Assembly: GCA_950295325.1 (NCBI GenBank)
Contig: OX485803.1
Location: 53,459,554 to 53,523,553, forward strand
DNA: 64,000 nucleotides
Reading direction: 5' to 3'
Origin: Polytrichum commune
Lineage: Eukaryota; Streptophyta; Polytrichopsida; Polytrichales; Polytrichaceae
The notes beneath the pieces are model-generated. The model worked only from the letters and a program-made list of their open reading frames with translations, was not told the DNA's origin and ran no database searches. The number at the start of each line of letters is the position of its first letter. Positions within the stretch are counted from its first letter, which is position 1. Below, one piece after another: positions 1 through 64,000 of this stretch. Both the position numbers and the translations under genes were made by a program.

Positions 1-1349
1 TTGTTGTTGGCGTTGATGTTTTCGTCCCCACAAGTGTACACCCCTTATTGTTTTTGGAGAAGTTGTTTGGCCAAATATACTTAAATGATAGTTCGATTTC
101 TGGCATGTCAAGATGTCACGTTTGGATTTAAACCGTGATTGATATTATCCTCTTCTTTTAGTGTACAAAACATTTTAGCATTGAGAGTCTTTCATCTTAA
201 GTCATCTCAATTTTCAAAAAAGTACCCTTTGACCTTTAAGTTGCTTCTTAGTGCCCCCATGCCATAATGCTTCACGAAGCATCTACATCTTGAAGAAATG
301 CATTGAACACAAAGTCCGAGCTCGTCTCTTCAAAATTCGTGATCTATAAAAGTACTAGATTTTGAATCCACATTCATAGATTTTGTAACCATCTAGTGAG
401 TGGAAACCGATGATAAGCCCACGAGATCGCGGTATCGTTTCCAATGTTAAAGTAGGCCAATTTGAAGATGCAATTGTCGCTAGACTTGGGTAAGGTCATT
501 GGACCGAATTTTGCACATAAATTGCTTGACTCTTGTGCACCTCAACCCATACCCTAATTTTATATTCTTTATTTGCCCCCGGCGGGGGGGGGGGGGGGTT
601 CCGTAACTCGGATTCCTTTCAAGTTCCTAGACCATCTTCATTGTACATGACACTAATTTTGAGAGGTTAACTTACACCAATCGGAACCTTGGGTGATTGC
701 TTTCTTGGTGATCCACCTTCATGGACCAAGTTTGTTGCTTGATTCCAATGCACCCCGTCCCCACGTGGTGCACCAACTACCACCGTAGACACTTGTGTGT
801 CCAATAATGGATCAATTTTTTTTTAATTTTTTTAATTTTTTGGGTGTGTGTAAATGCGGTGGGCGTGTCTGTACGGTGAAGCAAAATGCCTTTAATGAGC
901 ACATCGATAAGTTTTCCCTTTGTTGTTCAAGAATAAGTACGTGGGTACACTAACTTTTGGTGTGGGTTAATCGACTCCACTAACTTAGTTTGAACGGTCA
1001 CACAAATGGGCACCTCGCCTCCCCCCCCCCCCCCCCCCCGACCGTTTTCTTGGTTACATCGTTTTGACCGGGTACTCGTAAGTTGTGTTGCTAGTGGACT
1101 CCTCCACTCCCCCGTCTCTTGAGGTTGTGGGGTGTGTGGAGTGTGGTGGGCACGGCCGCCTAAGTGGGCTATTATGTGGCCTTGTTGTGGGCACTCCCAA
1201 CTCCATATACAATTCTCTCCGTTGGAATGGAGCGGGAATCGTCTCTTCTAATTACTAAACTATGTGAATTCCAAAGAAGGTTGTCGGCCGGCTCGAGATT
1301 CGATTGACGTTTCCAAATTCGGGGTTCATATGCAAAGGTTATAAGAAGT
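1..1349. other. gene-free stretch, AT-rich with homopolymers
   Basis: No coding frame here resembles a protein I know. It holds a run of 15 G (584-598), a run of 19 C (1021-1039) and T-rich tracts near 810-840. The short open frames look random. Confidence 0.5.
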
Positions 1350-1354
1350 CAAGG

Positions 1355-1545
1355 TTAAACTTTTCTTTCTCATTGAACGGTCACATAGGGCCATCCTCCC
1401 AATTGTGTTGACTGTTGACTTTATGGTGGTATCTATAATTTGAACACAACTCCTTCCAATCTCAGTATGATACGTATATGTACATTTTCCATTCCAAACT
1501 ACAAGATTTGCCCTATACACTCGAATATGGATGTTCAATTAACCC
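1355..1545 (-). repeat. diverged copy of MITE family R1
   Basis: On the minus strand this follows the same order of words as the better R1 copies at 56021-56392 and 59386-59744. These include a 'cattgaacggtcacatagg' segment, then 'gttgact' repeats, then 'caactccttccaatctc'. Neither terminal repeat is clear, so it is a decayed internal fragment. Confidence 0.45.
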
Positions 1546-2902
1546 CTACATCACTGAGAGGCCCAAAATGACCAATTTTTGATGGAGGTGCAAATTCTAT
1601 CAAAATTGATGAATTTCATTTTTCATCCAACACCCGAAATTCCATGGGAGTTGGACTAAACCTCCTGATACACTAGGAAATGTGCAAGATAGGAAAAAAA
1701 AACACTCACATGTGCTTGAAAAGCTATGAAAATTTGCAGGAATTCAGTTGATTTTATGTTTTAGATATCTACCATTGGGATCGGTAATTGGAGTTTTTGA
1801 GGGTAGTCAAAAAAATATTACGTAAGATTGGATGTGAAATGGAGTGCTACACATTTGGTGCAAATATAAAAATCGCAAGCCTCAAAGGTTCAAAATTTGG
1901 TTGGAAGTCTTATGCAAGAAGTTTCACCCCGACTGGGTCTCATCCTATCATCCATTTGATGATGTCAGTGGGGTTAAAGTTTGTTTTTAATCATCTACGT
2001 GTTCATTATACCTTGACATATGTACTAGTTTCTCATTCACATTGCCACGTGGATGGTTGATATGTTTTTGGATAGCTCATACAAAGGTTGTTATCGTATA
2101 TGTACAGTTGGATGCTCAAAAACACCTACAGATTGAGTCCTAAATTATCTCTCTTAAAAACAATGACTTGAAGCCAATTTTGAGGAGAATAGTGCATAGG
2201 GATTTAGGGGTTAAGAGGTTGGTGATCACACAAGCCTCCCATGCTACCAAAGACACTTTGGCAGGGGCTTCTTGGTTGCCAAAGCAAGCTATAAAAAGGA
2301 AGTGTCATGTCTCTTAGTGAATGCTCATCATCTTGGATAACCCCTAGCTATTGCACTAATTTTGGTATCTAATGTGGATGACCAAAGAATGAAGAGGCTC
2401 TTCATTCAAGCTTGCCCCTATAGGATATGGCATATCTATTTATCTATCTATCTATCTATGACGTGGACCACGTTGATCTTGAATTGTAGAAGCCAAACAA
2501 GTGCTATGTACATTCTCCTTAAAGGTTGATGAACGAAATAATATGCCACAACACACTATATTTTCACCCATAAAAATAACTTGTATTAAGTACAATCACA
2601 TGGAGAGAGCCTACAACTGCTTAACAACATGTAGTTGTTGGGTCTCACCAAACAATAGAGCTAAATTCGTAAAGTAAAGCAGATAAAACCAAGGGTTCGA
2701 TTCCAAACCTTGAGTTCATTAGAATTAACACAAAGTCACCCAAGTTTTCTTAATGCTTGAATTATCATACACAAAAGAATGGTCTTGGGCTATTAAAAAT
2801 CAGCTTTCCAGCTTGTCCTACTAGGATGGGTGGGCCAAGCTAGCCTTGCATAGGCCGTTTCGGGATTCAAGACAACAAGTCCCATGCACATACCCTACTT
2901 TA
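1546..2902. other. gene-free stretch with short TATC microsatellite
   Basis: I see no gene. A (TATC)n tract of about 20 bp lies at 2441-2460. The rest is AT-rich and without recognisable structure. Confidence 0.45.
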
Positions 2903-3477
2903 AGGGTTGTTTACACCATAAACCATGAAGTTGTCCCAAGGCCCTGTGCAATATGTGATTGGTTGTTGAACTCATCCTAGGACCACTTCGGTTTATACCA
3001 ACGAAAAATTTGTCAAAGTGACCATGGAGTTCGAAGTCCCTAAAAGACATTTTTTATGGCCTACATCATCCACTGACATGGTCCAACGGGTTTTGCAGTA
3101 GGAGAAGCAAAAGAGGTGCTCTAATAGCAAAAGGCAAGGGCCCATGACAGAGAAATATTGTTATAATAAAATTAATGATTTTTTTTGGGGGGGGGGAGAG
3201 AGATGAAGACAAGAGAAAACAAAAAAAATGGTCAAACTTGAAGGTTTTCAAAGTTTCCTTTTTTGGACATATATTAAAAAATATTAGCACATTCATTTTT
3301 TGGTTCATGGTCATTCCTCTTGGTCCACATTTGGTTCACACCTAGTGAGGAGCCCAAAAACTTTGTAAATTGATTTTTTAAGAAATCGAACCATGGAAGT
3401 TGAACCATGAAGTTAGACCATGGAAAAAGGCCATCTTCCATGGTCCAACTTCATGGTCTATGATGTAAACTGGCCCT
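2903..3477. mobile_element. non-autonomous DNA element, family R3, copy 1
   Basis: About 575 bp bounded by inverted ends. The left end reads AGGGTTGTTTACACCATAAA and the right end is its imperfect reverse complement, ending GATGTAAACTGGCCCT. TA flanks both sides (2901-2902 and 3478-3479), a possible target duplication. A second copy lies at 41682-42253 and shares the interior, including 'catggtccaac' blocks, a (G)n tract and an 'agatgaagacaagagaa' segment. The short minus-strand open frame inside is also open in copy 2 but low complexity, so I do not call it coding. GGGCC-type ends recall PIF/Harbinger (Tourist-like) or mariner-like MITEs; the class is not settled. Confidence 0.7.
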
Positions 3478-4114
3478 TAGATCCTAAATTCTCTCAAAAA
3501 TTGAGAGATAAAAGAGGAAGTCCCAAAAATTTCACCCAACTTTCAAATTGGCTCCAATGTACAATGAGCTACTAACGAATTCTTAATAAAAAACTTTCTC
3601 AAAGAAGGATCACACCCACGGTTTCATCCCTTTTTGAGGGACTTTATGGATAACTCTAGAATATCATGAAATTCCCTTAGGACCCGACCACACACAAAGT
3701 ACAATGTTAGCCTATAGGACTTGCTCCGAGAAGGCGAAAGTATATTGAAGATGGGTGACGTGGGGTTGGCTATAAAACGCTGCTTCATATGTGACATGCT
3801 GACTAGATAAAAATTCACATGCAAAAAGGTGAGTGCATTTGTGGTGACCCCCACCGATCTACCAATGAGTGCCATCCATGTGGCCAAAAATGGCTTGTAC
3901 TATCTACTTCAACAAAGCCGTCATTGGGCTTTGACCCCTTCGACTTTTGTATGATGGGCTTTATACCATGCATGTTCCCTCGTGGTGAATATACCTAGCA
4001 CGGGAGACGGGCCTTAAATGGTTATGAAATACAACTAATAAGATTCGCAAACGACCTAATATTGGCCGATCTATGATGAAGCACTAGAAGAACACTTGTC
4101 CATTGCAACCATTC
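3478..4114. other. gene-free stretch
   Basis: No recognisable gene. Short open frames on the minus strand at 3624-3887 and 4022-4240 have no family signature, and the second runs into a palindromic repeat. Confidence 0.4.
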
Positions 4115-4272
4115 ATTGCGACTCATGCCAAGAAAATGTATATTAAATAAATCATTTTGGTTGGCAACTGTAGGGTTTTGGTTACATGTTGTCCAAAAAC
4201 CGTAGCCAAAAACCTCCAGTTGATAATCAAAATGATTCATTTAATGTGCATGTTCTTGCCATGTGTCGCAAT
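4115..4272. mobile_element. foldback MITE, family R2, copy 1
   Basis: Nearly the whole 158 bp is one imperfect palindrome. The left arm begins ATTGCGACTCATGCCAAGAA. The right arm ends with its reverse complement, GTTCTTGCCATGTGTCGCAAT. Each arm is about 70 bp, with a short loop near 4190. A homologous palindrome lies at 18374-18539. Confidence 0.7.
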
Positions 4273-4669
4273 ACAACCTAGCACATGAGCAAAGGGCCGA
4301 AAAGATCAAAGAGATGCCGTTGTGGTGGGCCCCGCACCGCGAGTGGTCTCCACAGCTTCCTTGCCACGTGAATGTACCACCAGTGTACATTTTGGAAAGG
4401 GCCCGCCTTCGCGGTAGCTGCTGCCCAGGCGGTGCATGTTGCAGGCCTAGGCCCTACAGCCCCAGACCTAATGGCCAAGTTGTAACAAATGATGGACAAG
4501 TTATGATGTTATGGACATGCTTATTTCTAGTGAATGTGGATGGAGAAGCTAGATTCAATGATAGAGGAATTTGGAGCCCACCCAAATTGATATGAATTTT
4601 CAATGATGACAATGATATTTAACTTGCTCACATAGATCCCCCCCCCCTTCCCCCCTCCTCCAAATTAGG
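4273..4669. other. gene-free stretch with an unrecognised open frame
   Basis: An open frame on the plus strand (4263-4595, 110 codons) starts inside the R2 palindrome and matches no family I know. A C-rich run lies at 4638-4647. I treat it as non-coding. Confidence 0.35.
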
Positions 4670-4827
4670 TTGAATATTGAGTTAGAGTGGTTCACAAATT
4701 TTGAGCACGTAGTCCAATCTCTTTAAACACATGTTTCTTGGTGTTTGTTCTTAGATCCACATTAAATACACCATTCAAATATAGGTGTTATTTATGATAA
4801 GTAAGCAAATCAAGTCCATGTACCTTA
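4670..4827 (-). repeat. partial copy of MITE family R1
   Basis: Minus-oriented fragment. It contains 'ttttgagcacgtagtccaat', 'aaacacatgtttcttggtgt' and 'agatccacatt' in the R1 order, and it ends at a 'catgtacctta' terminal motif. The other half of the element is missing. Confidence 0.6.
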
Positions 4828-4985
4828 CTCCGGGTCCCTCATAAACCAATATTATTTTTTGGATTAATAGTATTAATAACATTATCCACCCTGCTGACTA
4901 CTTTATGTGGGTCCTTGAATCAGAGGGGCATTCTACCTGCATTATTATTTGGTGAGGCACTGTGCATCACATGCAATACAAGTGC

Positions 4986-5815
4986 CTAATACCGATTAGG
5001 GCCCCATCAAGAACCTATAGGTGGGCCATAATTTTGAATAGGCCGGGATTGAATTTTGATCAATCTGGGACTAAATTTTGATTAGGCTAGAACCAATAGT
5101 GCCATACACATATCCTTGGTTTGAGTGTTAAAGTGAGGAGAAATGGGCAGTTAAAATGAGCAGTTATGGCTAGCTCTAGATATTGGTAATACGTTTGAGC
5201 CAACTTTTGGCTTTAAAAATTCACAGTAATTTCAATTAAAGGAATAAAATTATCAATAAAATTGCAATCCTCTTGAGTTTATCTTCCTACACATGAAAAA
5301 ATTACACCACTTTATACTTCTCCACATCTGGCGCATAAACTCTTAAGTGATTGGTTATGGGTGCCTCTACGCTAAGCATGAATGTGTTTCCCATTGAGTG
5401 TGACGAAAGCAACATGAGTAGTGGACCTACTATAGTAGAGACGCCTATTCTCAATCAGGGCCCCATTGATAATCTATAAAATACCGGAATTTTGATCACG
5501 CTAGGACTAAATTTTGATCATGCCGGAACCAATAATGTCATGACACATGTCCATGATTTGAGTGCTAAAGTAAGAAGGAATGAGTGGTTAAAATGTGCGA
5601 TTATGGTAAACTCTAGACATTGGTAATATGTTTATGCCAACTTTTGGCTTCAAAATTCAGAGTAGTTTCAATTTAAAGAATAAAATTATCAAAAAAATTA
5701 CAGTCCTCTTGATTTCTATCTTCCTACACGGGAAAAAATTGCACCGCCTTATACTTCTCTAGATTTGGCGCAAAAACTCTTAAAGTGATCGGTTATGGGC
5801 ACCTCTACTCTAATA
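4986..5815. repeat. direct duplication, about 380 bp, two units (R4)
   Basis: Unit A (about 4986-5378) and unit B (about 5443-5815) are offset by 459 bp. They share an ordered series of words: 'agggccccat', 'aattttgatca', 'ggaaccaata', 'gccaacttttggctt', 'ataaaattatcaa', 'tcttcctacac', 'cttatacttctc' and 'ggttatggg'. Divergence is about 20-25% by eye with several indels, so the duplication is old. Neither unit has a coding frame. Confidence 0.75.
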
Positions 5816-7272
5816 TGCTAGTCATGGATACACAAGCACCAATGTAATTGGGACGAGGCCAACCTGAGTATGTTTGTAAACACCCTCTAATGAGATAAGC
5901 TAATAATTTTGTGGGCCCTTGTGTGCTATTGACAATAGGTTGCGGCATGTACTTACAAGCATCTTCATAGTTACACTTACAAGCATGGGACTCTCTTATA
6001 TCCATGACTTTTAATTTTGAAAGGGAGTGCTTTGAGAAGTTTGAATGAATCATCTTAGTTTCTAAACCCTTAAAGGGGTGTGTTTGGGAATTTGGGATGA
6101 CTTTAGATGAGAGACTTTCAATGTTGGCATTAAAATAGAGGTTGTTACAAATGACTTCAAGAGTACACTCATACGGTTCGCTTCTAAGTTTAACATATTG
6201 CATACATGGAAAGTATGTATAGAAATACAATCCCAAACATTTGTGAACAATTCATATCAAGGTTTTACTATATGGATTTTTTTTCCCTAAGGATGAAAAT
6301 CTAACTTGATGACAACATAGTTTGAAAGAATGTCAAAAACAAATGAATATATCATGTGTAGTATGGGTGGCCCAAAATACTAGAAATTGTAGGAATTTGC
6401 GAGTTGAATTGTATGATGTACTCGACCATAATCACACCGTAACTTCATCTTATTTGTAAAAATTGAAAAACCTCCTTAGAAAAATTAAATCATTCAAAGA
6501 TGATTTAAATTATATAAAAAAATAAATTTTTAATTTTTAAAAAATAAATCAAAGCTAACGTTAACGATAAGTTTTCTTTTCTTTTTTATATTCTCCAAAG
6601 TAAGTTAGGTGACCTTTATATATAAATCTACACTAATTAATATCTGATGTCTACAATAATATGGTGCCTTATTAACTTAGGACACATCCATATGCTAGCC
6701 AAGTCGATGAAAACCATAAAATGACAAAAATCAAACATACCCTCCACTCCCACATGGATGTGAGCAATAATGTTTCCTTAGAGGATGAGAATTGGTTGCC
6801 GGCACAATTGTAAGGGCAGGTAGCAGTTTGAAGAAGGGGATTCGACTGCCTCTGTATTCTGAAACAAAATTGATTCAATTTGCAAAAACATAGTGTTCTG
6901 CAGTGTGTTGGTATATTAAAGCACATGTTTGATTATTTTCAAGTTTGAGAGATACATAAGTATGATAAAACACAACATGCATGACAAAATAGCTATGGTA
7001 TTTCACCATACCTCTGTTATATTGTTATATTTTACCATGCCTATATACCTCTCAAAAATGCAAATGTCATAGTTGAAGAGTGATCACATAGAGCCCACAT
7101 GCCTTTGCTTTTGACATATTACCTCAAAACTAATTTCCTTCATTTTTGACTGAAAGCCATCGTCATAGGAGCCCTCCCTCCCATAACTTAGTAGCACAAA
7201 ACAACTTGAAAATCATCAATTCGAACGAAGAAAAGCAATAGGAAGAAGGGTGACATAAGCACAACCCATCAC
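5816..7272. other. gene-free stretch upstream of TSPO
   Basis: AT-rich DNA with no recognised gene. Two overlapping minus-strand open frames (5805-6250) and one at 6672-6926 have no family signature. Base composition becomes GC-richer from about 7230, where the TSPO promoter region starts. Confidence 0.4.
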
Positions 7273-7336
7273 GCCACGTGTCCGATCCTCGGAGCTCCTC
7301 CACGGATGTTCCCCATCCACACGCCCGCCACGTGGC
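7273..7336 (+). promoter_or_regulatory. two ABRE/G-box motifs upstream of TSPO
   Basis: GCCACGTGTC at 7273-7282 and CACGTGGC at 7329-7336 both contain the ACGTG core and fit ABA-responsive-element consensus. They lie about 470-530 bp upstream of the TSPO start codon. Arabidopsis TSPO is known to be induced by ABA and osmotic stress, so a regulatory role is plausible. That role is inference: the transcription start is not known. Confidence 0.45.
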
Positions 7337-7804
7337 CATGCACACTCACCTCCGCCACCCTCCTTTCCACATGTCCCCACCGCATCTCCCCGAGAAGGCT
7401 TGGCATTCATCAGCTGCCGAACACATCGAGAACAATATTAAGAACATTGCCTCTCACCTTCAACATTTCCATCACCATCTGCTCCTCATCACTCATTACA
7501 CGTCTCCCTTTCCGCTTTTCGATTGCCTCATTGTCGCCTGCGAAGTTTGTGTCCTCCACGGAATCTTGAAATTGACGACTTGCCACTTTACGACTAGCTC
7601 ATTGTCTTTTGAATTTGTGTCCTCCACGCAACTTGAATCGACCTCCAGGACCAGTTTCATCAAAGGCTTTCCGGATTAGCTGAAGCGCACGCAGGGAAAA
7701 AGAAGACTTCGACCTCGACATTGAGTGGAACTTGGAAACCCTCACAAGGTTGCTCGCACTCCATTTTGTGTTGTTTGATAGTTGCAGCAAAAACATTCTG
7801 AGCT

Positions 7805-8569
7805 ATGGCGATGGCGACCATGGCGCTTTCCTCGAGTTTACCAACCCGTATGATGACGTCTCTCACATCCCCACGCTCCCAGCATCAGCAACAGAGGTAT
7901 TTGCATTCGCATTGCTCCCCCGCATTGATGAGGCGAGTGAGTGTCCCACATTCCACCTTCCTGTGCGGTAGTTCCACATCACTACGCAGCACACTCCTGC
8001 AGAAGACACAGAATTTCCAAGCTGGGAGATGCAATTCCTCCGCTGGTATCACTGCTCTGTCCATTCCATGGAACGAAGGAACGAAGAGCCTCGCAGTTGC
8101 GGTAGGCATTCCACTAGTGCTAGGCGTCGTGGACTCGCTGTTCAACAGCCCAGGCACCAAGTGGTACTTCGACCTGAAGAAACCTCGGTGGCAGCCACCT
8201 AGCTTTTTATTCGGTGGAGCGTGGAGTGTGCTGTACCCCCTCATGGGGCTTGCATCGTGGTTGGTGTGGGCGGAAGGAGGATGGGCGAAGCAAGCTTACC
8301 CTCTCACTCTGTACGCTGTTCAGCTCGCACTCAACCTCGGATGGCCAGCGCTTTTCTTCGGTGCCAAAAACTTGGGAGGTGCACTCGTGGACATCATCTG
8401 CCTTGACGTGGCACTCATTGCTACCGTGCTGGCATTCAAGCCTGTGAATCAAGTTGCAGCAAATTTGCTCAAACCCTACGTTGCCTGGGTGCTATTTGCA
8501 ACTGCCTTGAATTATAAGCTCTGGGACCTCAACAAGAGCGGGAGCAGTGGCCAGCCTTCCCCTGCTTAG
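7805..8569 (+). CDS. TSPO: TSPO/MBR family protein (tryptophan-rich sensory protein), organelle-targeted
   Basis: A single uninterrupted 254-codon exon encodes a five-helix TSPO. The start ATG lies in a strong plant context (GCTATGGCG). Residues 1-90 are rich in Ser, Thr, Arg and Gln and almost lack acidic residues, as in transit peptides. Predicted helices lie near residues 95-113, 130-155, 165-186, 190-211 and 221-240. Family signatures include KWYFDLKKPRWQPPSFLFG (119-137), with the W-x-P-P motif, then LALNLGWPALFFG (174-186) and PYVAWVLFATALNYKLWDLN (224-243). TSPOs bind tetrapyrroles, sterols or lipids in membranes; plant forms are tied to ABA and salt stress and found in mitochondria or the secretory pathway. 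The 90-residue leader here favours an organelle, but this is inferred. Upstream lie two ABRE-like boxes, and downstream sequence is duplicated. Plant TSPO genes are often intronless, which fits. Confidence 0.95.
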   Translation: MAMATMALSSSLPTRMMTSLTSPRSQHQQQRYLHSHCSPALMRRVSVPHSTFLCGSSTSLRSTLLQKTQNFQAGRCNSSAGITALSIPWNEGTKSLAVAVGIPLVLGVVDSLFNSPGTKWYFDLKKPRWQPPSFLFGGAWSVLYPLMGLASWLVWAEGGWAKQAYPLTLYAVQLALNLGWPALFFGAKNLGGALVDIICLDVALIATVLAFKPVNQVAANLLKPYVAWVLFATALNYKLWDLNKSGSSGQPSPA

Positions 8570-8635
8570 GGTTGCGGTATGACAGATGACCCATCAATGT
8601 ATGGCTTGTACAATTTCTTAGAATTTTTTTTTGGG
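8570..8635 (+). other. TSPO 3' UTR start
   Basis: Sequence after the TAG stop contains a T-rich tract (8622-8632). No clear AATAAA signal is present. The transcript probably continues into the repeat unit that follows. Confidence 0.3.
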
Positions 8636-10000
8636 TGCATCAACCTCATCCCACCTACTTGTCGATCAAACTGCTGAGGCCCCCTGGTGAGGAGATTTCG
8701 GTGACAGTCTTTAGAAGCTGGGGTTTAGCAACAGGAGAATGAATGTATAATGCTGTATAGAATTTAGACTCATTTCGTGGCTTGCCAGCATTTTGTACCA
8801 TATATTGCACACTTTGTTGCAGTGAACCTGCGAAGCAGTCGTGTGCCTTTTTCAACATGAATGTACCATTGATGCCAGCAATGGTGTGTTTTGAGATTGT
8901 GGGTGTAATGTGGTTTCTTGGATCGTGTCAAACTCGTGGGACACCCTGTGATTATGTGAAGAGGATTGACTGTAAATATTGAAACTGGGTACATGTTCCA
9001 CTTGTTACATGTGATGCATGTTGATAGGTCTCACTTACAGAAGAATGTGCAAATTTGTCGTGGTGAAAATCAGCTACAAATCGCAGTCTCCCACTTAGTA
9101 GACATGATCAGAGTTACTATACAAAGCTCAAATGAACCACTTCATTGATTTGTTATCAAGTGCACATGGAGGCAATTTGGAAAGGTATGATCTCTCTAGT
9201 TGGATATAATACTGATTTTCATTTACTACGATTGAGTACATAACCATTGTACATAATTTTCAAGTATTGAGCAAAGATATCCTCGTACCTGCTCTCCTTA
9301 GAGCTCGCTTCCATCAATGGAAATGTAGCACACTACATAGGTGGATCTTACACCAATAAAACAAATAAGCCAGCCGGTTTTGATTAAAATTGAAGTATTA
9401 AATCCACGTCTCTGACACTAAATAATTCTGGACTATCTGCTAGAATTCTTTTGGAATTGCTTCAATAAATTTAGTGCACCTCATCCCACCAACATGCCTT
9501 GAGGGTTTGGCCTGGTGCAGCTGCCAGCGCCACTGAAGACTTCAGAGGCCAGGATTTAGCAACAGAAGAACTTTCAATGTATGATGTTGTATGGAATCTA
9601 GACTAATTTTGTAGCCTGCCGGCATTTTGTACCTATATTGCACTGTGTTGCAATGAAATTGCAAAGCAATCGTGTGCTTTCTCAACATGAGTGTACAGTT
9701 GAACCCAACAGTTGTGCATTTTGATTTTGTTCAGTCTACTGTGGCTTCCTGGATCCTGTCAAACTAAATGATTCAACCTACTATACAAAGTTACCATGTG
9801 TCACTTCATTGGTTTGTGATTAAGTAATGTTGCGTAAATTCAGCTACAGTCTGTCAGGTTTGATAAAACTGGTAATCTTCACGTAGGATTTGTTGAGTAC
9901 ACATAGCAAAAGAAAGCCACCATTCAAATTTCAAATGCTGAACAAACATATTCTCGTACCTGCTCTCTTCGGAGCCTGTTTCCAGTAGTAATAATTGAAA
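8636..10000. repeat. tandem duplication of the TSPO 3' flank (R5)
   Basis: Unit 1 (8636-9330) and unit 2 (9472-10000) share ordered blocks: 'cctcatcccacc', 'tttagcaacag', 'ccggcattttgtacc' (variant 'ccagcattttgtacc'), 'tcgtgtgc', 'caacatgagtgtac', 'tcctggatcctgtcaaact', 'ctatacaaag', 'cacttcattg' and 'ctcgtacctgctctc'. Divergence is roughly 20%. Neither unit has TSPO coding sequence. The last block repeats further at 9985-10110 as degenerate 60-80 bp units around 'gagcctgtttccatcag'. Confidence 0.75.
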
Positions 10001-10994
10001 TTTCAGATGCTAAACCTGATCTCATCAGAGCCTGTTTCCATCAGTGCTTATTCAATTCTCGATGATGAGTATACATATTTGCATACCTTGTCTCCTCAAA
10101 GCCTGTCTTCATCAGCAACAATGTAGCGCTCTAGAGAAATCAACAGAGGCTGCCTCATTTGTTCTATGTATTGGTGTAGGATCAAACACCAAAATGAAGG
10201 TCAAGGTCCCACACCTCTGGAGATGATCAATAAAACCCAACTTCTGGACTACCAGCCAGAAAGTTAAAAATACAAACATGTATCATATGAATTCTGAGCA
10301 CCTGTCTTATGTTGAAAAAATCTCAAAACTTAAAACTGGTGGGTGTCATTTGTCAAGTAAACATAGATGCAGGTCAAGCTTATAATGAAGATTAGTCATA
10401 CAGGATTGCATCCAGTTGAATCAAAAGTGTAAGGACCTCGGGCATAGTCTCTCAAGATCCAATTCTGCAATCATGATCCCTTCATTTCTGAACCAATTTA
10501 CATGATGAGCAATTTTCATCACTTCATGTATTTACAACATGAGAACACAGAATTCTGAAAGGGATTCATATGTCATGAACATTGATTCAAAGTTGAGTAT
10601 GTATTTCCCCCTCTCAAAGAATACTTAATACCCTAGTAACCAGGAGCCCTGCACTAAGTGGGTTTATACACCTAATTTCCATTAACATTAAGGGTTGCAG
10701 CACCCTTACTAGCCAGTGATTATGTCAACACATGGATCAATCAGTATCATCACTACTACTTAACAAAAGCCATCTGTTGGAACACACGACTCTCATTATT
10801 TGCAACGTCCATCCACAAAAAGCAAGAAAATCACAAAGCACGAGATAGTGGACACCATATCCCCAAGTTATGGTGCGCATGTGAAAACTTTTGTATAAAT
10901 AAGCTTGCTGGACCCCACATGCTGAGATCACAGTAGCAGTCCTCAAAAAAAAACCATTTGATCCGCAGTTGTTCTAAACTGATTGAACATGTGT
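10001..10994. other. region between the TSPO flank and L23A, probable L23A 3' UTR near its right end
   Basis: No coding frame is recognised. The bases just left of 10995 should be L23A 3' untranslated sequence. Degenerate repeats of the TSPO-flank type continue to about 10120. Confidence 0.4.
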
Positions 10995-12306
<1,312 letters not shown>

Positions 12307-12564
12307 CGCTGCGAGGCTGCGCTGCAAGTCCTCCGACGCCGCGAAATCCTAACCTTGCGAAAAGAGGAAAGAAAGAAGCAGCTTCAGTCTTCCTTGGTAT
12401 CCTGCGAGAGGACGGGTCGGGTCGGGTCGGGCCGGTCCACCCGCGCTAGGCTGACTCGGGCCGGGCGGGGGCAGGGCAGGGGCGAACTTTTCCGGAGCGG
12501 GCAGGCGAGCTATACATTTTCGCGACGTCAAGACCTGACCTACTTTCTCCATGACTGATCGCTC
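12307..12564. other. GC-rich upstream region of L23A
   Basis: Probable promoter and 5' UTR of L23A on the minus strand. It contains tandem GGGTC units (12415-12435) and GGGCC/GGGCGGG-rich sequence to about 12485. I see no convincing TATA box. Confidence 0.4.
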
Positions 12565-12770
12565 ATCCAAGAGCAGAAGATTATCAGAGCTTGTTGCAGA
12601 TTTTTATCCATGAAGGCACAAAGTCATTCGTCGAATGACTTTGTGTCATTCATAATGCTCAATTTTTGTCCATGAGCTGGTCATAAATCAGTTATGTCCA
12701 ATAATCAGCTCAAGTAGATGGATGACTTGTTGTTCCTGCAGCTCGTCATCCACGCTTTTATCATTGGTTC
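12565..12770. repeat. dispersed repeat family R6, copy 1, containing a perfect palindrome
   Basis: Matches 32300-32490 in order: 'gctcacccaagagcagaag'-like start, 'ttgtccat(g/a)agct', 'gctc(a/g)agtag', then 'cttgctgctcc(c/t)gcagctcgtcat'. Copy 1 alone contains a 14+1+14 bp palindrome at 12617-12645, starting CACAAAGTCATTCG. Confidence 0.6.
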
Positions 12771-13124
12771 TCTAGTCCTTTGTTTTTTGATGCGCATTAT
12801 ATTAAAAATCAGTGTTTGGGGGTCGATTATCGGTTCCACATACAGTCAGCAACCAACATTGTTAATGTAGAGGGTTGTCATGAAGGGATTGCGTTGTGGA
12901 ATCTAAGGTCACTTTGCCTACCGCTAGTGCTCCAAGTTTTCATAAGGTTTACAAATATCAATTGCGCGTATTAGAAGTTACCATACGTCTAGCAAACTAT
13001 TGCAAATCATATTTGATATGAGTACGTAGATAGATTTGGGAATTAAGTGTACCCCCAAACATTAAAAACGACAAAATTTATTTATTTTTGTAATTAGCAC
13101 GAGATGTGCCGATGTTTGGGGAGA
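12771..13124. other. gene-free stretch
   Basis: I see nothing recognisable in this stretch. Confidence 0.4.
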
Positions 13125-13322
13125 TTTTTGGGCATAATCGGTCGAGATCCTAGTGTTTCCAAGTCCAACCCGTTACATGTTCACATCCTTCAAACTTTCT
13201 TCATTAATTTGAGGTATATTCTCTAAGTTCCTCTAAAATGATTGATAATTTTCCTAAAGTCTTGAACTTCAATTGGTTCCTCTGTAACTAGCAATCAATT
13301 ATCTCTATTCATTGAGATGTGC
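13125..13322 (+). repeat. dispersed repeat family R7, copy 1
   Basis: Begins TTTTTGGGCATAATCGGTCG, continues through 'atttgaggtatattc' and 'cctctaaaatgat', and ends near 'ctctattcatt'. Other copies are at 22695-22935 (-), 45482-45760 (+), 47495-47700 (-) and 47688-47915 (+). Confidence 0.65.
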
Positions 13323-14174
13323 TATCTACAACACTAGCATGGACCCGCACTATTCCAACTAGTAGCACATATGCGCATGCATTGTGAAGGATGTATACCG
13401 TAGGTTTATAGCAAGTTGGACAAAATATGCCCAATAATTAATTAATTTAAAGAAAAAAAGGCTCAGGCGTCTAAAAAACTAAGCACCTATGTATATAAAT
13501 ATTCATTTCTTTAGGCATATAACATATCCTACATACAATTCCATGTATTGTAACTTATTTTTCATCCATAAATGGAGGCTAAGTACACAACATTAACATG
13601 TGAACAATGCTTTTCTATCTTTTTGTGTTCATGCTAGAGGTCATTTGAAAATTTTGCAAGCATGACCAAGAGATAAAGGCGAATCAGTCATATGCTCCAT
13701 TCCATTGAGGGATTATTTAGTGCTACAAGTGATATTGAAGTTTTGGATACCCGTAACCCAAATTGAGAGAGATGGCACCACATTTCCTAGTATTTAGACA
13801 TTGTAGTGATTTTTTTCCTTTCATTTAGGCCATCTGACTCAATAGTTTCCCAAAACTTAGGCTCAATGATTTTCTACCCAACTTGCTATCAACCTACAAT
13901 ATTTGATGTGGGTTTTTTCCTATCGATCGGCTACTATCTGATTGGGGGCAAATATCTCTTGGATGCCCTTCCGAAAGACACCCATTTAAGCCATTCATTT
14001 CCAAAATCCAATTAATTAATTTGTTATTGAATATCAGTTTCCCCAATTCCTTGGCCATGTGGTCCATCTCCAACACACTTGCCATCGTCCCAAATGTAAG
14101 GAGTGTCATCGGCAACAACCACACGTACATCTTCAACAATGGACACATGCTTGCCATAACTCAAGCAATGCCGA
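13323..14174. other. gene-free stretch
   Basis: AT-rich. Open frames at 13806-14015 (+) and 13894-14157 (-) carry no family signature. Confidence 0.4.
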
Positions 14175-14409
14175 GAGCAAAACAAAAGTGTTCTTTTCAG
14201 ACAAACCATTAACAAGTCGAAACCTTCAAACTCCTCCACAGATTTCACAATTTATCACCAGAGTTGACATGGGAATGTAATGGATAACATGGGAGCAAAA
14301 CAAGAGTGTTATTTCTAGACAAACCATTAACAAGTCAAAATCCTCAAACCCCTCCACAGATTTGGAAACATTTCACCAGAGTTGACATGGGAATGTGATG
14401 TATGGAGTT
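14175..14409. repeat. tandem duplication, 118-bp unit
   Basis: Two units offset by 118 bp share 'gagcaaaacaa', 'agacaaaccattaacaagtc', 'cccctccacagattt' (variant 'ctcctccacagattt') and 'accagagttgacatgggaat'. They lie directly left of the tRNA-Pro gene, on the 3' side of its transcript. Confidence 0.75.
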
Positions 14410-14447
14410 CTTCGATCAACTTAATTTGGTCACATTCAATATGACAT

Positions 14448-14519
14448 GGGGCACTGCGAGAATCGAACTCACGACCTCTCACACCCGAAGCGAGAATCAT
14501 ACCACTAGACCAAGTGCCC
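14448..14519 (-). tRNA. tRNA-Pro (anticodon CGG)
   Basis: The minus strand folds into a complete 72-nt cloverleaf. The acceptor stem is GGGCACT with AGTGCCC, all seven pairs intact, and the discriminator base is C. The D arm contains TGGTCTAGTGGTATGA, a good A box. The anticodon stem is CTCGC/GTGAG around the loop TTCGGGT, giving anticodon CGG. The T arm is GTGAG-TTCGATT-CTCGC, with B box AGTTCGATTCT. No intron is present, and the CCA is not encoded, as expected for a nuclear gene. It is very close to known plant tRNA-Pro. No TTTT run lies within about 70 bases downstream, which is unusual for a Pol III gene. Confidence 0.93.
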
Positions 14520-16302
14520 TCAACAATTTCCTTCTCGGAGCCTGGCCCTCACGCGTCCTTGTGCCAATGGCGTCGGTCTTGCAAGACACACGCGCGCACC
14601 TCAAACATCATCTTTTGAAGACACATTGTTCTATAGTAAAACATGTGGAATTCACAATTGCAGGTGGAATTTTTAAGGTTCATTGCTGCACAGGAACAAT
14701 GTGATTCCATCATTCGATGACTATCATGATTTGAAACGGATGCCAAGCCCAGCAGTTTCAGGATTGAAACAAGTTCGTAAGTAATTTCTGATTGGCTCGA
14801 AGCGCCCACGGATTGAACTCCAGTTTTCTACTTCAGATTTTGTGCAGGCAATTTGTTTCTACCTCGGAACAGCATCGTTGTGACTCGGTTTTTGGGGATC
14901 CCCGACTATTTTATAAAGAAAAAACTAGGTTCTTCCTATGCTCTGTCCATTTTTCTCACCCCATCGCACTAGGCATGTAATGTAAGTACAAGAGGACTTT
15001 TATACTCGCGCTTGAAGATCATCGTGTTCGTCAGAGTCCCTCCGGATGCATGTTGTTTCTTGCGTTGCACCTAACACAATTTGCACCAATACAATTCCCA
15101 TACCTCAGTATGTGATGAGAAAGACTAAAATCCCTCAAGTTTCAAAGCTCAGTACCACTTCCACAATAATCTTCAGTAGGCTAGAGTTTCACAAATTTGG
15201 AAAACTTAACAATGCTCAGAAATGTTTACTAACCCAGATACGATGATAACACACTATTGAAGGTACGAAAAATCTCAACATCTTAGCTACTAACCAAGAG
15301 CATCGAGAGAGGGTTTGAGGATTATTGCACAATAGTATTTATTCTGTGTGATGTGCAAGTAGAAAGAACGGAACTGCTTACTTACAGTGTTTCTTATAAT
15401 TTCACATTATACCTACACAAGATCATTGGAGTGGGAGAAGTTCTACCCGACATTGGGATGAGCGACACAAACATTTTCTCCCTCCTCACGACAAATTTTC
15501 GCAAAAACATAGTACAATGAAATCATCCAAGAATTTCAAACGCATTGTGCATTATTTCCAAACAGCATGCTCGTACTCGGAGAGTTACGATGCACAGAAA
15601 CGCACCTTAAACTAATTTACTCGCACCTCTAATTCGACCAACAAGGTTAATCTTCACCCGATGAAATCTCCAGCAACAAACTGGTGGCGAACATGGAAGT
15701 AATTAAGCTCGAATCGGCTCAACTCGACGTGCAAAACTCGAATGACAATGGAAAAACTGACCCTGAAGATTTTGCATAGGATAGGTGACTGAGAAATGAC
15801 CAGATCAAGACATGAAAGATCTATTGCGACAAACTTGGAAGCATTCAACCAAAATACACTCTAAAATTGTTGGAACACTTGATGAGTGTCCCCCAAATGT
15901 GTGAGGGTCTTGTGAAATACGTTCTTGCAGGGACTATTAGAGGATCTGGATCAACTAATGCAGGTCCTGCCATGTCACCCCAGCCTGTGATTATTTACTA
16001 CGACAAAATCCTTACGAGCGTATGTGTATGAGAGAGAAAACGAGAAAGAGAGAAAGAGAAGGACAATCAACGAGAGTGCAACTGCAAATTGCAGAACCAA
16101 ATGTGTTCTGGAAAGCAAGAACTACACTCTCCTCTAGAATTGCAAGAATGTTTCATATTTACATGTATATATATGTGTGTGTGTATGTGTAGTGCAAGGT
16201 GTAGTGAAGCACGCATGGCGACAACAGGTTTTTGGGACTGGATCTAGATTACCAAGTAGTTACTGCTACCCCAACCTGTTGTTATTAAAATATTTCTCTA
16301 CA
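14520..16302. other. gene-free stretch
   Basis: No recognisable gene or repeat. It ends in a GA-rich zone near 16030-16065 and a short (TG)n/(TA)n zone near 16160-16190. Confidence 0.4.
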
Positions 16303-16305
16303 AGT

Positions 16306-16378
<73 letters not shown>
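16303..16378. repeat. compound microsatellite (GT)n(GA)n
   Basis: About 38 bp of GT units (one interruption) run straight into 38 bp of uninterrupted GA units. It is likely to vary in length between individuals. Confidence 0.95.
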
Positions 16379-16380
<2 letters not shown>

Positions 16381-17396
16381 CACCTGAAATTGCACAAGTA
16401 TATTGAGCAGATTATCCAACCCAGGGGCTTTGAGCGTACAAGGGGACGAAGAAGCTACACACAGCGATGCCCGCGTGAAGAACAGTGAGGCAAGCAGACA
16501 CAGCTAGATTCAACCACTCCACTCTTGCTGACAGAATTAGCCTCCCCCACCCGCTCAACGAGTGCACCACAAGAATCGGACCACTTAGTATCGCCATAGC
16601 CACTTCAACTAATTCCACAGACACACACACACACACAGAGGCACGCACACAACAATCTAGTATAATCTCTCACACACAGATTAGAGAATCCTCAAATCGA
16701 ATACACGAACTAAGTACTTAGCCGCCTTCGAGCTGCAGCAGCAGCTGCTCAATAATCAGCACGTTACGTCCAAAGCACTGGTTATAATCAGATCCAATAC
16801 CTCTCCTCTCCACTCCTCTCCATCTCCAGCAAATCAGGAGTACCTAACTCACACACATTGCTGCAAATCATCAGTGTGCAGCCCAAGAAGCTGACTCATC
16901 ATATGAGACAGGATGAATCTGGCATCAAATTATGTATAGTTCACCAAAACTAATCTGAATCTGACAAACTTAATGTGGCGATGAGAGAGAGAGAGAGATT
17001 CTCTTGAGCTTTCCAGGCAGACTTGAAAATGAAACACAGTGTGGCGGTCAGATTTTTTCCTGTTAAAGCAAAAGATTCATCAGCAAGGAATCTGATCATC
17101 GGACTGCATGCAATGTCCGTGCACAAAGTACAAAATTCCTCCACATACCAAAACTCTGATGACTCGGAGAAATTCTTTCTTTGCATGAAAGCCTAACCTA
17201 CTTCTGAAGGGCACTTGGTTCACACTGCAAATGTGGTTGCGGTCGTGGTTAACCACAATAAATTTACAACTGTAACCACGGTTTTTTTCATTCAAACTTG
17301 TCTTGTGTGAGATCTTTGTGGTTGAGATCGACTGTGGGATCGATCTTCTAATTTGCAATGTATTCTTGGTTTAGGTCTTGGACTCAAGAAGAAATT
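16379..17396. other. gene-free stretch with short microsatellites
   Basis: (CA)n at 16620-16637 and (GA)n at 16983-16999. No recognised gene. Several open frames on both strands have no family signature. Confidence 0.4.
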
Positions 17397-18087
17397 AAGG
17401 TAGACGTGCCTAAATCGAACATAGCAATAGTTTGGACACATGTATTTGAGTGGTATGTGGTTTACTGTAAGTGTGAATTTAAGAACGTACACCAAAAAGT
17501 TACATGCTCAAAAGAGATTGGACCACATGCTCAAAATATGCTAACCATTTGAGGTTCAATAGTCAATGTGATTGGGGGGACGTATATGACCACTCATTGA
17601 GCACAAGAATCTTCACTTTGATAATGAATAAAATATTCATATGAGCTCCAAAATTTATGAAGCTGATGACTACGGGCATAATTTGGATTCGCTTAGCAAC
17701 TCACAATAATTGCATGCTACATATCCTACGAGAATGGTCCAAGATGACCCTAAACTACCGGGTGATAGTGGAGAGGTACCCAGTTCCGAATGGAGTGGTT
17801 GGCGGTTTGATTCCCCACTGTGAAATCTTCTCTCTACTTGACGGGAGAATAAATAAATAAATAAATAAAACCTAGTTAGATAGGTAGGAAGCCAAGAGCC
17901 CACCCACTGCAAGGCAGGCAGTAAAACCAACCTTGCACCAAGAGGATTCTTGAGCAGGGTAGGGCCAACAAGCTCAAATTCATGTTAGATTGCCCAATGT
18001 CAGATTGCCCAATGTTGCTTCTTTTTTTATTATTCCTACGAGAAGTGGGTGCCTAGAGAAAAGTATACGAATAACACACATCTACCC
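17397..18087 (+). mobile_element. MITE family R1 copy interrupted by a SINE
   Basis: The R1 part begins AAGGTAGACGTGCCTAAAT and carries the family words in order: 'tatttgagtgg', 'aagaacgtacaccaaaaagt', 'agagattggaccacatgctc' and 'ttcatatgagctcc'. It is broken after 'tcctacgagaa' (17724-17734) and resumes with a second copy of those 11 bases at 18034-18044, followed by 'gtgggtgcctag', as in the uninterrupted copy at 63340-63715. The right end lies near 'catctacc' at about 18087. Confidence 0.65.
17735..18033 (+). mobile_element. tRNA-type SINE with 11-bp target-site duplication
   Basis: The 5' end reads TGGTCCAAGATGACCCTAAA. A box A-like element, TAGTGGAGAGG, is at 17766-17776, and a box B-like element, GGTTTGATTCC, is at 17804-17814. 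The identical 11-bp duplication tcctacgagaa flanks 17735-18033. An (AATA)n tract at 17849-17870 may be the original tail; 160 more bases and a T-rich end precede the right duplication, so the insertion may be composite. A second copy of the 5' 130 bp is at 35710-35888 on the minus strand. Confidence 0.65.
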
Positions 18088-18373
18088 TGGTTTTCTTTGT
18101 TGGCTTTGGACTGTAGTGTTAAAGTGATATTCTCCTCAACTTTCTCCCTAAACTTATTGGCTTTTAAGCTCTCTATTGATGCCACATGAGCATGAACAAC
18201 CACCTAGAGTAGGATAGTTGATGGGGTAAGGGCCCAAGAGTGATCGTGGGGGGCGGTTAGCATTCACTACGACTTTTCCATGCAAATAGAACCAAGAAAG
18301 TAAACCACAACCATAACCACCCCCTAGTATGAAGAACCCTCGCCTAAAGAAAAGTTTTCCATTACAACCATTC
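18088..18373. other. gene-free stretch
   Basis: I see nothing recognisable in this stretch. The minus-strand open frame at 18154-18489 runs into the R2 palindrome. Confidence 0.4.
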
Positions 18374-18539
18374 ATTGCAACTTGGCCACTGTGACTCATG
18401 CTGAGAAAATGCATAAATATATCGTTTTGGTTGTTAACTGAAGGTTCTTGATACCGGTTTTGGGACAATGAGTAACCAAAATCCTTCAACTAACAACCAA
18501 ATTGATCCAGTTATACATTTTCTTGCCATGAATTGCAAT
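18374..18539. mobile_element. foldback MITE, family R2, copy 2
   Basis: Palindromic. The left arm carries 'gactcatgctgagaaaatg' and 'ttttggttgttaactgaagg'. The right arm carries the complement: 'ccttcaactaacaaccaaa', then 'cattttcttgccatgaattgc'. Homologous to 4115-4272, and both have a 'cattcattgc' left border. Confidence 0.65.
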
Positions 18540-19789
18540 GACCAAATCCCAATGGATAATTGCAGTGCACAAGTTTTATTCTAGTGACTTATGTTAAGTT
18601 TGCATCCACTTTCATTGTTATATATTGAAGTTATGTGTCCTCAAGGTCTCCGAACTATATTGAGCTTTGGTCTTTGTTTAAAACATTGCTTGCGTGGGCC
18701 TCCTACAATCACACACGAGTAGCATGCTGCTATGTACGTTGCAAATCGAGTTTTAGTATGAAGCTCCAACTTGTTACTTCTTTTTTAGACTTTGTGTTTA
18801 TTTAAGTTAGAACTACATAGCCCAAAAGCAAATGCCAAGCGTTTTTCTCACCTCTTTAATTATAAAGAGCACGGTCTCCCACAAATCCCACACAGTTCAA
18901 TGCACTCGTGTCATGTGATTGATGCCTATGACTCATCAACAAATTCGATTGTTTATGCACAAGTGACATTCAACCTCCGATAGTTTGGTGGAAATGGGCC
19001 CACCTTCGGATTCTATGTAATAGTAGCTCTTCTTGTTGGTTGAACCTCAAATCCGTAGGGGGGTTCCAATGTGAAGAGGTACATTTTACATTATTGGGGC
19101 AATGGGAAACGGAGAAAATAATAATAATAATAAATAAATAAATAAATGTGATGTCGTTAGTGCATTTAACTATGTTAAAGTGAATCATGGCATGTGAACT
19201 GGAACTAACATGTGGATGGTTGTTTGTAACAAGTACGGAAAATGCCTTTCAAGCAAGTCAGTTATCGCAACACTTAGATGCTTGAGAAATGGAAAACAAT
19301 TGTGTGCACACAAATAAAATAAAATAAAATAAACATCAATGCTTTTTGTTTGCGCTAATGTGAATGGGAGCCCGTTCTTTCTTACCCTGATCATGTTTTA
19401 CCAAGTGACAAGGTAGGCGTACTTCTTACCTTCCGGGAGGTGGGCTCCTTTAAACAATAGTTTCAAAGGGGGGGGGGGGTGTTTGTGATCTTTTGATGAA
19501 TTGGGTGTGGGTGTTTGAGTACGTGGGGGCAGGTCAACTAGGATTGGTTGTTATCAAGCTTTCTTTTATTTAGGACAAGGTATGTGGGGTATTTTATGGC
19601 TATTTGATTTATGTGTTTCATGAGTTTTTTGACTTCGTGAGGGTTTTTTTTTTAGTTTTCTAGGGCTTTGAGTGTTTGTTTATGTAGGGCTCCTCGTACC
19701 CTTGTTGTGACGGTAATAAGGGGGTTAACATTCCATCTTGTAGTTTTTAACGTTTGAATGAGGGGGTCATATTTGTTTGTTTTTTTCTC
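18540..19789. other. gene-free stretch
   Basis: No gene is recognised. (AATA)n lies near 19118-19147, (AAAAT)n near 19315-19331 and a run of 12 G at 19468-19479. The right part (19480-19789) may be the 3' untranslated tail of the minus-strand LINE that follows. Confidence 0.4.
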
Positions 19790-20907
19790 CTATGCAATAT
19801 TTTGGAATCTATGATGGCAGTAGGTGAATTCTATGAATTTGTATGGTGTTTGATGGGTTTTGGGGGGGTGCATGTATATATGGCTATCTATGGGGGGCCC
19901 TAGTATACATAATATGTCAAATCTTAGGCGGGCCCATGCATGTGCATATGTTGGGGAGGCATGTGAATTGTAATAACCATTCCAGGATTGTGATGTCTTG
20001 GGGCCAATCGTGTTGGTTGCCGGCATTTACTAGGGTATAGCACCTTGTGTGTTTGTTGGATTGGAGTGTGTGTGTTTGGTGCATTGCTTTGTTGTGTTGG
20101 GCTATGCGAAGGCCTTTTATGTGTGGGTGGGGGCAAGTGGAGGTAGGTGTGGCCATGTGTCAATTTTGTGGTTTGGGTAGAGTGTGAAGTTGGGGTTGGG
20201 ATATGCTAGTGGCAGATGATGTTCTTTCGGTGGTTACCCATGTATTGAGCATATCGGAATTTTAAGGTTTGTATAATTTGTGCATCATATATGCCTAAGG
20301 CTTGTCAGAAGTGGTTGAAGAGTTTTGATTGACTTGCTCATTAGACACTCATTTGTTGACATATGTGGATTTAGATTTGCAATTCATAGTTCTAGTTCAA
20401 AGTGGTATTTGTTTATGTAAGTTTGGAGGTTGCAAGTTTCTCCGTGATGTTTGCTTGTTGGGATTCCGTTGAGCCAATAAGGTATGGTGTGTGCAATGTG
20501 TATGTGGGATCTGGGGATTGGTTTGTTGTTGGTGGTTCCTTCGCTTCCTAGTTGGTTTGCGATTTCGTTGCCCAAGATTCCGGTGTGTGCTCTAACTTTT
20601 TGTAACGTTATGTTGTGTTTGGTCCATAGAATTTGGTGGATTATGGCTGAGTAAGTAGTTTGTCGGGGTAGTTGTGTTGGGATGAGGAGGGGAGTCGGAT
20701 GTGATTGTTAATGAGATATATGTTGTTGTGACTATCAGTAAATATGTATGTGTTTTGCGATTGGTATTTTGTGGCGGGTGAGGGCAATGAATATAGTGTA
20801 GAGTTCCAAGCGTAGCATGTTTGGTAGTCCAAGGAGTTTTTCTGCAATATGGAGGTTATTATTTGGACTATATACTCATATATAAGAGAGTAGTCTTTCT
20901 TCAACAA
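19790..20907 (-). pseudogene. decayed LINE (non-LTR retrotransposon) 3' end: RNase H plus C-terminal Cys/His region
   Basis: Read on the minus strand, frame segments at 20907-20641 and 20638-20384 give an RNase H domain. The first has AWNSTLYSLPSP and IFTDSHNNIYLI, the 'tDs' motif. The second has KVRAHTGILGNEIANQLGSE, the classical H-x-G-x-x-G-N-E-x-A-D-type end with Asn in place of Asp. Then come LKFRYAQYMGNHRKNIICH (20286-20230), DTWPHLPP, CPHPHIKGLRIAQHNKA, TLVNAGN, RFDILCILGPP and FIEFTYCHHRF. Together these match the tail of a LINE family ending in a Cys/His knuckle. At least three frame changes and several stops break it, and two knuckle Cys are lost. No reverse transcriptase core remains upstream, so the copy is 5'-truncated, as is usual for LINEs. 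Confidence 0.8.
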
Positions 20908-22694
20908 GACTTTCTCTTTTGCACTTATGTAGTCATAAGTTTACATTTGAATCATGTGCCAAGAAGTACGTCTCATTTGTCTCATTTGGATCCTTTGCTT
21001 TCTTTGTTTTTTGGGTTTTTTCTTTTCTTTTACTAAATCTTTTTGGCATGGGAGAGGTGTACTACACCGTTTAAATGGTATTTGGTGTCACATGCGTAAT
21101 AATATCACTTACTCTAATTTGGGGCATATGCTAAGTTACGCTAATGGCCAACAACTTAACCATTAGTGTCACCTCATGGCACTTGGCGTTCAAGTGTGCT
21201 TATTAATATTTTGGCATGAATATGTTCAATTGTCTTATGAGGTGTAGAGTAGACAAACCTATTTTCGATAACTTAGAACAATTTTGCATGAGTGTAGTAC
21301 AAGTGTGATAAATGAGTGATTTTCACTCGTCTGGAAATTGATATCACAACGTTCCACAAAATAATCCCAATGTATTTCCAAGTTTTGAAATTATTGTAAA
21401 TTTTCAAAGGAAATATTCTCTCTCAACCCATATTCATAGCAAGGTCAACCTATTTCCGATAACCTGGGAGACAGAATACTTGAGCCTTAATTGGAGCCCT
21501 TTACAAGGAACCCAAACCTGTGCCCTTTTAACTTCTTTTTTTCTCATGCCAAATGAGATGGCTACATGATTGTGTGATTATGTATGACTTCTTCCATCAC
21601 GTTAAGGGACTCTATATATTAAGATTGGGCTTGGGGGGGGGGGGGAGGGGGAGGGGCATCGGAAATGGGTATGTTTGCTCTATGCCTATGTTCTACAATG
21701 GTCTACAAATGACACCTGGCATTAGTATGTTCAAAATATCTTCCTATTGCATACTAAAATGAAGAAAAAAAATGACACTTGACATTAGTATGTTGAATAC
21801 TTTTTTTTCCCTTATATACTAAAATGCAAAACTATCATATCAAGTATCCCATTGTGCTATGCAAAATATCAAAATGTAAGTAAAATACACTTTAAAAAGT
21901 TACTTATGTTGACGAATAATAACATATCAGCAATTAGCGGATGTGACACTTTGAGAACCTATAGGCATCTAGTCTAGGCCTTTTGCAAATAGTGTTCGTG
22001 ACACTAAATACCATAAACGGTGTAGTACTAATGAATCGATTGGGCAAGCTCCAGCAAAGCACATAATTCACACAAGAATTTCGTGCGGAAGTGTGGTAAA
22101 ATGGAACGCTAGATCCAAAACTCTCCTCCTTTTAAGGTCAAAAAGGCAATCTATGGATTTTCCCCTCGTGACACCTACTCTTGATTTCAAACACATACAT
22201 GTAGCATTTGTGGAATTCTCCAAAGGTGTGGGAGGCTTTTCAGCCTTGGTGAGCCCAAAGCCATCCAGTCATGGTTGAATCCCCAAAGGGACGGAATATC
22301 ATGGGCAACATCAAAGCGCAAAATTTGAGGTCCTCCTTTCTCTGTACGAATTCACCATAGCGATCGATGATGGGCTTCCATATAAAGATGCAAATTGCGT
22401 AGACATGTAGGACAACTCTGAGAAAAGCAACGATTTCCCTACCAAAAGTTCGACATCGTGGCTAGGCATTGGATCTCACATTAATTTAATCACACCTATT
22501 CACTCAGAGTGTGGTGAGAGGGATTTGATTGATACCGTATGTTGATTGTCTCATTGGATTCGGAGGCCATGCCAGTCATAATACTTGTTCGTCATATCTC
22601 ACAAATTACTTACTGAAAGATTTTACACACTGCCAAGTCTTTGGTTGACAAAATATGACCATAATTATCTTGTCAAAGTACATAAGCTTTGGTT
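20908..22694. other. gene-free stretch
   Basis: No gene recognised. A run of 13 G lies at 21633-21645. Open frames are short and unfamiliar. Confidence 0.4.
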
Positions 22695-22935
22695 GAATCC
22701 CACACTGGTCATTTCGCATTCCTGGAGCAGGGATCGGGGAGAACCGGCGGTTAGTTACAGATGAACTGGTCGAGGTTGAGAAATAACCGGTAGAAGTTCG
22801 AGACTTCAAAGAATTACTGATCATTTTAGAGGAATCTATAGAATATGCCTCAAATGAATAAAGCAAAACCAGAAGATGTCAACATGTAACTGGTTGGATT
22901 TTTGAATCACTAGGATCTTGACTGACTATGCCCAA
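22695..22935 (-). repeat. dispersed repeat family R7, copy 2
   Basis: Its reverse complement begins 'gtttttgggcatag', continues 'gatcctagtg', 'gaggcatattctatag', 'cctctaaaatgatcag' and 'ctaccggttatttctcaa', and ends 'cggttctcccc'. A short frame reading YSIDSSKM is also open in the copy at 45482-45760. Confidence 0.65.
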
Positions 22936-23966
22936 AAACTTCCCGGGCACTGTCCTGGAGTAAACAAGACTCGAGAGTTAATTTTGCCTGCTGACCTTAG
23001 ACATCAGAACTTGCACAAGTGTCCAAGCAGTCCAAGCATATCACAAATATCAAGGACTTTCCAAATTGAAGAGATGCACAAGCACCTGCACGAAATTCCA
23101 TACATTAAAGGACACGCTAATCAGCTGTTTGGAACAAAAATCATTGCAAAAAGGACAGGCTGTAAACAATGAGTTCCCAAGCTCCTTTGAAGTTTTCGAG
23201 CACACATCGTAGATGACCAGCACTACATGCAAAGTAAGCAGGATGCATGAGCAGACACTTGTAAGGCTTAAACACTTGTCGATGAAAATCTGTATATGAA
23301 TTATATCACAAGGAAGATTTTGTCTGAACCTCCAGTCCCACCTTAAATCAGACATTAATTCAACCCATTTGAGCCCTGCAAGAGGGCTGTTATAGAAGAA
23401 ACTCAACTGTCTTCAGTCTTGTCTATGTTACATATAGGCACTTGCCATGATAAAGCTGCAACCTAACCCGTAAATGGATCTCTTCATTATTCCTCATCTT
23501 CTCTCCTCAATCACCAGCCCTAGCAGAATTAGCTGGTGCATTTTTCTTTCTGTCTTTCTTTCTTTCTATAGAAGTAATCTACACTCTTCCTCTATGTACA
23601 TGGCTATCCTAGCAGAAAGGATCCCAATAGGACCTTTTTTTCCTCTTGTGATTTTCCATCTGCTGGACTGAGACCTTGAAAGCCTTGAAGGTCTCAACAT
23701 AGAGAAGGAAGCAGAGGGACGGTAAAACTAAGAGCTCACCAATCTTGTACAAGTAGCTGACCAGGAAGAAGAAGCTTCATAGCTTCATCTGACTGTACAA
23801 TCTCTAAAAGTAGAGGGACTAAGTAAACAAAAGAGGAGAACAGGGGTGTCAAAACATCAACAATTAATGAGCAGTGGATGATGAGGAAGTTGTGAACTCC
23901 ACAAACACATGTCCAGATAGTCGTGAGGGCCATAGGTAACCCCATGAAGATTCGAGGTATTTATAA
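22936..23966. other. downstream flank of the GST-hemerythrin gene
   Basis: No family-like open frame. The part next to 23967 should be 3' UTR of the minus-strand gene. Composition resembles transcribed non-coding DNA rather than the surrounding repeats. Confidence 0.35.
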
Positions 23967-26900
23967 TTACCCACCGAACCTTGGCCCTGCAAGTGTGGGA
24001 AACCTCTCCACAGCCACTTTCCAGACGTCTTGAAACTCATCGGTCTCCAAAACACGCGCAATCTTTGGCACCACAGAGATTTTCTCTTTATCTGAAGACC
24101 AGATCATGATGCCCAGGTACTGCTGAACCTCATGGGGGCGAAGTCCTTCCAACACGTAGGGTAATAAGCTGGAATGAGAAGTTTCCATCACTGACATAGC
24201 CTGGCCAACCAAAGGTTCCTGTTTCTTGGTACCATACCCAGCTAATTGCAGCAAAGGAAGTTGCTCCTTCTCTTCTTCCTGGAAATGTTCCACGGTGTGA
24301 ACCTGCATAAATGTGACTCTGGAATTTAGTTGAGCTCCCTAAGGTCAGCACACCTAGAACCAACAGTGAGCATATTTTCTATATTTGGTGTTTTCTTTTT
24401 TGCAAGATCAAGAGGATCCCAACGCTTTAAAAAACGCATCGTTTGGATACTGTATGCAAAAGCTATAAGGGTTTAAAGTTTCCTTTGTAGGCGACCTAAA
24501 ACTAACACCTGTATTAGATGTGCAGATGGTGTACATCCACATAATCAATATGTACCTGTCTGCAAGATTTCTACGTGTTGGTTTTAGGTCAGGTGTTGGT
24601 TTTGGGTGTACATACCTTACATCCCTCCTAATCTATCTATCAAGGTCTTTTCCACCTACAGCCATTAACTCCATATAAGTTTGACACTCTAGTATATAAA
24701 CATGCTTGGACAACCTCAGAAGCTCAGCCTAACGCCTTCAATTAGGGTGTATTACCATTTCATATGCCTTATTATAAAACATAATAATGCTTTTCATGGT
24801 AGAAAATTTATATGTGTTGTAAGAAGTTATAGCACTGTGCAAATGGTAATCCACACCAATTGAATTTAGCGGTGGGATAACAGAAAGGAAATATGGAAAT
24901 TACAACAAAAAACAAAGCAATTTAAAAGAACCCAACTGATCGGTGTAGCATCTCCTAGAACTATCTGACCAGTTCTTTATACAGTACAACACCATTAGCT
25001 TTTGCAAGGAAGGTAAGGCATGTATACCCAAAACCAACACTATGTACCACGGTCATACATTTGGGGGTTTCAAATGTATGAAAACTAGTTTGGGCCACCC
25101 ATGCACATGAATGAATGTCCTAGGCTATCCCCACAGTGTCAAATCAACTTGCCACTGCCAACAGCCGACCATTTTTGGAACTTTGAAATGGCAACTACGT
25201 CAATGCTCATCCTTTCTCACGGTTTCAGAGTTCCAAAATGTATAGTAGATGATACAGTATGTTGGTTTTAGGGCTATGTGTTGGGCTTGAGTACGACTAC
25301 ATTAGAGACTAGAGGCTCACCTGAAGGGATTCCAAACGGGTCAGTAGAGAAGACATAGCTTCAATGTGGTCTGCAGATCCTTGCCGTAAAGCCACGACGC
25401 CTTTTATGTCCTCACGGACACCATTCATCACTGGCAAATCTCGGGCATGGTCTTTCAATGCCGAAGCTGTCAGCTCTGTTACAAAAGGAATTTGGTCAGT
25501 ATCACTAAATTAGTACTTGAGTAGAAGTTAGAACTCAATCCATAAACAAATTAACTCACCAGAACTATTGTAAAATAATTTATTCAAACTGCAACCCAGA
25601 ACTATTGATTCATATGTCATCCTAGTCTTGGCAAAGCATTTTCAAATGTCTCACAGCCACGACCTTGTGATGAAACCCAGTAGAAAGTCTGTAGTGACAA
25701 TGCATGTGAAATGTTGCAACCAAATACAGCAATTTATGAGTTCCTTGGAATACAAAACAGTTAAAAAGAACTCAAAACGCCTTTGAAGCATTTAAGAACA
25801 AGACTATGAGCTCTGAATTTATTTTTTCTTCCAGTTTACACACAACATGGCAGACAAAAAGCCGATACATTCTCTCCCAAAAAAAAACTGTAAATAAAGT
25901 ACCCACTTATATCAAGCACCAAAAGTGAGGTGGCACTCTCAGGAGATTTATACCTGGGTCAGCTGTCTCCAGTAAAGGGAAGATGACCCTCTCCTCCATT
26001 TGAGCATGCTCTTGCATGAGTTGCAATAAGCGGCCGAATGCTTTTGGGAGCTCTTTCAACTGCACCCAAAGCACAGTCCTCTTCTTCGTGTCCATGGACT
26101 GTTTATTGGTGCTCTCAAGGCCCTTCACCAGTTGCACAAAATTCTCTAAATGCCTAATTATGCTCCTGTGTTGTAAGATGGTAAAATGTATGATGGGTTG
26201 AGGGGGCTTCTCAATGAAGGATTTCACCACAGAGTCCTTACACAAATCCATACCCACCTGCACAGGCTTGTAATACTTGAAAGTGCACATTGCAGACTTA
26301 TATGCCAACAACCTTGGGTAGGAGGTTAACCCAATGCCCCTTATGTAAGTTACAAAATCCATCCGAGCAAGAAAAGGAATTAGGTAGACATCCACAAGGG
26401 TGAATTCGGAGCCCAAGAAATAGTTCCCATGTTGCTGTTGCACCTTAATCCCACTATCCAAATGCTCTAGGGCATCGTTTAACCTTGACTCAAGAGCTAC
26501 CTGTAAGAATGGGTCCCCATCATGTAATAGTTCCTCAACTAAAGGAGTAAATGAATCTCGAATATATGCAACCCAATATCGCACAACCTTTTTCAGAGAA
26601 TTTGGAACAAGGGTTGGGTCTTTGAAAGATTCCTCAATGTAGTCCACAATTGCATCAGTTGAGCCAGACAGCTTGTGGTCACCATAGTGTAAGACTGGAA
26701 ACTGTCCATCTGGACTTATAGAGGCCAAATCCTCTCCTTTGCAAGTTTTGAGGTCCTCTGGCATCACCAAAGTGGCCTTCACTGGCACACCCTGTAATAA
26801 AATACATATGACAACCACAATGGCAACTATAAGATAACAGAGTACATTCAAATTCAGCACTTAAATACTTTGATAAAGACAGTCAAGACGCCCTGTGTGA

Positions 26901-27368
26901 TCTGCCTAATTGGTATTTTGATTTATCTTTCCTCATCACATTGATTGATGAGGAAAGATGACTAAACATACTTTGGTTTACTTAGCATGTAAGCAGATGG
27001 TGATCGGAGTCAGACAACTCCAGGGGAAGAAATTGCTCACAAGGGCTTACTCAATCAAGGTACCACTAAGGTACAGAATATCACACCCACTGAATTCTCT
27101 TGGGCATGCACTCACTCAAAGTAATGAATAGACATGAAAAAAATCACTGTTTTCATGAAATAACTCTACATCTTTTATGTACCTTGTAAAGTAAGGCAAT
27201 CCTTATGCGCTGTGTGTATGGACAAGTAACATCTCCAATCAGTTTCACTTTCCCAGCATCCTCGTCTATGTAAGTCGGCGATGACGCCCAAGATGGGACC
27301 ACAGTGGAAGCTCTAGTGTTCTCTCCATGGTTTTTCTCATGCTTGGCTTTTTGCAGACACCCTCCCAT
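23967..27368 (-). CDS. GST-hemerythrin fusion (GSTH-class glutathione S-transferase), four exons
   Basis: Exons are 27368-27183, 26791-25954, 25475-25321 and 24302-23967. All introns are GT-AG and phases agree, giving 504 residues. Residues 41-118 form a thioredoxin-fold GST N-domain (KVKLIGDVTCPYTQRIRIA) with a CPY motif at 49-51, so a cysteine-type GST like DHAR, lambda and omega classes. The C-domain runs to about 240 and holds NYFLGSEFTLVDVYLIPFLA (185-204). Residues 260-415 form a hemerythrin-like helical bundle with likely metal ligands H270/H276, H324-x3-E328, H351, H395 and H399-x3-E403. GST-hemerythrin fusions were reported as class GSTH in Physcomitrella; activity here is inferred. 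Cys favours thiol transfer or dehydroascorbate reduction over conjugation, and the di-iron bundle may sense O2, iron or peroxide. The protein starts MGGC, recalling a myristoyl/palmitoyl N-terminus, but Gln6 departs from consensus. Start context is AAAATGGGA. Confidence 0.9.
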
Positions 27369-28680
27369 TTTGTATCAGCCTTTTGGAAAAAAATGTCCTC
27401 CAGGAAGAACTCTAGTTCTCAGATGCTACAGAGAAACCCCACGTTCGAAATGGCAGCAAATGGGAAATACACAACCATGGCCAATAGTTAAGGTTGATTT
27501 CTCATTCGTGAGAAGAACCTCCATAGAACTGAGTCGATTCATCTGCAAGGACAAGAAGAAGAAGAGATTTTGTAAACAACAGCAACCAGAAGATCACTCA
27601 AAAAGGGAAAGCGGTCAAAAGTTTTAATAAAACAACGACCTGCCATTGTTGACGCAAGCCTAGAAAAGGAAACATGAGGTACGAAATTGCTCCTGAACTG
27701 AAAATATGTGTACAAAAAAATCTCGGTAGCATATGCCTGCATGATTAAACCTAAGAACTCGATGTATCACACACAAAAAAACGAAGTGCTAACCACCTCT
27801 GTAACAAAACTACAATCAGGAGTGACGATGTTCGGAGCTCTACTTCCTGTGAGTCTTCGATATAATAGAATTGAATCCATGAGAATCCATAGGGGTAGAA
27901 AAACCTTAATTAACCCTAACCTCTTGAAGTGATTCATGTCAAACCCCTCATTCTGTTTCTCATCTCTTTTCAAGTCTCAAGCACCCACTGTGCGCTTCAT
28001 TTTCGCAAGTGAAAAGTCTCATTATGCCAAAAAATTCAGTTTCGCTTCCATTTGTGAGGCCTTCGGGTTCAAGCGGCACAACTCATAACCCAAATGGAAA
28101 TAATCTTTAAAGCTGCAGACCATCGACTTCTATGATGACCTTAGTGTGAACTGTAATCAGGAAGGCTCGATGGCCTTCATCGTCCAATCACCGGGATTCT
28201 TCGCCCCACAACAAACCCACTTCATCTCGAATTGGCATTATTGAGCAAATAGGTTTAAACCCCAAAGCTCGGATCGACATACACTTACTTATATTACCGA
28301 GACAGACAAACTACATAAATCCACGCCACCTTCTCTGACCAATGAAATGTAAAGGAATTAGATTCCGGTTGTGATGACAACGAGCCTCAAGAAGCATTAT
28401 CTCTCTTTTGTCAGGAAGAAGAAGAAGAAAGCTTCAAATTCTCTCCAGACTGACGATCCCCCTGTGGTCTCCGAAACTCCTTAGATCAGTCCAGTCAAAG
28501 AAAGAACCAACCCCTTCAAAAATCATGAACAAGGACAAAGAAACTGCGCTTGAATTGCAGCAATCTCTTGTCAAGTCCAAAGAATCGGATGAACTCAAAG
28601 CCTTTCGAAAATGGCAGCAAGAAGAAGGTTAGACTACCGGCTGCAAGCAAGACTGGCGAGTCTTGGAAACTCCGCCCGGA
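27369..28680. other. upstream region of the GST-hemerythrin gene
   Basis: This should hold the promoter and 5' UTR of the minus-strand gene. A pyrimidine-rich tract followed by CAG (minus strand, near 27548) could be the acceptor of a 5' UTR intron. I see no other gene. Short frames at 28374-28632 (+) are Lys-rich and unfamiliar. Confidence 0.35.
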
Positions 28681-28724
28681 GGAGAAGGAGGAGAAGAAGA
28701 AGAAGAAGAAGAAGAAGAAGAAAG
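28681..28724. repeat. (GAA)n microsatellite
   Basis: Imperfect AAG/GAG triplets over 44 bp. They generate poly-Lys or poly-Ser in overlapping frames, which makes the frames around it look coding. Confidence 0.9.
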
Positions 28725-29230
28725 CAGCAACGGTCTCTTTGTCATAGTGCAAGCAAGAACAAATTGAACCAAATTGATATCAGCTTGTGAGGCGGAAGGC
28801 CGATGTTTCGGTGATGTTGTTGGCAGGCAGTGACGACACCGCGACGATGGTTCTTGGACCAATCGGGTTAACAAGAATTTCTGCGGCAATAAGACTTTAA
28901 TCTCTCTCTCCCCTCCACAAGTCAAACATTTTGGGACTGGGCATTTTTTCCCTCGGCTGTTGATGAAACATATTCTTCTTTCCCAAATCTTTTTCTCGTC
29001 AAGAATTGCAGAGGTGGAGTTCAAAGTACGACAAGCAACCCAGTTGTGCTCGTGTGAAGTGAAGGGAAAGTGAACGGCACTTTCAATAAACACAAGCCAT
29101 GATCAAATTTAGTAAGTTTTGAACTATTGTACCAAGGCTACAAGCAATTAACTTAAAATACACATCTCTCAAGCAACCTTCGCCAATCTCCAACAGACAT
29201 GATAGACTACTTTCTTTCTATTTTTTAGGA
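28725..29230. other. gene-free stretch
   Basis: The minus-strand frame at 28629-29093 contains a poly-Ser run from the microsatellite and shows no known domain. Confidence 0.35.
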
Positions 29231-29925
29231 TAACCCTTGTTTCCTTATACCTCGAGAGCTTGAGCGTCCAAGAGCATCATCCAAGGTGGTGGTGCTCTAA
29301 ACCCTCCGCACGCTTCCTCCGAACCCTCCATGATCGGCAACATCAACACACCGAAACTTGCCGACCCAGAAAAAGAAGAAGAAGAAGAATTTTTACCGAA
29401 CCTACTCAAAACTGCAACCTGATGAGGCTTGGTACCCTGAGATTGAAGCTTCCGCACAGCCTGAGCCGAGGAGAGAGCTCATATCCATATCAACAACATT
29501 TGTCATGAAGGCTACAGTTTTAATGACTAAGTTGACGAATTAAGAAATACCTTTTTGAAGATATCTTCACACGTATAACCAGGTCTATACATCAAAGACC
29601 AAGCAACTTCTCTCTCTCTCTCTCTCTCAACCTGGCAACCTTCAACTTCCCGCAAACTTACAAAACTACCATGTCTTCAGCATAACCCTTTCCTTAAACC
29701 TCAAGAGCGTCAACCACGGTACTGTTCTAAACCCTCCAGAAGCCTCCTTCGAACCCTCCATCGGCATGAACACAGAGAAACTCGCAAACCCACTCAAAAT
29801 TCCAACCTCCTTAATCTGAGGCTTGCAACCCAAAAACTGGAGCTTCCGGACATGCTCATGTAAACAATTGTTGTCATGAAGGGTAATGTTTTGATGACTA
29901 CTGAGTTGCAGAAACAAGAAATAAA
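29231..29925. repeat. direct duplication, 240-310 bp units, with a similar short frame in each
   Basis: Unit 1 (29231-29546) and unit 2 (29683-29925) share 'ctctaaaccctcc' (variant 'ttctaaaccctcc'), 'cttc(c)tcgaaccctcc', 'ccgaaacttgccgacc' (variant 'agaaactcgcaaacc'), 'tgtcatgaaggctacagttt' (variant with 'gggtaatg') and 'gaaataaacctt'. In one plus-strand frame the units read NPPHASSEPSMIG...KLADP and NPPEASFEPSIG...KLANP. In a minus-strand frame both contain MEGS-EA-GGFR. Either strand could be a remnant coding piece. I cannot name a family. Confidence 0.5.
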
Positions 29926-30899
29926 CCTTGTTGGAGAGATCTCCACACAAACATACCATGTCGTCAGCAGCACTAGCGCTCCAAAAGTTAACCTCATGTT
30001 ATCTCCACACCGACCCCCTCAGTGCTGTGACCGAGAAGACAAGCCCAGTGCTTCAGAATCCAAGATCACCAGCAACAAGAAAACAGAAGCTCGTAGCTAA
30101 ATTCTAACCCTGTAGGCTGCGAGAGGATTGATGCAGGTACAAGATGATGATGATGATGATCAGGGGGAGACAACAACCTCGACAAAAACAACAACATGAG
30201 GATTCATCTGCAACACTACTAAACTTCCACTAAGTTACTTTCCTGCAAGTTTCCTGGATCCCAAATGGTTTTGTTTTTTTGGGAGCAGATCTTCAGGGCT
30301 AAGGTTTGACAGGTTCTCCAGGGCTTCAATAAAGGTCGCCGCCCCAGCTCTGACCAACTCTCAGACAGACAGAGAGAGAGAGAAAGAAGGATCTTCACAT
30401 CTTCATCCAATGTGAGTCATGCAAAATGCGGCGACTCCTCCAAAACTTAGAAAAACCACAAAGTATGAAAATATTAATAAGAAGAAGAGGCTTTGGTGGC
30501 AGGGCCATGATGATCATGATCATGGTTGCAACATTTATATTTTAAGTTAAGTTATTTGCATTCTGGAAACTTACTCCTCGAACTAAAAGTTGGCATGAAC
30601 TTTTTATAAGTGGTTCAGGAAATTGAGTCTAGGGCAGGCGGGTGTGAGGGAGTGGGAGAATGATCATATTCGAGCACGGAACCTCTCATTCATTCAACAT
30701 CATAGCCCTGAAATAGTATGCATCCCAGACATTATTTTGTTTCAGTTGATTTTGACATTGGAATTAGATTTAAAGACCCTCAATTAGTGTACTCGAGGTT
30801 ATTTGAGATGAATCAGCAACAAACCTATAAGGGGTCAAGTTTTTATGTTGGATAGATGAGAGGTATGCTCGCATATATTTACTCCCTCAGACTCTTTGG
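29926..30899. other. gene-free stretch with short microsatellites
   Basis: (GAT)n at 30142-30160 and (GA)n near 30366-30382. No gene recognised. Confidence 0.4.
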
Positions 30900-31120
30900 G
30901 TGTGAGTCATGGGCAAGCTAGTATCTACAAATAGGTTGCCTCTTTACCTCACATCTAGGTCAAATACATCCATATAGAAACCACATCAAAATAAAAATTT
31001 ATGTGTTTTGTTAATGTGGTAAAAACACATGTTCGAAAATAGTGTGGAATGTTGGTAAATTAGCATGGGACCACCTAATCGCACACAAATCATTGTAAAG
31101 CACCTGTGATGGATACTTTG
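30900..31120 (+). repeat. dispersed repeat family R8, copy 1
   Basis: Shares with 44830-45050, in order: 'ggttgcctctttacc', 'ggtcaaa', 'gtagaaaccaca' (variant 'atagaaaccaca'), 'ttaatgtggta', 'aaaatagtgtg' and 'cctaatcgcacaca' (variant 'cctaattgcacaca'). Fragments are at 41265-41345 (-) and 47165-47260 (+). Confidence 0.6.
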
Positions 31121-32299
31121 GACACTACAATCCCTTGACTCGCATGGAAAAATCAAAAAGATTTCTTTTTTGTAATTAGTTGTGTAGGTTATGAGCACAA
31201 TGGAGGACATTGAAGTCACACGAGTCTGATCAAATCTTATTTATGTGGAATGTTCGAAGTTAGAGAGTTCAATTGACCTTTATAAGTTTGATAAGGGGGT
31301 GCCAGTTGTGATGGAGTATTGTAGTCAAGAGCACATGTAGTTAGGTGTGATGATGAAATTGCATGCCCTCCAAAAATAGCCATGTGGCCCCCAATTTTGG
31401 ACAAAGTGATTTCCCTCAAAATGATCAAAATCGGTGTCGGAATTGGGTCACAAATGGAATTGGGCACTTCAACATTAAGTATCTAGATCGTGACTTGCCA
31501 ACACAAGAAGTTCAACCTTTGGATAAGGGTCCCAATGTGAGATTGACCTTTTTTGAATGGAGCCACTAGAAGTGTCCAAGAAAGGACAATCTTGTATTGG
31601 TCATCGGCCCATTTAAATGTGAACCACATAGAGGAAGCACCACTTTGTGAGTGACATGTGAATAATTGTCCATAGCAAGAGGAAAAACACTTCCAACTTA
31701 GTAGATTAGAAAACCACAACACTTAGATGCTTGAGAAATGGAAGGCAATGGTGTGCATGCGTATGAGAGAGCAACCTTCTTCGAGATGACTTCTCCTTTG
31801 CACTAAAGTTGCACTGAAACCATGTGGTTGGATAACACTAAATACTATTGTCATGACATGGATCCTTTTTTTCTTTTTCTGTTCATTAACCTAAGCTAAG
31901 TAAGCTACCCAGCTCCCCCCCCCCCCTCCCTTCTTCCCATTACATAGCCAACCTAATACATGATAGGTAACTCCTCAGTAACTCATGATCAACCAAGGCA
32001 AATGGACTCTTCTTTATTCTTTATTTATTTACTCCGTTTATTGCTTGAGGTTATTGCAATATGGATATCACAATAATGTTCATCACTAAAGCACCTATGT
32101 AGTTGCATAAGTCTTGAGCAACATTTTGTTTACTCCAACTCTCATTCCAAAGATTGTGTGTATATTAGTTCCCGGTCACTATATGGATATATGATCTATA
32201 AAAAACAAGTTTGAAACATATTCATAGATTTTGTAACCATCTAGTGAACAAGGATCAAACTTAAGGAAGCCTCTACACAAGAGAGGTCCCCATAACCAA
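31121..32299. other. gene-free stretch
   Basis: No gene recognised. A 12-C run lies at 31915-31926. A short block at 31720-31760 ('aacacttagatgcttgagaa') is repeated at 19266-19300. Confidence 0.4.
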
Positions 32300-32490
32300 T
32301 TGCTCACCCAAGAGCAGAAGGGCTATTAAAATCCGTCTCAGTTTGTCTTCCTTGGAGGCACAATATCATCCATACTTTCTGATCTTGTCCATAAGCTAAT
32401 GGGTTGTGACTGGTAACTGGCTCGAGTAGCGAGCTCACTTGCTGCTCCCGCAGCTCGTCATTGTCCACTATTGAGTCTCCTCTCGCTCGT
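32300..32490. repeat. dispersed repeat family R6, copy 2
   Basis: Homologous to 12565-12770, including 'cacccaagagcagaag' and 'gctgctcccgcagctcgtcat'. It lacks the palindrome seen in copy 1. Confidence 0.55.
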
Positions 32491-34081
32491 TATCTACATT
32501 GATTGTCCCATTTAGTGAGGGTGGGGTTAATAGTGAGGGTGGGTTGATATTGCATGTGGGAAATTAGTGTAGGTGATATTAAATCTCTTTATGCTATGAA
32601 ATCAGTGCCACCAAATGATTCAGGGTTTCCGGAGCCCAAAGTGTCGGAAATCCTCTATCCAAGCTCTCCTCGATTTCTTAGTATTACGAGATGCTTAAGA
32701 AGTGAGTGGCGCAGTTTGAAAAGGAGAAGAAGAAGATGCCTCTTCAAACTCACCAAAACAAATTATGCATTCTACAAACATCTTAGAGCACACATTCATG
32801 ATCTTGAAAAGTATGATAAGCAAGCATGTATTCATGAATTTATTATCACTAAATAAAACTTTTAGCCCTCACTAATATGGAGATTTGACAAAAATAGTGT
32901 GTATTTTCGGGAATTAGTACCACACACACTAGATGGGATGATGATCGGTGTAGTCCATAGTTCCTAGCACATACATACATACATATATATATATTACAAG
33001 GTGGGCTATTATATTGTAATATCTTCGTCAACGGGCAATTACCGTGGACTTAATGTGCATACAGTACTCTGGATCTTATTACAACTTTAACTATAGTTTG
33101 CCAGTTTCTCGAAGCGAAATAACTTAACTTAGTTGCCATGGTTTGCTGGCATGCACTGACCATCATGGCTTCATCATATTCTTCATTAATTCTTCTTCTT
33201 CTGCCTCAGCCTGTGTGCCTTTAGTGCTCAAGTGTGTATTCACTTCTTCCCTTAACCCCTTACATTTTACTTGTGTATTCTCTCTTTATACTGGACGACA
33301 TGAAATCTTTATCAAACTCTTTCCCAATTGTTCTGTGCATAATAAATAACCTAGGTGTCAAGAAAAATAACCTTTGAAGATAGCAAGCTATCACTATTTA
33401 CTAACAAGGCCCATAAAATCTATATGCATGTTGTACAGTTTTAAAATAATGTATGGATAAGAGGTTCAAATCAGGTTTCCAAAAGCGTTTAGGGGTTAAC
33501 CATCAAGACCCTAAATCATAACTTGGGATAAAGTTTCATGACACTTTCCTTGGGCGAAAGTGAAAATGCAAAGACATTGTTTGCCCTTGTTAGTGTGTGT
33601 GTGTGTGTGTGTTTTTCAAGTCAAATAGATCCCTAATTCAGGGTCAAAGTCCCAATTTAGTACAGTATAACTCTTGAAATGAATGAATAGTAAATTTGGG
33701 AGGGGCATTTTGTTTTTATCACCATCTCCCCCTACTCTTGACACCCTGGATAAGTGTTAAATGTTACCTTTGTAACTTCACCCACATAGAAAGTGCTATG
33801 TTATCTTTAATAGACCTAGAATACTCACCAAATACTAGCGTGGGTGGAAAATGAATGTGGAATAATTAGCCTAGGCCACTCTATTTCTCCAATCGAGACA
33901 AAAATGTCGTGGGTCTAAGACCCCAAGTCTTCCCCATCTGTCTTCCTTCGGATTTCCGACCAACACCTTTCATAAAAAGAAATAAGTTGCCTTACATAAA
34001 AAATAGCATAGAATTGATCATTCAATTGCATCAATTTCCTAGAGAAACAGTTTATGCAGCCCAACCTATTTTGTTACGCAG
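32491..34081. other. gene-free stretch
   Basis: The plus frame 32554-32856 (100 codons, Arg/Lys-rich) matches no family I know. (GT)n lies at 33594-33611. Nothing else is recognised. Confidence 0.4.
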
Positions 34082-35105
34082 GGGGGTCATATTCACCCCC
34101 AATCAGGAATTGTAACACTCAATGAGGCAAACAAAGCATAGAGGCCAAACTGCATGTAGTGTAGTATCCACACATGGAGTCACAAGGGGTTTCAATGAAT
34201 CAAGAAATGACATGTGGCAAAATTGGGGGGTGAGTCGATTATGTGGTGTCGGAATAGGGTGGAGCCCCTCTAAGTACACCGGTACTGTGCACGAGAATAT
34301 TGCGGTCCCCATGTAATGTAAGCTTAAATGTAAGAAATGCATGCCGATTGTGGGCTTTAAACTAGAGCTTTGGTGCGGATTAGAAATCACTATGGACTCT
34401 AGAGCATTCTTGTGGCCCAAATGCAGTAACGTGACTAACAACAATCTGCCCTCTACATCTGTTAATCCGGGGTTTATATTCACCCCAATCAGAATTCTTC
34501 ACACTTATCAAGGCAACAAATTAAAGCATAGAGGCCAAACTGCATGTAGTGTAGTTCCCACACGTGGAGTCGCAAGGGGTTTTGACGAATCAAGAAATGA
34601 CATGTGGCAGAATTGGAGGGGGAGTCGATTACGTGGTGTCGGAATAGGGTGGAGCCCCTCTAAGTACATCGGCATTCTGCAGGAGAACATTGCGGTCCCA
34701 ATATAATTAAGCTTAAATGTAAGAAACGCATGCCGATTGTGGACTTTAAACCAGAGATTTGGTGCGGATTACAAATCACTATGGGCTCCAGAGCATTAGT
34801 ATGCCCCACAGTAACGTGACCACAATTTGCCCTTTATATATGTTAATCATGGGTTTATATATATCCACCCCAATCAGAAACTCTCCACACTTAACGAGGC
34901 AACAAAGTAAAGCATGGAGGGCAAACTGCATGTAGTGTAGTTCCCACACGTGGAGTCGCAAGGGGTTTCGACGAATCGAGAAATGACATGTGGCAGAATT
35001 GGAGGGGGAGTCGATTACGTGGTGTCGGAATAGGGTGGAGCCCCCTGTAAGTACGTCGGTACTCTGCTGGAGAATACTGGGGTCCCAATGTAATATGTAA
35101 GCTTT
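34082..35105. repeat. tandem array, 390-bp unit, about 2.6 copies (R10)
   Basis: The word 'gaggccaaactgcatgtag' recurs at 34141, 34531 and (one change) 34917, giving periods of 390 and 386 bp. Each unit also carries 'catggagtc(a/g)caaggggttt', 'gaaatgacatgtggca', 'ggtgtcggaatagggtggag', 'gcatgccgattgtg' and 'ttggtgcggatta'. Units are 85-90% alike by eye. No coding frame is preserved across all units. A diverged piece lies at 40055-40185. Confidence 0.85.
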
Positions 35106-35709
35106 AAGTGTAGACTCGCATGCTGACAGGCCTGCAAGTCCAGTAACAAGTACTCTGATTACACCAGGTTACCATAACTGCTGCCAAGCTTGAAGTCGTA
35201 CTTCATATATAGCTCCTGGATTTTGCTCGCATTCTACCAACAGCCAATATATATATATGGACTCTTTCAGTTTAGTAGTACTGCATGTTGGGATGTGTAA
35301 GTAAGTAAGTAAGTACATATTTACATTGTTGACTTCGTGTACCGGGCCGCCTTTTTATAATTAGTCCTCGCTATGTATGTGTAAGGTCGACTTCCTTAGA
35401 TGCCTATAATGTTTTCCCTTGTTTCTCGTCAAGCATTCATGTGGATGGATTGTGTGATTATAACAATCACATGGCCAAAGGTTTTGATTTAGGGTTGGCA
35501 ATCTAGAACGCCCCCCCCCCCCAAAAAAAACGCCTAGAACATGCACAAATTGGATGAGAATTTCCAAAACAAACCCTCGATTATCTCAATCATAGAGGCT
35601 TCCAAAATGTAGTTATACCAAATGCACATCAACTCTTTTTCAACTCTTTTTTGAGGTCATTTGGATTAAGCTAGAAGTGGTCTCACTAATGAAATGGGTC
35701 AATGTTGTC
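35106..35709. other. gene-free stretch
   Basis: A 12-C run at 35511-35522 abuts 8 A. Nothing else is recognised. Confidence 0.4.
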
Positions 35710-35888
35710 TTCTTTCTTTTTTTTCTTTTGTGGGGGGGGAGGGGACACATGAGGCGCTTGACCAGCTGGTTAGTTTTTCCGTCAAGTAGAGAGGCAATTT
35801 CACCGTTAGGAATCAAACCACCAACCAATCTATTCGGTTTAGGGTACCTATCCATTGTCGTCCGGTAGTTTAGGGTCATCTCAGACCA
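35710..35888 (-). mobile_element. tRNA-type SINE copy 2 with 18-20 bp target-site duplication
   Basis: Minus-strand copy of the SINE at 17735. Its 5' end is TGGTCTGAGATGACCCTAAA. Box A-like sequence is at 35847-35857 and box B (GGTTTGATTCC) at 35809-35819. The tail on the minus strand is A-rich. Flanks repeat 'aaatgggtcaatgttgtc' (35692-35709) and 'aaatgggggccaatgttgtc' (35890-35909), an imperfect target-site duplication typical of LINE-driven insertion. Confidence 0.75.
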
Positions 35889-35909
35889 TAAATGGGGGCC
35901 AATGTTGTC

Positions 35910-36554
35910 ACATGTCTTGATGTTTGGACTCCCTAGAAAGGAGAAAAAAAAATGGGCTTGGGGGCCTTGAATTAGGGAGCCCAAAAGAGAACGCCTCAAC
36001 TCAATTGAGTACTCTTATGTCTAGCGCTTCCCAAATGATTTTCATCATCTTGACCTACAACCCATTTTGGCCATTATCAAGATAAGGATCAAGACAAAGG
36101 TTTCGATATGACCCGATAACATTTAGGGTGTTGAGGGGGTGGGGGATGAGATCATGGGATATGGGTTTCTTAAAGTCTTGTTTATCTACGTTAAGATGTG
36201 AATTAAAAAAAAAAGTGTCAAAGTTTCTTTAGTAAAAAGTTTAGCAATGGTTTGACTTGGAATATGGAAAGGAGACTAATTAATTTTATGTTTCCATTGG
36301 AATTTTGGAGATATTGATGGCAATCACGACCACAACGAGAAGTGTTTAGTGAGAGCCCCACCTATATATTGACAACATTGGCATTAGGTGCACCATTCCC
36401 CTCTTTCATTTCCTATCAAAAATGAAATGGGAATGCCTAGTAAGACATCTTCACGTTGGCTCAACAACCAATGTTTCTTTTTGCTTTTGCTTTTCTTTCT
36501 TGTGACACTAAGTGTGATGTTAGGAGTGGGGAAGAATCGAGGTAAGGCAATGTT
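35910..36554. other. gene-free stretch
   Basis: I see nothing recognisable in this stretch. Confidence 0.4.
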
Positions 36555-36800
36555 GGGTGCGTGAGAGAACGGATGCATGTGAAGTTGAGCCATACAATCA
36601 CAAGTGTGCATTGCATGGGCAAGAACAAGGGATTGCGCATATTAGGTGCTAGGAATGATGTTCTTATTGTTCGTGAAGGTGTTGATTACCACATAACTTT
36701 GGCATTCACAAAATTGGACATTGTGTGGGGTGACAAGTGCGGAATGTGGAGGAGAGTTCATAAGCTCTTTGTTAGTATTATGTGAGATGTGAAGACATGT
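36555..36800 (+). pseudogene. possible cytochrome P450 fragment (C-helix region), decayed
   Basis: One frame reads LDIVWGDKCGMWRRVHKLFVSIM and then hits a stop. It resembles the P450 C-helix region 'DIVWADYG..WR..RKLFV..L', with the conserved second Arg replaced by His (a CGT to CAT change would do this). No Pro-rich hinge, heme-binding Cys loop or ExxR motif is seen nearby. The call rests on one motif and is weak. Confidence 0.22.
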
Positions 36801-38086
36801 CACGATTGCAAGTGTTAAGCTAGTCACAATGACACAATTTAGCAAACTTATTCATGCCTATTATCACATGTGTAAAATAACAATGGAATTAAGGCATGTG
36901 CACATGTTGTGGGCACTGCACCTAAATTGGACACATTCTAGAAATGGTTTTCATTTCACACCCAAAGAATCTAAGAAGGTCATAAATTGTGTCCAGTTTA
37001 GGTACACTATCCGTAAGAGGTGCACATACCTTAGAGAAACTCAATTCTAAGTTTATCGATTTGTTAGTAGCACGAGTGACTCTATCCGGAATATTCGACT
37101 TGCAATAACCTAGACAAGAAACTCCGGAATGTGGCACATTCATTCCTTCTATAATGCACATCTAGAATGCGTGTGTGCATTCTTGTCAATTATTATAGGT
37201 CAAGATTGATGATATGTGCATTGGCCTTTGGGAAGGTGAATGAAGGAATCAAGGTGAGTGAATAAGCATATTCCCTAATTGAAGGTTCTACATAAATGAA
37301 CACCATTTTCAACGAACTAAGTTATAGAAGGACATTCTTCTCCAATGACGCTCTCCATCAATGCAAACCCTTTGTCATCGCCAATTGTCGTATTTGAATG
37401 TTGAGTCCGACCTCGGTCAATCAAGCCATTAGTTATATATGCATCAACGATGATATGAGCAGCTCTAATGAGGGAGAGAGAGAGAGAGCGTACCAATGTT
37501 GGACCGGTATCAATAATAAGCAACATCAATAATGATATCAAGAACCTACCTGTGATACCAATGGAATATTGACATTTGGTGGATATGTCAAGGTGAGAAC
37601 ATATTTGTATGCCCGCATTATTATTTGAGTCAATACCATTCTCAATCATATTGAAAACTATGACATTCTTGCCTATGTATGAAGGTTCTTGCACAATATG
37701 TAGACCCAAATGGAATTGAGAACAAACATATTGTCAAACACCCATACCCTATTGGTATCAAAAATTGTGAAATCCTCATTATAGGTACATGAATGGTTTC
37801 CAAAAATGATGATACCACACACTGGACTGTGCCTCTCATCCATCCAACATAAAATGTTGACCCCTTATGGGTTCGCGGCCGATTCATGTCAAATGATCTG
37901 AACTAGACTAATTTGTGGTCTTTAAAATTGATTATGGTGTAAGATCAACTAAACATAGGAACCTTAGGGCTACAACCTTGGATGAATGAGAGGGGTATGC
38001 TTGTATGCGATGGAAATTTCCCTCGGTCCCACAATGAGGAAGGAAAAAGAGTTAACAACCAAACAACATCACCCCACTACTAGCAT
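36801..38086. other. gene-free stretch
   Basis: The minus frame 37317-37709 (130 codons) shows no known domain. A short GA tract lies at 37472-37489. Confidence 0.4.
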
Positions 38087-38380
38087 AAGGTAGATGTGCA
38101 TACCTCGGTGCCTTGTCTTGAAAGAACACCTATATTTGAGTGGTGAATGGTTGGGTGTGGATCTAAGAACGGACACCAAAACAACATGTGTTGAAAAAAG
38201 ATTGGACCACGTGTACAATTTTTATCAACCATTCGAGACACAATAGTCACATAATTAAGAGGACCTATTAGAACATCTAATAACTCAAAGAATTTTCACT
38301 TTGGCAATACACAAAATATCCATACGAGCTCTAAAAGTTATGAGGAAAGTGGTTATGGACACAATCTAGATTAACTCACT
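38087..38380 (+). repeat. MITE family R1 copy
   Basis: Starts AAGGTAGATGTGCATACC and follows the R1 order: 'cacctatatttgagtggt', 'gtggatctaagaacggacac', 'aaagattggaccacgtg' and 'atgagga'. The right terminal repeat is not clear. Confidence 0.65.
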
Positions 38381-40054
38381 ATTTTTGGGCTTGGAACACC
38401 ATTACTCCTATGTTGAGTAATATTGTGCTCTATATATAAGAAACCTTGCATGTCGTACAAAACTCTCTACCACATTTATGTTGGGCCTTCCCGAGTGTCC
38501 AAGAGGCAAACATCGTTGTAAATGAGGAAGATTCCGACATTCGTTAAGACCCGCTTGAAACCAAATAAAAACATTGGCAAAAGGTGGGCAACTTCTTCTT
38601 TTTTCATTTTAGGGCACGTGCTTGAGTGGCCTTCGATCATGGCACATTCACCTTAGAATTTGTGGCAGCCATAATAGGTGTGGTGAAAACCTACTCCCTA
38701 TAAGTTAATGGCGTATTCATCCCTACATATTTAGAGTAAAATATTTCGGAGTCTCGTTTATTTTGGAGCTATAAAGTGTTCCGCGAGAGAGAGCACTAGC
38801 TATGGGACAAGTGTTTCTTACCTCAATGTAATATAAAAGGTTGCCACAAATACAAAGCTAACATATTATACTTGTTAAGAGAGAAATGGTTGGGGATTTG
38901 TGGTGTCAACATGAACTCATCCATCGAGAGAACTAAAATGGTAAGGAACCCTTTTATTACATGAACTAACTTTGTGAAGGCAACTTGACTATGGAATCGG
39001 CATCAACGACCTCAATTAGATTGTTGAGGTGCAATTGAATCATCCATCCATCCATGTATGATCGCATACAAACACACCTCTCATTCATCCAACATAACTC
39101 TATAAAACAATATGCAACCTAAAAGTTACTTTACTTAGTTGATATGACACCGGAATAAGCTTCAAAGACCCAAAAGCACTCTAATACAATCGAAGTCATT
39201 GGAGACGAATTCGGCTGCAAACGTAGCTAGAGGGGGTCCAAGTTTACATGTTGGATGGATGAGAGGCATCCTCATATTGGACGCTTCCCTCTCCTCTCCT
39301 CTCCTCTCACCCGGATGAACATCATCCATCTCAGGTGCTTTTACTACTACTGCCGCATCCGTAACCACAACTATGGACGGACACCGGAAACATCCATGAC
39401 GTGGCCATCCATCCGTTTGGGCACTGTACACCTCGGTGGAGCATATTTACAAGGATGGGCACCAATGAAACGGCCGAAAAGGCATCCAAGGAAATGGATG
39501 AACAATGGGCAATGAATGTGAAGCCCGTCAGTTACCAGCCTACTAAGGCTTATTATTTAGATGTAGGTGGGGTATTCTATGTTCGTTCCATCATTAATGA
39601 CACTGCCCATGCCCATGTACTACCAATGTACTCATATGTTATTCATGTTGCTCCATGGGAACGGATTATGTGTTTTCATGAAGTCCATAAGGTATGTGGG
39701 CCGTGTCTTTAGGCCCCTTTCACACTAGAGCTTCACGGAGTTGCCAAGAGCTTCATAATGTTCTTTTGAAACGTGTCCCGTGGGCTTTGGAATGAGTATA
39801 ATAGGGTTTGCGCTTATATCGTAGAGGGTTCTCTATTCCATCTTTACTACACTAAATATATTCTTTAGTGTCACTTACTAGTTGGATTTACATATTGCTG
39901 TGTATTTCTATTGTTGATGTAAATAGTTATCAAGTAAAGTTGTTGATGTTATATAATGTCTGAACAACCAATTCAACATTCGTGAGTAAAATGTAAGAGA
40001 CAAAGTAAAGAGATACAACGTCGTGTAATTCCAAAGAGTGAGTGGCACGAAATA
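38381..40054. other. gene-free stretch
   Basis: Frames 39255-39515 and 39401-39712 (+) overlap and are unfamiliar. (CTCTC)n lies at 39289-39308. Nothing else is recognised. Confidence 0.4.
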
Positions 40055-40185
40055 TCATATTTAGTGTAGTGTCGGAATATAGGTTCCATGTGGGATTCAG
40101 GGAATTGACACGTGGCAAAGAGTGGGGGGGGGGAGGGGGAAATGATTAATATATGTCGAAATGGAGAGCCCTCTTTGATAATTCC
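40055..40185 (+). repeat. diverged relic of the R10 unit
   Basis: 'gaattgacacgtggcaaagagtgggg', followed by 'tatgtcgaaat' and 'ggagagccctc', follows the order of the 34082-35105 repeat. It shows that the sequence also occurs outside the array. Confidence 0.4.
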
Positions 40186-41264
40186 TTCAAGATCCATCCA
40201 ACTTCATCACATCACTTAGTAGCACGTTATTGGACCGTGGGGCTAGGAGTTTTGTGAGCATAACACCTTTTTTATGATGGGCCTCGCTTATAAAACGAAC
40301 AATGCTTTGGGCTGAAAACTGTTTGTTTTGTGCCTTCGTATAGACAGACACATGTCATATCATGGGCTCGCCTTACCGGAAATGTTATGTCTAACACAGT
40401 TTGTGCGCTAGACTGTGCGGTGCGATTTGTTATAGATTAAGTGTTGGTTAAGTCTGGTTGTTGATGAGAGCACCATGTGGGACGACTAAACATGCTGGAC
40501 ATGTTTGCTGGCCGAAAATAAATGTTACCCTGGGAATAATTCATGCATGTTTGCCAACCTCTCAGTGTGCAAGCCCCATTTTAGAAAGGGTGTGACAATG
40601 AGTTGAATATGGTGTCTTCGAGCTTTGCCTATCATGCCACATGTCCATCTACCTACACATGCTTTGATATAAAATAAAATAAAAAATGAGACTCAAAGTC
40701 ATGGTGATTACACTTTCAATTATCATTTTCAAGAGGAAGGAGAAGAAGAAGAAGCTATAGTAGTACTCTCTTCAAAGCTAGTGAAACTCTCTTCAAAGCC
40801 TTGCTTAATTCTGCATAAGTTCAGCAAGGATTTATGTGCCACAATGGAGGCCAAGGTTCGTATGTATTATGATCATGATCCCCTTCCAAGTTTAGAGTGC
40901 AGCTTCCATTATTGGAAGCTTTTTGGCCCCAATGCCCATTTTGGTTCACAAAAAACGCGAAGCAATTATCTACTTCTTTTGACCAAGTTGCCTCATGTGA
41001 GTGATGATACGAACCAGGCAATCAGTTCATTAAAAAGGGATGTTTCTCACACTACACTGATACACGTGCTACACTAATTCCATCCACATTTCACACTACT
41101 TTATATATATATATATATCTATTACTACGGTTACAAAGTACTCGTTATTTTATTTCTTCTCCTTCTTTTTCTTCTTTTTTTTGGCTTTTCTTCATGTGGT
41201 TGCTATGGGAATGAATAACATTTGTAAACGGACATAAGTAAAGAGTCTGATACATAAGCTTTTG
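40186..41264. other. gene-free stretch
   Basis: The plus frame 40781-41077 (98 codons) has no family I recognise. (TA)n lies at 41102-41118. Confidence 0.4.
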
Positions 41265-41345
41265 TCATCTAATTTTGACCCAAGATAGTTTGCATGGGTA
41301 AAGAAGCAACCTATTCGCGAAGGCAACCTGATTGCACATATCGGT
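41265..41345 (-). repeat. fragment of repeat family R8
   Basis: 'tttgacccaagatag', 'catgggtaaagaagcaacctattcgcgaaggcaac' in two adjoining blocks, and 'gattgcaca' are the reverse complement of the R8 left half. Confidence 0.5.
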
Positions 41346-41681
41346 GTACGTTGCGCTCTACATCTTAAGTTCAGTTTACATTTATGTATGGGTTCCCAAA
41401 AATTGGGATCTACAACACCCCATAAATGGAACTTACTTTCAAACCCAAGATTGGGTCCAAGCTTGCCGATTGATTTCTCGAACTAGGGTGAGTGTTTCTT
41501 AAGTGAAGACCACTGAGATTTGGCAGGGTAGTGATGTCACAATAGCGCAACTTCATTTTTTCAGCACCATGGACATGGACCCTAGTGTAAACTCTGTGGG
41601 GTCTAAAATTTGGCTTTCAACTGATAGGATTGCTCGATTTGGATGTTCCATTGTGTTGGACCCTAGTGTAAACCCACCCTT

Positions 41682-42253
41682 AGGGCCGGTTTACACCATG
41701 GACCATGAAGTCGTCCCAAGGCCTTCTAAAATCTGTGATTGGATTTTGAACTTGTCCTAGGACCATTTCAGTTTACGCCAAAGTAAAAACGTAAGAGTGA
41801 CCATGGAGTTCGAGGCCCTCAAAAGACATATTTTAAGGCCTACATTATCCATTGACATGGTCCAACATGGTTTTGTGCTGGGAGAGGCAAAAGAGGTGCT
41901 CTAGTAGAAAAAGGCAAGGGCCCATGGCGAGAAATGTTGTTATAATGAAAAATTTACAAATTCTTTTTTTGGGGGGGGGGGGGAAGAGAAGATGAAGACA
42001 AGAGAATAGTCGAATCGATTCTTCATTCTTTTTCAAAACTGCCCTTTTTGGGCATACATTAAAAAAACCAGATCATTCATTTTTTGGTGCATGGTCATTC
42101 TTCTTGGTCCGCATCCGGTTTACACCTAGTCCGAAGGCTTTGTAAATGAATTTGATAAGAAATCGGACCATGGAAGTTAGACCATAAAGTGGGACCATGG
42201 AAAAGACCATCTTCCATGGTCCGACTACATGGTCCATGATGTAAACCGGCCCT
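41682..42253. mobile_element. non-autonomous DNA element, family R3, copy 2
   Basis: Bounded by AGGGCCGGTTTACACCATGG and its reverse complement, ending CATGATGTAAACCGGCCCT. The inverted ends match over roughly 30 bp. It is the same length as copy 1 (2903-3477) and collinear with it, with a G-run at 41971-41983 in the same place as copy 1's G-run. No transposase-like frame. Confidence 0.75.
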
Positions 42254-44829
42254 CACTAACTTACTAGCTAGCCACGACCAAAACGATATTGTTTATTTGG
42301 TCTCATTCCTCAAACCCATAATCAAGATCCGATTCAATCGATCCCTAGCTAGTCAATGCATGTCTTGGGCAATCACTTATACGGTCATCTTGGTCACCAC
42401 CGGGTCAAGCCTTACAATGCAAGGTGATCAAAAGTTTGGACCCGTTCATGCAATTTCCGAAGTGTAATTATACAACATTCATTATTAGCCTTTGCTCATA
42501 TTCATGCACACAAATTGATGCCGATTTATAGTTGACCTAAGTTTACTGTACCTGGTGACACTGAACTACCCGATCGTGCACCCTGAATTTCAACATAATT
42601 AACTTTAGTACTTCAGCCTAGATACTTGAAGAAGTGGCCAGAAATTCTCTCTGCAACGGAGATCACGACAAAATCACAAATCCGGTCCTTCCCACAATGT
42701 GAAAATCTTGAGGATTATATATATATATATCCACACCATTTACATGAGATTGTGAATTTTCTAAGACCTCTAAAGGTCTAAGTGGAATCTCTACCCAAAT
42801 GCTTAGAGAGTTCATTCAATTCAACATCTTATTAAAGAAAGTTTGTATGTCTGATGATGGTCGTGAATGTGCATATGATATTGTTTGCAAAAGTTGGGTT
42901 TTTTCATGCAACAACTTGACTGTCCACGTGTCTCAAATTAGATGATTACAATGTAAAGGCATACGTTGGTGTGGTCATGCAAAGGTGGTTGCTTGGACCA
43001 AAAATGTCCTTCTCGGTCTTTAGGGGTTAAGTCGGCGCACTACAAGCGGAGAAACATAATTTGAGAAATCTCAAACTGGTCATCATTCAATCACGTGAAC
43101 TGCATGGAAGAAGTAGATCTCTTGTAAGTGAACTTGAACCAACGTGTGGACAAAGGCCCTAGCGAGTAGGGAAGAAACTTGTATTTACAACCTCACCTCG
43201 ATAAATATGACACCTCAATTATACGATGCATCTCCCGTCGACCAGACTTTCTAGTGTTGATTTACCCCCATATTATGATGACAACGCTTGTGATACGACA
43301 TTTCTAGGCTTGATATGTCATATAATAGAGGTGATTGATGTGCATGCGTTGTGGGACCCACATCAGGGATCTACCTTGGGATTGGGAGTTGTTCCAAGCA
43401 CAAAATGAATTACAAGAAGAACATGAATCATGATCATATGTGGGTTAGCTTAACCTAACTCAAGTTATTTGTTTTTACCCTTGGTTAGACAACTTATGTT
43501 GCACTTTTGAATCTTTGGGATTGGGTGGAGGTTGAAGCAAAAATGAAGAAGATTCAAGCCAACTTAAGTAGTTGTTATAAATTCCTTCCTGAGTTTTGAT
43601 TGAAGGTTGGGTGGAGGTGGCTTACTTACACTAATTGGTAGGTGAGGGTCGGTGAAGGTGTTTAAAGGATAGAGGTTTTGTTAGTTAGGAAGCGTGTTGG
43701 TAGGGTTAGGGGAATTCATTCATATGTATTGAAAGGATCTAGTGGTAGGTCTTGGAATCTTGGAAACATCTTTGGTGGGGACAATTTTAGGTTAGAGTTT
43801 TGGTGGTGTTTCGTATTTAAAGAAAATTGAGATGGGTTAGGGGTTTTGGATATAAGGACTCCTCTCCTCTTCATATTAGGTTTAGATTTGGAGTCGGGAT
43901 AGGGGAGTGATGATTGTTGATGATTCAAATGATTCGTTGATTATTTCTTGAATCCTGTGATTGATTGATGGATTGCAAGTTGCACATATCAATCTTGCAA
44001 CCTAGGTTTTATCTTGAATGGTGTGATGGGAGGGATGTGTTGAAGGCATGGCTAAGTTGGTGGATTTGGCATGGGGTAGAGAAGTCCACTTGGGTTTAGA
44101 TTTGAATTAAGAGCTAGTGCAGGAGAATGATGTGGATGACCAACCAACCCCAATAATCAGGCCTCCTCAAGTCTGTGAGTGTGCCCAATAACAATCAAAT
44201 TTTGTAATGGCTTAGAAGGACATGGCTTTCTTATGGTCGGTTTTTACAAAGCACTGGTGATCGATGTTTGGTGAGGGAGGTTCTCGGATGAGATTGATAA
44301 GAGTTGCTCTCATTGTAATTGCCCTAGTGAGGAGACAATGAAGCAACAATTTTTTTAATTGTCCTTTGGCTCAACAAGTTTGGTGGTATGTTGTTAGTTT
44401 TGTATGGAAACTCTATGCTAAGCATGCAAATCTTGGCCCACATAGATCCTTCTATCTCTTCAATGTTTATTTGATTGCCTTCTGTTGACATGATTATGAA
44501 TAAGTCTCTTAAGTGATTCTAAAATCTGGCTCTTTCTTCTTAGTAGGATGAAAATGTGAAGTGGATAAAACTAACACATCTATAGTCAACTTTTTCTCTA
44601 AACCTTAGGCCCCCCTTTTGTACATCTACCTTCATAAAATGTAATAGACTTTTTAGAAGTACACACTAGAGAAGAAAAATACCTCTTCCCTTATGTATAT
44701 TATGTACGCTAATGCCTCAAATACTATCCCTTCTTACACTCACATTAGTTCGCACATGGTATGAAGAGTCTACCCCCCCGGTGGGGCATGGGAGAGAGTT
44801 CCTATAGTCTACTTGCACTCTTATGTGAA
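42254..44829. other. gene-free stretch
   Basis: AT-rich with (TA)n at 42716-42732. Scattered short frames (for example 43716-43928, minus) are not family-like. Confidence 0.4.
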
Positions 44830-45050
44830 ATTAGGTCGCCTTCGCGAATCGGGTGCCTCTTTACCCATGAAAATTGATTTGGGTCAAAATGATACCACAA
44901 AAAATTATAGCTTTGTTTATGTAGAAACCACAACATAATATGATATATGTACTTTGTTTACTGTGGTAAGATATATTCAAAATAGTGTGAATGTGGATGT
45001 ATTAGTGTGGGGCAGCCTAATTGCACACATTGGTGTAACTTAGTGCTAAT
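44830..45050 (+). repeat. dispersed repeat family R8, copy 2
   Basis: Collinear with 30900-31120. It retains 'aggtcgccttcgcgaatcggg' in its left half, which is also found inverted at 41265-41345. Confidence 0.6.
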
Positions 45051-45481
45051 GAATCACGTTTCGATACGAGACCAAACAAAACAAATACACCTAGGGTAGC
45101 CCACCCATTTTCGTAGCTTAGGCCAACCTATTTCCGTGCAACACAATATCAACCTCTGATCAATGTGGACATGTCATAATCAAAATCCAACTTACCCAAA
45201 TGCTAGTGGCTAAGTTGACAACTTAGTAGGATTTGATTGCAAGCATATTTAGGTGCCATAAACTATTGGTTACGGGAATCAAGCGTTCTTGGCTATCTAA
45301 ATGATCGGTGATCAAAAAGAGGATAACCTATATTAAAAAATTCACATTAAGTTGGTAATTACGAAAAACATTTTGAAAAGCTAAAAGGAGTTCCTTCTTA
45401 TTTCTATTTCTCTATCTTTGATCATACCTAACCTGCAAGACATGTCGAACCACAAAACTGGTCGGGAACATTGTCCAAGGT
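45051..45481. other. gene-free stretch
   Basis: I see nothing recognisable in this stretch. Confidence 0.35.
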
Positions 45482-45760
45482 GATTTTCAGGCATAATCGA
45501 TCGAAACCCGTGTTTTTTTTCTTCTCCAAGTCCAACCGGCTTCACATTCTACTCCTTCGGTTTCTCTTCACTAATGTGGAGGTATATTCCATAGATTCCT
45601 CTAAAATGATGGATACTTTTCCGGTTGCATCGAACTTCGCCCGGTTATCCTCAAACTCAACCGGTAATTCCTCAAACTCCACCGGTTAGTTCTCAAACTC
45701 AACCGGTTCATCCGTAACTAAGCAGCCGGTTCTCCCCATTCATTGGTCGGGAATGGGTCG
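45482..45760 (+). repeat. dispersed repeat family R7, copy 3, with an internal CCGGTT repeat
   Basis: Starts 'ggcataatcgatcgaaaccc' and contains 'gaggtatattccatag' and 'cctctaaaatgat'. It then has four close variants of 'ctcaaactcaaccggtt' at 45648-45710, more than any other copy, so this part has expanded locally. Confidence 0.7.
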
Positions 45761-46660
45761 GCTACCCTAGACTAGGGAAAAAGCGCTTTGTAGTTACCGG
45801 TCCGCTCCCTATTGGGCCCGTTGCATAAAGCCTTGGATTCAACAAGGAATATATCTGGGTGCGTGAGTGAGTGGGCCTGAAAGTGGTGATAAGCATTGAC
45901 AAGTCACTTCCAAGGCCACCTGCCGTGTGGGCATCTTTTGGGTGCCCAATTGATTGGGAGATTTTTGTGCGGGTTCTTCGCCTCTCGTGCCACCGTGAGT
46001 GCCTAACTTTATATTAGGCACTTTATATTAGGGCCCATTTGGAGTTGAGCCCACTTGGACTTGAAGTGGGCCTTAACTTTAGCCCTACTTTACAAAGTGG
46101 GTCGTTGAGTGGGCCTTGCAATATAAAGTTCATAGGCCCACTTGTAGGGCCCAAATTGGAAATTCTACTTTAAAGTGGGCCTAGGGACTTTATATTGTAA
46201 GGCCCAATCCACGGCCCACTTTGTCTTAAATGAATTATGCCTTTGCTTGAACTAAAGTCATAAAGTCATAAAGTCATGAAGTCATAAATGACTATATGAC
46301 AGAAGTTGGGTGAAGTGGGCCGTAGATGCGAAGTGGGTCTCCATAAACCCTCGACCCATTATTTTGCCTTCGGCCCACTTTTTTCCCTCCAAAACGCCGC
46401 CATGTCACCCGCCACGCAAGCTTTAGGAGAAGTGGGCCAACTCTCAATATAAAGCCCTTGGGCCCATATTAGAGCCCATTTGGGCAATCTAAGCACTCTC
46501 ATTGGTTGATGCCTAGGGTTTGGAAATGGGCCCTAGAAATGGGCCCTAATATAAAGTGGCCCTTAGGGCCACTTCACACACAAGGCTGAAGGCCCTTGAC
46601 CATGGCAATATAAGAATTCTCATTGGTCGAAAAGGCGGAGGCCGTTCAAGTTCACTTCAC
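45761..46660. repeat. GGGCC / TATAAAG-rich patch
   Basis: From about 45985 to 46600 the sequence is built from two recurring words and their complements: TGGGCC or GGCCCA (more than fifteen occurrences) and CTTTATATT or AATATAAAG (at least five). A 9-bp (ATAAAGTCA)n tract sits at 46253-46288. TGGGCC is the plant site II/TCP motif, but no start codon of a recognised gene lies downstream on either strand. Confidence 0.5.
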
Positions 46661-47494
46661 ACTAGGAGGTGAAGGCCTAAAGGCCCAAAGAAAAGTTTGT
46701 GGATGAAAAGTCTACATGGAGTCCTACATGGCTGGTTGTGGATAAGGGTGCATGGTGTACCGGAATTTGCCTCAGACCCACCTCCAAGAGGTGGGCTTGA
46801 CGCAAATTCCGGGAGACCATGAATTTTTAAATATTTGTTCCAGCAGGACAAATTTCAAGATAGACTCGCATGGCACATTCCAGAACAGATTCCAAGACAG
46901 ATTCCAGGACATACAAACACCACCGAGTAATTATCTTAAATTGATAAACTTGGAGACATATTATATTAAACCAAATCCTCCCCTCTTCTTTCCGCCAACA
47001 AAATATGCAATGGTCCTACAACATGGTTCATTCTCACTTCACACTATGCTTGAGGGCCCAAGACTACATAAAATGGCTTTCCCAACACCCATGGTACGGC
47101 CCTCACCATTACAAGGTCACACGGCTCTTGGCTCATGTGTGAAATATTCCTTCCTATATTTTAAGAGTTGTGGTAGCATATACCGCAAATAGTGTGGGTT
47201 GTGGGTAAATTAGCATGGGGTGGGGTATACCTCATTGCACATGGAGATAGTATGAGATGTCGGGTGCATGGGATTCCTTAAAAGCAAAGCATGTATACTG
47301 GGGCCCTCGATTCCATATGATAATTCATAAGAGAACAGGTTAAGTAAGCATCATCACCTGTCAGGGCCCGTTTACCATCAACTCAATGATTAACTTCAAA
47401 TTCTCAAACGTAATCAACACATTATTGTTGCACAGGCAGTTAGCTTAAAGCCAATCATACACGGTTTTAATGCCAGAAGCAATGAATGAGCGAG
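46661..47494. other. gene-free stretch with an R8 fragment
   Basis: An R8 right-half fragment lies at 47165-47260 ('gcaaatagtgtggg', 'taaattagcatgggg', 'ctcattgcaca'). The plus frame 46752-47192 is not family-like. Confidence 0.4.
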
Positions 47495-47915
47495 CGGGGA
47501 GAATTGAATGGGCTAGTTATATATGGATGAACCGGTTGAGTTTGAGAAATAACCGGTCGAAGAAGTTCAAGGCTTCCGTCCGCAGCATCACTGATAAATA
47601 TAGAGGAATCTATGGAATATACCTCAAATTAAGAAAGAATATGCCAAAAGTTGATAACATGTGCTTGGAAGCATGAGGATCTTAATTTTTGGGCATAATC
47701 GGTCGAGATCCTAATTTGTCATCTTTTGGTGTTTTTTCCTTTATTAATTTGAGGTATATTCCATAGGTTCCTTTAAAATGATCGGTGTGTGTGTGTGTGT
47801 GTGTGTTTTTATTTTTTTCAATGGTGTCTTAAACTTTCAGCTGATTATTTTTCAAGCTCAACTGTTTGATTTGTAACTAGTGGTTGGGTCTCCCAGTTCA
47901 TTGTCCTTGATTGGA
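47495..47915. repeat. two R7 copies in inverted head-to-head arrangement
   Basis: A minus copy (47495-47700) and a plus copy (47688-47915) meet at a shared 'tttttgggcataatcggtcg' end. In the minus copy 'ggttgagtttgagaaataac' and 'gaggaatctatggaatatac' mirror the words of the plus copy. A (GT)n tract at 47786-47804 lies in the plus copy. Confidence 0.65.
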
Positions 47916-48932
47916 GTCATGGGATGAGGTATGTGGCCCGGTTGTGGGAATTTCTAAGTTCGGACTTTCCAGAAGGTTTCGGCCTTTGGATTGGGTTGGG
48001 AATTGTCTCATTCAGTTACGCATTTTGAATCACAAGGATTGTCATTTCAAGTCTTCAAAATATTGATATTTTGAGTGCGGTTTGTTATCTTTTTTTTCTT
48101 TAGGCAATCGCAAAGAGAAATGCACTTCTTTAAGAGCTAATCTTCTTGAGGAACTCTGCACATTACAAGTGTTTTTGAGTCTCAACTCTTTTCATCTGAG
48201 TTGGAGATAGGTTGGTCATGGTTACTCTTCCTGTGCTTAATTTCTGCACTCGTACTGTCAAAATCTACATCTTCGACATCTTCCACGCACTTCCAAAGTC
48301 CTTCTTGGAGCACACTCATCTTGACTTTGTAGCTCCACATGATGTAGGTGCCAAGGCCTTGTAGTTTCATGGACTGAGGAACTTCCCTTTCATATGGAAT
48401 CCATTTCTAGGTAGACGTATAGGAGCTTCTGCAACTATCTGCTACATTTGCTCTAACCCAACTGCTTAACAACACCACTCAATTGTGATACCATGTTGGT
48501 ATTCAAAGAGCTTAGTGCTATGTAGAACCTTTTGGTATTAAGAGTGTGAGAGAAAGAGATGGAGCTCTTATTACTACCAATACATATATACATGATACCT
48601 AAACCTAAGTGGATGTTAAGGTTGGAAATCTTAGGTTGGAAGAGAAGGGTTGAACCTCAAGTTGATGGATGAAGACATGTAGGAGTTGGATGTAACAATT
48701 TTCACGTACATTGGATGAAACCCTAGGTGCTTGTTGCTAGTTAACATGTTTTACTACCAACATGGATGGCTAGCTAGGTTGCTTGTAAAAATAGCAAACA
48801 TGGCTCATATGTACCGTGTTTGAGATATGCACTGAGATGTAATGATAGTAATGAGTAGAACTATACTACAATTGTTTAAAATTAACTTAACTCGATCCTT
48901 TAATTTGTCATAGACATAATGAGACATTTTAT
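47916..48932. other. gene-free stretch
   Basis: I see nothing recognisable in this stretch. Confidence 0.4.
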
Positions 48933-50179
48933 GTTTGAAAAACCATCACGATGTACTTTTGGTCTCATTTTGGGCCATTTCATCAGTTTATTGAACAATT
49001 CTCTGTGTTTTTATAAACATTTAGAATAAAAAAAGAATATGGCTCATATGGTGTCTCCATTACATCAATATTTCAGATTGAAAGAGCAGGTCAGCTCCAA
49101 TACTGGACACCTCAAGCTATATCATTGCCATATGATTTCCCAACAGAGATCTCCATTTCCTTAGTTAATTATAGGCTCATGAGGCAACATTAACATCTCC
49201 AATTCAGATGGTGAGGGGCAGGTCCGCCCTTCTTGAATGCCTTGATCACATCACTGCCTGGTAATACTTGCAAATAGTATGCATTTTATTCCTGCTCCTG
49301 CCTGTCCGCTCAAACAATATGGGCCATGGACACACAACTCTCTTGCTTTACCTCCAGAATATTGTTCAGTGCACTTTGCTGCCAGTGAGACAAAAAGAAG
49401 CAAAAATCCCCGGACTACTGAATCATACATTTTCTGCTCCTCTAGTAGACATAAATTTAGAGTATTTTCCACATTGGTAGTGGGAGCACATATTCATAGA
49501 GTTTAAGGATGAGTTTCCATTGAGACCGCTCACCCACCAGATTCTAGTGTAAGTAAGGAGAAACTTGTTCAAATGTAGAGGCAAATATGGTGGGGTCGGG
49601 TTCGTATATGCCAACGAGCTATTCCCATCTTCTCAAATTTGAGTCCACCTACTGATCCCCTCCTCTTAATGACTAAGAATGAAGTTCTAGATCAATATTG
49701 GTTCTCTTGAGTCTTCAACCAGTCTTGATCCTTTGGTGACTAACACTTGTAGGTTAAAGATTCAAGAGAGTTGTGTGTCCATGACCCATATTGTTTGAGC
49801 GGACAGGCAGGAGCAGGAATAAAATGCAGACTATTTGCATCATCTACCAGGCAGTGATATGATCAGGGCATTGAAGAAGGGCGGACCTGCTCCTCACCAT
49901 CTGACTTGGAGATGTTAATATTGCCTCATGAGCCTATCCTTAACTAAGGAAGTGGAGATCTCTATTGGGAAATCATATGGCAATGATATAGCTTGAGGTG
50001 TCCAGTATTGGAGCTGACCTGCTCTTTCAATCTGAAATATTGATGCAATGGAAACACCATATGAGCCATCTTCCCTTTTGTTTTGTTCTAAATGTTTATA
50101 ACAACACAGAGAATTGTTCAATAAACTAATGAAATGGCCCGAAATGGGACTGAAAGTATATCATGATGGTTTTTCAAAC
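48933..50179. mobile_element. element with 0.41-kb terminal inverted repeats
   Basis: The left arm (48933-49345) and right arm (49763-50179) are inverted copies, about 88-90% identical by eye. They separate a 417-bp spacer. Both outer ends read GTTTGAAAAACCATCA when taken inward, and both inner ends read 'cacacaactctcttg'. Inner blocks match almost perfectly, for example 'agagcaggtcagctccaata' and 'ctcctgcctgtccgctcaaa'. The spacer has no recognisable coding frame. The pattern fits a non-autonomous long-TIR (MULE-like or foldback) element. I could not read a clean target duplication at the ends. Confidence 0.8.
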
Positions 50180-53020
50180 CAACTAATTCATTAGAGTGTT
50201 GGAGTGCAGTATCCTACGTGAGAGAGAGGCGAATGTCAACTTGGTTTTTCGATTGATAGGGAGACTTGAGGCTCCGTAAGACTACATGTTTAAATAACGA
50301 TGCAAACCTATCTCTCATGGACTTATATACGGGATATTCCTACACTAAATGTGCCTCATTTTTAACTAATGACGTTCATATACATGTGCTTTGAAGGTAG
50401 TTAGCCATCTTAGTTATGCCTAATTGTCATTGTATTGGTAAAGAGAGTGTTGGAATGTCAAACATAAAATGGCTCATGTGATGTTCGCATCATGTCTATG
50501 TCAGATTCAAGGATCATGTTAAGTTCTAATTTTAAACAATTACAATATAATTCTATCCATTATAATCACTACATCTTGGTGCATATATTAAACATTCTAG
50601 GAAAGGCTCGTTAGCATTGTCTTGAGCTCAAGATTGGCCATGTACCATAGAATGGTATGATTCACTTCAACTTGCATATTAACTTTGGGGACATGTCCTC
50701 TTGTGCAATTGCATTGATAGGAGGTCAACTTCTTGTCAAGATGTGCTCCGAACATAATACATATCATCGCTACTTGTTGTTGTGTTTTTCCATTCTGGTG
50801 GGTTCCATTCTTTTACAAGTTATAGGTGTGGAGATATGTAAATAAAGATTCAAACGCAAAGGCTCTTGTTGATTCCCATCACCACAAATTTGTTGGATTT
50901 ATTTTGATATGGCATATTAACATAGAGTTAGCTGGAGGTTTGTGATGACTCTTTAACGAGATATGCCACAATTTCCACATGCACTAAATTAACGTATAGA
51001 TCACCACTGATCGAAGCTTAAGGTTGGTGTGACTCTGTGATCATGGGGTGATCAATTGGTTTGATATGTAGTTTAGTCTCACAAAAAAATTAAAATAGTT
51101 GTCATGATAGTAGACATTTGGAAAATATGTGTGTCTGGAAGAATTTTATAGCAAGTGTTCACAAGAATCCCGCACAATCCCTTTACTCTTGTTACAGTAG
51201 TGAGCGAGTAAGTCTCAAAGTAGCTGTAGTAAGGTTGAGGTTGAGGGCAATACTAATTGTTTAGATAATTTAGGAACCATTGCATAGGTTGTGAGTCTAA
51301 GAGTATTACTCACGACTGAATCTGTAGGCTATGAAATTGTGTGTTGATCTTCGGAATTCAATATCAAGAATTTGGGTAAAATTTGGGCAACATCATGACA
51401 AGCGTTGCACAATATGTGCCTACAACAGATGACCACCATATACTTCAAATTGCAAATTGCAACGAAGTGTTTCCAAAGCGTTCTAATCTTGCATAGGGAT
51501 TCAATAGCAACGGCCGAGATCAAATTGAATTTCATGTTAAGAGTGTTGACATAAGCTCCAACTCTTGTATTGACATGATGTAGAAAAATAATAAGTCTAT
51601 GTAGAATGTTGTTTGGTCCAACACAAAATAATAATGTATTGAAAGTGATTTTCCACTTGTTTTATTTACGAAATCCTATTGAGCCCCACGTGGAAATGAA
51701 CTTTTGGTACTAACTCTAAGTGTTGTACTAGATTGTTGTTGACCCTTATCTGGTCTTATTTCTTTCTTCTACGTACTGGTGCAAAATTGTATGTCAATTC
51801 CCCTAGTTTGGCCCTAACATTACCAAGCCCAATAGTCTTTATTTTGTTCTAGAAATTGAGGCTCGCTAGACGATTGTTAGAGCCTTGCCTTGCATGTAGT
51901 GGCCTTGGGAGTCGCGACCTTCCTCCAACCTGTGTAGACCCTGTCCTGGCCCGGGCTATAACAACGCGCCCTCGCAACATGTCGCCACATTAGAGCGTCA
52001 TGTCAGTTGTTCCATCATCCTCCCTCCATGTCATGCACAATGGCCACGTCCTCTAGCTGCCTGAAGCCTTATTATCATGCCCATTCCCTTGCTACTATCC
52101 ACATCATATCATTTGTCCATGCCTTGCATCAGGCCATTATTATTGTCATGAGGACCATCTCAACCATGCCCTTGACCAACATCCATCCATGGAGGTAACC
52201 TAATTACCCTCAGTAACGGTGCTTTTCATATTTCTTTTGAAACCTCCATTCAGCCATGGCTTTTGATTGATCATAACCTACTCATTTACTACACAATCTA
52301 GATTTTTGCCGCAATGGAGTGTCTTACGTAAAGTGATGCAAATGCAACAATGGTAAAGTGAAGCTATACGGGACAGATCTTGTCATAACGATTGCCATGC
52401 ACTCAATATATTGCCTTCTTGAGTTTTGTAATCATGGCATTCATGTTACACATCACATAATCGCACTCCCTAACTTGTGATTGACGCATTAGGTTGATTG
52501 AATTCTTGTTTCTGTGCAGGTATATTTTTTATTTACCACCACAACTAGGCGGAGGTCTTTCTAGCCACCTACATCGGAGTGCAGTACTTTAAATTCGGCA
52601 CGAGCGCAACATCCACACACGGTGGTTACAACGAGCGTATGCTATCCAAGGAGTGGCTAGTCTTGTAACATGTCACATCTTTTGTTGTTTTTGTTGTACC
52701 TTTTTTCTCTTGGTGCATGACAACGCATACTGCCTTTTGATGTATGCTTAGGCATTGTGTGTGTTTTTGTCACTTACTTTTCTTGGAGGCATTGCATTAT
52801 TATCTTTTGAACATTTACAGTTTAGGGTGTTTTTGTGGATGCACTTACTGACCTTGGTGGGCATGGCCGTCGATGCGTTCCCTCCCATGGAGGCCTACAA
52901 CAACCCTGACCCTTGCATGTTACTCCATACTCCATGTGCTACAAACATCCACCCCCCTCATTCATGCTCGGCCCTCAAACAATGTTGTTTCTAGCCATTG
53001 ACTTACATTGTCGCTTGCAG
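50180..53020. other. gene-free stretch, possibly including 5' remnants of the decayed frame that follows
   Basis: No recognised gene. At 52563-52671 a frame reads LATYIGVQYFKFG then NERMLSKEWLVL, and acceptor-like CAGs occur at 52520 and 53020. These may be further pieces of the pseudogene at 53021-54270. Confidence 0.35.
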
Positions 53021-54270
53021 GATATGGATCGTGAGCTAGAGGCACCCGGCCTAAAGAGGACAAGGTCACATACTACGTCAACATGGATGGGTGGAACATC
53101 TATTGGGTGGGTGGAGTAGCGCGTTAGGAGGCGTGTGTATATTGAATTGAAACTAGAGTCTACTTGAAATCGCTCTTGGAATGTTCAGAAGGCTAGGGAT
53201 GATTGGTTGTGCCTCTATGCTGAGGATCTTTTCCCTGCAAGTTGCGTTGTGTTGGGGGTTACCCATGTGAACCTGTGGACTCAGCTCGCTTAGAGTGGGA
53301 GTTGCATGTCTATCCCAATATGAAGACAATGAACTTGCTTTGCAACATGGTGATGGCTCCGTATGGGACAACTTGCATAACAATTCGGTGTGGCTAGACC
53401 TTAACCCCGAGCTAAGGGACCTCATTTACCCTCTCTTTGGAGCCAAAGTGCATGAGTGATGGTTCATGGAGTCAATACTTGAGAGATTGACGGCTTGCCC
53501 TACCCCAATAGGAGATTTCCGGGCGCGACGGAAGCATAGACCACAATGCCCTCCTAGGCAAGAACTTGAACCGCCTGTGGCACCAAATTTTGTGGACTTT
53601 GACGATAACGACAATGATGAGCCTCAAGGACATGCCCAACCCAAGAAACGTTCTAATGCCCAAATGGCGGATGGCAGCTGAGTTTTCTATTCAAGCTGAC
53701 AATTCACAATTGTGCACAAGAAACACAACCCTCTTAGTTTGTGACAAGTTGTTGTTGGTGAATGGCAGGCACCGAACCCTTCACAAACTACACGTCCACC
53801 GAATGGAAGTGGTGGCCACCGAGGACCTCCTCTCCACCCCATTCGTGTGATGCCTATCTAGACACGCAACCCCTCACCAGAGAGGGTTGCCATTTTGGCT
53901 CCTCCTACTCCTACTACACCGATGCTGCCTGTTGCCCCTATGCCACATGTTACCCCTGTCTCTCCTATGAACACCTCAAGAAACAGACAATATATGTTTT
54001 TGGGGCTCCGAAAGGATCGAGAGGATTTCTACGTGAAAGCCGCAAGTGCAGCCCGTGGGTCCGTGAAGGTGGACATCCCCAAACTTGCTCAGTAGCCCCC
54101 AATACAACCTCGAGGCATGTTCCATTTGTTGGCATGTGGTTTGTTGAAATTCAATATGGAGTGCGGCAAATTTCATGCCTTTTACTAAGAGGTTGAGAAG
54201 TGGAAGAACAACCCATTGTTCATGGATAGGTTGCTTGTAGCCTACGGTAGATCATACCCTCCTACACATT
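53021..54270 (+). pseudogene. decayed multi-exon open frame of unknown family
   Basis: After an acceptor-like tract ending CAG (53020) one frame reads DMDRELEAPGLKRTRSHTT and runs, through stops at TAG and TGA, to NVQKARDDWLCLYAEDLFPA and VVLGVTHVNLWTQLA. It shifts near 53285 to VGVACLSQYEDNELALQHGD, LHNNSVWLDLNPELRDLIYP and LFGAKVHE, then TGA, then WFMESILERLTACPTPIGDF and a basic, then acidic stretch (VDFDDNDNDEPQ). A likely intron follows: its donor has become CAG|CTGAGT and its acceptor ends CAG at 53768. The last part is Pro-rich, then RQYMFLGLRKDREDFYVKAA, KVDIPKLAQ, GLLKFNMECGKFHAFY and EVEKWKNNPLFMDRLLVAYG, with three more stops. Low stop density, coherent composition and relic splice sites argue for a former gene, most likely transposon-encoded. 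I cannot name its domain. Confidence 0.45.
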
Positions 54271-55044
54271 AGGTACAAACAATATTTTTCTTGCCATGCT
54301 TTCTTTGCAATATATGACATTGTGCATTTAATCTTGTAACATTGGACAATGTAGTCTTTGTGGATTGCAATTTTCGTGGCCTTCACATCGGTTCCTCTTC
54401 ACATTGTGTTTTATCTTTGTAACATGTGTGAGAAATGATAATGTTTTTGTAACATGTCGTTTCCATGCTGATGCAGGCGAGAGCAGACGTGGGCCTTTTT
54501 GTTGTTGTTTAAAATCACCATATGTGAGATGTTTTAAGGCATCCTTTATCAATAGGCTTAGTAATATAAGGCAACCCATTAACATAAAGCATGGGTTACC
54601 TTATGTTACCAAGTCTATCAATAAAGGGTGGTATATAGTAATGGCAAGGGATTGAGACACCAAACAATGACATGGATACAACATGATCAACAAGAACACA
54701 ATTACAAAAACAGTATTGAACAATACAAAGACATTGCAACAATACAACTAATCACCACAAGAACACCACCAGATGCTTAAGAGTTGAGGTGGTGAGTGGA
54801 AAAGCCTTGTGACCCTTTGCAAGGTTTGTACCCCGTTTGTGCCATCCTAAACACAATGCCCTATATGTAGTTCTACAAATTAAGTGACACATGGCATATA
54901 GGGTACCGTATAATATTTATAATGCAATATATGAATAGAAATGATGCTTCATTACATTGAATATTTTTCAAATTCTTGCTTGTACAAATAATGAGTACCC
55001 TATATTAGGTTTCAACCTATTTCTAATATTTTGCAAGTGAGGCA
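54271..55044. other. gene-free stretch
   Basis: I see nothing recognisable in this stretch. Confidence 0.4.
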
Positions 55045-55150
55045 CTTGTGCTTCATTTTGATAATGAATAAGATAATCGTATGAGCTCCAAAAATTATAA
55101 GGAAATTGGCTATAGCCCCGATTTAGATATGCTAATCATCTCACACTTCT
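55045..55150 (+). repeat. fragment of MITE family R1
   Basis: 'cttcattttgataatgaata' and 'gtatgagctccaaaaattat' are the central R1 words. Both ends are missing. Confidence 0.5.
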
Positions 55151-56020
55151 GTAGATGGCGGTCTATTTCATCTTTATTAGAGCCAAAGTCTAGATTTTGC
55201 GTGGGAAACAATTGGGACTTAGCCAATGTGAGCATGACACGTGGCAAGATTCGAAAGAAGGAGACTTGGTTTTTGACGGAATAAAGAGAATGCTTGGGCA
55301 CATGGTTGGTAAACTGCCACTTCAGATTTACGCAGCCGCATGGGAGGTCGGACAACCAACTATGTGGCAATACTGTGCAGCTAAATTCATGTTGCCACCC
55401 AGGTAGGCAACCCGCCAGGCTACATAATGCAATAAAAATACAGCTTCCATTTTACCCCAACACAATAACCCGATGCCAAAAGTAAACACTCTTAGTGCAA
55501 TTGTTCGGTATGGCCTTCATATTTTTACTTCATGCTGTTGTAACCCACATCAACGAGTTGGTTGCCCGAGCTATGGAAACCCATGCCATGTGCCCAAGCC
55601 AAGAGAACACTCTATCGTAACCGGGTGTTTCATATCCTATGAGAAGTGAGCTAATCGGAAATGTAACCATTCAAGACCCATCTACCTTATACCACTAAAA
55701 TACAAGTCTCCAATTAGGAAGAGCGATCACTTCAGACCCAAGTCCCGTGCATGAAGCATGAGCAGGACCTTTATTTGCAGAGCGTCCATGTGAACATTGG
55801 GAAGCAGAAAGTTGAAAGGACGTAGGTAGTACTTCAACTGTGCAGATGGCCAAGCTCACAAGAATGAACAAGAACTAATTAAGGACTCAAAGTAGTACGT
55901 GCCCTGTCCCAATCAACTTGCGTGCTGGTTACAAGGGCATGAATGACAAGGGCTTCAGGAGTTGTTTTATAATTGTAATACACGGACAAAGTTATGCAAT
56001 ACAGTGATCTAACCATGTTG
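55151..56020. other. gene-free stretch
   Basis: I see nothing recognisable in this stretch. Confidence 0.35.
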
Positions 56021-56392
56021 AGGTAGGTGGGTCTTAAATGGTTACTTGTTGCAACTAGCCCACTTCTTGTTGGATACAAACCACGTGATTAGTACAAGAT
56101 GGTTAGCGAAACCAAGTCGAGGCCATAGCCGCTCTCTTTGTACTTTTTGGAGCTCATATGAATATCTTATTCATCACCAAAGTCGAGATTCTCGTGTTCA
56201 TTAAACGGTCATGTAAGAACCCTTAATTATGTTGACTATTGAGTTTAGAATGGTTACCATGTTTGAGCTTGCAACCAATCTCTTTTACACACATGTTTTT
56301 TCTTGTTGATGTTCTTGGAGCCACACCTAACCACATACCACTCATATAGGTGCTCGTTGAAGAGAAGCGATTGAATTAGGCATGTCTACCTT
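56021..56392 (-). mobile_element. MITE family R1, near full-length copy
   Basis: 372 bp between AGGTAGGTGGGTCTTAAATG and GCATGTCTACCTT, which are imperfect inverted ends. The interior matches the 59386-59744 copy in the same orientation, including 'ttggagctcatatgaatatc' and 'caatctcttttacacacatg'. Confidence 0.7.
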
Positions 56393-57419
56393 AAAGGACC
56401 ATGGAACCATTTTGAAAAAGACACACACCATAAATATATGAAATTACGCTTTTTTTGTGAAAGGAAAGTCTCACTCTCCGCAGTATCTATCCGCATAAGT
56501 GGTGACATGAAGTCACAACAAAAAATCTTCAAACCAATGTTTTCCTAACCAGCACTATGCTATTTTGTCTAATTCGTGTGGGTCACTATTTGGAGTTACG
56601 CACTGCTATAACATTTTACTGAGAGTATCAGTTTTTATGCTAATAACATGGGTAGTTAGTATGCATACCAAAGAACATGATATAACTTGGTAAAAAATAT
56701 AACATCAGTAAAAAGTTATAGCAGCATGCACCTCCATACTAATTAGCCAATATAGTGTAGACTATCACATACTTCAATGTGACACACTTATAGAATTTAC
56801 TTCCAGAACATAGTCAAATCTCATCCTTCTGCAAAAGTTGCATATAGGATACTCACTCTTCGTGAGGAAGTATGCTTATTAAAATCAATTCGGAAGAGGC
56901 TTGTTAACACACAGACCTCTTCAACCTTGTTGCCATAGCTTTCTTATTCCTCTGGCAATGCAACAACCAAGCACTTCAAGGCCCTAATTGAACATAGACA
57001 TGGGAATGGGTACAACTGTTGAAGCTATTAACCCTTAATGTGCAAAGGGTGTGTTTTTGAGAATCGAGATGAAAGAATTCTAACGATCAAATGTTCTTTA
57101 CACTAACCAAAAAGGTTTTATGTATCACTCAAAGATTGCATCCACAAGGTTGACAGCTAATTTTAACATTTTGACATCCAAGATACCATGTAATAGATCT
57201 TGATTGCAAATCTTTGTAAAATCATCATAGCCAGGGTATTATTTTACCGAATTGTGGTACAAAAGGCTCAAACTAAATTATGTACACCAATAGCATACAG
57301 GAGGGGTCAAGTAAGCTTTTCATGTAACACATGATAGGTTACATAATTATACAAAATGGTCTCCCAGATCCTTCCTACTGGACAAACCTGCTGAAGGTTT
57401 TCTTGTATCAACTTGTGTT
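56393..57419. other. gene-free stretch, downstream flank of the NAD synthetase gene
   Basis: No gene recognised. The bases next to 57420 should be the 3' UTR of the minus-strand gene. Confidence 0.4.
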
Positions 57420-60400
57420 TCAATTATGTTTCCCAATGTAAGGGTTTCCTGAAGAGGCAGCAGGAACACCAAACCCGGTAGCATGGACAGCCGCAGTTTC
57501 CGCATCCGTAGGCTCCATCGTTGTCCTCTTTTCGTGTATGGGTTCTGGTGCACTTGCTTCGTAATTTTTCACAAGCTGATCAATACGACGAAATTGCCAG
57601 GGCCACCGAGTGTTGTACAGGAATTGCCTGAGGTCGTACCGGTTATCCTCAGGTGAATAGTTCTGCCAGGAGCAAGTAAATTTTTTTACTGGACTGCGTT
57701 GCATCAAGAATCATATCCACAGATTGGAGTAAAAAGATCACTGTGTTGAATTTCTGGTAGAAGTTTCCTACCATTATGTTCAATGCAGTCCCTTGAAGAA
57801 TCAACGTGGTGATTAGTTTAACTTTCTAGAGTAGTAGAATAATGAGTCCACAGACCGTAAGACTCAAGAACGTATTGTGGCACTTAATCGAAGACAGTCC
57901 TTGGGAGAGGATTTCACCAACTAGATTAAAAGACATACTTTTGAGAGGTCAGTACACTAAACAGTCCTATTAGTGTGGGCCAAAGTAATTCTCTAGAACC
58001 CTCTTTAATTGTCAACCCACGCCAAATCTCTAGTTTAAAATTAGTGTGGATCACATTAATTGTTTTTGAAGGGAATTAATGTGGGTGAGTATTCCATGTT
58101 ATGCTACTTTTGTCCTTGTACAACTTTTCAAGGTGTTGGTTGGAAGTCTGTAGGAAGACTTAGTGGAAGACCTGGCGTCTTGAGCCCACATTAAAAAATT
58201 AAAGTGGCTCACAAATATTATTTCCACAATAATTCTTCACACTAAGACAATTTAGTGTAGTTGGGCATGACCAACTATATTCTATACTTGCACATCCACT
58301 ATACTGTATTAGCTGTGCTTGAATGAATACATACCTCAGCATGGTATGAAGGTGTAAGAGTGGTCATTTTGTGACGGTTGATTGAATAGTATTTGAAGAA
58401 GTCTTTTACTTTTACTGCCACCTCCGCAGGTGTGAGACGTCCATGCCACCTTATGCACAAATTCTGCGTAGCTCCAACACACAATGTCAGAGAAAGGCCT
58501 TACATCTCGAATATAAATGTATAGCCCAATATTGTACATCCCTCTGGCCAAGATTGATATTGTATGCAAAAGCAACCAATGGAAAATCATTGGGGGACCA
58601 AATCCTGATGAAAAGCCCCATTTGAGTTAAAGGATAACTATAATAAGAGTGGAGGAGTGCAATGCAATGTAGAATCTAAAATTCACAACCACCTGTTAAA
58701 ATCTCAGGGGCAGTGGATACTGGAATCTTAGTGTTTCTTATGAAAGTCATGGTAAAGATGTAACAGGAGAATAACCACAGAATATCTAAAGTATCAAGAG
58801 AGGTATATGAAAGCACCTGGAACATAGAGACGGGGCCACACCGAAAGATTTTTCTCAATCGTCCATACATGGACAGCTCCTCATATGTCATGCCCATGTC
58901 ATCCTCATCTTTCTGGAAAATATAAAGTAGACGATTGTCAGTAGACCCTCAAAGTTCAAACCACTATATCTGGAAGATATCAGAAGTTGCTTCAAGATGT
59001 TGTCTGGTGTTTGAGGATGCATAACAAGTAATGAGAAATACTTTGGTTGATACAATTTTCCTTTCAAACCATTGCTCAGATGGTGTGTACCTGTGTATAC
59101 TTCTCTGTGATGGGTTCCAGTTCTGCTGTTGGTGGAGCACCTTCAATTTCTGTTAGGGTCTTAAATCCAAGGTTATCTGCACCCCACCGTAGAAACGCTC
59201 GAATGTCTTGTTTGCTTATCCCTCCGATAGGGTTTATGTCAGCTGAACTGCAATCATACTGCCACCCCACAACTGAGTCATCAAACCTGTAGCTAAAGTT
59301 GATAAACGAAACTCTGGATTATCCCATTCATCGTGTATAAGACAAATTCCAGGATTACAGAATTCTTAAACCCTTGTTTTCTTGGCAAGGTAAGCGGGCC
59401 TAAATTGGACACTTTTAGCTCTGCACCCACTTCTCCTAGAATATGAAACCCGCAATTAGTGCAAGATGATTAGCAAATCCAAAGCTGTTAGTCACTTTCC
59501 TCAAAAAAATTGGAGCTCATAGCATTATCTTATTCATTACAAAAGTGAAGATTTTCTTTATATTTACATGATCATATAGGTCTCCCAATAAGCATAGAAT
59601 GGTTAGCAAATTTTAAGCACGTAGTTTATCTCTTTTAAACACATGTCCTTTTGGTGTCCATTCTCAGATCCACATCTAACAACACACGAATGAAACTTAG
59701 ATGCCCAATTAAGATAAGTAACCGGATTAGGTCCGCTTACCTTGTCTTGGTCGATATAGAAATTGTTTCCTACAGAATCACACCTACAAAAGAACTGTTA
59801 AAGAAAGAGTCTTTCCATTACAAGTTTTATACCTTGGTTAGGTAGCCCCGAAGACCTTCATCAACATTTGCGCTTCCAAGCACAAGCAGGAAACCAGGTT
59901 TGCTCCGCACCCATGGCGTGAGAGAAGCTAGCATAAATGCGATTACCATACGAATGCGAGCTTGAATGTTTTGTAAGGCAAGATTCTCTGTCTGTGTACC
60001 TCCATGCACCTTCACCAAAGTCATTGTACCCCAATCAGCAATTCAATCCAGCCACTTATACTTGGGAGATACAGAAAATCATGAAATCAATGTAACAAAA
60101 GTAAACATTCATGTCTCTTCCAAAAGCTGACTTTGTGAGAGATGGAGCTTCAAACAATTTAGTAGAAAGGGAGCGTCAGGCCCTTGAAGGTACAACTCTG
60201 GAATTTACTAATCCATAACAGATATCAAGGGGAAAAGGAACATACCTTGTACTTCAATTTTTTTCCAGGGAATATTGTTTCGAACAATGTCAGCAAGGCA
60301 CTAATGACTACATCAATCTTAACATTCAAATGTGAGGCTCCAATCTCAGCAGCCAATCGCTTAGCCCGATTTTGGGTGTCTTGTGAACTGTATGTAATCA

Positions 60401-63400
60401 AAAAGTCCCATTGATGTGAACATGTCAGGTCACATAACATGTTCCTTATACCAGCTACCCTAGAAGCCATAAAAGTCCCTAGACTATATAATTCATTTAG
60501 TGTGGCATTAGAATTAATGTGCTACATATTTAACATTGGCCACATTAATATACAAACTCTTTATGATTGATGTTCGCAATGTTAGAAAGTATTCAAGCCT
60601 CTTGCCACAGTAGGAACATAGTTTTATGTTCTGATAGTACTGACCCACATTAATGTACATTCATGGTAAATCATGCAGCCCACTATAATAAACATTAGTG
60701 AGAAAAGGTGTCACTAAAAAAAAATAATGTACTCCACGGCTATTAGTCTAATGTTTATTGTTGTGGGTCGATGATGGATATTATGGTCTCCACTAAATCG
60801 GATATATAGTGTAATACTTATTGAAAAGACAATTTGAGAAGATATTAGAAACACAAAAACACAACCAAACATAAGTACCAAGCTCCCCTGGAGTGCAAAT
60901 TCTCTCGCCAATAGACCATATCATAGGAAAGGTGAGTCTTTCAGACCTATTATCAGTGCCCATGTACACTGTATGAAGGAGTCGACTAGCAAATTCTTCT
61001 GCTCTTTCTGGTACTTCACCCTTCTGGTAATTACCAATACGAACAGCATCTGAGGTAACTTGCTTGTCACCATCCTTCACAGCTGTATGAAAAGCCAATC
61101 GTAGTATAATGAGACTTGCGATTTTCATGTAGGACTCTAGAGTAGAAAAGATTGCCAATTGCCAAGAGATGGGAAGAAATAAAATGATACCAACCTTTCA
61201 CAACAAGCTGGCACATGCAGCCAACAATGGCAGCCACTGATGAACTATCAGCTCCTCCTGAAAGTGGCAACAGGTATCCAGTAGCCCCGCTACGGCGTAA
61301 ATAATCCCAGAGCCAACAAGCTGGACCAAGAGCTATCTCCTCACAAGGATCGTGGTAGCGCACCTGCAATGTCCACAATGCATTATCAAGATCAGGAAAT
61401 GGCTGATAAATCACCACACTAAACATCTGATGTAATTTGGCATTAAAATTGGTGTGCCGTGCCAAGTAGAGTGGTCTTCATGCTTGTCATGTAGCACCGA
61501 GTGTCATATGACAGCCTCTCTAGGTGCCACCCAGTGATTTCAAAAGAGTTATTGTGGATCAGTGATGAACAGCATGGGCCACATTTAATCAGATGTTTAG
61601 TGTAGACATTGAATTTCAAAGAGTTCTTACAATTCATGATTGAGATTGAGATCTTTGCTTTGCACTAACAATTTGTAAATTTGCAAGTTCAAATTGAAGT
61701 AACCTTTACCTCTACAGGATTGGTGGGTACAAAATTGGTCATGTTTAAGGGCCGAGAAAGTTTAAACTTCACTGGCACGAATGGAATCCGGGGTTCTTGA
61801 CTGGCTTGTTCTCTTAAACTGCTCACCGTACCCCTGTGTCCTGCAACCTGCAAGGTTCACATCTTTATGCTCAGTACTCCGTACATAGCAGCAAACATCA
61901 TTCATTCCAACTATTTGAGATTTCTATCTAGTATTAGGTCAGCAACTCAGAACGAAGAAATTGTGGTTTTGCAGTCTGCAACATGCAAGGTAGCCCTCAA
62001 CATATGATGCAGCTGAGCGATGAAGTGTTGAAAAGCAATTCTTACGGTGTCCAGGTCCACCACTGCTACTACAACTTCAACATCTTTCATAGAGAACTGT
62101 GAACCTTGTGCCACAACATCTCCATTTACTATCACAGAGGCACATCCATCTGCCAAGATTTTGCCAACACCACATTGTTTAAACATCATACCAATGCTTT
62201 GAAAGTCTTGAGTCAGGAAGAAAACTTGATCCAGTATGAACAATTTATTGGCAATCTGAACCAAACAAACCACCTCATGGCAGGAATTTTCAATAAGTAG
62301 CACTGTCAGCCTTGTACATACAAGAAGCAGTAAGAACACTATCTCGACTGCAATAGATTAGGCCATCACGAAATAAATCGGAAGAACCTGCTGCAACTAT
62401 ACAAGGGGACGGGCAAGATAAGAAACAGGAATATTCGATGTAAGAAGTATCACCAGCTTATGAACAACAGCACCAAGTGAGAGACATGCCACAATGAGCA
62501 GGAGGTATGGATATAAGGTATGTGGGCCTTATACATGTGGTCACTCTCCTTAATTGGACACCTATATTTGAGCGGTACATGGCAAGGTTTGTAGTTAAGA
62601 GCTCCTATAACTTTTACAAAATCCTATAACTCCTAATTCCTATAGGTCTCTCACTTTGGCCTCCTATAACTTTTGCATCTCAACTCCAATGAACCCCAAA
62701 CTTGATATGACAAGTCTCAAGATTCATCACATTTGCTAACTTAATGAAACAATTCCCAAGTCAATCCAACGACCAAAATTCTGTGTGGAGTTGGAAGTAC
62801 CCACAATAGACATGCTTTAACAATTAAAATCATCAGATTACCAAAAATAGAGAGGTACGGAAAATAACCATAATAAAGACGGCCTCCATCACAGCCCTGT
62901 TGGTTTGCATAAAGGTAGACACCACCAGCCTTGGCGGTAGCATTTTGCATGAGCTCCAGCCTTGTATTAAGTTTTCGGAGCTGGTGATGGCTGCCACTCC
63001 CGTTTGCAATAATCTCAACACCATTCAAAGACAAACCTGTGTGAGGTGACGATGGCGTGAAAAGCTCCTCACATGTCTCTGAGGCCACATTCCTACATAA
63101 CACCAAATCTCCTCACAATGGTCAGGCCAAGAAAATTTGTTCACATCTCTATTCCCGATTGGATATGAGAAGGCGCATAATCACCTGTAATCGATGACCC
63201 TGCCATGGAATAACCACTACGTCCAGTGATGGTCATGTGTTGTCCTCCATCAGCTATAGTAAGCACCCAGTCCCTACCTCGAGCTAGATTGGGCACCTAC
63301 TACTACAGGCAAACCGTGACAGGGCTCCTCGGATCCATTAAGGTATGCGGGCCTTACTCAATTGCTTTTCTTAATCAGACACCTATATTTGAGTGGTGTG

Positions 63401-64000
63401 TGGTTAGGTGCAGATCTAAGAACGAACACCAAAAGGACATGTTTAAAAGAGATTGGACTATGTGCTCAAAATTTGTTAAAGCATCCAGGGCTCAATAGTC
63501 AACATCATTGGGGGGACCTATAATGGCTATTAGTAACGAGCTCAAGAATCTTCACTTTGATAATGAATAAAATATTCATATGAGCTACGAAAATTATGAG
63601 GAAAATGGCCACAGACACGATTGGAATTGGCAACCATCGCACTAATTGTGTGTTTTCCCATCCTACGAGAACTGGGTGCAGAGCTAAAACTGTCCATTTC
63701 AGGCCCCCTTACCTTATCTAGTTCATAGAAATCCCCATTCATAAATAAGAGGAGTTGGCATTTGATAAAAACCCTAAACCTTCTATTTGTCTCGGAGGTT
63801 TGCAAGATTCGATGCTGTAGAATTGATGTGGAGGGAAGTTTGAAGATTTGAAAGTATGAAAGCTTACGTATCCTCAAAGGCGAGGTATCCATCACCAAAT
63901 GGAACGAACTCCTGTCCAGTGACTTCTTTAATGATCTCTGGAAGCTGAAAACTCTCTAGCTGGCGGAGACGTTTCCAGCCTGAAAACCATCGCAGTTCAC
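57420..64000 (-). CDS. glutamine-dependent NAD(+) synthetase, C-terminal twelve exons (cut by window edge)
   Basis: Exons on the minus strand: 64000(partial)-63868, 63092-62869, 62149-62046, 61847-61710, 61363-61195, 61082-60947, 60387-60246, 60009-59833, 59258-59091, 58912-58817, 58463-58335 and 57662-57420. Phases agree throughout and give about 619 residues of a roughly 700-residue enzyme; the first nitrilase exons lie beyond the window. The nitrilase-type glutaminase half includes [14 protein letters not shown] with the nucleophilic Cys. The synthetase half has the ATP-binding P-loop [75 protein letters not shown] and [17 protein letters not shown]. The enzyme uses glutamine-derived ammonia and ATP to turn nicotinate adenine dinucleotide into NAD+, the last step of the de novo and Preiss-Handler routes, in the cytosol. 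One donor is weak (GTCTGA at exon 61082-60947). MITE copies occupy three introns. Confidence 0.96.
59386..59744 (-). mobile_element. MITE family R1, intact copy with TIRs and 6-bp duplication, in a NAD synthetase intron
   Basis: 359 bp. The ends are CAAGGTAAGCGGGCC and GGTCCGCTTACCTTG, inverted with one mismatch over 15 bp. The sequence TCTTGG occurs immediately on both sides (59380-59385 and 59745-59750). There is no coding frame. It lies in the intron between the exons at 60009-59833 and 59258-59091, with the right end only about 80 bp from the donor site. Confidence 0.85.
62515..62605 (+). repeat. truncated MITE family R1 copy in a NAD synthetase intron
   Basis: Begins AAGGTATGTGGGCCTTATAC, continues 'cacctatatttgagcggt' and stops after about 90 bp. 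It lies in the intron between exons 63092-62869 and 62149-62046. Confidence 0.6.
63340..63715 (+). mobile_element. MITE family R1, near full-length copy in a NAD synthetase intron
   Basis: 376 bp between AAGGTATGCGGGCC and GGCCCCCTTACCTT (inverted, two mismatches in 14). The interior is collinear with the other R1 copies. It fills about half of the intron between the exons at 64000-63868 and 63092-62869, in the opposite orientation to the 59386 copy. The target duplication is not clear. Confidence 0.75.

Follow-up and report, generated by a model that had tools for sequence, protein, structure and literature searches.

The window analysed here, a stretch of DNA 64 kb in length, encodes on its minus strand a protein that, judged from its sequence, is almost certainly a GSTH with a complete set of metal ligands. 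The gene is a further member of an already published, uncharacterised class, and the fusion of a GST with a hemerythrin domain is itself in print. The fusion places glutathione chemistry and a predicted iron-sensor-like module in one chain, which recalls a suggestion made in a study of BRUTUS (PMC12022348). A complete diiron site together with a likeness to iron sensors would turn 'unknown function' into something testable, namely an effect of iron or peroxide on glutathione activity.

Gene structure and GSTH class marks

The gene comprises four exons and three GT-AG introns, and splicing followed by translation gives an open frame of 504 amino acids (Table 1). An in-frame TGA lies upstream, at the third codon before the ATG. 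The splice junctions fall at residues 62/63, 342 and 393/394, each within the GST_N_3 or the Hemerythrin match, and the exon choice is supported because all three lie inside Pfam domain matches. Exon 2 by itself begins within the GST N-domain, spans the GST C-domain and takes in the first two hemerythrin helices, all without a stop. The GST-hemerythrin junction is thus contained in one uninterrupted exon, and the fusion is therefore independent of any splicing guess. We rejected on this ground the possibility that the two halves are separate genes; judged on the DNA alone, separate transcripts for the GST and hemerythrin halves are very unlikely. A tblastn search with the protein revealed no second gene copy in the 64-kb window, the next best match having an E-value of 0.21.

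Table 1. Features of the GSTH-type gene, in positions of the window
Feature	Position	Strand	Basis
Entire GSTH-type gene, from ATG to stop	23967..27368	-	splicing, translation, Pfam
Exon 1, residues 1-62, with the CPYT active site	27183..27368	-	spliced translation
CPYT thiol motif, residues 49-52, monothiol form	27213..27224	-	translation; GSTH motif CP[F/Y]T in PMC4138524
Exon 2, residues 63-341 and first base of codon 342; GST-hemerythrin junction	25954..26791	-	open frame
GST_C_2 match, residues 163-226, E 2e-9	26300..26491	-	Pfam, above cut-off
H270, ligand column of helix 1	26168..26170	-	invariant in both alignments
H324-x3-E328, ligand columns of helix 2	25994..26008	-	invariant in both alignments
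Exon 3, remainder of codon 342 to residue 393	25321..25475	-	spliced translation
H351, ligand column of helix 3	25447..25449	-	invariant in both alignments
Exon 4, residues 394-504 and stop	23967..24302	-	spliced translation
H399-x3-E403, ligand columns of helix 4	24273..24287	-	invariant in both alignments
C-terminal tail, residues 412-504, after the bundle; first part resembles the post-H2 BRUTUS segment	23970..24248	-	alignment scores

With E-values up to 1 allowed, Pfam matched 11 families, seven of them above their curated cut-offs; the four below their own cut-off are further GST-like or Tom37 models. GST_N_3 matched residues 43-121 (E 2.3e-13, above cut-off), and Hemerythrin (PF01814) matched residues 264-411 with an E-value of 1.1e-10 and 42.5 bits against a cut-off of 25.3. 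The preliminary description of this DNA had proposed a GST and a hemerythrin in one spliced chain and suggested an HMM search of the 504-residue product as a check. This search matched GST_N, GST_C and hemerythrin, all above the Pfam cut-offs, and the residues named in that description (C49, P50, Y51, H270, H276, H324, E328, H351, H395, H399 and E403) were all found at their positions.

Regarding the class, PMC4138524 gives as marks of GSTH a CP[F/Y]T motif near position 50 or 70, a [F/Y]P cis-proline mark, a GS mark for the GSH serine and a length of about 510 residues, and describes members as usually more than 50% identical to one another. The protein carries CPYT at 49-52, F93 P94 and G105 S106, has 504 amino acids with 93 residues beyond the Pfam hemerythrin end at 411, and presents GST_N and GST_C followed by hemerythrin in a single chain (Pfam; junction in exon 2). 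The earlier reading of a cysteine-type GST with CPY at 49-51 is upheld, the full active-site motif being CPYT, and so is the assignment to class GSTH, for which CPYT, FP, GS, a length of about 510 residues and the domain order all speak. Counterparts of the six residues mostly conserved in Cys-GSTs, a list taken from PMC4138524, were assigned by eye from motif positions as C49, P50, P94, S106, G189 and D196. Compared by sequence with the PDB, the whole protein matched poplar GST lambda 3 best (E 2.1e-12); entries of stringent starvation protein A came next, and dehydroascorbate reductases ranked lower.

The distribution of the class differs between surveys. GSTH genes were found only in Physcomitrella (eight) and Selaginella (two) according to PMC4138524, and also in Marchantia and Anthoceros, with absence from the angiosperms and algae examined, according to PMC9937507. 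Contrary surveys count four 'GSTH' members in Brassica napus (PMC6591421) and five in Medicago, three of these with 12 to 14 exons (PMC7894904). Our guess is that the many-exon angiosperm 'GSTH' could be BRUTUS-type genes classed by their hemerythrin domain. Four Physcomitrella GSTH proteins carrying a C-terminal GFP were cytosolic and nuclear (PMC7894904; PMC4138524). GSTI and GSTH are described as not characterised in PMC4138524, and the earlier remark that GSTH function is little defined agrees with two reviews (PMC4138524, PMC11449216). In the open-licence literature consulted, we found neither a measured activity of any GSTH nor a published statement tying GSTH to BRUTUS. Among Cys-GSTs, deglutathionylation has been confirmed for the lambda and GHR classes (PMC11449216).

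The protein contains five cysteines, at positions 4, 49, 79, 231 and 246. N-myristoylation at the N-terminal MGGC was considered and rejected, as the PROSITE pattern breaks at Q6.

Diiron ligand columns and the predicted bundle

The BRUTUS sequence used throughout, with its hemerythrin modules H1, H2 and H3, is what we take to be that of Arabidopsis. Pfam recognised in it a CHY finger, RING and zinc ribbon alongside three stretches of hemerythrin, and a second check placed the published ligands H173 and E177 (PMC12022348) at the expected positions.

The plant diiron motif reads H-HxxxE-H-HxxxE (PMC12022348). Conservation was scored on one GSTH sequence, with BRUTUS modules and bacterial HHE proteins as comparison rows. 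In an alignment with the three BRUTUS modules, to each of which the hemerythrin half is 19% identical, the six ligand columns H270, H324, E328, H351, H399 and E403 were invariant. The same six columns were invariant in a second alignment, made with 46 bacterial HHE rows. These rows were picked from 80 loci, themselves 80 of 259 relatives; the relatives were recruited via an alignment of three bacterial plasmid proteins and not via the window protein. A gap of nine to ten residues before H324 is uncertain in its placement and varies among alignments. From these columns, the conclusion that the hemerythrin half carries the complete diiron ligand set of the plant motif is supported. The ligand list of the preliminary description therefore stands in part: H270, H324/E328, H351 and H399/E403 make up a complete set, whereas H276 and H395 lie outside the ligand columns in both alignments and were rejected as ligands.

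The PF01814 match above its cut-off and the presence of the H-HxxxE-H-HxxxE motif place the domain in the HHE superfamily. The annelid-type respiratory hemerythrin has seven ligands, which include an HxxxH pair in helix 3 and an HxxxxD pair in helix 4. The window protein departs from this pattern, with L355 at +4 from H351 and H399-x3-E403 in helix 4.

A model of residues 248-504, built on an alignment with 44 bacterial rows from the 80 loci, reached a mean pLDDT of 82.2 and a pTM of 0.76. In the modelled bundle, ten-residue blocks mostly have a pLDDT of 88 to 96, with one at 80, and in the blocks beyond it the value drops from 83 to 51. The model contains four long helices (261-290, 310-339, 341-370 and 376-413) arranged as an up-down bundle, and each ligand group sits on a separate one of them. 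Counted from one common bundle end, the ligands of helices 1 to 4 are offset by 9, 15/11, 10 and 14/10 residues. Such matching heights are what a shared site would need, an argument made from helix positions rather than from distances. As the chosen bacterial HHE sequences served as its alignment, the fold of the model is partly imposed by hand. A full-length prediction without alignment gave no confident fold (mean pLDDT 36.4). Three other alignments were dropped for the model: one with its ends untrimmed, one in which the gap before H324 was unchanged, and one that placed helix 1 fragments on helix 3.

Comparison of the model with the PDB by Foldseek returned 308 matches when E-values up to 10 were allowed, and none reached 0.001. 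The top-ranking match was 3cax (E 0.066; TM 0.49 relative to the query). FBXL5 hemerythrin chains account for eight of the best 50 of these 308 matches, at E-values from 0.74 to 1.8, and the rest of the best 50 include designed helix bundles and unrelated coiled proteins. A profile of the bacterial-row alignment searched against the PDB matched YtfE, NMB1532, ScdA and FBXL5 at E below 0.001.

Likeness to BRUTUS modules and the C-terminal tail

The hemerythrin domain of GSTH is followed by about 100 residues that carry no annotation in PMC4138524. To measure the likeness of this region and of the bundle to BRUTUS, local alignment scores were expressed as z against 300, 200 or 1000 shuffles. With 300 shuffles, the core gave z of 5.4, 9.8 and 2.4 against H1, H2 and H3, the core with tail 6.4, 13.8 and 5.1, and the tail alone 0.3, 5.8 and 2.1. 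For the bacterial controls (78 of 80 loci), the median core z was 2.8 and the highest 6.6, and tail z did not exceed 2.7. On the core alone, only H2 thus stands above the controls, the best bacterial row (6.6) being higher than H1 (5.4) and H3 (2.4).

For a control of equal length, the bacterial proteins were extended as far as the stop codon (79 of the 80 loci; 200 shuffles), giving for core with tail a median z of 2.7 and a maximum of 4.9. The corresponding values were 6.2 for H1, 16.3 for H2 and 4.6 for H3, so that H2 lies far above, H1 above and H3 within these controls. In neither the 300-shuffle nor the 200-shuffle test did any shuffle reach the score of core with tail against H2. A test with 1000 shuffles concurs for H2 (core z 7.7, tail z 6.5); the H1 and H3 cores were weaker (z 2.3 and 3.0). 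In this test, the H1 tail match was not significant, 296 of 1000 shuffles scoring as high, the H3 tail match was significant yet out of register, and a mismatched control, the core against the H2 tail, gave z 3.4, a score matched by 7 of 1000 shuffles. A 112-residue FBXL5 fragment gave a core z of 2.7; it hardly reaches the tail and is an unequal control. The GST half showed no match to BRUTUS in six comparisons.

A profile of the three BRUTUS modules scored 26.9 bits on residues 303-459. Forty random profiles of three bacterial sequences each had a median of 2.1 bits, the best of them scoring 9.7, and none extended past residue 412. On the basis of the shuffle z and the profile scores relative to the controls, the bundle together with the beginning of the tail appears closest to a BRUTUS-type module, and to H2 above all. 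A small unrooted tree that included 13 bacterial rows did not nest GSTH among the three BRUTUS modules and showed it on a very long branch, which counts against a simple origin from a BRUTUS module.

Searches of prokaryotic and viral sequences were negative within their scope. Neither plasmids nor phages gave a match to the hemerythrin half with E-values up to 1, and of 43 pattern stretches in genome contigs none was confirmed; BRUTUS H1 had no match in plasmids. In viral contigs, a scan with the alignment that contains the BRUTUS modules left none of three stretches confirmed, and three scans for GST and HHE rows left 0/29, 0/3 and 0/79. Single-sequence prokaryotic searches are weak evidence on the origin of the hemerythrin half.

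Possible mechanism and comparison with named systems

The reading we favour is that of a monothiol GST tuned by iron and oxidant state via the diiron bundle, a mechanism to which, taken as a whole, we give an even chance. The hemerythrin-like bundle would bind a diiron centre, fill with iron and be oxidised by O2 or H2O2, as in BRUTUS. The diiron state would then affect how stable the GST half is or which conformation it adopts, and the GST half, so tuned, would remove glutathione from metabolites or carry out a dehydroascorbate-type reduction. Diiron binding, this coupling and the sensing of oxygen, iron or peroxide put forward in the preliminary description are the parts that we infer. The coupling would more likely proceed by conformation, or by GSH and peroxide exchanged in solution, than via a cysteine relay in the hemerythrin half; a relay within residues 247-504 is excluded because they hold no cysteine. 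The diiron centres of BTS and BTSL2 are oxidised by O2 and H2O2 and partly labile when reduced, the buffers of BTS-N needed mercaptoethanol or glutathione against precipitation, and the authors suggest a role for glutathione in plant iron sensing (PMC12022348).

Other functions can be imagined for the same chain. The diiron site might itself be catalytic, reducing peroxide or O2 while the GST half recycles the oxidised product with GSH, which would make the protein a two-step glutathione-dependent peroxidase or oxidase instead of a sensor. We regard this as unlikely: both halves look intact and the BRUTUS centres are oxidised by O2 and H2O2, but the comparable domains of BRUTUS and FBXL5 are described as sensors (PMC12022348). 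A module that binds iron or another metal for storage or metal detoxification has a slight probability in our estimate. The introductions of PMC5662610 and PMC12827570 attribute to hemerythrin GSTs the conjugation of GSH with metal ions, and a review table gives ROS defence and detoxification (PMC12837394). The complete ligand set also fits such a module, although two irons per chain would make a poor store. The statement on metal ions in PMC5662610 apparently rests on Liu et al. 2013, a moss study. It is distinctly unlikely that the hemerythrin half is a metal-free structural extension of an ordinary Cys-GST of lambda or DHAR-like type. Poplar GST lambda 3 is indeed the best PDB sequence match, and the second module of the BTSL clade, with an incomplete site, is still predicted as a bundle (PMC12022348), but all six ligand columns are kept here despite an identity of only 19% to each BRUTUS module.

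As to origin, GSTH might be a second user of the BRUTUS/HRZ-type iron-sensing module, gated by iron and oxidant, in which the diiron site switches a Cys-GST; stated in full, this is rather doubtful. Alternatively, the hemerythrin half may derive from a moss hemerythrin gene reportedly gained from fungi and not from the BRUTUS/HRZ type, which seems improbable to us. Such a gene is reported in early land plants (PMC5908804), the tree did not nest GSTH among the BRUTUS modules, and neither BRUTUS H3 nor the H1 tail outscores the controls. Against a fungal gene stand the tail z values with H2 in both tests, higher than for any of the 78 bacterial rows, and the BRUTUS profile, which outscored each of the 40 bacterial ones. 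If the BRUTUS/HRZ reading were true, plants would have linked one type of sensor both to protein breakdown and, separately, to glutathione chemistry, and the roughly 100 unannotated GSTH residues would partly be the tail of a BRUTUS/HRZ-type module.

Among named systems, YtfE/RIC and the bacterial HHE proteins share with the window protein the HHE bundle and the ligand columns; unlike it, they show no BRUTUS-like tail match (78 rows), and they score low against it. FBXL5, the human iron sensor, is described as having a diiron iron-sensing bundle (PMC12022348) and appears among the fold matches of the model, but its sequence match is weak, in a fragment that itself scarcely extends to the tail; among the Pfam matches of the window protein (E no higher than 1) there is no F-box or leucine-rich repeat. 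Poplar GST lambda 3 and the dehydroascorbate reductases are Cys-GST relatives, respectively the best and lower PDB matches, but they are without the hemerythrin half and bear other class marks (PMC4138524).

The BRUTUS/HRZ E3 ligases share the H-HxxxE-H-HxxxE motif, as well as the bundle with the beginning of the tail, H2 being closest. They differ in having three modules where there is one here and a ligase in place of the GST half, and their H3 scores within the bacterial controls; Pfam found in the window protein one hemerythrin stretch and no CHY, RING or zinc ribbon match, which sets it outside the definition of these ligases. The plant GSTH proteins of Physcomitrella, Selaginella, Marchantia and Anthoceros have the same domain order and length, CPYT near 50, FP and GS. 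They too continue for about 100 residues after the hemerythrin domain, and no tested mark differs. The window holds one gene copy in its 64 kb, whereas the eight GSTH genes of Physcomitrella are described as a single gene cluster (PMC4138524). To this known class, the present analysis adds a refined ligand list and likely kin for the second half of the protein.

Other features of the window

Analysis of the remainder of the window revealed further coding matches, repeats and a predicted tRNA gene (table below). The TSPO/MBR protein, which carries a long extension N-terminal to its Pfam match, is likely a plant TSPO, and the L23 frame appears to continue into an intron. Two minus-strand matches, one to carbon-nitrogen hydrolase at 62744-63112 (Pfam E 2.8e-9) and a weak one to NAD_synthase at 61070-61477 that falls slightly below the Pfam cut-off, likely represent exons of a glutamine-dependent NAD synthetase. 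The RNase H fragment is probably the remnant of a retroelement. The predicted tRNA gene lies close to the 118-base duplication.

Other features of the window, by window position
Feature	Position	Strand	Details
TSPO/MBR family protein	7802-8566	+	254 residues in a single open frame; Pfam match at 99-240 (E 9.6e-47)
Ribosomal protein L23 gene, first part	11866-12348	-	Pfam Ribosomal_L23eN and Ribosomal_L23
Tandem duplication, 118-base	14175-14400		
tRNA-Pro (CGG), predicted	14448-14519	-	
RNase H fragment	20387-20707	-	Pfam score under cut-off
Tandem array, 390-base unit	34133-35123		2.5 copies; 87% matches
Glutamine-dependent NAD synthetase, candidate exons	61070-63112	-	two Pfam matches

N-terminus and GST half of the GSTH protein

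The N-terminus of the GSTH protein (27342-27368, minus strand) starts with MGGC and resembles that of a lipid-anchored protein. N-myristoylation at this site is unlikely, since Gln6 does not fit the PROSITE myristoylation pattern.

Among the 30 of 55 plasmid records listed, the top bit score against the GST half was obtained with a cyanobacterial GST from Pseudanabaena (plasmid record L001, 2998-3666; 75 bits, 26% identity), whose annotated gene ends with no room for a hemerythrin domain.

Angiosperm genes named GSTH

The Medicago genes named GSTH may be BRUTUS-type genes, encoding the iron-sensing E3 ligase with three hemerythrin modules, filed under this class. In the published survey (PMC7894904), three of the five have 12 to 14 exons, whereas the window GSTH gene has 4 coding exons.
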